From positions 1-34,018 of the forward strand of contig JAJPJM010000030.1 of assembly GCA_021324235.1 (NCBI GenBank): a DNA stretch of 34,018 nucleotides. The letters run 5' to 3'. Numbering within the stretch: position 1 is the stretch's first letter; every line of letters starts with the position of its first letter. Below are positions 1-34,018 of this stretch, one piece after another. The notes beneath the pieces were generated by a model, which saw only the letters and a program-made list of their open reading frames with translations, ran no database searches and had not been told where the DNA came from. Source of the stretch: Verrucomicrobiota bacterium. Lineage in GTDB: Bacteria > Verrucomicrobiota > Verrucomicrobiia > Limisphaerales > UBA11358. Both the position numbers and the translations under genes were made by a program.

Positions 1-184
1 CACCGAAATGTCGGGGCTGTCTGTTTTCTGTGGCACTGTCCGTCGGAAACTCTCTCGACTTTCCGCCCGCGTATATCCCAATCGAACAGACCTGGGTTAC
101 ACGGCATCGCGCCCTTTGGTGTTCGGACTTTCCTCCCCCGTCCTGCAAAACAGGACGGAAGCGATTCTCCACCCTTCCAAAACC
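1..184 (-). ncRNA. rnpB: RNase P RNA (rnpB), 3' part cut by window edge
   Basis: This is the catalytic RNA of RNase P, which trims the 5' leader from precursor tRNAs. On the minus strand I see the conserved 5' block GAGGAAAGTCC and, further on, AGTGCCACAGAAAACAGAC. Both are hallmarks of bacterial RNase P RNA, in the expected order. The first is preceded by a GC-rich hairpin (CCGTCCTG...CAGGACGG). The molecule continues past base 1, so the 3' conserved region and the closing strand of P1 are missing. The 5' end is estimated from the promoter just upstream and may be off by several bases. The 64-aa plus-strand ORF across it is spurious. Confidence 0.93.
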
Positions 185-190
185 ACTCAT

Positions 191-219
191 ACTATAAAGT
201 GACAGGTGACGGGTGACAA
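191..219 (-). promoter_or_regulatory. Sigma-70-type promoter of rnpB
   Basis: On the minus strand, TTGTCA (219-214) and TATAGT (196-191) are separated by exactly 17 bases. This predicts a start near 184, just before the RNase P RNA. The -35 box and most of the spacer are made of a heptanucleotide tandem repeat. The call rests on spacing and position only. Confidence 0.65.
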
Positions 220-226
220 GTGACAA
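199..226. repeat. Heptanucleotide tandem repeat (GTGACRR x4)
   Basis: Four head-to-tail 7-base units, GTGACAG, GTGACGG, GTGACAA and GTGACAA, lie between rnpB and the zinc-ribbon gene. They overlap the predicted rnpB -35 box. Confidence 0.85.
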
Positions 227-270
227 GAAACCGCGGGCAAATGAGCGAAAGGCCCACCACACGGTGTGGC

Positions 271-999
271 TTACTCCGCCGCGGCCAATTCCATATCACG
301 CGTGTAATACAAAATCCGGCCGCAGTTGATGCAACCGACAATTTCCGACTGCGAGCGGCAGGTGACGAGAATCTGCGCGGGCAATTTCATGTGGCAGCCG
401 CCGCAAACGCCGTGCTGCACGCCCACGACCACGTTATCGCCCTTGCTCTTGTAAAGCCGTTCGTAGCGGGTCCGCGCCGTTTCCTCCACCGCCGCCGCCA
501 GTTCGGCGCGTCCGGTTTGCAGTTCGGCGAGTTCCTGCTTCAAATTGGCCTCGCGCTGGTCCAGTTGCGTGACCTGGCTTTCCACCTGCTTCCTGGCCTC
601 GTTGGCTTCCAGAGTCGCGCGGGTGACCTCCCGTTGCGCCACTTCACCCTGTTCCATCAAAACGATTTCCTCATCTTCGATCTTGACGATGGCTTCCTTG
701 CAAAGCTCGATTTCGTGGGCGAGTGCGCGATATTCCTCGTTCTTGCGCGTCTGGAGCTGTTGATTGGCGTATTTCTCAATCTGTGATTTTTGCCCCTCCA
801 CATCGAGTTCCAGCCGCTTACGGTCAGATTCGATTTGTTTGACGCGATTTTTGGCGACATCCAGCTGCGTCTGCGTCGTGGCCGCCTTGGTGCGGAGGGT
901 TTCGCGTTCCGGCCCAATGTGGCCCAACTCCTGTTCGACGCGGCGGATGTTCCGGTCGCGATCCTGTAGTATCAGAAGTTTCTCAATCGGCTCAAACAT
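271..999 (-). CDS. Zinc-ribbon coiled-coil protein (zf-RING_7 / DUF164 family)
   Basis: The predicted product is 242 aa. Residues 1 to about 170 are highly charged and heptad-patterned, consistent with a long antiparallel coiled-coil hairpin. The C-terminal part holds two CxxC knuckles, CGGC and CINCG about 20 residues apart, forming a C4 zinc ribbon. This architecture matches the CT398/DUF164 family, whose members are thought to bind nucleic acid or act as adaptors; no precise function is established. I chose the ATG at 999 (MFEPIEKLL) because family members begin close to the helix; an in-frame ATG at 1020 adds seven residues. rnpB follows in the same direction, a linkage I recall from actinobacteria. 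Confidence 0.85.
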   Translation of the reverse strand: MFEPIEKLLILQDRDRNIRRVEQELGHIGPERETLRTKAATTQTQLDVAKNRVKQIESDRKRLELDVEGQKSQIEKYANQQLQTRKNEEYRALAHEIELCKEAIVKIEDEEIVLMEQGEVAQREVTRATLEANEARKQVESQVTQLDQREANLKQELAELQTGRAELAAAVEETARTRYERLYKSKGDNVVVGVQHGVCGGCHMKLPAQILVTCRSQSEIVGCINCGRILYYTRDMELAAAE

Positions 1000-1152
1000 T
1001 GAACTGTGAATGGTAACCATCCCTGGCGCTCAAGTCAATGCAGGGCTGGGCGCATGACGAGCGACCCGTGTCCGGTGACCGGGGTCCGATCGCCCGTCAC
1101 TCCAACGGCAAATTCATTTTGCAGTTTCGGGTTTCGCCGCTAACCTGTGGCC

Positions 1153-2205
1153 ATGCGTTTCATCGGCAACGTCATTGAAAAATTGCAGCGGCATCCCAAA
1201 CGGGTGGTCTTTCCGGAGGGCGAGGAACCGCGCATCCTGCAGGCGGCCCGGCAGTTTTATGCCCTGCGGCTGGGCGCCCCCATTGTGCTCGGTGACGCAG
1301 CCAAAATAAAAGCCGTCGCGGACGGGCTGAATATTCCGCTCGAGGGCATCCGGGTCATCAATCCTCCGATCAGCGAGGAACTGGACAATTTTGCCAACCG
1401 CTTTTTCCGGTTGCGCCGGGAAAAGGGCGTCCAGGCGCTGGAAGCGCGTGAGGCCATGTTGCAACCGAATTATTTCGGCACCATGATGCTGGCGATGCAT
1501 CAGGCCGACGGTGTGATTTCCGGCGCTTCGCACATCACCAGCAGCCTGCTGCGGCCGCTGTTTCAAATCATCAAACCTGCGCCGAACATCACCACGGCAT
1601 CGAGTTGCATGGTGATGGAAGTCGAGGACACGCGCATCGGCGAGCAGGGAGTGCTGTTCATGGCTGATTGCGGCGTTATTCCGGATCCGACCGTGGATCA
1701 ACTGGCCGACATCGCCGTTTCCACCGCGCAGCTTGCCCGCCACATGCTGGGGGTGCGTTCACGCGTGGCGTTGCTGTCCTTTTCCACCAAAGGCAGCGCG
1801 GCGCATCCGTCCGTCGGCAAGGTCCAGGCCGCGACGGCGATGGCCCGGCGCAAGGCCGAACAAATGTTTCTGGAGGCCGATTTCGACGGTGAATTGCAGG
1901 TGGATGCCGCGCTCGTGCGGGAGATTGCCGACCGCAAACTGCACGAAAGCAAGGTGGCCGGGCGGGCGAATGTGTTGATTTTCCCCGACCTCAATTCGGG
2001 CAACATCGCCAGCAAACTGGTCCGGCTGGTCGGCCACGCCAATGCCTACGGCCAGATTTTGCTGGGCCTGAACCGGCCCGCCGCGGACGTTTCGCGCGGT
2101 TCCAGCGCGCACGACATCCTCGGTGTCGCCGCCATCGTCGGCGTTCAGGCCATTGATTACCAAAAACTTTATCCGGGCGCGGATGCGCATCTGCCCGGCG
2201 AATGA
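1153..2205 (+). CDS. pta: Phosphate acetyltransferase, catalytic domain only
   Basis: This enzyme interconverts acetyl-CoA plus phosphate and acetyl phosphate plus CoA (EC 2.3.1.8) in the cytoplasm. The 350 residues match the PTA_PTB catalytic fold from end to end: an N-terminal KRVVFPEGEEPRIL segment, a central ITSSLLRPLFQIIK region and a C-terminal GLNRPAADVSRGSSAHDI signature. The length is that of the short, single-domain form. The domain that precedes it in long Pta enzymes is encoded by the next gene. A GTG at 1147 would add two residues; the ATG at 1153 is preferred. No strong ribosome-binding site is visible. No acetate kinase gene is in the window. Confidence 0.92.
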   Translation: MRFIGNVIEKLQRHPKRVVFPEGEEPRILQAARQFYALRLGAPIVLGDAAKIKAVADGLNIPLEGIRVINPPISEELDNFANRFFRLRREKGVQALEAREAMLQPNYFGTMMLAMHQADGVISGASHITSSLLRPLFQIIKPAPNITTASSCMVMEVEDTRIGEQGVLFMADCGVIPDPTVDQLADIAVSTAQLARHMLGVRSRVALLSFSTKGSAAHPSVGKVQAATAMARRKAEQMFLEADFDGELQVDAALVREIADRKLHESKVAGRANVLIFPDLNSGNIASKLVRLVGHANAYGQILLGLNRPAADVSRGSSAHDILGVAAIVGVQAIDYQKLYPGADAHLPGE

Positions 2206-2215
2206 CTCCATTTTT

Positions 2216-2267
2216 AATCTTGCCCTTAATCCTCACCGTGATCACAAGGTAGATTAAGAGTAAGATT
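2216..2267. repeat. Inverted repeat between the two pta genes
   Basis: AATCTTGCCCTTAATC (2216-2231) pairs with GATTAAGAGTAAGATT (2252-2267), giving a 16-bp stem with one G-T pair and one mismatch. The 20-base loop contains the palindrome GTGATCAC. No U-tract follows, so a terminator role is unproven. Confidence 0.6.
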
Positions 2268-2287
2268 GCGATTAAGATTACGATTGA
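2252..2287. repeat. Hexanucleotide tandem repeat (GATTAA-like x6)
   Basis: Six consecutive 6-base units, GATTAA, GAGTAA, GATTGC, GATTAA, GATTAC and GATTGA, end one base before the GTG start of the next gene. They therefore occupy the place of its ribosome-binding site. The first units also form the right arm of the inverted repeat. Confidence 0.75.
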
Positions 2288-2288
2288 A

Positions 2289-3383
2289 GTGAACACTGAA
2301 ACTCCCCGCGTTTTCATCGCCGCCACCCGCCAGAACGACGGCAAAACCACCGTGTCGCTCGGTCTGATTGCCGCCTTGCAGGAACATTTTCCGCGCATCG
2401 GCTACATCAAGCCGGTCGGCCAGCGGTTCGTTGAAATCGAGGAGCAGAAAATCGATGAGGACACCGTGTTGATGGACGCGGTGTACCCGATGAACTGCCC
2501 GCTCGTGGACATGAGCCCGATTGCCGTGGAACCGGATTTCACGCGCAAATATCTCCAGGGCTCGAACAACGAGGCGCTCGTCAAAAGGATCCAGAAGGCA
2601 TTTGACCGGGTCGCCTGGGAAAAGGATTTTGTACTGTGCGAAGGTTCCGGACACGCCGGCGTCGGTTCCGTGTTTGATTTGTCCAACGCGCAGGTGGCGA
2701 AAATCCTCGGTTGCAAGGTCATCATCGTCACCCAGGGCGGCATCGGCAAACCGATTGACGAGGTCGCGCTCAACCAGGCGTTGTTTGAAAAGGAAGGCGT
2801 CGAGATCATGGGCGTCATGCTCAACAAGGTGTTGCCGGAAAAGGTGGACTACATCGCGGATTTTGCCCGGCGCGGTTTGAAACGCAAGGGGCTGGAGCTG
2901 CTCGGCGTTCTGCCCTATGAACAAATCCTGGGCAATCCGTCCGTGGACCTGATCCGTGAGGAACTGCACGCCGAATTGTTGAACCAGCCGGCCACGCTGA
3001 ACACCCTCGTGGACGACGTCATCGTCGGCGCCATGGGCGCGCACAACGCCATGCAGTTTTTCAAACGCGGGGTGCTGCTGATCACGCCCGGCGACCGCGA
3101 AGACATCCTGCTGGCCGCCGGCGCGGCCACGATGCCGCAAAGCGACGACAAAATGGCCGGGATCGTCCTGACCGGCGGCCTGCGGCCCAACGAAGCCATT
3201 CTGAAAGCCCTGCAAACCCTGCCCATCCCCGTGTTACTGGCCAAGGCGGAAAGTTATCAGGTCGCGTCCAAGGTCCACAATCTCACCGTCAAAACGCGGC
3301 CGAACGACGCGGAAAAGATTTCGGTCATTCGCAACCTGATTGCCCAAAACGTGAACGTGAAAAAGATCATAGATTCTCTATGA
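2289..3383 (+). CDS. BioD-like P-loop plus DRTGG protein (detached N-terminal half of Pta)
   Basis: The product is 364 aa. Residues 5-200 look like a dethiobiotin-synthetase-type P-loop NTPase: the nucleotide loop TRQNDGKTTVSLGL near residue 14, a CEGSGHAGVG segment near 118 and VIIVTQGGIGKPIDE near 145. Residues from about 215 onward form a DRTGG-type domain (GDREDILLAA, VLTGGLRPNE). This is the order seen in the N-terminal half of long phosphotransacetylases, where it regulates activity. Here it is a separate gene directly downstream of the catalytic domain. A role as regulatory subunit of Pta is inference. The start is GTG at 2289, right after a hexanucleotide repeat; no Shine-Dalgarno site is seen. 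Confidence 0.82.
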   Translation: MNTETPRVFIAATRQNDGKTTVSLGLIAALQEHFPRIGYIKPVGQRFVEIEEQKIDEDTVLMDAVYPMNCPLVDMSPIAVEPDFTRKYLQGSNNEALVKRIQKAFDRVAWEKDFVLCEGSGHAGVGSVFDLSNAQVAKILGCKVIIVTQGGIGKPIDEVALNQALFEKEGVEIMGVMLNKVLPEKVDYIADFARRGLKRKGLELLGVLPYEQILGNPSVDLIREELHAELLNQPATLNTLVDDVIVGAMGAHNAMQFFKRGVLLITPGDREDILLAAGAATMPQSDDKMAGIVLTGGLRPNEAILKALQTLPIPVLLAKAESYQVASKVHNLTVKTRPNDAEKISVIRNLIAQNVNVKKIIDSL

Positions 3384-3386
3384 TAA

Positions 3387-3414
3387 TTTTAAGTTTTGAA
3401 TTTTTAGTTTCTAG
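3387..3414. repeat. AT-rich heptad repeat upstream of the S23 gene
   Basis: Four 7-base units, TTTTAAG, TTTTGAA, TTTTTAG and TTTCTAG, fill the gap between the stop of the DRTGG gene and the S23 gene. Confidence 0.75.
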
Positions 3415-3432
3415 TTGCAGCATCCGTCCGGC

Positions 3433-3810
3433 ATGAAATCCAGCATCGTCAAAGACAAAAGTTATGCTTTTGCCCTGCGAACCATCACGCTGGCAAGATG
3501 GTTGAAAGCGCAAAAAGAGTTTGAGATTGCAGGACAGATTTTGCGTTCCGGCACGGCCATTGGTTCAAATGTCGAAGAAGCCCTGGCTGGAATCAGTCGG
3601 GCGGATTTTATCGCCAAGATGTCCATCGCCTCAAAAGAAGCGCGGGAAACCCACTATTGGCTTCGTCTGCTCCGCGATTCAAACATCGTGGCGAACACAA
3701 GAATCACGCCATTAGAAAACGAGAATTTGGAGTTGATTCGCGTTTTGACCGCAATCGTCAAAACGTCCCAGGCGACTTCAGTCAACTCAAAATTAAGAAT
3801 TAAGAATTAA
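3433..3810 (+). CDS. Four-helix-bundle protein (S23 / 23S rRNA intervening-sequence family)
   Basis: The product is 125 aa from the ATG at 3433; the tracked TTG at 3415 lies at the edge of the upstream repeat and is unlikely. Diagnostic pieces are SYAFALRTITLARWL near the N-terminus, the RSGTAIGSNVEEA turn near residue 44 and KEARETHYWLRLL near residue 75. These match the S23 family, small helical bundles first found inside 23S rRNA intervening sequences and often found as free genes. Their function is unknown. The last residues (KLRIKN) are encoded by an AATTAAG heptad repeat, so the C-terminus may have been extended by repeat DNA. The gene has AT-rich flanks unlike its neighbours. Confidence 0.88.
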   Translation: MKSSIVKDKSYAFALRTITLARWLKAQKEFEIAGQILRSGTAIGSNVEEALAGISRADFIAKMSIASKEARETHYWLRLLRDSNIVANTRITPLENENLELIRVLTAIVKTSQATSVNSKLRIKN

Positions 3811-3818
3811 AAATTTGA
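3791..3818. repeat. AT-rich heptad repeat at the S23/hisC junction
   Basis: AATTAAG, AATTAAG, AATTAAA and AATTTGA run from the S23 stop codon up to the hisC ATG. They encode the end of one protein and replace the ribosome-binding region of the next. Confidence 0.8.
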
Positions 3819-4909
3819 TGAGCCTGCCACTTTCTCCATTCCTTAAAACACTTCCCACGTACCAGCCGGGCCGGCCGATTGAGGAAGTCGCGCGCGAACT
3901 GGGCCTGCCCGCCGCGGACATCATCAAACTCGCGTCGAACGAAAATCCGTTCGGGCCGTCGCCGCTCGCGCTGGCCGCGATGCGAGAGGCCGCCGCCGGC
4001 GTGAACCTTTACCCCGACGGCAACGCGTTTTACCTCAAACAAAAGCTGGCCGCCAAACTCGGCGTCGAACCGGCAAATCTCATCCTTGGCAACGGCTCGA
4101 ATGAAATTATCGAATTGGCGGGGCACGCACTACTCACGCCGGGCACCGACGTGGTGGTTTCACGGTATTGCTTCGCGGTGTATCCCATCGTCACGAAATT
4201 GTTCGGCGCGAACCTCATTACGGTGCCGGCAAAGAATTACGGTCATGATTTATCGGCGATGCTCCGCGCCCTCACACCGCACACGCGCATCGTGTTTGTG
4301 GCCAACCCCAACAATCCCACTGGCACGCTCGCGCCGCGCGAGGAGATCATCCAATTTGTCAACGACGTGCCGGACGACGTGTTGCTGGTGATGGATGAAG
4401 CTTACCTGGATTTCCTGGATGACCCGCTGGATCTGGTCCCGCTCGTGCGTCGGGGAACCAGGCCGAATCTGATTTTGATGCGGACGTTCTCAAAAATTTA
4501 CGGGCTGGCCGGCTTGCGCATCGGTTATGGCATTGGCAATCCCGAATTCGTTGCCGCGCTGGAAAAAATCCGGCAGCCGTTCAATATCAACTTGCTGGCG
4601 CAAACCGCCGCGCTCGCCGCGTTGGACGACGTCGAACACGTCCGCAAAACCCGCGCGAACAATTTTGCCGGGCTGAAAACCTTCGAACAGGCGTTCCGCA
4701 AACTGAACCTCGAATACGTTCCGTCGCATGCCAATTTCATTCTGGTCCGCGTCAACGACGGTCAGCGCGTGTTCGCAGAGCTCCAGAAGCAGGGCGTAAT
4801 TGTGCGACCGATGGCCGGCTACCAGTTGCCGGAGTGGATTCGCATCTCCATCGGCACGCCGCCGGAAAATGAGCGTTGCCTCAGCGCGTTGAAAACGGTG
4901 TTGAAATAA
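3818..4909 (+). CDS. hisC: Histidinol-phosphate aminotransferase
   Basis: A PLP enzyme of histidine biosynthesis that converts imidazole acetol phosphate to L-histidinol phosphate with glutamate (EC 2.6.1.9). The 363-aa length is typical. Visible motifs are SNENPFGPSP near residue 42, NPNNPTGT near 165, DEAYLDF near 195 and the PLP-lysine segment RTFSKIYGLAGLRIGYG near 225. No other his gene is nearby. The ATG at 3818 is preferred to the adjoining TTG at 3815. The start lies directly on an AT-rich heptad repeat with no Shine-Dalgarno site. Substrate specificity within this aminotransferase class cannot be proved by motif alone. Confidence 0.92.
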   Translation: MSLPLSPFLKTLPTYQPGRPIEEVARELGLPAADIIKLASNENPFGPSPLALAAMREAAAGVNLYPDGNAFYLKQKLAAKLGVEPANLILGNGSNEIIELAGHALLTPGTDVVVSRYCFAVYPIVTKLFGANLITVPAKNYGHDLSAMLRALTPHTRIVFVANPNNPTGTLAPREEIIQFVNDVPDDVLLVMDEAYLDFLDDPLDLVPLVRRGTRPNLILMRTFSKIYGLAGLRIGYGIGNPEFVAALEKIRQPFNINLLAQTAALAALDDVEHVRKTRANNFAGLKTFEQAFRKLNLEYVPSHANFILVRVNDGQRVFAELQKQGVIVRPMAGYQLPEWIRISIGTPPENERCLSALKTVLK

Positions 4910-4923
4910 TCGAGGAGTTCCCG

Positions 4924-5502
4924 CTAGGACGTCGCAAAATCCACGTTTGGCACGTCCCGGACCGACGGCGGCACGCTGAAAAAGTCGCCCTCCGATTTGA
5001 AACCGAACGCCTTCGCCACCAGATTGCTCGGGAAGGTTTCACATTTGTTGCGATAGTCGCGCACGTTGCCGTTGTAAAACCGGCGCGCGGCCTGGATCCG
5101 GTCCTCGGTGTTGACGAGTTCCGTCTGCAGCTTGAGAAAATTCTGGTCGGCCTTGAGTTGTGGATAATTTTCCACCACCGCCAGCAGTTGTTTCAGCGAG
5201 TCCACGAGCTGGACCTCGTCGCGGGACTGGTCGGCCACCGTGCCATTATTGGCAGCGCAGCGATTGCGCAGCTCGGTCACCCGCTCCAGCGTTTCGCGTT
5301 CGTGCGCGGCGTAGCCCTTGACCACGGACACGAGGTTCGGAATGAGGTCGTAACGGCGTTTCAATTCCACATCCACGTCACTCCACGATTCGCGGATATA
5401 ATTGCGCAGGGCGACGAGCGCGTTGTATTGCGCCAGCACATAGACGGCCGGCAACAAAATGACGACCGCGCAAACAATAAGTGTGAGAATTTGTGGACTC
5501 AT
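4924..5502 (-). CDS. LemA family protein
   Basis: The product is 192 aa. An N-terminal membrane segment (ILTLIVCAVVILLPAVYVLA, residues 5-25) is followed by the family core: YNALVALRNYIRESWSDVDVELKRRYDLIPNLV, then helical repeats and NTEDRIQAARRFYNGNVRDYRNK near residue 145, ending in a SVPPSVRDVPNVDF tail. LemA proteins are N-out membrane proteins of unclear function, found in many bacteria. The start ATG overlaps the stop of the upstream membrane gene (ATGA at 5502-5499), so the two are probably translated together. The TPM-domain partner common in other lemA operons is absent. Confidence 0.93.
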   Translation of the reverse strand: MSPQILTLIVCAVVILLPAVYVLAQYNALVALRNYIRESWSDVDVELKRRYDLIPNLVSVVKGYAAHERETLERVTELRNRCAANNGTVADQSRDEVQLVDSLKQLLAVVENYPQLKADQNFLKLQTELVNTEDRIQAARRFYNGNVRDYRNKCETFPSNLVAKAFGFKSEGDFFSVPPSVRDVPNVDFATS

Positions 5503-6179
5503 GCGGTTTGGGTGAACAGGTATTCGGGCAGGCGCGACCGGATTTCCACCAGCCGTTGCAAATTGGCTTCAATCTGTTCAACGGACAGGCGGGTGTTGAA
5601 GGCCAGCGCCAGCGCCTGAAATTCGATTTCAACGCTCAAATCGCGGTTGGCCAGCAGGTATTCCATCATCTGCGCGTTGCAGACGTCGTAGGCGAATTTT
5701 TTGTCCGGCGACCGCACACAGAAGGCCTTGGAGAATTCGGCGGACTCAAACTTGATGTCCTGGTAGCCGAACACCTCGACGACTTTCGTGATCAGATTTT
5801 CGCGCCGGATGGTCAAATCGGGGAAAATCGCCGGGAGCGACAAAATGAAAAAGGAAAACCAGTGATGGTGCGTCTGGCGTCCACCTTTGCCTTCGGTATA
5901 GGTTTCATAGTGATAATCGAACGCCAGCACCTGGTTTCGCTGAAAGGTCCCGGAAAGGACGTTGCAGGCGTAACGGTTTTCGCCTTCGGCCAGTTGTTTG
6001 AGAAAGCCGTAGCGGTCGGCGATTTCGCGATCTTCCGCCGCGCCGAAATCCAGACCCATCCGTTGCGCCAGCTCAAACAGTCCCTCCTGCCGCTTGCGCG
6101 ACTGAATCACCCCGTAAATGGTGCTGATCACGATGATGACAAACACCGCCACAATCACAAATGGCATGATGAATGGCAT
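5499..6179 (-). CDS. Membrane-anchored protein of unknown function, coupled to lemA
   Basis: The predicted product is 226 aa. One hydrophobic segment (FVIVAVFVIIVISTIYGVI) lies at the N-terminus, followed by a soluble domain of about 195 residues. The first part contains QEGLFELAQRMGLDF and FDYHYETY; the last quarter is helical and charged. I do not recognise a named domain with confidence; it resembles conserved hypothetical proteins found beside lemA. The gene overlaps lemA by four bases, which implies a shared role, probably at the cytoplasmic membrane. The ORF could begin at GTG 6191; I chose the ATG at 6179. Another ATG lies at 6167. Confidence 0.7.
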   Translation of the reverse strand: MPFIMPFVIVAVFVIIVISTIYGVIQSRKRQEGLFELAQRMGLDFGAAEDREIADRYGFLKQLAEGENRYACNVLSGTFQRNQVLAFDYHYETYTEGKGGRQTHHHWFSFFILSLPAIFPDLTIRRENLITKVVEVFGYQDIKFESAEFSKAFCVRSPDKKFAYDVCNAQMMEYLLANRDLSVEIEFQALALAFNTRLSVEQIEANLQRLVEIRSRLPEYLFTQTA

Positions 6180-6361
6180 TTGGATTTGCACAGGATTGTT
6201 CTAAACCAAAGTCGCCTGCCGGGCCATTATAATTTCGACCACTTTCCATATACCCACGACTCGCTGGCAGGTGAAACCCACTTTGGGCAATAAATAATTA
6301 TTTGAATCCCGCCGAAAAACGAATACTTGTTGGGCGTTGCCGATTGAATGATTAGCCAAAC

Positions 6362-7642
6362 GTGAAACCGACCGACCTGCGGGGCATCCTGCAATACATT
6401 CCGCAATTCCGCGACAAGACGTTCATCCTTGCGATTGACGGCGCGATTGTCACCGACGAGAACTTTGCCACGCTGCTGCTGGACGTGGCGGTGTTGCGGT
6501 CACTGAACATCCGCGTCGTGCTGGTGCACGGCGCATCGGCGCAAATCAAGGCGCTCGCCGAGGAGCAAAATATTCCGGCGTCCAATCTCGATGGCTCCGG
6601 CATCACGGACGCCGCCACGCTCAAGCTCGCCCTCAACGCTGCCAACCGGCTCACGCACGAAATCCTTGAAGGCCTTTCGGCCAACGACCTGCGCGCCGCC
6701 AGCACCAACGTCATCATCGCGCATCCGGTCGGCATCATCCAGGGGGTGGACCAATTGTTCACCGGCAAGGTCGAGCGCGTGGATGCCGCGCTGTTGCAAA
6801 CGTTGCTGGCGCAGGACGTCATCCCCGTCATTCCGCCGCTCGGGTTCGACGGCGACGGCAAGACGTATCGCGTGAATTCCGACGGCGTGGCGGTGGCCGT
6901 GGCCGAGGCGCTTAAGGCCATCAAGCTCATTTTCATCACGGCGCAGGACGGTCTGGGCTACAATCACCAGCTCATCCGGCAGATGCTGGTGTCGGAGTTG
7001 CAAAATCTCCTGCAACAAAACAGCCCCGGATTTGTTCCGGAAATCCTGTCCAAGGCGCAGCATGCCGCCCTGGCCTGCAAGGCCGGGGTGCCGCGTGTCC
7101 ACATTATTAATGGCAAGGTGGACGAAGGTCTGCTGGCGGAGGTGTTCTCCAACGACGGCATCGGCACGCTCATTTACGCGAACGAATACCAGCAAATCCG
7201 GCCCGCGCGGAAAAAGGACGTGCGGGCGATCCAGTTGTTGACCAAGAAGGCGGTGGAAACGGACGAGCTGGTCAGACGGAGCAAGACGGCCATTGACAAA
7301 AATCTGGGCGATTATTTCATTTTTGAAATTGATAAAAATCCGGTGGCATGCGTGGCGTTGCACGTTTATCCCGAACAGAAAAAGGGTGAGCTGGCGTGCC
7401 TTTATGTGGACTCGTCGCACGAAAACCAGGGCATCGGACGGAAGTTGATCCAGTTTGTCGAAAACAAGGCACGCGAAATGGGGTTGGGAGAACTCATCAC
7501 CCTCTCGACCCAGGCCTTCACCTATTTTCAATCCAAGGGTGGCTTTGCCGAAGGCACACCCGATGATTTGCCGCCCGCCCGCCGCGAAAAATACGAGCAG
7601 AGCGGCAGAAATTCGAAAGTGCTCGTAAAGAAACTGAAATAA
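6362..7642 (+). CDS. argA: N-acetylglutamate synthase (kinase-like plus GNAT domains)
   Basis: This enzyme transfers acetyl from acetyl-CoA to glutamate (EC 2.3.1.1), the first step of arginine biosynthesis. Residues 1 to about 280 are an amino-acid-kinase fold (ILAIDGAIVTDENFATLLLD, VLVHGASAQIKAL, NSDGVAVAVAEAL). Residues from about 285 onward are a GNAT acetyltransferase with the acetyl-CoA loop NQGIGRKL. The 426-aa length and domain order match the classic ArgA type. The start is GTG at 6362, with no clear ribosome-binding site. It stands alone; the other arginine gene here, argH, is 27 kb away. Feedback inhibition by arginine is usual for the family but cannot be read here. Confidence 0.9.
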   Translation: MKPTDLRGILQYIPQFRDKTFILAIDGAIVTDENFATLLLDVAVLRSLNIRVVLVHGASAQIKALAEEQNIPASNLDGSGITDAATLKLALNAANRLTHEILEGLSANDLRAASTNVIIAHPVGIIQGVDQLFTGKVERVDAALLQTLLAQDVIPVIPPLGFDGDGKTYRVNSDGVAVAVAEALKAIKLIFITAQDGLGYNHQLIRQMLVSELQNLLQQNSPGFVPEILSKAQHAALACKAGVPRVHIINGKVDEGLLAEVFSNDGIGTLIYANEYQQIRPARKKDVRAIQLLTKKAVETDELVRRSKTAIDKNLGDYFIFEIDKNPVACVALHVYPEQKKGELACLYVDSSHENQGIGRKLIQFVENKAREMGLGELITLSTQAFTYFQSKGGFAEGTPDDLPPARREKYEQSGRNSKVLVKKLK

Positions 7643-7710
7643 GCTTCTGCAATTTTAACGCCGGAACGCAAAGACGCAGAGGCAGAACGACCGCCAAATG
7701 AATTGATCCC

Positions 7711-8259
7711 ATGAACTTCTCCGCGTCTACGCGTCGCGGCGGCAATTTCTTCACCGCTTGCAAAAAATACGGGTTTGCGCCAACCCGATTCCTACTTGCC
7801 GTCAGCATCGCCGATCAAACCGTTTCGCTTTTTGAGAAATTCTCCGGATCCTGGCATTCCGGCGGCAAAATGCGCTGCTCCACTTCGCGCTTTGGCATCG
7901 GGCAGACAGAAGGCTCTAATGGCACGCCGCTCGGTTTGCATCGGATTGTGGAAAAGATCGGCGGCGGCTGGCCGGCCGGAACGGTTTTCAAGGGCCGCCG
8001 GCCGATGGGCTACACCTGGCGGGGAATGCCGGAGGCCAAAATCACCACGCGCATCCTCTGGCTGGAAGGGCTCGAACCCGGGTGCAATCGCGGCGGCAAC
8101 GTGGATTCGCATGCGCGCTACATCTACATTCACGGCACGGCGGACCAAATGAGCATTGGCAAACCTGCCTCCTGCGGGTGCATTCACCTGGCCGACGCGG
8201 ATTTGATTCCACTCTTTGACTGGCTGCCGGGCGGAACATTGGTATGGATTGAACCGTAG
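7711..8259 (+). CDS. L,D-transpeptidase (YkuD domain)
   Basis: The product is 182 aa. Residues from about 28 to the end form a YkuD catalytic domain. The signature histidine is in YIYIHGTAD near residue 142 and the catalytic cysteine is in SCGCIHLADADL near residue 160. Such enzymes make 3-3 peptidoglycan cross-links or attach proteins to the cell wall and act outside the cytoplasmic membrane. No convincing signal peptide is visible, so the true start or the export route is unclear. The first dozen codons (MNFSASTRRGGNFF) derive from sequence resembling a dispersed 'tccgcgtctacgcg' repeat, so the real gene may begin later. Confidence 0.85.
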   Translation: MNFSASTRRGGNFFTACKKYGFAPTRFLLAVSIADQTVSLFEKFSGSWHSGGKMRCSTSRFGIGQTEGSNGTPLGLHRIVEKIGGGWPAGTVFKGRRPMGYTWRGMPEAKITTRILWLEGLEPGCNRGGNVDSHARYIYIHGTADQMSIGKPASCGCIHLADADLIPLFDWLPGGTLVWIEP

Positions 8260-8261
8260 CT

Positions 8262-8678
8262 TTACCGGTCCGGAATGTTCTTGTCCGGCCATGCCTGTAC
8301 GGTTCTGACGTGGGAAAAAATTCGCCGGACAAAATCGGGCGCGTCCAACGGTTTATCAAGGCAATCAGCGGCACCCAGTTCACGCGCGCGCCGGCGGTTC
8401 TCCTCATTCCAATGATCAGAGATAAAGATAATGGGTGTCCGACTGTAGCGGAAATCCCGCTTCAGCCGGGTAAATACCTCGAAGCCGTCCTGTCCCGGCA
8501 GGTTGACGTCCAAAATAACGAGATCAAATTCCTCCGTCTGCGACAGCCGGATTCCATCCCTGCCGGTCTGTACGCCGAAGACACCAAACCCCGCGCGCTC
8601 CAAGGAAAGTATCATCGCCATCAGGAGCTCGGCCTGATCCTCGATGATAAGAATTTTCCGCCTGACCGTAATTTTCAT
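8262..8678 (-). CDS. Receiver-only response regulator coupled to an RHH gene
   Basis: The product is 138 aa, a single CheY-like receiver domain. An acidic pair is in ILIIEDQAE near residue 12, the likely phospho-acceptor is in LVILDVNLPGQDG near residue 55, and the conserved lysine is in LDKPLDAPD near 108. No DNA-binding or enzymatic output domain follows. Its ATG (8678-8676) overlaps the stop of the upstream 57-aa ribbon-helix-helix gene as ATGA, so the two are probably co-translated. The DNA-binding function may therefore be supplied by that separate small protein; this is inference. It converges with the L,D-transpeptidase gene, two bases away. Confidence 0.88.
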   Translation of the reverse strand: MKITVRRKILIIEDQAELLMAMILSLERAGFGVFGVQTGRDGIRLSQTEEFDLVILDVNLPGQDGFEVFTRLKRDFRYSRTPIIFISDHWNEENRRRARELGAADCLDKPLDAPDFVRRIFSHVRTVQAWPDKNIPDR

Positions 8679-8848
8679 TTTTCGGCGACACCTCCTGGTG
8701 GCGACAGTTTTTCACGGATGGCGTTGCGAACGAACTTGGACCGGTCCGAACCCTCTCTTTTGGCGCCCTCATCCAGACGGGTCAACAACGCCGCGGAAAC
8801 CCAAACCGAAAGCAGTTTGCCCTTTTGCCTTTTCCCGGACCGCTTCAT
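8675..8848 (-). CDS. 57-aa ribbon-helix-helix DNA-binding protein (not in ORF track)
   Basis: Read directly from the minus strand because it falls below the ORF-track cutoff. The protein starts MKRSGKRQKGKLLSVWVS, giving a beta-strand, then a helix ALLTRLDEGAKREG, a turn, and a second helix RSKFVRNAIREKL. This is the strand-helix-helix pattern of MetJ/Arc/CopG-type regulators, which bind DNA as dimers through the paired strands. It is clearly related to the divergent RHH protein next door: RSKFVRNAIREKL against RSQFIRDAIIEKL. It overlaps the receiver gene by four bases. A 17-bp-spaced promoter ends two to three bases before its ATG, so the transcript is probably close to leaderless. Confidence 0.85.
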   Translation of the reverse strand: MKRSGKRQKGKLLSVWVSAALLTRLDEGAKREGSDRSKFVRNAIREKLSPPGGVAEK

Positions 8849-8853
8849 AAGCC

Positions 8854-8925
8854 AGGTGTATATATCCAGTCTATAATCCCGTCAATGGAAATTTTTGTTT
8901 TTTGGGGTGGCGGGAAAGGTGTATA
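8854..8925. promoter_or_regulatory. Paired 9-mer AGGTGTATA, putative RHH operators
   Basis: AGGTGTATA occurs at 8854-8862 and again at 8917-8925, in the same orientation and exactly 63 bases apart, about six helical turns. The first copy covers the -10 of the leftward RHH-receiver operon. The second lies just ahead of the GTG of the rightward RHH gene. Together they look like autoregulatory operators for one or both RHH proteins; binding is inferred. Confidence 0.5.
8857..8885 (-). promoter_or_regulatory. Promoter of the RHH-receiver operon
   Basis: On the minus strand, TTGACG (8885-8880), a 17-base spacer and TATACA (8862-8857) form a good sigma-70-type promoter. The predicted start near 8850 is only about two bases ahead of the ATG at 8848, and no Shine-Dalgarno site exists. 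The -10 box is part of the repeated 9-mer AGGTGTATA. Confidence 0.6.
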
Positions 8926-8933
8926 GAAAGGGC

Positions 8934-9230
8934 GTGCCAAATCAACGTGCGGTGGGTCAAAAATTGCTGCCGATCGCAGTGGACGAAAAGTTCCTGCGCG
9001 AACTCGACGCCGGGCTCGCCCAGGCGGGTTGCCGGAACCGCTCGCAATTTATCCGCGATGCGATCATCGAGAAGTTGACGCGAGCCGGCATTGCCATACC
9101 CAAGGAACTGGCACTGCCGCCCCGCCGAATCGGCAAAAGCACGGAGACAAAACCCCATTATCCGACGCACCGGCCGTCCCGGTATGAATTGAACGAAAGA
9201 ACCGAATCGAAAAAACGCCGCGCAAAATAA
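8934..9230 (+). CDS. Ribbon-helix-helix (CopG-like) regulator
   Basis: The product is 98 aa from the GTG at 8934, which has GAAAGG a few bases upstream. The tracked TTG start at 8895 would place coding sequence across the putative operators. Residues 8-55 form the RHH fold: strand KLLPIAVDE, helix FLRELDAGLAQAG, then the NRSQFIRDAIIEKL helix. The C-terminal 45 residues are basic and proline-rich (LPPRRIGKS, ending KKRRAK), which may add nonspecific DNA affinity. It is divergent from, and homologous to, the 57-aa RHH gene across an 85-base intergenic region. The family includes NikR-like regulators and antitoxins, but no toxin gene or metal-binding domain is present. Confidence 0.85.
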   Translation: MPNQRAVGQKLLPIAVDEKFLRELDAGLAQAGCRNRSQFIRDAIIEKLTRAGIAIPKELALPPRRIGKSTETKPHYPTHRPSRYELNERTESKKRRAK

Positions 9231-9352
9231 TTGAAGCGCCCGACGCCGGCGTGGACTTCCCTGTTTTCAATACTTTTTGCCGGAGCCGGCTTGTGGCACC
9301 GGTGATGTTCCAACCCGGCTTGAGCCATCTGTTTGGGCCCAACGTGGTGGTT

Positions 9353-9380
9353 TTGACATCCGGGTGGATTCGTTTAGTGT
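9353..9380 (+). promoter_or_regulatory. Candidate promoter of proA
   Basis: TTGACA (9353-9358) and TAGTGT (9375-9380) are separated by 16 bases. The -35 is perfect and the -10 is weak. The predicted start lies about a dozen bases ahead of the proA ATG, where no Shine-Dalgarno site is visible. Confidence 0.45.
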
Positions 9381-9398
9381 GTCTGCGACTTTACCGCC

Positions 9399-10685
9399 AT
9401 GAATCTCACGGAACAAATCACGCAACTGGCCAAACAGGCCCGGGCCGCGTCGCGCGAACTTGCGAAACTGACCGCCCGTGAGAAGAACGATTGTTTGCTG
9501 GCCATGGCCGACGCGCTCGAGAAAAATTCCGATGCGCTCAAGGAAGCCAATACGCGGGACATGGACGCAGCGGCGGAAAATGGCTTGTCCCCGGCCATGC
9601 TGGACCGGCTGAAGCTGGATGACAAGCGGGTCGCGGCCATGGCCAAAGGCTTGCGTGAAGTCGCGGCGCTGCCCGACCCCGTCGGGAGAATCCTGGACGA
9701 ACGCGTCCGGCCGAATGGCTTGAAACTCCAAAAGATTTCCACGCCCATCGGCGTCGTCGTCATCATTTATGAATCCCGGCCCAACGTGACGGCGGACGCC
9801 GCCGGCCTTTGCTTCAAATCCGGCAGCGCCACGATTTTGCGCGGCGGCCGGGAGGCGATGAACTCGAACCAGTTCATCGCGAAAACGATGATTGAGGCGG
9901 GAAAAAAAACGCTCGCAAAATTTCCCGGGCACGGAATTCAGGTCGTCCCCGTGACCGACCGCGAGGCGATCCCGATTCTGCTTTCGCTCACGCAATACGT
10001 CGATTTGTGCATGCCGCGCGGTGGCGAAGGGCTGATTCGCGCCGTGGCCGAATGCTCCCGGGTGCCGGTCATCAAACATTACAAGGGCGTTTGTCACGTC
10101 TATGTGGACGCCGACGCGGATTTGAAGATGGCCGAGGAAATTGCCTTGAACGCAAAAGTCCAGCGCCCGGCGGTCTGCAATGCCATGGAGACCCTGCTCG
10201 TGGACAAAACCATCGCGGCGCGGTTTTTACCCGTCGTGGGCCAGCGACTCAGCGAAAAGAGGGTGGAGTTGCGCGCCGACGCTGATGCCGAAGCCATTTT
10301 GAAATGCTCGATCCACAACACCAAATCCGCCATCAAACGGGCGACCGAACAGGACTGGTTCACCGAATACAACGACTACATCCTGAACGTCCGCGTTGTG
10401 AATGGTGTGCAGCAGGCGATTGATCACATCAATCATTACGGCTCGGCGCACTCGGACAGCATCGTCACAAAAAATGAATTGCATGCGCGACAGTTCCTGA
10501 ACGAAGTGGATTCGGCGACGGTGTATTGGAACGCCTCGACGCGGTTCACTGACGGCGGCGAGTTCGGCATGGGCGCGGAAATCGGCATCAGCACCGATAA
10601 AATTGGCGCGCGCGGTCCAATGGGTCTGGAGGAATTGACCAGCTACAAATGGATCGGCATCGGCAACGGGCAGGTGCGAACCTGA
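9399..10685 (+). CDS. proA: Gamma-glutamyl phosphate reductase
   Basis: Second step of proline biosynthesis: NADPH-dependent reduction of gamma-glutamyl phosphate to glutamate semialdehyde (EC 1.2.1.41), in the cytoplasm. The 428-aa length is normal. Motifs seen are YESRPNVTADAAGLCFKSG near residue 125, ILRGGREAMNSN near 147 and the catalytic-cysteine region AVCNAMETLLVDK near 255. The C-terminus ends with GARGPMGLEELTSYKW, typical of ProA. proB is not in the window. The ATG at 9399 matches the family N-terminus. Confidence 0.95.
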   Translation: MNLTEQITQLAKQARAASRELAKLTAREKNDCLLAMADALEKNSDALKEANTRDMDAAAENGLSPAMLDRLKLDDKRVAAMAKGLREVAALPDPVGRILDERVRPNGLKLQKISTPIGVVVIIYESRPNVTADAAGLCFKSGSATILRGGREAMNSNQFIAKTMIEAGKKTLAKFPGHGIQVVPVTDREAIPILLSLTQYVDLCMPRGGEGLIRAVAECSRVPVIKHYKGVCHVYVDADADLKMAEEIALNAKVQRPAVCNAMETLLVDKTIAARFLPVVGQRLSEKRVELRADADAEAILKCSIHNTKSAIKRATEQDWFTEYNDYILNVRVVNGVQQAIDHINHYGSAHSDSIVTKNELHARQFLNEVDSATVYWNASTRFTDGGEFGMGAEIGISTDKIGARGPMGLEELTSYKWIGIGNGQVRT

Positions 10686-10736
10686 GGCGGAAGGACCCGG
10701 CGGGCGAGGATGAATCCTTCGGGGTCAAATCCAGCG

Positions 10737-10802
10737 GTGTCCCCAATGTGTCCCCAGTATTGATTACATCTGGGAGAGTGCATTGGCACTCTTCCTGATG
10801 TA
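10737..10802. repeat. REP-like element: doubled GTGTCCCCA plus long hairpin
   Basis: GTGTCCCCA occurs twice with an 11-base period (10737-10745 and 10748-10756). A hairpin follows at 10765-10802: TACATCTGGGAGAGTGC, loop ATTG, GCACTCTTCCTGATGTA. This 17-bp stem has one mismatch and one G-T pair. No U-tract follows, so it is not a standard terminator for proA. It resembles REP/MITE palindromes moved by Y1 transposases. Confidence 0.6.
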
Positions 10803-10818
10803 GACTTTGCCATCTACT

Positions 10819-13158
10819 ATGCAAAGACCGTGTTTTCAGTACCGGGCGGGCGGGCAATTATGTCTGCTCGCAGCATTCCTTTTCACCTTGGCCGCCCGCG
10901 CCGACCAAATCGTTTACGACGACGCACTGGAGAATGGCTGGCAGAACTGGGGTTGGGCCACCTTGAACTATACCAACCCGTCGCCGATCCACTCCGGGAG
11001 TGACTCAATCAGTGTTACGATTTCCGGCGCGTGGCAGGGAATCCAAATCTGGCATCCGGATCAGGATTCGACGCCTTACGCGAGCCTCAACTTTTGGCTG
11101 AATGGCGGCTCGAGTGGCGGACAAAAATTGCAGGTTTATGGTTTGCTCGATCTGGGTGGCACCAACAATTTTGCCGCCGGCGCCCATTACCCACTCAGCC
11201 CGCCGGCAGCCGGCGGCTGGCAGCAATTCGTCGTGCCGCTTTCGGCGCTGGGAGTCGCCGGCTCAAACAACTTCACCGGTTTCGTGATTCAGGATTCACA
11301 GGGAACACCCGAACCGACGTTTTATTTGGATGACATTTCACTGGTCGCCGGCGCCGTCACGTCCGGCACCAACACGCCGGTCGCCATCACCGTCAATGCG
11401 CTGGCCAATCGTCATGCGATCAGTCCCTTGATTTACGGCACGGCCTTCGCATCGTCGAATGACCTGGCCGATTTGAATTTCGCCATAAACCGGTCGGGGG
11501 GAAACAACGAGACGCGCTACAACTGGCAACTCAATGCCCACAACCTCGATTTTGACTGGTATTTTGAAAGTTATCCGGACTCCAGCGCCACCCCCGGAGC
11601 CACGGCGGATGCGTTTGTCGCCAACAGCAAGGACGGCGGTGCGCAACCGATGATCACCATACCCATGATTGGCTGGATGCCCAAACTGGGGTCCGGCCGC
11701 ACCATTCTCTACAGTTATTCCACCAACCTATACGGTCCGCAAACTTCGACTGATCCCTACCGGCCCGCCGCCGGCAACGGGATCAGCACCACCAACAACA
11801 CCCCCATTACCTGGAATAATCCGAACGACGCCAACTTCCCCACCAATGTCACCTTTCAACAAAGTTACATTCAACATCTGCTGGGTCAGTGGGGCGCCTC
11901 GACCAACGGCGGGGTGCGCTATTACATCATGGACAACGAGGAAAGCATCTGGTTCTCAACGCACCAGGACGTTCATCCGGTTGGCCCGACGATGCAGGAA
12001 ATTCGCAACGATTTTTTTACTTATGCCAGCATGGTAAAGTCCAACGACCCCAATGTGTTGGTTTGCGGACCGGAGGAGTGGGGTTGGGGCGGCTATCTCA
12101 ACAGCGGCTACGACCAGCAATGGTCCGGCCAGCACAACGATTACAATCCCGCGGATTATCCCGATCGTGGCACCAACGGCGGCTGGGACTATATGCCGTG
12201 GCTGCTGAATCAGATTCACCAGCATGACGTGGGTACCGGCCAGCGGTTGCTCGATTATTTTACTCTTCATTGTTATCCCCAGGAAGGAAGCGTCAGTGGA
12301 AACGCGACTGACACCGCCACGGAACTGCTGCGCAACCAGTCCACGCGCGTGTTTTGGGACAGCAACTACGTCGACCCCAGCTGGATCAACAGCGTCATCA
12401 TGTTAATCCCCCGCATGAAAAGCTGGGTGGCGACCAATTATCCCGACACGAAGATTGGCGTTACCGAATACAATTGGGGGGCGGAAACCGACATCAACGG
12501 CGCGGACGCCCAGGCGGATCTGCTCGGCATTTTCGGCCGGGAAGGACTCGATCTGGCGACCCGTTGGACCACACCGGCCAACACTTCGCCCACCTACAAC
12601 GCGATGAAACTGTATCGCAACTACGACGGCAATAAATCCACGTTCGGCGATACCAGCGTTTTGACCACGGTGCCCAATCCGGACAATCTTTCGGCCTTTG
12701 GCGCCGTGCGAACCAGTGACGGCGCGATGACACTCATGGTCATCAACAAGAACCTTAACAACGCCACGCCGATTACGGCGAGCCTGACCAACTTTAACGC
12801 CGTCGGAACGGCCCAACGCTGGCAGTTAACTTCAGCCAATACCATCAACCACCTCGCGGATGTGGCGCTCGCGAACGGGGTTCTCAGCGATACGCTCCCG
12901 GCCCAGAGCATCACGCTTTTTGTGATGCCGGCAACGAACACCTTCAACCTGCAAATCGGCAACAATAATCCGCCCGGACAACTGGGTGTCTGGCTCAATG
13001 GCCAGGCCGGGCAGAGTTACCTGCTCCAATCGTCCACTGATTTGGTTCATTGGTCGGCCGTCAACAGCAACCTGCTGGCGAGCAATGCGTTTGAGTTTTT
13101 CATGCCCATGACCAACGCGATGCAGATGTTTTATCGCGGGCTATTGAACAGCCCATGA
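10819..13158 (+). CDS. Secreted glycoside hydrolase family 44 (endoglucanase/xyloglucanase-like)
   Basis: The product is 779 aa from the ATG at 10819. Residues 1-28 form a signal peptide (GQLCLLAAFLFTLAARA). Residues of about 30-180 are a jelly-roll, carbohydrate-binding-like module ending FYLDDISLV. A GH44 catalytic module follows: LIYGTAFASSNDLADL, NRSGGNNETRYNW, the likely acid/base glutamate in YYIMDNEESIWF near residue 375, and the likely nucleophile in GVTEYNWGAE near 555. A beta-sandwich carries NLSAFGAVRTSDGAMTLMVINK. The last 70 residues (YLLQSSTDLVHW...FYR) form a tail common in verrucomicrobial exported proteins. GH44 enzymes cleave beta-1,4-glucan or xyloglucan. It is probably secreted to degrade plant polysaccharide; the exact substrate is unknown. 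Confidence 0.86.
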   Translation: MQRPCFQYRAGGQLCLLAAFLFTLAARADQIVYDDALENGWQNWGWATLNYTNPSPIHSGSDSISVTISGAWQGIQIWHPDQDSTPYASLNFWLNGGSSGGQKLQVYGLLDLGGTNNFAAGAHYPLSPPAAGGWQQFVVPLSALGVAGSNNFTGFVIQDSQGTPEPTFYLDDISLVAGAVTSGTNTPVAITVNALANRHAISPLIYGTAFASSNDLADLNFAINRSGGNNETRYNWQLNAHNLDFDWYFESYPDSSATPGATADAFVANSKDGGAQPMITIPMIGWMPKLGSGRTILYSYSTNLYGPQTSTDPYRPAAGNGISTTNNTPITWNNPNDANFPTNVTFQQSYIQHLLGQWGASTNGGVRYYIMDNEESIWFSTHQDVHPVGPTMQEIRNDFFTYASMVKSNDPNVLVCGPEEWGWGGYLNSGYDQQWSGQHNDYNPADYPDRGTNGGWDYMPWLLNQIHQHDVGTGQRLLDYFTLHCYPQEGSVSGNATDTATELLRNQSTRVFWDSNYVDPSWINSVIMLIPRMKSWVATNYPDTKIGVTEYNWGAETDINGADAQADLLGIFGREGLDLATRWTTPANTSPTYNAMKLYRNYDGNKSTFGDTSVLTTVPNPDNLSAFGAVRTSDGAMTLMVINKNLNNATPITASLTNFNAVGTAQRWQLTSANTINHLADVALANGVLSDTLPAQSITLFVMPATNTFNLQIGNNNPPGQLGVWLNGQAGQSYLLQSSTDLVHWSAVNSNLLASNAFEFFMPMTNAMQMFYRGLLNSP

Positions 13159-13296
13159 AGACCAATCGCCCCGCGAAACCGGGCCGACGGTCCGTCCTCG
13201 GGCACTGTCCCAATATGTAGGCGACGAGGTGACGAGTCGTTTGGACCGGCACTCGTGCCCTACCACCAAATCAGGCCTGCCTGTCCTCGTTCTATT

Positions 13297-14685
13297 TTGA
13301 CGCTGAACGTTTTGAAGCTTACTGTCTTCGGCGTGGATGCTGTCTCTTCCAACGAAAAATCCGCGGCGGACGTCGCGCATTTTATTCACGGGCAAACCCC
13401 GGTTGACGGGCTCTTTGCCGGACTGGACTGGCGGATTTCACCGGTACCGTTCCCGCTGGGTGACAGTCTGGCGAAGGATATCGAATCGCTGGGCCGCGTA
13501 TTGCTGCAGTTTTATCGCGCAGTCAACCTGCTCTATCGGCGCAGCGTGGAAGGCAAGCAACCGGCGTGGGTTGCCGAACTGCTGGACCGCGGCAAACCCG
13601 CAGAATTGATCGCGCAACAACGCTCACCCGCGTTCAAGAACGATGTGCCGCGCGTCATTCGGCCCGATATCTTATTGACGGAAACCGGCGTTAGCATCAC
13701 CGAACTGGATTCCGTGCCCGGCGGCATCGGCCTGACGGCATGGCTGAACGCAACTTACGCCGCCGCCGAAGGTCGGGAGTCGAAGGCTGAAAGCAAAATC
13801 ATCGGCGGCGCCGACGGCATGATTCGCGGGTTTGAGTCCATTTTTGGCGACACGCAACAGGTTCACATCGTGGTTTCCGAAGAAGCGGCGACGTACCGGC
13901 CGGAAATGGAATGGTTGGCAAGCCAGGTTCAAGGTTCAAGGTTCAAGGTTCAAGGTTCAAAGTTTGACGGTTTCGCCGACGGCGACGCGGTTTACCGTTT
14001 TTTTGAGCTGTTTGACCTCGCGAACGTTCCGAATTCCGGAAGAATCTTCGAACTGGCCGCGGAGAAACGAATCCGGCTGACCCCGCCGCCAAAGCCGCTG
14101 TTCGAAGAGAAAATGTTGTTCGCACTGTTATGGAACCGGAATTTGCGCGACTTCTGGCGGGCGGAACTGGGGGAAGGCTTTTTGTCGCGCCTGCAAAAAC
14201 TGATTCCCTACACGTGGGCGGTGGATCCGACACCACTGCCGCCGCACGCGGCGATTCCCGAACTGAATCTCACCGACTGGCAGCAGCTGAAAACGCTGTC
14301 GCAACGCCAGCGTGAATTGATTTTGAAGGTATCGGGTTTTTCCGAACACGCCTGGGGCGCGCGGGGCGTCTATCTGGGCAGCGACCTGTCGCACGCCGAT
14401 TGGAGCGCGGCGGTGGACCGGGCCCTGGCCGGTTTTTCCACCTCCCCGTTCGTGCTGCAGCGTTATGAAAAACCGAAAACCGTCGAAACCAGGTGGTTTG
14501 ATTTTCAGAAAAACACGGTCGAATCGATGAAGGGCCGGGTCCGGTTGTGCCCGTATTACTTCGTGGCCGGCGAAGGCGACGCGGCGCGCCCGCAATTAGG
14601 CGGTGCGTTGGCAACCATCGTTCCCGCTGATAAAAAGATTGTCCATGGTATGGCCGATGCGGTTCTGGTACCGTGTGTGGTTTAG
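13297..14685 (+). CDS. ATP-grasp-like protein of unknown function, upstream of the MtaB gene
   Basis: The predicted length is about 460 aa. I do not recognise a named family with certainty. Features suggesting a circularly permuted ATP-grasp fold are PDILLTETGVSITELDSVPGG near residue 125, KPLFEEKMLFALLWNRNL near 275, LKVSGFSEHAWGARGVYLG near 350, and FVLQRYEKPKTVETRWF followed by RVRLCPYYFV near the C-terminus. The start is unclear: TTG at 13297, GTG at 13333, or the tracked GTG at 13255 within repeat-like DNA; no ATG fits. Two heptanucleotide repeat tracts lie inside the coding region, encoding GRESKAESK and VQGSRFKVQGSKF. The next gene starts 36 bases downstream, which suggests an operon. 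Confidence 0.6.
   Translation: MTLNVLKLTVFGVDAVSSNEKSAADVAHFIHGQTPVDGLFAGLDWRISPVPFPLGDSLAKDIESLGRVLLQFYRAVNLLYRRSVEGKQPAWVAELLDRGKPAELIAQQRSPAFKNDVPRVIRPDILLTETGVSITELDSVPGGIGLTAWLNATYAAAEGRESKAESKIIGGADGMIRGFESIFGDTQQVHIVVSEEAATYRPEMEWLASQVQGSRFKVQGSKFDGFADGDAVYRFFELFDLANVPNSGRIFELAAEKRIRLTPPPKPLFEEKMLFALLWNRNLRDFWRAELGEGFLSRLQKLIPYTWAVDPTPLPPHAAIPELNLTDWQQLKTLSQRQRELILKVSGFSEHAWGARGVYLGSDLSHADWSAAVDRALAGFSTSPFVLQRYEKPKTVETRWFDFQKNTVESMKGRVRLCPYYFVAGEGDAARPQLGGALATIVPADKKIVHGMADAVLVPCVV
13772..13799. repeat. Degenerate heptad repeat inside the ATP-grasp-like gene
   Basis: GTCGGGA, GTCGAAG, GCTGAAA and GCAAAAT form four imperfect 7-base units encoding RESKAESKI, an unusually charged insertion compared with the flanking protein. 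Confidence 0.5.
13925..13959. repeat. Perfect heptad repeat AGGTTCA x5 inside the ATP-grasp-like gene
   Basis: Five perfect AGGTTCA units are followed by a decayed sixth (AAGTTTG), making 42 bases or 14 codons. They encode QVQGSRFKVQGSKF. Because the unit is not a multiple of three, gain or loss of one copy would frameshift the gene. Confidence 0.92.
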
Positions 14686-14721
14686 AGAGTTGCTCCGCTC
14701 TTCGGATGCAACCCCACTTTT

Positions 14722-16101
14722 ATGAACCGCTTTAATAAGCTGGCCATTGACCATCCGGCCGACCTGCGCTTCGGAATCGCCCCCAAACCGTTGACGACCC
14801 GGCAGGGCCTGAAACTGGGCGGCGGAATCGTCTATCCCGAATTAAACTTCACCCTGCCGCCCATGTTTGTGGATGAATCCACGATGCCGGAAGTGCGGGA
14901 GCAGTACCGAGGAATCATTCAGGGCGCCCTGGCCCGCGCGGCGGAACTGGAGGCGCCGGGATTGGTCGTCGAGTTTGAAACCCTGCCGCCGATGACCGAG
15001 CATCCGGCCTGGGGCATCGAGTTGACCCGCATTCTGCTCGACGGCATGGCGGAAGCGCACGCCCGGCACGGCCTCAAAAGCGTTTTGCGCATCACACCGA
15101 ACGACACGCGTGAAATGGAACGCCCGCCCCGGATGCGCAGCGGACCGTTGTTTGAGGCCATGCTGGCCACCTTTGACGGCTGCGCGGCCGCGGGTGCGGA
15201 GTTGTTGAGCATCGAATCGGTCGGCGGCAAGGAAATCCACGACGAGGCACTGATGATGGGCGATCTGCGCGGCGTCCTGTTCGGACTTTGCGTGATGGGC
15301 GTGCGCGACATGCGCTTCCTCTGGACTGAACTCCAACGCATCGCGGACAAACACGGAGTCCACTGCGCCGGCGACACCGCCTGTGGCTTCGGCAATACGG
15401 CGATGGTCCTGGCCGGGCAACAGATGATCCCGCGCGTCTTCGCGGCCGTGGTGCGGGCCATCAGCGCCGTGCGAACGCTCGTGGGTTACGAATGCGGTTG
15501 CGTCGGGCCCGGCAAGGATTGCGGTTACGAAAACCCGATTCTCAAGGCCATCACCGGTTTTCCGATGGCCATGGAAGGCAGGACCGCCGCCTGCGCGCAT
15601 TCGAGTCCGCTGGGCAACATTGCGGCCGCCGCGTGCGACACGTGGAGCAACGAATCCGTCCAGAACATCAAACTGCTCGGCGGCATGGCGCCGACGGTTT
15701 ACGTCGAGCAACTCATTTACGACTGTCGCGTAATGAACCAGGCGCTGGCGGACGGCCGCGACGCGGCCTTGCAGTATCGCAAATGGCTGGTGGCTTCCGA
15801 TGCGGCGCTCGATCCGCAAGCGTATGTGCTCACGCCGGAAAGCGCCGTGGCCATCGCCCGGGTCATCGTGAACGCGCCGAACCATTACGCCGCCGGCCGG
15901 GCCGCCGGCCTGACCGCCGTCAAATTGTTGCGCGACGCGCACCGGGACGGACAGGTCAAAATCCTCAAACGCGAATTGCCATGGCTGGAGCGGATGCAAA
16001 AAACGCTGGAAAGCCTGCCGGCCGGTGAAAACCAGTTCATCGACGAGATGATGGGCGTGGTGGATACCAGCAAGTTCGTCGCGGCCGATTACGAACTGTA
16101 A
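14722..16101 (+). CDS. mtaB: MtaB-type methanol:corrinoid methyltransferase
   Basis: MtaB enzymes transfer the methyl group of methanol to the cobalt of a partner corrinoid protein (EC 2.1.1.90). The 459-aa length is close to that of Methanosarcina MtaB. The three zinc ligands I recall from that enzyme (Glu164, Cys220, Cys269) have near-coincident candidates: Glu165 in LLSIESVGGKE, Cys221 in GDTACGFGNTA and Cys267 in GPGKDCGYENP. The corrinoid-protein gene follows 100 bases downstream in the same direction. No MtaA-type methyltransferase or RamA activator is in the window, so the final methyl acceptor is unknown. A different methylated substrate is possible despite the family match. Confidence 0.85.
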   Translation: MNRFNKLAIDHPADLRFGIAPKPLTTRQGLKLGGGIVYPELNFTLPPMFVDESTMPEVREQYRGIIQGALARAAELEAPGLVVEFETLPPMTEHPAWGIELTRILLDGMAEAHARHGLKSVLRITPNDTREMERPPRMRSGPLFEAMLATFDGCAAAGAELLSIESVGGKEIHDEALMMGDLRGVLFGLCVMGVRDMRFLWTELQRIADKHGVHCAGDTACGFGNTAMVLAGQQMIPRVFAAVVRAISAVRTLVGYECGCVGPGKDCGYENPILKAITGFPMAMEGRTAACAHSSPLGNIAAAACDTWSNESVQNIKLLGGMAPTVYVEQLIYDCRVMNQALADGRDAALQYRKWLVASDAALDPQAYVLTPESAVAIARVIVNAPNHYAAGRAAGLTAVKLLRDAHRDGQVKILKRELPWLERMQKTLESLPAGENQFIDEMMGVVDTSKFVAADYEL

Positions 16102-16201
16102 TCGCCAAAAAACGGCATGTTAAAACCAACCCTTGGTTGGCGATCGGGCCGCCGATGCGGTTTATTCAAATTGAACCAACATCACGTTTGAACCCCAGCC
16201 T

Positions 16202-16834
16202 ATGGACGACCATCAACCACTTTATGAAGCCATCCTGATCGGTGATGGCAAAGCCGCCCGGGCCGCCACCGAGCAGGCGCTGGCGGCCGGCATGGATCCC
16301 TTGAAACTTGTGCAGGATCATATGATGCGCGCCATGGCGGAGGTGGGGCGGCGTTTTGAGTGTCACGACTATTTCGTCCCGGAACTGCTGCTCGCCGCGC
16401 GCGCCATGAAAAGCGCCCTCGAACCCATCCGTCCGCTGCTCAAAAACCAAAGCATCGGACCGTCCGGATGCGTTCTCATCGGGACCGTCACGGGTGACCT
16501 GCATGATATCGGCAAGAACCTGGTGATCGCGATGCTGGAAGGTGCCGGTTTTGAGGTGGTGGACCTCGGAGTCAACGTGCCGCCGGGACAATTCGTCCAG
16601 AAAATCAAAGAAAAAAATCCTCACATCGTCGCCATGTCGGCCCTCCTGACCACCACCATGCCGGCCATGAAGACCACCATTGACGCCCTGAAACAAGCCG
16701 GGGTGCGCAATCAGGTAAAGATAATCGTTGGGGGCGCGCCGATTACGCAAAAATATGCCGATGAGATCGGCGCCGATGGCTACACCGAGACGGCTTCGGG
16801 CGCGGTGGCGCTGGCGCGCAAAGTCATGGCCTAA
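16202..16834 (+). CDS. mtaC: Corrinoid (B12-binding) methyltransferase partner protein, MtaC-like
   Basis: The product is 210 aa. Residues 1-85 form the helical cap domain (QDHMMRAMAEVGRRFECHDYFVPELLLAARAM). Residues of about 92-210 form the Rossmann-like B12 domain with the cobalt-ligand motif GDLHDIGKN (His in the DxHxxG pattern), LGVNVPPGQFV, MSALLTTTMPAMK and VGGAPITQKYADEIGADGY. Such proteins carry methyl groups on cobalt between two methyltransferases. Adjacency to the MtaB gene argues for methanol or a similar methyl donor, but sequence alone cannot separate MtaC from the MttC and MtbC types. No Shine-Dalgarno site precedes the ATG. Confidence 0.87.
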   Translation: MDDHQPLYEAILIGDGKAARAATEQALAAGMDPLKLVQDHMMRAMAEVGRRFECHDYFVPELLLAARAMKSALEPIRPLLKNQSIGPSGCVLIGTVTGDLHDIGKNLVIAMLEGAGFEVVDLGVNVPPGQFVQKIKEKNPHIVAMSALLTTTMPAMKTTIDALKQAGVRNQVKIIVGGAPITQKYADEIGADGYTETASGAVALARKVMA

Positions 16835-16951
16835 GCATGTTTGCAAAAATGAACGCCGGGAGCACCAGTCTTTCCGCAATGATAATTCCGCCCACGCCGA
16901 TTTTATTGACTGGCGCGCAGGCGTTTTAGGTTTTATTGTCGGGAAAGCCAC

Positions 16952-17827
16952 ATGCCTCCCAAAATCCAGAGTGGTGATTCGAAAGCGACGGCGCCGGAAC
17001 GCCGCCACGCCGCGCTGCTTAATCTGCTGGCGGACGAAAACGCGGAGGTTTATCAGGCGGTGCGCGGGCAAATTCTGGCCGAAGGCAGCGCTGCCAGTGA
17101 ATGGCTCAAACCCCACGCCTTGAGCAACGACCCGTTGTTGCGCCGGCGCGTCCAGGAAATCCTTCGGCACGTCGACAAACAGGCGGCCGACAATCGCTTT
17201 CTCACGTTCTGCCTCAACCACGGCGAGGAATTTGACCTGGAACTGGCGGCCTGGCTGCTGGCGCAGACGCAGTTTCCCGAAATCAATGTGGAGGCGTACC
17301 AGGCGCTGCTCGACGGCTACGCGAACGCGCTGCGCGAGCGCACGGACCGTCACGGGCGCGCGAATGCAGTGTTGGGAAAAATCAGCGACTACCTTTTTAG
17401 CGAACTCGGTTTCAAGGGAAACGAACAGAATTATTACGAACCGGACAACAGCTACCTGAATCGTGTGCTCGACCGGCGGACGGGCAATCCCATCACGCTC
17501 TGCCTGTTTTATATGCTGCTGGCGCGGCGGCTGCGGCTGCCGATTGTCGGCATTGGCCTGCCGGGACATTTTATCTGCCGCCACCAGTCCGCGTCCGGCG
17601 AGATTTACGTGGACGTCTTCAATCGCGGCCGGCTGTTGACCAAGGCCGACTGCGTCCATTATCTCGTGCGCGGCAATTACGATCTGCGCGAGGAATATCT
17701 GGCCCCGGTCAGTCCGCGCCGGATTTTTCTGCGGATCTGCAGCAACCTGCACCAGATTTACCTCGAACTGGGCCAGAAGGAAGACGCGACGCGCGTGCAA
17801 CGCTACCTCGTGGCCCTCGCGCGTTGA
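16952..17827 (+). CDS. SirB1 / transglutaminase-like protein
   Basis: The product is 291 aa. An N-terminal helical stretch (about residues 1-90) with HEAT-like character (LLNLLADENAEVYQAVRGQI) is followed by a SirB1 domain: YYEPDNSYLNRVLDRRTGNPITLCLFYMLLARRL near residue 165, PGHFICRH near 208 and VDVFNRGRLLT near 222. The cysteine in ITLCLFY and the histidine in GHFICR lie where the transglutaminase-like fold places its catalytic pair. Function is unknown; SirB1 genes in other bacteria occur near prmC/prfA or regulatory genes. It ends about 40 bases before tRNA-Thr. Confidence 0.85.
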   Translation: MPPKIQSGDSKATAPERRHAALLNLLADENAEVYQAVRGQILAEGSAASEWLKPHALSNDPLLRRRVQEILRHVDKQAADNRFLTFCLNHGEEFDLELAAWLLAQTQFPEINVEAYQALLDGYANALRERTDRHGRANAVLGKISDYLFSELGFKGNEQNYYEPDNSYLNRVLDRRTGNPITLCLFYMLLARRLRLPIVGIGLPGHFICRHQSASGEIYVDVFNRGRLLTKADCVHYLVRGNYDLREEYLAPVSPRRIFLRICSNLHQIYLELGQKEDATRVQRYLVALAR

Positions 17828-17868
17828 CTTGCCAAACCGCCGCCTGCCGCGTAATAAATGACGTTGGC

Positions 17869-17943
17869 GCCAGCTTAGCTCAGTGGTAGAGCAACGGTTT
17901 TGTAAACCGTCGGTCGTCGGTTCAATCCCGACAGCTGGCTCCA
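17869..17943 (+). tRNA. tRNA-Thr (TGT anticodon), CCA encoded
   Basis: The cloverleaf reads directly: acceptor GCCAGCT pairs with AGCTGGC, the D arm is TAGCTCAGTGGTAGAGCA, and the anticodon stem ACGGT/ACCGT encloses TTTGTAA, giving the TGT anticodon (threonine, ACA codons). The T arm is GTCGGTTCAATCCCGAC. The discriminator is T and CCA is encoded at 17941-17943. The antisense strand yields the well-known spurious peptide GIEPTTDGLQNRCSTTELSW at the start of the 592-aa minus ORF, which confirms that ORF is not real. Confidence 0.97.
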
Positions 17944-18008
17944 CTCTTCATCGAGCTTGTCATTGCGCCGTCGGCCAATTTCGGAAACACTTCACCCGGA
18001 AGAATTCC

Positions 18009-19292
18009 ATGCCTCGCAAAACTTCAAAACGGTCGGGCCCGGTGGCGTCAGTCATGATTCTCGGGGTCGGCTCGTTCGCGCACAGCCTCGGGCAGGCGCT
18101 GGCAGATGCCGGTACCACCGTCTCCACGTATCTCACGCGCAATTACGGCCATTTCCCGCCGTCGCTCGTTGGGCCAACCTTCTCGCGCGACGCGTTTTCC
18201 AGCCCCGTTCCGCTCATCAAGAAAAATGGCGTGGAGGTGGTCATTCCGCAATCCATTGATTGGGCGCTCGCGCCGTGGGCGAAGGATTTGTTGAAATCCG
18301 GCGTCGGCATCTTCAGCCCCACGCGCGAGGCGATGCGAATCGAACGCGAACGGGATTTCGCCCGGAAACTGTGCGCAGATTTCAAAATCCCGTTTCCGCA
18401 GGCGTATGTGGCGTCGAACCGGCTGGAGGCCGAAAAAATCCTGGCCGGCCATCCGCAGCCGTTTGTCATCAAAAACCCGCTCTGCTCGCCGAACAGCCCG
18501 ATTCACACGATTTTGTGCGAAACCGTCGAGGACACCCGCGCGTGGTTGCGGCACGTCAATTATGCCGAGGGCGTCTTTTTGCAGGAATATCTCGGACGCG
18601 CCGAGGCCGGGCACATCGCGCTCGTGAGTGGCGGAGAGATTTATTCCCTGGTCACCAATCAGGAATATAAATACGCCTTCAACGGCAATCAGGGCATTGT
18701 GGCCGGGGCGCCGCTCGGCGGCCTGGTCGAACGCGATCCGGACGACCAATACAGCCTGGCCCGGCAGCTCATCCATCCGCTGTTGCCATGGCTGCGCAAA
18801 GTCAGATTCAACGGGCCGTTGCAAGTCACCGCTGTGAAGCGCGGCGGCCAATGGCACGTCATCGAATACAATATCCGCATCGGCGTCACGTCCGGTCCGA
18901 TGATTTTGCGGATGCTCAAAAACCCGGTGGAAACCGTTTTGAAAACCGCGCGCAATGAACAACTCGATCCACAGTTCAAGTCCGGACTGAATTTCGGCTG
19001 CTCGCTGACGCTGGCCGGTTACGGTTATCCGTTCACACAGGTCCGCAGTCCGCATCTGCCGCTGGAAGTGGCAGGCCCGTTCGATTGCGACGTGTGGTGG
19101 AACGAAGTGGCGCAGGGCACGGACGGCCAACTTGTCTCCACGGGCCATCGCATTGCCGATGTGATTGCGCTCGCGCCGGCATTGGATGCCGCGATTACAA
19201 GAGCCTACGCCAACATCCGCAAAATCCGGGTCGTGGGCAGCTATTTCCGCACGGACATTGGCCGAAGCCTGTGGCCGCCGGGCAGGATTTGA
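18009..19292 (+). CDS. PurD-like ATP-grasp protein (phosphoribosylamine-glycine ligase family)
   Basis: The product is 427 aa from the ATG at 18009, which has GGAAG six bases upstream; the tracked start lies inside the tRNA. An N-terminal Rossmann-like region begins VMILGVGSFAHSLGQALADAG. The ATP-grasp part includes PTREAMRIERERDFARKLC near residue 100, FPQAYVASNRLEAEKIL, PFVIKNPLC, VFLQEYLGRAEAGHIALV near 200 and EYNIRIGVTSGPMILRML near 290. The C-terminal part contains SLTLAGYGYP. This order matches PurD (EC 6.3.4.13), but several signature stretches differ: a classical GGDPE is replaced by NIRIGVTSG, and IGTDGPT-like motifs are absent. It may be a paralogue with another amine or acid substrate. 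Confidence 0.65.
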   Translation: MPRKTSKRSGPVASVMILGVGSFAHSLGQALADAGTTVSTYLTRNYGHFPPSLVGPTFSRDAFSSPVPLIKKNGVEVVIPQSIDWALAPWAKDLLKSGVGIFSPTREAMRIERERDFARKLCADFKIPFPQAYVASNRLEAEKILAGHPQPFVIKNPLCSPNSPIHTILCETVEDTRAWLRHVNYAEGVFLQEYLGRAEAGHIALVSGGEIYSLVTNQEYKYAFNGNQGIVAGAPLGGLVERDPDDQYSLARQLIHPLLPWLRKVRFNGPLQVTAVKRGGQWHVIEYNIRIGVTSGPMILRMLKNPVETVLKTARNEQLDPQFKSGLNFGCSLTLAGYGYPFTQVRSPHLPLEVAGPFDCDVWWNEVAQGTDGQLVSTGHRIADVIALAPALDAAITRAYANIRKIRVVGSYFRTDIGRSLWPPGRI

Positions 19293-19414
19293 CGCGATTT
19301 TCCTGCTTTTCAGGGATGCTTGTTCATTTTTTAATCGAAGATGAATTCGTGAAATCCGGCTCCAATTTTCCGTGCCATTTGGCATGATTCGTGGTTAAAC
19401 AGTCTCAATGTTTT

Positions 19415-20599
19415 ATGAATTTCGATTCGACCAGTTTCCCCTTGCGGCCGGCATGGACCGAGATTGACCTCGGCCGGTTGCGAAACAACCTGCGGCTCAT
19501 CCGCCGCGACCTGCCGAAGCACGTCCGGCTGCTCGCCGTCGTGAAGGACGAGGCCTACGGCCACGGCGCACTGGACGTGGCACGCATTGCGCTTGAGGAA
19601 GGCGCATGGGGTTTCGGCCTCAGCACGCTCGAAGAAGCGATGGCACTTCGCGATGCCGGGATCACCGAGCCGCTGCTGTTGCTGGGCGAACGGCAGGAAG
19701 CCGAACTCCCCTGGTGTGTCGAGCACGACCTGACCATCTGCGTAAACGAGCCGCACGCCGTGCGCAAGCTCGCACAGATCGCCGCCGCCCATGGCAAACG
19801 GGTGCCGGTGCACGTGAAAATTCACACCGGCATGAGCCGCTACGGCGTGCGCTGGGATGAAGCCCTGCCGCTTCTTGAACAGATTGTGGCCGAAAAATCG
19901 TTGCTGCTCGAGGGCGTGATGACGCATTTCGCACAATCGGATGAAACGGACAAAACCTTCGCCAATCTCCAGTTCTCGCGCTACCGCGAAGTTTTGCATG
20001 CGCTCGAGCAACGGAAAATTCCCGTGAAGCTGCGTCACACGTGCAACAGCGGCGGTTTTCTGGATCTGCCGCAGGCGCATCTCGACATGGTCCGGGTCGG
20101 CATTTTGCTGTATGGCGTTTTTCCATCGTCGGTTTGCCGCCGGATTTCCGGCATTGAACCGGTGATGTCGGTCAAGGCACGCATCGCGGCGATTCAAAAG
20201 CTGAAACCCGGTGAAGTGGTCGGCTACGGCATGCGCTATGCCGCGACATCGGAGCGGCGCATCGCGATTCTGCCCATCGGTTATGGTGACGGTTTCCCGC
20301 GCGTCCGTAATCAGGGCGGCGCGCTCATTCGCGGCAAACGCGCCCCGCTCATTGGCGGCATCGCCATGGACGCGTTGATGGTGGACATCACGGACATTCC
20401 CGAGGCGCAAATGTGGGACGAAGCCGTCATCATGGGCCGCCAGGGCAACGAGGAAATCACCGTGCATGATATGGCCAAATTGAAAAACTCGGTGAGTTAT
20501 GACGTCTTGACGAACTGGCGGCTGCGCCTGCGGAGAAAATCGGTGAATGGCAAATCGGCGCCGGCAAAAGTCGAGGTCGAAACCGCTGCCGCGAAATGA
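19415..20599 (+). CDS. alr: Alanine racemase
   Basis: A PLP enzyme that interconverts L- and D-alanine for peptidoglycan (EC 5.1.1.1). The product is 394 aa from the ATG at 19415; a GTG at 19391 is possible. The PLP-lysine region reads LLAVVKDEAYGHGAL near residue 40. The family usually has VKANAYGHG, so the two residues after lysine are changed to Asp-Glu. Other motifs are KIHTGMSRYGVRWDEA near 140, HTCNSGGFLDLP near 207, VGYGMRYAATSERRIAILPIGYGDGFPR near 270 and GGIAMDALMVDITD near 318. The stop overlaps the next start as ATGA (20596-20599), coupling it to the aminoacyl-transferase-like gene. Confidence 0.93.
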   Translation: MNFDSTSFPLRPAWTEIDLGRLRNNLRLIRRDLPKHVRLLAVVKDEAYGHGALDVARIALEEGAWGFGLSTLEEAMALRDAGITEPLLLLGERQEAELPWCVEHDLTICVNEPHAVRKLAQIAAAHGKRVPVHVKIHTGMSRYGVRWDEALPLLEQIVAEKSLLLEGVMTHFAQSDETDKTFANLQFSRYREVLHALEQRKIPVKLRHTCNSGGFLDLPQAHLDMVRVGILLYGVFPSSVCRRISGIEPVMSVKARIAAIQKLKPGEVVGYGMRYAATSERRIAILPIGYGDGFPRVRNQGGALIRGKRAPLIGGIAMDALMVDITDIPEAQMWDEAVIMGRQGNEEITVHDMAKLKNSVSYDVLTNWRLRLRRKSVNGKSAPAKVEVETAAAK

Positions 20600-21399
20600 A
20601 ACTCCTGTTCTCCGAGCAAAACTCCGACTACGAACATTACCAGTTTCCGTATGCCATCTGGGCCGTACCGGAGGCGGACGAATCGCCGGCGGACATTTTT
20701 GATGCGGGCTTCCTGCCATCCTCGCGCAATCTCGACCGTTTTTACCTCTGCCGCCAGGTGCGGGTGAACCTGGCAAGGTTCCAGCCGTCGTCCGAGAACC
20801 GCCGCATCTTGCGCAAGGGCGCGGGCATCGAGGTGAAACTCGTGCCTCGCGATAAATATGATTACACGCCCGAACGCCGCCAGTTTTTCAAGACCTACGC
20901 CGACATCAAATTCGGCAAGGACGTGATGACCTTTGAACGGCTCGACGCGCTGTTCGCCTCGCCCATCATTTCACATCTGCTCGTGTTCACGGACGCGAAG
21001 ACGGGCGGTGAAATCGGCGCAGCCACTCTCTACCTCGAAGGCAAGGCGCTGGCGTTTTATTACTACGCGTTTTACGACCTGAATTATTACGCGCGCAACC
21101 TCGGCATGTTCATGATGACCTCAGCGGCGGCGTTGTTCGCCGAACGCAGCTTAAAATACCTTTACCTGGGCACCTGCTATTCGCAGACGGCGTTGTATAA
21201 GACGCAGTTCGCCGGCGCGGAATTTTTCAACGGGTTCCGCTGGTCGGATGATTTGGACGAACTGAAATTCATCATCCAACGCGACCAGAAGGACTTGACC
21301 CAGCACCTGCTCGAAACCGACGATTACCGCGACGAATTCTACGGTGGCGACCTCGGCAAAATTGCGGATGCCAGCGCGTTTCACATCAAAACGAAGTGA
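20596..21399 (+). CDS. Arginyl/leucyl-tRNA-protein transferase-like protein (ATE/Bpt family)
   Basis: The product is 267 aa. The N-terminal half aligns by eye with the ATE N-domain: AGFLPSSRNLDRFYLCRQVRVNLARFQPSSENRRIL corresponds to the family's GFRRSG...C..C...R......F.PS.SQRR. The C-terminal half is GNAT-like: IGAATLYLEGKALAFYYYAFY near residue 140, MFMMTSAAALFAERSLKYLYLGTCY near 175, and ALYKTQFAGAEFFNGFRW near 200. Family members add Arg or Leu to protein N-termini and mark them for degradation. The N-terminal cysteine cluster of the family is almost entirely missing; only one Cys remains. Activity and substrate are therefore uncertain. It is translationally coupled to alanine racemase. 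Confidence 0.7.
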   Translation: MKLLFSEQNSDYEHYQFPYAIWAVPEADESPADIFDAGFLPSSRNLDRFYLCRQVRVNLARFQPSSENRRILRKGAGIEVKLVPRDKYDYTPERRQFFKTYADIKFGKDVMTFERLDALFASPIISHLLVFTDAKTGGEIGAATLYLEGKALAFYYYAFYDLNYYARNLGMFMMTSAAALFAERSLKYLYLGTCYSQTALYKTQFAGAEFFNGFRWSDDLDELKFIIQRDQKDLTQHLLETDDYRDEFYGGDLGKIADASAFHIKTK

Positions 21400-21428
21400 G
21401 ACATTTTCGGGATTGGGAACGCCGCCGG

Positions 21429-21881
21429 TTACGGGTTACGCGAAGACCTCTTGTATGAACGGGAACCCTCGGGCTTCAATTTCGGTTGGTCGGACTTTCG
21501 GGAAGTGGTGGAGAGATGTTTCAACAATTCTTCCACTTTCGAAATCAGTTCCTCTGGAAGATACGGCTTGGTGAGGAAAACGTTGATGCCGGCCTCAAAT
21601 CCCGCCACCCGGGTAAAGTAGCTGTCCATGCCGGTCAGCATGATCACCGGAATCGAAGCGGTCGCGGGATTTTCCCGCAACGTCCGGCAGATATCGAGCC
21701 CGTTCAACCGGGGCAACATCAAATCCAGCACAATCAAATCGGGCAATACCGAACGGGTTTTCACGAGGGCGTCAACTCCGTTGGAGGCGGTGCCGATGGC
21801 AAAACCGGCGTTTTTCAGGTTCCCGCGAATCGCTTCCAGTTGATCCGGATCATCTTCGACGACCAATATTTTTCTTAGCAT
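21429..21881 (-). CDS. Receiver-only response regulator
   Basis: The product is 150 aa from the ATG at 21881; the tracked start at 22028 adds 49 residues without domain character. It is a single CheY-like receiver: KILVVEDDPDQLEAI near residue 4, phospho-acceptor Asp in DLIVLDLMLPRLNG near 53, VIMLTGMD near 80 and the lysine in VFLTKPYLPEEL near 105. A basic, Ser-rich tail of about 25 residues (SRKSDQPKLKPEGSRSYKRSS) replaces an output domain. No histidine kinase is adjacent, so the partner is unknown. It converges with the alr-ATE pair and lies downstream of dus on the same strand. Confidence 0.9.
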   Translation of the reverse strand: MLRKILVVEDDPDQLEAIRGNLKNAGFAIGTASNGVDALVKTRSVLPDLIVLDLMLPRLNGLDICRTLRENPATASIPVIMLTGMDSYFTRVAGFEAGINVFLTKPYLPEELISKVEELLKHLSTTSRKSDQPKLKPEGSRSYKRSSRNP

Positions 21882-22082
21882 AAGGATGGGTTTGATCCAT
21901 ACGCAAACAGGCAACAGCACCGCGGTACGAATAAAACACTCCCCGCCAATCAGCACAAACGATGCCGCCTCGAACCTTTCACTTTCTCGATAAACCAAAG
22001 AAAACGCAGGACTCAGACTGGCGAGCACCGCGCAAAATTCACCGATGGTAACCCCGGCTAATAGAGCAGGTAAATCGAACCG

Positions 22083-23099
22083 TCAAAACGCTGTCGGCAA
22101 ATCCAGGGGCATTTCCGAAGCAGTTGGCGGCTCCAAAGTCAGCAGCTGGTCGTGGTCCAGGGAGTTTTCGCAGACGCGGAAGAAGTCCGCCGTGGTCGCC
22201 ACGCGGCGGATGTCGTGCAGGAAACTTCCTTCCACGCCTTCGCCGATGAAGTTCATGAATTTCTTCATCCGTTGCACCTGCGCCGATTCCTGCAGGCTTG
22301 GCGCAATTTCACTTTCCCAAAGCTCGCGCACGTAAGCCAGCACGTCGCGGCCGGCTGGTAATTCGATTTTTTCGCCGCGCAGTTCGGCACGAATCTGATC
22401 GAACAACCACGGGTTACGGATCGCGCCGCGTCCAATCATCAACCCGCGCACGCCGGTTTCCGCGAGCAGTTGTTTCGCCTGCGCCGCGCTGTATACGTTG
22501 CCGTTGGCCAGCACCGGACATTTCAATTCCCGCGCCGCCAGCGCAATCAAATCGTAGCGCACGCCGGGCCGGTACATCTGCTTGACCGTGCGCGCATGAA
22601 TCGTGAGTAAATCAATCGGATGCTTGGCGAACAACGGCAAGAGCTCGTCAAACTCGGCGGGCGACTCGAAACCGATGCGCGTTTTGACCGTGAACGGAAC
22701 CGTCACGGCGTCGCGCAGCGCGCCGAGGATGGCGTCAATGCGTTCCGGCTCACGCAACAGCCCGCCGCCTGCGCATTTGCGATAAACGACCGGTGCCGGA
22801 CAGCCGAGATTCAGATCAATCGCGGCGACGGGATATTTTTGGAGTTGCTTTACCGTGCGGACGAGGGCGGGGATATCATTGCCAATGAGCTGGGCCACAA
22901 CGGGTTGTCTGGTCGGATTCTCGGTGATGGACTGGAGTATCCATTTATCCAGGCGCGAATCACCGTGAACGCGGAAGTATTCCGTCCAATACGCATCCGG
23001 CCCACCGTAACGCGCGATGACACGCATGAAGCTGAGCGTGGTCACATCCTGCATCGGCGCCAGTGCCAACAAAGGCGCGTCGCCGCGGAGCCGGTTCAA
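22083..23099 (-). CDS. dus: tRNA-dihydrouridine synthase, 5' end displaced
   Basis: An FMN- and NADPH-dependent enzyme that reduces uridine to dihydrouridine in the tRNA D loop. The product is 338 aa. Motifs are LAPMQDVTTLSFMRVI near residue 12, DLNLGCPAPVVYRKCAGGGLL near 95, VKTRIGFES near 139, THARTVKQMY near 168, VLANGNVYSA near 195 and MIGRGAIRNPWLFDQI near 220. The start shown is TTG at 23099. The homologous 5' fragment at 23652-23791 begins seven codons earlier with GTG, but the aligned codon here (23120-23118) is CTG. A TAA lies two codons further upstream. The gene has thus lost its original start and may use TTG, CTG, or coupling to the toxin gene just upstream. Confidence 0.9.
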   Translation of the reverse strand: MNRLRGDAPLLALAPMQDVTTLSFMRVIARYGGPDAYWTEYFRVHGDSRLDKWILQSITENPTRQPVVAQLIGNDIPALVRTVKQLQKYPVAAIDLNLGCPAPVVYRKCAGGGLLREPERIDAILGALRDAVTVPFTVKTRIGFESPAEFDELLPLFAKHPIDLLTIHARTVKQMYRPGVRYDLIALAARELKCPVLANGNVYSAAQAKQLLAETGVRGLMIGRGAIRNPWLFDQIRAELRGEKIELPAGRDVLAYVRELWESEIAPSLQESAQVQRMKKFMNFIGEGVEGSFLHDIRRVATTADFFRVCENSLDHDQLLTLEPPTASEMPLDLPTAF

Positions 23100-23120
23100 A
23101 AATGTTTCGGACGGAGTCAG
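23014..23120 (-). repeat. Intact-gene copy of the duplicated dus 5' end
   Basis: These 107 bases align with the remnant at 23652-23791 from the start-codon position through about codon 36, interrupted only by one 33-base insertion in the other copy. The best block, GGTGACGATGCAGGATGTGACC-like, spans the APMQDVT motif. Confidence 0.85.
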
Positions 23121-23128
23121 AAATTAAA

Positions 23129-23389
23129 TCAACCTCGGAATTTGTTGTAATCCTCGTGGCTACCGATCCAAATCCATGTGAATTCATCCGGTTTGGAAAA
23201 ATATCCGACGGCGCGATGATGGTCACCAATCCGGACAGAATATAAACCTCGATAAAATGGTTTGAATTGAATGGACGGGTGGCGCGAATTTTTCAGCCAG
23301 AGCAAATAATTTTTGTGGGCCAATTCCTGAACGTGCTGCGGTAATTCGTAGAATTGTTTCCAAAACCGCGCGGAGACTTTGGAAGTCAT
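23129..23389 (-). CDS. RelE/ParE-family toxin
   Basis: The product is 86 aa. It has the usual small RelE/ParE layout: an N-terminal helix pair (SARFWKQFYELPQHVQELAHKNYLLWLKN), then strands with FKPFYRGLYSVRIGDHHRAVGYF near residue 42 and the C-terminal WIWIGSHEDYNKF. RelE-type toxins are ribosome-dependent mRNA interferases, while ParE types poison gyrase; this sequence does not settle which. Its ATG overlaps the stop of the upstream antitoxin as ATGA. The toxin stop lies only about 10 bases before the dus homology block, so dus translation may depend on it. Confidence 0.85.
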   Translation of the reverse strand: MTSKVSARFWKQFYELPQHVQELAHKNYLLWLKNSRHPSIQFKPFYRGLYSVRIGDHHRAVGYFSKPDEFTWIWIGSHEDYNKFRG

Positions 23390-23604
23390 GGTTTGCGCGG
23401 CTTCGGAAAATCGCGCAATTTACCGGCGCGCCGCTCGGCGGCGGCTTCGTCCTTGAGCCTGTCGAACTTGCCCGCCGCTGCGTCGGCCTGCATCTCGCGG
23501 TCCCAATCGTCGTCCGTGCGCGGATGCAACAGCGCCTCCAGCTCGCACCGTTCCCGGGGCGAGAGTCGCTCAATCGCTTCTTTGATTTCCGCAACCGTGC
23601 TCAT
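23386..23604 (-). CDS. Antitoxin partner of the RelE/ParE toxin
   Basis: The product is 72 aa: a helical N-terminus (STVAEIKEAIERLSPRERCELEALL), then an acidic, flexible middle (DDDWDREMQADAAAGKFDRL) and a tail ending RAGKLRDFPKPRKP. This matches the small antitoxins commonly found overlapping RelE-like genes: the C-terminal part wraps the toxin and the N-terminal part dimerises. I see no classical RHH or HTH fold, so DNA autoregulation is uncertain. It overlaps the toxin gene by four bases. The pair lies exactly between dus and the stranded dus 5' remnant. Confidence 0.8.
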   Translation of the reverse strand: MSTVAEIKEAIERLSPRERCELEALLHPRTDDDWDREMQADAAAGKFDRLKDEAAAERRAGKLRDFPKPRKP

Positions 23605-23651
23605 ACCGGTTAATCTACCAAATCATTGGAAAATCAGCAAGCGACTGTAGT

Positions 23652-23791
23652 GCGATAACGTGCATGAAGTTGAGCGTGGTCACGTCCTGCATCGGCATTA
23701 GCGCGAGCGCGGGCCTTCGCCACGAGGCTTCGGCCCCGCAAGCTGGCGCATCACTGCGGAGCAGGCTGGAAAATGTTTCGGACGGCGTCAC
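23652..23791 (-). pseudogene. Stranded 5' fragment of a dus gene
   Basis: The minus strand from GTG at 23791 reads VTPSETFSSLLRSDAP, a 33-base insertion, then LALMPMQDVTTLNFMHVIA. It matches the intact gene's TPSETFLNRLRGDAP and LALAPMQDVTTLSFMRVIA. Homology begins at the start codon and stops abruptly after the ATCGC of codon 36 (intact-gene numbering), after which the sequence is unrelated. Substitutions are frequent, so this is either an old split or material from a different strain. The insertion includes a palindrome at 23709-23739. Confidence 0.85.
23709..23739. repeat. Small palindromic insertion within the dus remnant
   Basis: GCGGGCCTTCGCC, loop ACGA, GGCTTCGGCCCCGC fold into a hairpin with a symmetric TTC/TTC internal loop. 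It accounts for most of the 33-base difference from the intact dus copy. The rest of 23792-23990 shows no gene or clear signal to me. Confidence 0.55.
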
Positions 23792-23990
23792 GCGGGCGAG
23801 TTTTGGGTAAAGATGAAGGATCCTTTGTCAGGGATAATCTTCGAATTCTAAACCATCAATATGGCACTCAAAAAAACAGGCAAGGCGTTGCATGACCTCA
23901 TATAAGTTCCCAATGCCCACGCGGTCTAGCGCAGGTAACGTCGGCTTGCGACCTTTTTCTTTGTTGTGACAGGATATCGCTTTTGTTCAG

Positions 23991-24019
23991 TTGAACTTGG
24001 CGGCGGCATCGGCTATGGT
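23991..24019 (+). promoter_or_regulatory. Candidate promoter of leuC, near-leaderless
   Basis: TTGAAC (23991-23996) and TATGGT (24014-24019) are separated by 17 bases. The predicted start, about 24026, is almost at the leuC ATG (24028), and no Shine-Dalgarno site is present. Confidence 0.45.
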
Positions 24020-24027
24020 GTCACTCT

Positions 24028-25404
24028 ATGACTTTGACGGAAAAGATCCTCGCCCGGGCGGCTGGCAAGTCGCGCGTGCAGGCCGGCGACAACATCTGGG
24101 TGAACGCCGACGTGCTCATGACGCACGACGTTTGCGGGCCGGGCACCATCGGCGTGTTCAAACGCGAGTTCGGCAAGGACGCGAAGGTCTGGGACAAAAC
24201 CCGGATCGTCATCATTCCCGACCATTACATTTTCACCGCCGACTCCAAGTCGAACCGCAACGTGGACATTTTGCGCGACTTTGTGAAGGAGCAGGACATC
24301 CCGTATTTTTACGACGTGATTGACGACCCGAACGGCCACTGGGTTTTCGATCCCAAAAAGGGAATGTTGAACCGGCAATACGGTTCGCAATACGCAGGCG
24401 TCTGCCACACGGCGTTGCCGCAAAAGGGCCACACGCGGCCCGGCGAAATTTTGTTCGGTACGGACTCGCACACCTGCATGGCGGGCGCGTTCAACCAATT
24501 CGCCACCGGCATCGGTAACACGGACGCCGGCTTCGTGATGGGCACGGGCAAGTTGCTCATCAAGGTTCCCGAGACGATGCACTTCCGGCTTGAAGGCAAA
24601 TTGCAGCCGGGCGTGATGGCCAAAGACGTGATCCTTCATTGCATCGGCGAAATCGGCTTTGACGGCGCGACGTACCGGGCGATGCAGTTCGATGGATCGG
24701 GTGTAGCGTCGCTTTCCATTGATGACCGCATGACCATCGCGAACATGGCCATCGAAGCGGGCGGCAAGAATGCCATTTTTGAATTTGATTCACGCACGCA
24801 GGAATACGTGGACGCGCGCGTGAAATTGAATGGCACCAAATCCAGTTACACGCCGGTGGAACCGGACAAGGACCAGAAATTTGTTTACGAATTGGTCGTG
24901 AATCTTGACAAGCTCGAACCGACGGTGGCGTGTCATCCCGATCCGGGCCAGCGCAAAAAGGCGAAGGAGATGGGGCACATCAAATTGGACCGCGCCTATG
25001 TCGGCTCGTGCACCGGCGGCAAGACGAGCGATTTCGTGGAGTTTGCACGCGTGTTGCGCGGGCATCATGTGGCGATTGACACGTTCGGCGTGCCGGCGAC
25101 ACCGGAGATTGTACGCGATTTGCAGACGACCTACTGGGGCAAGCAGACCGTCTGGGACATCCTGGTGAGCGCGGGTGTGCAGATGACGGAAAACGCCGGG
25201 TGCGCCGCGTGCCTGGGCGGGCCGGTGGACACGTTTGGCCGCATCAACAAGGCGGGCATCAAATGTATCAGCGCGACGAACCGCAATTTTCCAGGCCGCA
25301 TGGGCGACAAGGAATCACAGGTGTTTCTCGCCTCACCCATGACCGTGGCCGCCAGCGCGATTGCCGGCAAGATTGTGGATCCGCGCGAGTATTTGGGGAA
25401 TTGA
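24028..25404 (+). CDS. leuC: 3-isopropylmalate dehydratase large subunit (aconitase family)
   Basis: An aconitase-type 4Fe-4S isomerase that converts 2-isopropylmalate to 3-isopropylmalate in leucine synthesis (EC 4.2.1.33). The 458 residues begin MTLTEKILARAAGKSRVQAGD. Family motifs include MTHDVCGPGTIGVF near residue 31, GTDSHTCMAGAFNQFATGIGNTDAGF near 148, and the cluster cysteines in YVGSCTGGKTSDF near 330 and NAGCAACLGGPVD near 390. It resembles the group shared by isopropylmalate and homoaconitate-type enzymes, so another hydroxyacid substrate is possible. No leuD small subunit lies beside it, although the protein would need one. Confidence 0.87.
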   Translation: MTLTEKILARAAGKSRVQAGDNIWVNADVLMTHDVCGPGTIGVFKREFGKDAKVWDKTRIVIIPDHYIFTADSKSNRNVDILRDFVKEQDIPYFYDVIDDPNGHWVFDPKKGMLNRQYGSQYAGVCHTALPQKGHTRPGEILFGTDSHTCMAGAFNQFATGIGNTDAGFVMGTGKLLIKVPETMHFRLEGKLQPGVMAKDVILHCIGEIGFDGATYRAMQFDGSGVASLSIDDRMTIANMAIEAGGKNAIFEFDSRTQEYVDARVKLNGTKSSYTPVEPDKDQKFVYELVVNLDKLEPTVACHPDPGQRKKAKEMGHIKLDRAYVGSCTGGKTSDFVEFARVLRGHHVAIDTFGVPATPEIVRDLQTTYWGKQTVWDILVSAGVQMTENAGCAACLGGPVDTFGRINKAGIKCISATNRNFPGRMGDKESQVFLASPMTVAASAIAGKIVDPREYLGN

Positions 25405-25443
25405 TTCGCCGGGACGCTCGTTTCCACCTCGCAGACCCACGCC

Positions 25444-27201
25444 CTATTTTCCAGCGTCGGGTGTGCCGGTCGTGGCTGACGTCGGGTGCGGCGTTTGTTT
25501 TTCAGCGGCCTGCATCAGCTGTTTCTCCAGCGGGTGTTCGTGTTTCTGCCATTCCTCGGAGACGCGGCCATCCCAACACGCCGGGTTCAACGGATAGACG
25601 TCGGGGTCGAAAATCACATGATAGAAGTGCCAGACGACAATGGCCAGGCACGCCAGCAGCGCCTCGTAATAATGAATGGTCAGCGCCACATCCACAATCC
25701 AGCGCGGCAGGAAAGCGGTCACGTCCATCTTGAACCAAATCATCAGGCCGGTAACCCCCATGATGACGGTGCCCCACACCACGGCCCAGTATTCCATTTT
25801 CTCCGCGTAGCCGAATCGGCCGATTTTTGGTTTCTCCCGGCTCCAGCCGGTGAGATAACGCGCGGCGCACCACAGATCGGCCAGATCTTTTTTGACCGGG
25901 AACAAATCCTTCACCAGTTGCCGGCCGTCCCTCGTCATCAGCAGATAAATCAGATGATAAGCGCCGGCGAGCAACAGCACGATGCCGGCGATACGATGCG
26001 TCCAGCGGCGAAACGATTCATTGGCGCCGAGTAATTTGGCCAGCCACGAATCCGGGAATTTCAAGGCAAAGCCGGTGACGGCCAGAACGATGAAACTGGA
26101 CGCGAGCACGACGTGCTGCCAGCGTTGCGAAAGGCTCATGCGCAAAACCGTCCGGGCGCCGGCGTGATACCGCGCGGCCGTTTTTCTCAAAAATAACAGC
26201 GCGTTGTGGATGAACATCGCGCCCACAACACCGAAAATCAGCGTCAGATAAACCTGCCGTACCCACCAGTTGATTTTTTCCGACAGGTCCCGTTCCCCGG
26301 ACGTGGCGGTGAGGTCCACGTGGATTTTGCCGCTCACAAACATCCGGTTCGCGCCCGGATGACACTGGCCGCAGGTGGTGACCAGGTGGTTCGTGTTGAT
26401 CGTGGAATCCGGATCGGAGGAAGGCAGGATTTTATGGTAACCGTGGCAACTGGCGCAATCGGCGACCACGGTGGAACCGTATTGCGCGGCCAGACCATGA
26501 TAACTTTCGACGTAGGTCTTCACCCGGTCTGCCGGGAGATTGTACCGGGAATCCAGAGTCACAGAGGCATGGCACCGGCTGCACACGCCGGAAATTTTCA
26601 GTGCCGAGTCGCCTTTCAACGCCTCGATTTGATGCTCGGTATGACAATCGGTGCAGGTCGGCGCATCGCGATTGCCCGCCGCCACCGCCCGGCCGTGGAC
26701 ACTTTTGGCCCAGTCCGCGGCCTCCTGGACATGGCATTGACCGCACGTTTTAGCCTGCTGCGAAAAATACAACGGCGAAACGGGTGAGCTGGGCGGGAGG
26801 ATGTCATGTGAATCGTGGCAATCCTGGCAGGTGGCGGCGGTCTCATCACCGGCCTTCATCGCAAGACCATGAACACTCGTTCCATAGCTGGCAGTTTGTT
26901 GGGGGTGACAAATGGCGCAATTGACCGGCAGCACGGGCCGGTTGTCGTCGGGATGCGCCGCCGTGATGTCCGTGTGGCAACTGACACAGGCGTTTGTTTT
27001 GTGGACCGAAGCGGCAAGTCGGGTCTTGTCGACGAACAATGAAATGACCCGGCCGGCGGGGTTGGTCACGGTCAGGGTATTGTCGGCGTGGCAGACCAGG
27101 CAATCGTCATCCGACATCACCGGTGCGGCCATGGCGCCAGCGGCAAGAACCAGCCAGAGCCCGGTCAATGCCATTTTCAGCGTTTGTTGGCCACTGCCCA
27201 T
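25444..27201 (-). CDS. Nine-heme cytochrome c fused to a cytochrome b561-like membrane domain
   Basis: The product is 585 aa from the ATG at 27201 (27252 is also open). Residues 1-27 form a signal peptide (LTGLWLVLAAGAMA). The periplasmic part holds nine CxxCH heme-binding motifs: CLVCH, CVSCH, CAICH, CQDCH, CGQCH, CTDCH, CSRCH, CASCH and CGQCH. From about residue 310 there are five hydrophobic helices, with histidines placed for b-type hemes (WQHVVLASSFIVLAVTGFAL, RWTHRIAGIVLLLAGAYHLIYLL, WHFYHVIF). This implies quinol/quinone-linked electron transfer across the membrane to or from periplasmic hemes. The direction and terminal partner are unknown. The C-terminal 40 residues are hydrophilic. 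The 11-heme gene lies about 100 bases upstream on the same strand. Confidence 0.88.
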   Translation of the reverse strand: MGSGQQTLKMALTGLWLVLAAGAMAAPVMSDDDCLVCHADNTLTVTNPAGRVISLFVDKTRLAASVHKTNACVSCHTDITAAHPDDNRPVLPVNCAICHPQQTASYGTSVHGLAMKAGDETAATCQDCHDSHDILPPSSPVSPLYFSQQAKTCGQCHVQEAADWAKSVHGRAVAAGNRDAPTCTDCHTEHQIEALKGDSALKISGVCSRCHASVTLDSRYNLPADRVKTYVESYHGLAAQYGSTVVADCASCHGYHKILPSSDPDSTINTNHLVTTCGQCHPGANRMFVSGKIHVDLTATSGERDLSEKINWWVRQVYLTLIFGVVGAMFIHNALLFLRKTAARYHAGARTVLRMSLSQRWQHVVLASSFIVLAVTGFALKFPDSWLAKLLGANESFRRWTHRIAGIVLLLAGAYHLIYLLMTRDGRQLVKDLFPVKKDLADLWCAARYLTGWSREKPKIGRFGYAEKMEYWAVVWGTVIMGVTGLMIWFKMDVTAFLPRWIVDVALTIHYYEALLACLAIVVWHFYHVIFDPDVYPLNPACWDGRVSEEWQKHEHPLEKQLMQAAEKQTPHPTSATTGTPDAGK

Positions 27202-27299
27202 ACTTACCAATATCAGGCGGCCCGAACCGAACCACTCTACACGGCTTGGCATTTGTTGCGCCTATTTTGACGAAGACGGGCACGAGGTTTTCGTCCGCC

Positions 27300-29498
27300 T
27301 CAATGCGTCAGGCGCGTGGTCATGGCGTAAATGATCAGCAGCAGCAAAAGGATGCCCAGGCCAAAGAAGAAGTAGCCAAACGAGCGCGCGATGTTCTTCC
27401 AGCGTTCCCATTCGTCCTTCACGCGATGTTCGTCCAGTTTGCCTTCCGCCACCAGCCGGTCGTACCAGCGTTTGCGCTCATGCAGCATCTCGGTTTTGGA
27501 AACGCGGCCGGAGAAAATGACCGTGTCCATCGGGAATTTCTCGAGGCGGAAATGCGTGTTGAAGAAATGAATCGAGAAAATAAAGCCCGCGGCCAGCAGC
27601 GCCTCGTCCGAGTGCAGAATCAGGGCCACATTGATGATCCAGCCCGGCAGGTACCGTGTAAAAAATTCCGGGAACCACATGATCAGGCCGGAGGCGCCGA
27701 TGATGGCCACGCCCCAGAACACGGCGAAGTAATCGAATTTCTCCCAATACGTCCAACGATCGAACTCGGGCTTCGGGCCCCGGCCAAAGAACCATTTGTT
27801 GTGCGCCACCAAATCGCGCCAGTCCTGGAACGTGGGCACCATGGAGTCGGGACCGAACAGCGTCTTCCAGAGCCGGTTGAATTGGAACCGGCCGCTGGCC
27901 GGGTCGCGCAATGATTTCCGTCCCTTCCACGCCTTGCCCGTCAGCGCCGTGAGATGCAGGCCGAAATAGAAGAAGGTAACGATGGCGCCGAGGCGATGCA
28001 ACGTCCGCGCGGTTTCCGGGCCGCCGAGGATGTGGAAAATCATTTTGGCCCAGTCCGTATAGTAGAATTTCAACGGCATGCCGGTAATCACCAGCAGCAG
28101 GAAACTGGTCACGACCAGGAAATGCAGAAAGCGCTCGAACGGTGAGAAACGCGTGAACCATTCGCCGTCCACCTGCGTTTGAATCTTGGCTTCGCGGAAT
28201 TTCTTCGTGTCATGCAGGTACAGATAAACGGCGCGCACCAGCCAGCCGAGGGTGTGCAGGCCGAAGAAGGCGAACGTGCCGATGAGCAGGCCGGTCATGC
28301 CCAGAAACACCGCATGGAGCAACGGGTAATTTTTCCCGTCCAGCGGATTGGCATGGGGTTGGTATTGCGTGAACTTGATGGTGGCGCCGGGATGACATTG
28401 CTGGCACGTGGCCAAAATGTTGGTTGGGGACAGGTGTGACCGCGGATCGGACGGCGGTTGGACGTCATGATAACCGTGGCAGTCGTAACAGGCCGCCACC
28501 ATGGGGGCCACGTTGGGCCGGCCCAACGCCACGGCCTTGCCGTGGTAGGTGTCCCGGTAATGCGCCAACCGGTCTGCGTGGCACTTGCCGCAACGTTCAT
28601 CGCTGACGGCTTTGAAATTATTGCCCTCCGGGTTCACGATGTCATGCGCGGTGTGGCAATCCGTGCAGACCGGCCCGCGGGGATCGCCTTTGGCCAGCAA
28701 TTGTCCGTGGATGCTCTGGTCGTAGGTTTTCTCGACGCCGATGTGACATTTGCCGCAGGTTTTGGCGACGTTGGCGTGGTTGATGGGCGAATCGCGGTCC
28801 ACTGCGCGCTTGATATCATGCACGCCATGACAATCGTCGCAGGACGGCGCGACGATGAGACCCATTTTAAGCAGCGCGCGGCCGTGGATGCTTTCCATGT
28901 ATTGGGCCGCGGCCTCAGGATGATTGATTTCGTATTCCTTCGTCAGACCGGCGTTGCTGTGGCATTTCGCGCAGGTGAAGGGGAGGTTGAGCTTGAACAC
29001 CGGCGAGGCCGGGTCCTTGACCGGCAAAATGCCGTGCGACCCGTGGCAATCCCAGCAATTCGCCGCGCCGGAGGCGCCCAGCATGTGGCTCACGCCGTGA
29101 ATGCTGGTGGCGTATTCCCCGGCCTCCTTCGCGTGGCAAGGGGTGCAACTGGGCGGTCCCAGCGGGTCGTGGACGAGGTCCTTGATGCCGGTATGGCAAT
29201 CCACGCAAGCGAGGCTGGCGTGAACCGATTTTTGAAAGTCATTGGTGGGGAAAACCAGCGATTCAGTCTTCCCGTTGACCACGCGCGCGGTGTTGGGGTC
29301 GAGATGACAGGCCAGACAATCGCTGTTGGCAAATTTCTCGGGCGCGTTGGTGGAGACGGTTCCCTGGGCGCACGCGGTGGCCCCCGCGAACCAAACCCAG
29401 GCCAGCAGATAAATCCACACTGGCGCGGCGATTCGCGACCGGCTCGCCACCGCGCGGCGGCGGAGTCCCGGCGCTGGACAAGTGTGGTTGGTTGTCAT
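27300..29498 (-). CDS. Eleven-heme cytochrome c fused to a cytochrome b-like membrane domain
   Basis: The product is 732 aa. An N-terminal export segment (WIYLLAWVWFAGATACA) precedes eleven CxxCH motifs: CLACH, CVDCH, CTPCH, CWDCH, CAKCH, CDDCH, CGKCH, CTDCH, CGKCH, CYDCH and CQQCH. Recurring SIHG/YHG histidines between them may be distal heme ligands. From about residue 395, hydrophobic helices follow (LLIGTFAFFGLHTLGWLV, FLHFLVVTSFLLLVITGMPL, LHRLGAIVTFFYFGLHL, FAVFWGVAIIGASGLIMWF, EALLAAGFIFSIHFF). A terminal helix (FFFGLGILLLLLIIYA) is absent from its 9-heme relative. Both proteins share domain order and probably arose by duplication. Likely a membrane electron conduit; substrate unknown. 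Confidence 0.88.
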   Translation of the reverse strand: MTTNHTCPAPGLRRRAVASRSRIAAPVWIYLLAWVWFAGATACAQGTVSTNAPEKFANSDCLACHLDPNTARVVNGKTESLVFPTNDFQKSVHASLACVDCHTGIKDLVHDPLGPPSCTPCHAKEAGEYATSIHGVSHMLGASGAANCWDCHGSHGILPVKDPASPVFKLNLPFTCAKCHSNAGLTKEYEINHPEAAAQYMESIHGRALLKMGLIVAPSCDDCHGVHDIKRAVDRDSPINHANVAKTCGKCHIGVEKTYDQSIHGQLLAKGDPRGPVCTDCHTAHDIVNPEGNNFKAVSDERCGKCHADRLAHYRDTYHGKAVALGRPNVAPMVAACYDCHGYHDVQPPSDPRSHLSPTNILATCQQCHPGATIKFTQYQPHANPLDGKNYPLLHAVFLGMTGLLIGTFAFFGLHTLGWLVRAVYLYLHDTKKFREAKIQTQVDGEWFTRFSPFERFLHFLVVTSFLLLVITGMPLKFYYTDWAKMIFHILGGPETARTLHRLGAIVTFFYFGLHLTALTGKAWKGRKSLRDPASGRFQFNRLWKTLFGPDSMVPTFQDWRDLVAHNKWFFGRGPKPEFDRWTYWEKFDYFAVFWGVAIIGASGLIMWFPEFFTRYLPGWIINVALILHSDEALLAAGFIFSIHFFNTHFRLEKFPMDTVIFSGRVSKTEMLHERKRWYDRLVAEGKLDEHRVKDEWERWKNIARSFGYFFFGLGILLLLLIIYAMTTRLTH

Positions 29499-29613
29499 GG
29501 CAGTTATTTCATTCGCAGCCGTCGGGTATTTCTGCGCCGAGCCAGGCCAAGGACCATTCGTTCGCGGGCTTCATTTGCACGCCGCGTGGCGTAAATCGCG
29601 GTTTCTGACGGCG

Positions 29614-29943
29614 CTACTTCTTAAAAGTCCGCAGGTAGGCCACCAAGCCCTTGATTTCGTCGTCCGACAAATTTTGGGCCGGCCGCATCACGGTTTTGCC
29701 GTCTTTGTCCTTGAACCCTTCCTTGATGGCCTTGAACGCAGCGTCATCCGTCAATGCGGCCTGAACCGCCGCGTCACTGTAGTCCTTGGCGTTGAGCCGG
29801 TGGCCCATGTTGGTATCGCCCTTCCCATCCGCGCCGTGGCAGCGGGCGCAGGAATTTGCCCAGGTTTCCTTTGGTTCGGCGGCCGAAACCGCCAGGGCGG
29901 CGGCGAAACCGATGATGCCCGCAAGCAGAATTGTTTTATTCAT
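29614..29943 (-). CDS. Small class I cytochrome c, exported
   Basis: The product is 109 aa from the ATG at 29943, which has GGAG eight bases upstream; ATG 29949 is too close to that site. Residues 1-20 form a signal peptide (ILLAGIIGFAAALAVSAA). The heme motif is CARCHGADGKGD near residue 32, and the likely axial methionine is in KTVMRPAQNLSDDEIKGLVAYL near 85. It is a soluble periplasmic electron carrier. It is the first gene upstream of the two multiheme cytochrome b fusions and reads in the same direction, so it probably shuttles electrons for them. A hairpin (GGCGCAA/TCGCGCC, 29975-29992) lies in its leader. Confidence 0.9.
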   Translation of the reverse strand: MNKTILLAGIIGFAAALAVSAAEPKETWANSCARCHGADGKGDTNMGHRLNAKDYSDAAVQAALTDDAAFKAIKEGFKDKDGKTVMRPAQNLSDDEIKGLVAYLRTFKK

Positions 29944-30138
29944 CGTCATTGCTCCGTTTTGTTGGTGTATGGTCGGCGCAACCATTCGCGCCTTTTCAAG
30001 AGATAACCTCGGTGAAAAGGTCGGAATCCACTACCCATGTTTTGGCCAACGAAGCGCATTTTTTGCGTCGATAGACAGGAAATATCTGATGGAAACCGCC
30101 GCGAAGAACCAGCTGGAGCAGGAAAGCCTTTTTTATTC

Positions 30139-30155
30139 ACCGTTCGGCGAACGGT
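30139..30155. repeat. Short perfect hairpin downstream of the kinase gene
   Basis: ACCGTTC, GGC, GAACGGT is a 7-bp stem about 35 bases past the kinase stop. It lacks a proper U-tract on the minus strand, so it is a weak terminator candidate. The rest of 29993-30186 shows no convincing gene. A 37-codon plus-strand frame starting METAAKNQ at about 30089 is possible but unsupported. Confidence 0.4.
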
Positions 30156-30186
30156 TATTTCTCAAACGGATGCCTGCAGCTGCCGT

Positions 30187-31482
30187 TTATTTCGGCAAAT
30201 AGGCGCCGGGCAGATAAATGGTGAAGGTGGTGCCCTCACCCGGCTGGGTGTGGACGTGCAAAGCGCCGTTGCCTTCCTTGATCAACCGGTGAACGATGCT
30301 AAGGCCGAGCCCCGTGCCCTGCCGCGGTCCCTTGGTGGTGAAGTAAGGTTGGAAAATTTTTGGCAGCACTTCCGGCGGGATCCCGAGGCCATTGTCACGC
30401 ACCCACAATTTGACCAGGGGCGACGCGTTGTCCGCGCATTCGATGTTGAGCAACCGGTCGTTCGGGGTGTCCTTGAACTTTGAAAGGTCCAGCGGCGTCC
30501 GCAGCATTTCGCCGCCGACTTCCACGCGATGCTTGTGCGGCACGCATTGAAAGGCATTCACGGCCAGGTTAAGCAGAATCTGGATGAGATCGGTGCCGTT
30601 GACCTTGACACTCATGTCCTCGGCGAGCGGCGTGATGCTGAACTCATTCTCCTGCACGCTGGGATGCACGCGCATGAGTTGCTCCAGGTCCTTCAGCAGT
30701 TGATTGACGCTGACCCGCGGGGCGTGTTCATCCGACTGACGGCGGAGAAAACCGAGGTAGCGCCGGGAAATTTCAATGCAGTTGCCCACCTGCCGCGAGA
30801 TGATGCGCAGGCGATCCTTGATGAATTCCGAGTCCTCCACTTCCAGGTGCGCGTTGCGGTTGAGCCGCTGGTTGAGCACCTGGACGAAACCGGAAATGAC
30901 CGTCAGCGGGCCGTTGATGTCATGAATGATGCTGGCATAAATATCACCGCGCGTCTTGGCGATTTGCTCTTCGATGCGCTGGTTTTGCAGTTCGGTCAGC
31001 AGCTCCTGGACTTTGTCGGCGCTGCTGTGAATTTCGCCTTCCAGGATCCGGCGTTGCATGGCCTGCGCGACGGCGGCGCGAATGGTCGCGATGTCGAACG
31101 GTTTGTTGATGTAGTCGCATGCGCGGAGCCGCAAGGCCTGCCGGATGGTGTCCGTCGTCTCGAAAGCGGTAATCATGATCGCCTCGATTTCCGGGTTCAC
31201 GAATTTGAGGCGTTCCAGGGCTTCGATGCCCGACATGCCCGCCATGCGGATATCCAGCACCGCCACGTCCACCGGATGTTTTTGCGCCAGCTCAATTGCG
31301 GTCGGACCGTCCTCGGCCATCAGTAAATCGTACTCATCCTTGAAAATAACCCGCAACGACTGGCGCGGCCCGTCCTCGTCGTCCACGATCAACAGCAGAC
31401 CGCGACGCTTTGCGGGTGATGGTTCGACGACTTCGGCGATGGCCGTATCCAGCTCTGCCAAGGGATCAGCGGTCGAGATCAT
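30187..31482 (-). CDS. Receiver-histidine kinase hybrid
   Basis: The product is 431 aa from the ATG at 31482; the TTG at 31488 is disregarded. Residues of about 28-145 form a receiver domain: LLIVDDEDGPRQSL, Asp in DVAVLDIRMAGMSG and lysine in DYINKPFDIAT. A coiled coil (residues 150-185) leads to the phospho-histidine box IIHDINGPLTVISGF near 188. A HATPase domain follows, with LNLAVNAF near 302, RDNGLGIPPEVLPKIF near 355 and GTGLGLSIVHRLI near 382. There is no transmembrane segment, so the kinase is cytoplasmic and probably driven by phosphorylation of its own receiver. It lies 240 bases upstream of the cytochrome genes on the same strand and might regulate them. Confidence 0.92.
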   Translation of the reverse strand: MISTADPLAELDTAIAEVVEPSPAKRRGLLLIVDDEDGPRQSLRVIFKDEYDLLMAEDGPTAIELAQKHPVDVAVLDIRMAGMSGIEALERLKFVNPEIEAIMITAFETTDTIRQALRLRACDYINKPFDIATIRAAVAQAMQRRILEGEIHSSADKVQELLTELQNQRIEEQIAKTRGDIYASIIHDINGPLTVISGFVQVLNQRLNRNAHLEVEDSEFIKDRLRIISRQVGNCIEISRRYLGFLRRQSDEHAPRVSVNQLLKDLEQLMRVHPSVQENEFSITPLAEDMSVKVNGTDLIQILLNLAVNAFQCVPHKHRVEVGGEMLRTPLDLSKFKDTPNDRLLNIECADNASPLVKLWVRDNGLGIPPEVLPKIFQPYFTTKGPRQGTGLGLSIVHRLIKEGNGALHVHTQPGEGTTFTIYLPGAYLPK

Positions 31483-31503
31483 ATTCAAAATTTAGTTGTT
31501 CGG

Positions 31504-31518
31504 TTCAGTTCCACTGAA
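31504..31518. promoter_or_regulatory. Dyad TTCAGT-N3-ACTGAA upstream of the kinase gene
   Basis: A perfect 6-bp inverted repeat with a 3-base centre lies 22 bases ahead of the kinase ATG. Position and symmetry suit an operator for an HTH dimer, but no second copy is seen. Confidence 0.3.
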
Positions 31519-31580
31519 AACGTCTAATAACGCCATTCTACCCCAAACGCTTCCACCCTCAAGCGCAAACCGTGCCAGAT

Positions 31581-32111
31581 TTACAGTTGCGCAAGCAACC
31601 ACGCGAGCGCCTGTTGCACCGTAACTTCCTTGAACGCCATACGGTCACCGGCATTTAATTTGCGTTCAACCAGGGTGCCGGACGGGCCGGCCAACGCGAT
31701 GAAAACCGTTCCGACCGGTTTGCCCTTCGTACCCCCGGCCGGCCCGGCAATGCCGGTGATCCCCAACGCGAAGTCCGCGCCGAACTTTGCCCGCGCGCCC
31801 TCGGCCATTTCGCGCGCGACGGCTTCGCTCACCGCCCCGTGTGACGCGAGCGTTTTTGCCCGGACGCCCAGAAACTTCCGTTTGACGGGATTGCTGTAGG
31901 CGACCACTCCGCCCAGGAAGGCCGCCGAAGCGCCCGGCACGTTCGTAAGCCGGTGCGCCATGCCCCCACCGGTGCAGGATTCAGCCAGGGCGAGTGTCTG
32001 TCTGCGCTCTGCGAGCAGCCGGAGAACCTCCGCTTCCAATTCGAAGCCCATCCGGGCGTTGACTTTCTTTTCAGCCAATGGTGCAGGCGCGGTCGGACGG
32101 CGGCGCTTCAT
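31581..32111 (-). CDS. pncC: Nicotinamide-nucleotide amidohydrolase (CinA C-terminal domain)
   Basis: The enzyme deamidates NMN to nicotinate mononucleotide (EC 3.5.1.42), recycling pyridine nucleotides in the cytoplasm. The product is 176 aa, the stand-alone PncC form without the CinA N-terminal half. Motifs are LALAESCTGGGMAHRLTNVPG near residue 40, FLGGVVAYSNPVKRKFLGV near 65, ALGITGIAGPAGGTKGKPVG near 115 and the VGTVFIAL strand. About 20 basic and proline-containing residues precede the domain, so an internal ATG (MGFELEAEV) may be the true start. The first ATG overlaps the stop of the upstream zinc-ribbon membrane gene as ATGA (32111-32108). Confidence 0.9.
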   Translation of the reverse strand: MKRRRPTAPAPLAEKKVNARMGFELEAEVLRLLAERRQTLALAESCTGGGMAHRLTNVPGASAAFLGGVVAYSNPVKRKFLGVRAKTLASHGAVSEAVAREMAEGARAKFGADFALGITGIAGPAGGTKGKPVGTVFIALAGPSGTLVERKLNAGDRMAFKEVTVQQALAWLLAQL

Positions 32112-32932
32112 GGCGGAAAGCGCGGCTGGCCGTTTCGAATCTCCGCGGTGAAGGTTCCCGCAATGCAGCTTTTGGCTTCATCCGGCAGACAAAGATAAAT
32201 CTTCCCCGGCAGTTGATTGCTGAAAACCGTTCCAAATTCAAGTTTCATCGCGAAGCCGTTGGTGAACATTTCCGCGATTCGCATGTCCCCCTCCCGCCAG
32301 AACAACGATACTCCCGGTGCGAAACCGGAATGATTCGTGGTCACGTCAAAGCTTTTTCCGCCGGGGACCTCGATGGCATTTGTGGAAAAACCGTTCGTGA
32401 CGACAAAGACATTGACGGCCGCCTCCACTTCCCGACCCGGACTGGACCGCAACATCAGCAGGCCGTTTTGATAAACCGCGCGCCGGCAGACAAAATCCTT
32501 GCCATGAATTTTACCCGCCGCCGTCTGGTCGGGAAAGACCGTGTTCGTCAAATTCAAGGTCCAAAGCGGGCTGACCGCGCCGGAAACGGCCTTGGGGGTG
32601 CCGGCCGCTGCCGGCGCCAGCCGCGATCGAATGATCTTTTCCCGGAGGAACAACGCCGTCACGGCGGCAAACGCCAGAATCAACGCGAAAATGAGCACCG
32701 CGGATTTTCGTTGATGCACCACCGGTGGCGGCGCGGGTGCCGGCGACGGCGGGAGGAGGATGGGTTTGATGTACTGCGTCGCGGACAACTGATATTTTGA
32801 GCCCTCCGCCGGCGCCTTGGGCACGACAATAATCTGGAAACAGGTGGGGCATTCCACTTGCGCACCGCTTGCGCTCGAATCCACCGCCATACGTTGGCCG
32901 CAAACCGGGCAGGCAAATTTGAACTCGCTCAT
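32108..32932 (-). CDS. Zinc-ribbon membrane protein of unknown function
   Basis: The product is 274 aa. Residues 8-33 hold two CxxC pairs (CPVCG...CPTC), a small zinc ribbon on the cytoplasmic side. A proline-rich linker (LLPPSPAPAPPPVV) comes next, then one membrane helix (SAVLIFALILAFAAVTALFL, about residues 78-97). The remaining 170 residues would be periplasmic and look like a beta-rich domain (FVVTNGFSTNAIEVPGG). I do not recognise that domain. The ribbon-linker-helix layout is common in verrucomicrobial and planctomycete membrane proteins. It overlaps pncC by four bases, but a functional link is not evident. Confidence 0.75.
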   Translation of the reverse strand: MSEFKFACPVCGQRMAVDSSASGAQVECPTCFQIIVVPKAPAEGSKYQLSATQYIKPILLPPSPAPAPPPVVHQRKSAVLIFALILAFAAVTALFLREKIIRSRLAPAAAGTPKAVSGAVSPLWTLNLTNTVFPDQTAAGKIHGKDFVCRRAVYQNGLLMLRSSPGREVEAAVNVFVVTNGFSTNAIEVPGGKSFDVTTNHSGFAPGVSLFWREGDMRIAEMFTNGFAMKLEFGTVFSNQLPGKIYLCLPDEAKSCIAGTFTAEIRNGQPRFPP

Positions 32933-33076
32933 GGCCTTGGGGGAAACATTTCACATCCGCGCCGGGGCGGCAATCAGCATTTTAAGCGATTTTAATCCGT
33001 CTTTGGGATTGAATTTTGCCGCCGCATCTCAAAATCTGTGCTTATCCGCGTCCAGCAGCGCGGTTGGTCAAAGCGC

Positions 33077-34018
33077 ATGAAAAAAATCTCTCCCGTTTCC
33101 CGCAGTGGACGCTTCGCCCGCGGCCCCGGCGCGGACGTCGCGCAATTCACCGAATCCATCTCGTTCGACCGGCGGCTCTGGCGGCATGACATTCTCGGCT
33201 CGCTTGTCCACGCCGAGATGCTCCACAAGATCGGCGTGCTTTCGCGCGCGGAACGCAACGCCATCGTACATGGCCTCAAGACCATCGCCCGGGAGATTGA
33301 AGCCGGGAAGTTCCGGTGGAAGCCCGAACTCGAGGACGTGCACATGAACCTCGAAGCTGAATTGACGCGGCGCGTGCCCGCCGGCGCAAAACTGCATACC
33401 GCCCGGTCGCGCAACGACCAGGTCGCCCTCGACCTGCGGCTCTGGCTGCGCGACGAAATCGTACTGCTGCTCGGTGAAATCATTCAGCTGCAGCGCGCGC
33501 TCGTCGGCCTCGGCGAAAAAAATGCCGACGTGTTGATTCCCGGCTATACGCACCTGCAGCGGGCCCAGCCGGTCTATCTCGCGCACCATCTGCTGGCTTA
33601 TGTGGAAATGCTGGAGCGCGACGGCGAACGATTCTGGGACGGTTATTCGCGCGTGAACGTCTGCCCGCTCGGCAGTGGCGCGATGGCCGGCTCCACGCTG
33701 CCGCTCGACCGCGTCCTCGTCGCCAAACTGCTCGGCTTTGTGAACGCCAGCGGCCAGCCGCAACTCACGCAAAATTCCATGGACGCGGTGAGCGACCGGG
33801 ATTTTGCCGTTGAATTTTGCGCCGCCGCCGCGTTGCTCGCCGTCCACCTGTCGCGGCTCGCGGAGGATTTAATCCTTTGGACCAGCGCCGAATTTAATTT
33901 CATCAAAATCGCCGACGCCTACACCACCGGTTCGTCGCTGATGCCGCAGAAGAAAAACCCCGACATCGCCGAACTCGCGCGCGGCAAATCCGGCCGCGTC
34001 ATCGGCAACCTGGTTGCG
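33077..34018 (+). CDS. argH: Argininosuccinate lyase, 3' end cut by window edge
   Basis: The last enzyme of arginine synthesis, splitting argininosuccinate into arginine and fumarate (EC 4.3.2.1). The ORF track omits it because it runs off the window. It starts at ATG 33077 ([20 protein letters not shown]) and is open for 314 codons to the last base. Diagnostic motifs are [13 protein letters not shown] near residue 93, [18 protein letters not shown] near 110, [12 protein letters not shown] near 155, and the fumarase-superfamily signature [12 protein letters not shown] near 290. About a third of a typical ArgH (roughly 460 aa) lies beyond the window. No promoter stands out upstream. Confidence 0.95.

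Follow-up and report, generated by a model that had tools for sequence, protein, structure and literature searches.

A paired mtaB-like and corrinoid gene in a verrucomicrobial heterotroph: a probable substrate:corrinoid methyltransferase module

Introduction

What does an mtaB-like gene do in a bacterium that, by appearance, is a plant-polysaccharide-degrading verrucomicrobial heterotroph, and which of its neighbours work with it? The question is raised by the window analysed here, a whole contig of 34,018 bases (G000:C4) from a genome bin of 3.09 Mb in 185 contigs that is about 91% complete. The original prediction had joined three of its genes, coding for an ATP-grasp-like protein, MtaB and a B12 protein, into one methyl-transfer operon. 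Bacterial mtaB is known from MAG surveys (PMC11264602, PMC10805028), and a search of open-access papers turned up no study of MtaB from Verrucomicrobiota. The features that enter the argument are as follows.

9399-10685, forward strand: proA (gamma-glutamyl phosphate reductase family; Aldedh Pfam match), context only
13255-14685, forward strand: core gene product of the class, uncharacterised and linked to proA (the 'ATP-grasp-like' gene), judged by distribution and neighbourhood to lie outside the pair
14722-16101, forward strand: MtaB-like zinc methyltransferase (substrate:corrinoid methyltransferase, MT1) of 459 aa, assigned by PF12176, the 2i2x_A match, ligand columns and clade
16202-16834, forward strand: corrinoid (methyl-B12) carrier protein of 210 aa, MtgC/MtbC-like rather than MtaC-like, assigned by Pfam, NCBIfam and 1y80

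Results

A zinc enzyme of the MtaB fold and its corrinoid partner

The mtaB ORF is intact, and its product matched PF12176 (MtaB) over the full length (positions 2-460 of 460) with 547 bits against a cut-off of 25. Its sole relative in the PDB was M. barkeri MtaB (2i2x_A, 305 bits). The original claim that all three zinc-ligand positions are kept is borne out, as E165, C221 and C267 align with E164, C220 and C269 of that structure and the three columns are invariant across all 92 aligned rows. The NCBIfam equivalog for methanogen MtaB, NF040651, scored 423 bits, below its cut-off of 720.

The protein falls in a distinct bacterial MtaB clade that extends over Verrucomicrobiota, Planctomycetota, Armatimonadota and others and shares about 36-41% identity with M. 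barkeri MtaB; in a collection with one genome per species, several hundred contigs carry this branch. A quick IQ-TREE tree separated 90 bacterial rows, among them the window protein, with 100% SH-aLRT support from 2i2x and L020, a canonical-type verrucomicrobial MtaB from the same class as the source genome. The separating branch measured 3.07 changes per column, a rough length because those two are the only canonical-type rows in the tree. When 109 columns conserved to at least 97% in the bacterial set were compared with 2i2x, 83 were the same and 26 differed, several of the latter adjoining a zinc ligand. Around one zinc cysteine, for instance, the bacterial clade reads GDTACGFGN and 2i2x reads GDTDCAQAN. 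Because of this low identity to authentic MtaB, and because the clade has invariant residues of its own beside the zinc cysteine, methanol is not secure as the substrate. We know of no tested member of the branch, which is annotated as methanol methyltransferase.

The corrinoid gene follows mtaB after a gap of 100 bases. Pfam searches placed a PF02607 cap (B12-binding_2) and a PF02310 B12-binding Rossmann domain in its product, and the motif read from the sequence, GDLHDIGKN...SALL...GG, conforms to the DxHxxG...SxL...GG pattern, so that the B12 protein was correctly recognised. Its type is another matter: corrin_MtgC_2 gave 209 bits and MtaC 125 bits (NCBIfam), and the MtgC, MtbC and pyl_corrinoid models all outscored MtaC. 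Both MtaC models, NF040655 and NF040669, remained below cut-off (123 and 125 bits, cut-offs 420 and 450), as did the MtgC models at 180-209 bits. The best PDB relative was 1y80.

The upstream gene is a proA-linked neighbour

As originally described, the upstream ORF ends at 14685, leaving 36 bases before the mtaB start on the same strand. Between the two genes neither a promoter nor a terminator gave a strong match; the gap holds a weak hairpin (z about -2, poor T run), at most a doubtful terminator. The spacing and the missing promoter and terminator matches speak for one functional operon whose first protein would conjugate or activate a substrate, a reading that is nevertheless highly improbable. 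A protein search detected the upstream gene in 260 of the 286 class genomes. Most of these have no mtaB, and they include the seven sampled genomes of the same genus that are without it. Where its loci were fetched, proA was found in 16 of 20, mostly directly upstream; in the window the order is proA, a GH44 gene and then the 13255-14685 gene. Conversely, neither the upstream gene nor proA was near mtaB at any of 98 other loci (18 class loci and 80 named loci), which leaves the proposed neighbourhood with mtaBC unconserved. On distribution and neighbourhood we reject the gene as a member of the methyl-transfer unit. We judge it an unrelated proA-linked neighbour and the three-gene 'operon' an adjacency in this genome only.

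The fold assignment fared no better. Searched as a single sequence (phmmer for the PDB) or as a 21-sequence profile, the upstream protein had no match in Pfam, NCBIfam or the PDB; hhalign of its profile against CP_ATPgrasp_1, both profiles being shallow, was negative, and an AlphaFold model made from the single sequence without an alignment had a pLDDT of 35, too low to be of use. ATP-grasp membership thus stays unproven, and the idea of substrate conjugation or activation is left without support. A viral scan found no homologues. The start of the ORF is uncertain: homologues begin at about 13333-13350, and the true start is probably near there.

An activator accompanies mtaB in relatives

Of the 286 class genomes, 19 encode MtaB; the seven further genomes sampled from the genus gave no MtaB match. 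At 55 of the 98 loci mtaB has a same-strand corrinoid gene no more than 1.5 kb away, which lies upstream of it in 48 cases and downstream, as in the window, in seven; for several of the closest relatives of this mtaB, the vicinity is free of corrinoid genes. The nearest relatives of the corrinoid protein in the window, L141 (73%) and L025 (70%), are encoded 44-65 bp from their own mtaB. In relatives, the usual corrinoid partner is MtgC-type and the homocysteine S-methyltransferase is a stand-alone protein. Recurrent neighbours of mtaB in several phyla are a RACo/RamA-type activator, DUF1638, URO-D, homocysteine S-methyltransferase and AraC regulators, some of which carry a PocR sensor domain. 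PocR domains are predicted to sense small hydrocarbon derivatives, which is compatible with methanol.

RACo is present in all 19 MtaB genomes and in 42 of the 267 class genomes without MtaB (Fisher p = 1.4e-14), and at genus level all 17 MtaB genera belong to the 47 of 137 genera that have RACo (p = 1.3e-9); both tests ignore deeper kinship. RACo as the functional partner type is supported by a genome of the same genus (G284), in which the gene for a corrinoid protein 71% identical to that of the window has a RACo gene at a distance of about 260 bp. With pairing at these 55 loci and an activator in every MtaB genome of the class, the core of the original prediction, a methyl-transfer pair of mtaB and corrinoid gene in a polysaccharide-degrading heterotroph, is upheld.

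Candidate partners lie on other contigs

No RACo, acceptor or DUF1638 gene adjoins the pair in this genome, and DUF1638 was not found elsewhere in it. Candidate partners and other genes of interest lie on the following contigs of the genome.

Contig C66: RACo-type activator, homocysteine S-methyltransferase, GH67 alpha-glucuronidase, PurU
Contig C98: URO-D (cut by the contig end), second corrinoid protein, MTHFR, AcsE/MtgD-like pterin methyltransferase
Contig C99: MtaA/CmuA-family URO-D gene, in which the contig ends
Contig C51: MetH
Contigs C84 and C143: pectinesterase domains (pectin methylesterases)

The statement that the cluster is without MtaA or RamA thus holds for the 34-kb contig and fails for the genome, given the activator on C66 and the MtaA/CmuA-family URO-D. 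As candidates for the second methyltransferase (MT2) that would act on the methyl-corrinoid protein there are the homocysteine S-methyltransferase of C66, the pterin methyltransferase of C98 and the URO-D-family protein of C99, none of them encoded beside the pair. The C66 activator ORF matched RACo_C_ter (238 bits), Raco_middle and Fer2. Since it shares only about 30% identity with the RACo type encoded beside mtaB, and since its nearest homologues (70% and 63%), from genomes G264 and G015, sit with an S-methyltransferase and a URO-D gene, its own target may be another corrinoid protein.

On C98 the pterin methyltransferase adjoins MTHFR. The marker of this MTHFR type, PF12225, is present in just 4 of the 19 MtaB genomes, and the C98 module was rejected as a fixed, general partner of MtaB. 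On C66 the GH67 gene lies between the S-methyltransferase, from which it is 14 bases away, and RACo. This arrangement had put forward 4-O-methylglucuronate as the substrate, a candidate that we demoted because in G264 and G015 GH67 does not accompany these genes.

Discussion

We read the two-gene pair of mtaB and corrinoid gene (14722-16834) as a substrate:corrinoid methyltransferase module, most likely for methanol, within a scattered methyl-transfer system resembling MtgBCDE, and give this reading a probability of about 0.62. The results above show the genes, their domains and zinc ligands, the pairing and the activator's co-occurrence; the substrate, acceptor, direction of transfer and serving activator we infer as follows. 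The zinc enzyme would bind a small methyl donor, for which the chemistry, the small-molecule sensor and the pectinesterases make methanol the most likely candidate; pectin could be its source, since the genome has pectin methylesterases. The zinc-bound substrate oxygen would be activated and the methyl group taken up by the MtgC-type corrinoid protein at its Co(I). From the resulting methyl-Co(III) it would go to an acceptor enzyme encoded elsewhere, either the stand-alone zinc homocysteine S-methyltransferase on C66, yielding methionine, or the AcsE/MtgD-like pterin methyltransferase on C98, yielding methyl-THF, which the neighbouring MTHFR would oxidise. Any cobalt fallen to Co(II) would be re-reduced by an ATP-dependent RACo/RamA-type activator, either that of C66 or a cognate protein whose gene the 91%-complete bin does not contain. 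Such a layout would be that of roseobacter MtgBCDE with RamA and DUF1638, MtgB being replaced by an MtaB-type donor module.

The substrate is where this reading meets its main challenge. The MtaB-like clade may not be methanol-specific and may instead demethylate another O-methyl compound, an O-methyl sugar or a methoxylated compound. The long, fully supported branch that parts it from M. barkeri MtaB and L020 would fit such a shift, as would the 26 conserved positions that differ in 2i2x, several of them beside a zinc ligand; the hosts, moreover, break down plant polysaccharide, and AraC-type regulators are nearby. Against this, the zinc site is kept together with 83 of the 109 conserved columns, the GH67 gene between S-methyltransferase and RACo is not conserved in G264 or G015, and the PocR domains fit methanol. 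On balance we hold a different O-methyl substrate to be possible but unlikely. A bolder form, in which the cross-phylum clade would use a non-methanol substrate such as an O-methyl sugar and pass the methyl group directly via the MtgC-type corrinoid protein to homocysteine, is quite doubtful; if true, it would provide a cobalamin route from the methoxyl groups of plant polymers to methionine in ordinary heterotrophs.

It could also be that the pair is a relic, or that it donates one-carbon units to a different corrinoid system, with neither acceptor nor activator of its own in the genome. RACo, acceptor and DUF1638 genes are indeed not beside it, mtaB was not found in the seven other sampled genomes of the genus, and the RACo of this genome is of another subtype. 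Yet both ORFs are undamaged and retain all motifs, a RACo and possible acceptors are encoded on other contigs, and partner genes may be missing because the MAG, split into 185 contigs, is 91% complete. We consider a relic or accessory donor very unlikely. If instead the branch works in the way that we favour, corrinoid-based use of methanol or methoxyl groups would reach members of the Verrucomicrobiota, Planctomycetota and Armatimonadota that belong neither to the methanogens nor to the known acetogens.

Relation to known systems

The closest enzymatic precedent is MtaBC of methanogens and acetogens, the methanol:corrinoid methyltransferase of PDB 2i2x, with which the pair shares the MtaB fold family, the Glu/Cys/Cys zinc site and a small corrinoid partner. 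It differs in that the zinc enzyme is 36-41% identical and forms a separate clade, the corrinoid protein is MtgC/MtbC-like and not MtaC-like, MtaA is absent from the cluster, and the host looks like a polysaccharide-degrading heterotroph. Chloromethane utilisation (CmuA/CmuB/MetF/PurU) and the O-demethylases have counterparts in the URO-D, corrinoid protein, pterin methyltransferase and MTHFR of C98 and in PurU of C66, which we take to resemble the cmu gene set. Here, however, the C98 set is a separate module, and its methyl donor enzyme is not MtaB.

In overall layout the system is nearer to those of aerobic bacteria. Ruegeria MtgBCD uses one corrinoid protein in both glycine betaine demethylation and methionine synthesis (PMC12478193), and in Phaeobacter the methionine synthase is split and accompanied by RamA-like and DUF1638 proteins (PMC5764234). 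Common to these roseobacter systems and the present one are a scattered donor methyltransferase, an MtgC-type corrinoid protein, a pterin methyltransferase, a homocysteine S-methyltransferase and a RamA-like activator, with DUF1638 in relatives of the window only. Whereas roseobacter MtgB belongs to the MttB superfamily, the donor enzyme here is a zinc protein of MtaB type; further differences are that this genome has a full MetH as well and that DUF1638 was not found in it. If our reading is true, the 'swap the donor enzyme' logic of MtgBCDE would extend to an unrelated zinc enzyme.

The upstream gene and the ATP-grasp protein

The ORF directly upstream of the mtaB-corrinoid gene pair (13255-14685), called ATP-grasp-like in the original prediction, matches no database family. 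Homologues of its protein are near-universal in the class (260 of 286 genomes), with proA as the usual neighbour, and the family's motifs include ELDSVPGGIGL and GR[VA]RLCPYYF. It is a conserved core gene of the class, belonging to an uncharacterised family. Within this gene, GGTTCAA heptamers in a row (13924-13970) give rise to a local protein repeat, QVQGSRFKVQGSKF.

The sole supported ATP-grasp protein near the pair is PurD-like and lies downstream of it:

17869-17943, tRNA-Thr (tgt)
17883-19292, PurD-like ATP-grasp protein (GARS_A/GARS_C)

The protein scored under the purD equivalog cut-off. The first bases of the ORF called at 17883 fall within the tRNA-Thr, so the true start of the PurD-like gene lies further downstream.

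Related loci in the genome and the class

Separate from the pair, the same genome carries a cluster on contig C98 (L099) and a locus on contig C66 (L097:9893-15182):

C98, URO-D protein
C98, corrinoid protein with C-terminal 'Virulence_fact' (PF13769) domain
C98, MTHFR with DUF5981
C98, AcsE-like pterin methyltransferase
C66, GH67 alpha-glucuronidase
C66, homocysteine S-methyltransferase
C66, RACo (RamA/RACo-type reductive activator)

PF12225, the marker for the C98-type MTHFR, was found in 31 of the 286 class genomes. On C66, the GH67 gene lies 14 bases upstream of the S-methyltransferase gene and is divergent from RACo; no GH67 adjoins the homologues of these two genes in class genomes G264 and G015.

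Two genomes of the same genus, in which mtaB was not detected, keep parts of the methyl-transfer system at contig ends:

G284 (L241), RACo and a 71% identical homologue of the window's corrinoid protein
G216 (L242), RACo fragment, PocR-type AraC, PurU and S-methyltransferase

One class genome (L020, G141:C3) has a canonical-type MtaB that falls outside the main verrucomicrobial clade and is accompanied by a corrinoid protein and a RACo of its own.
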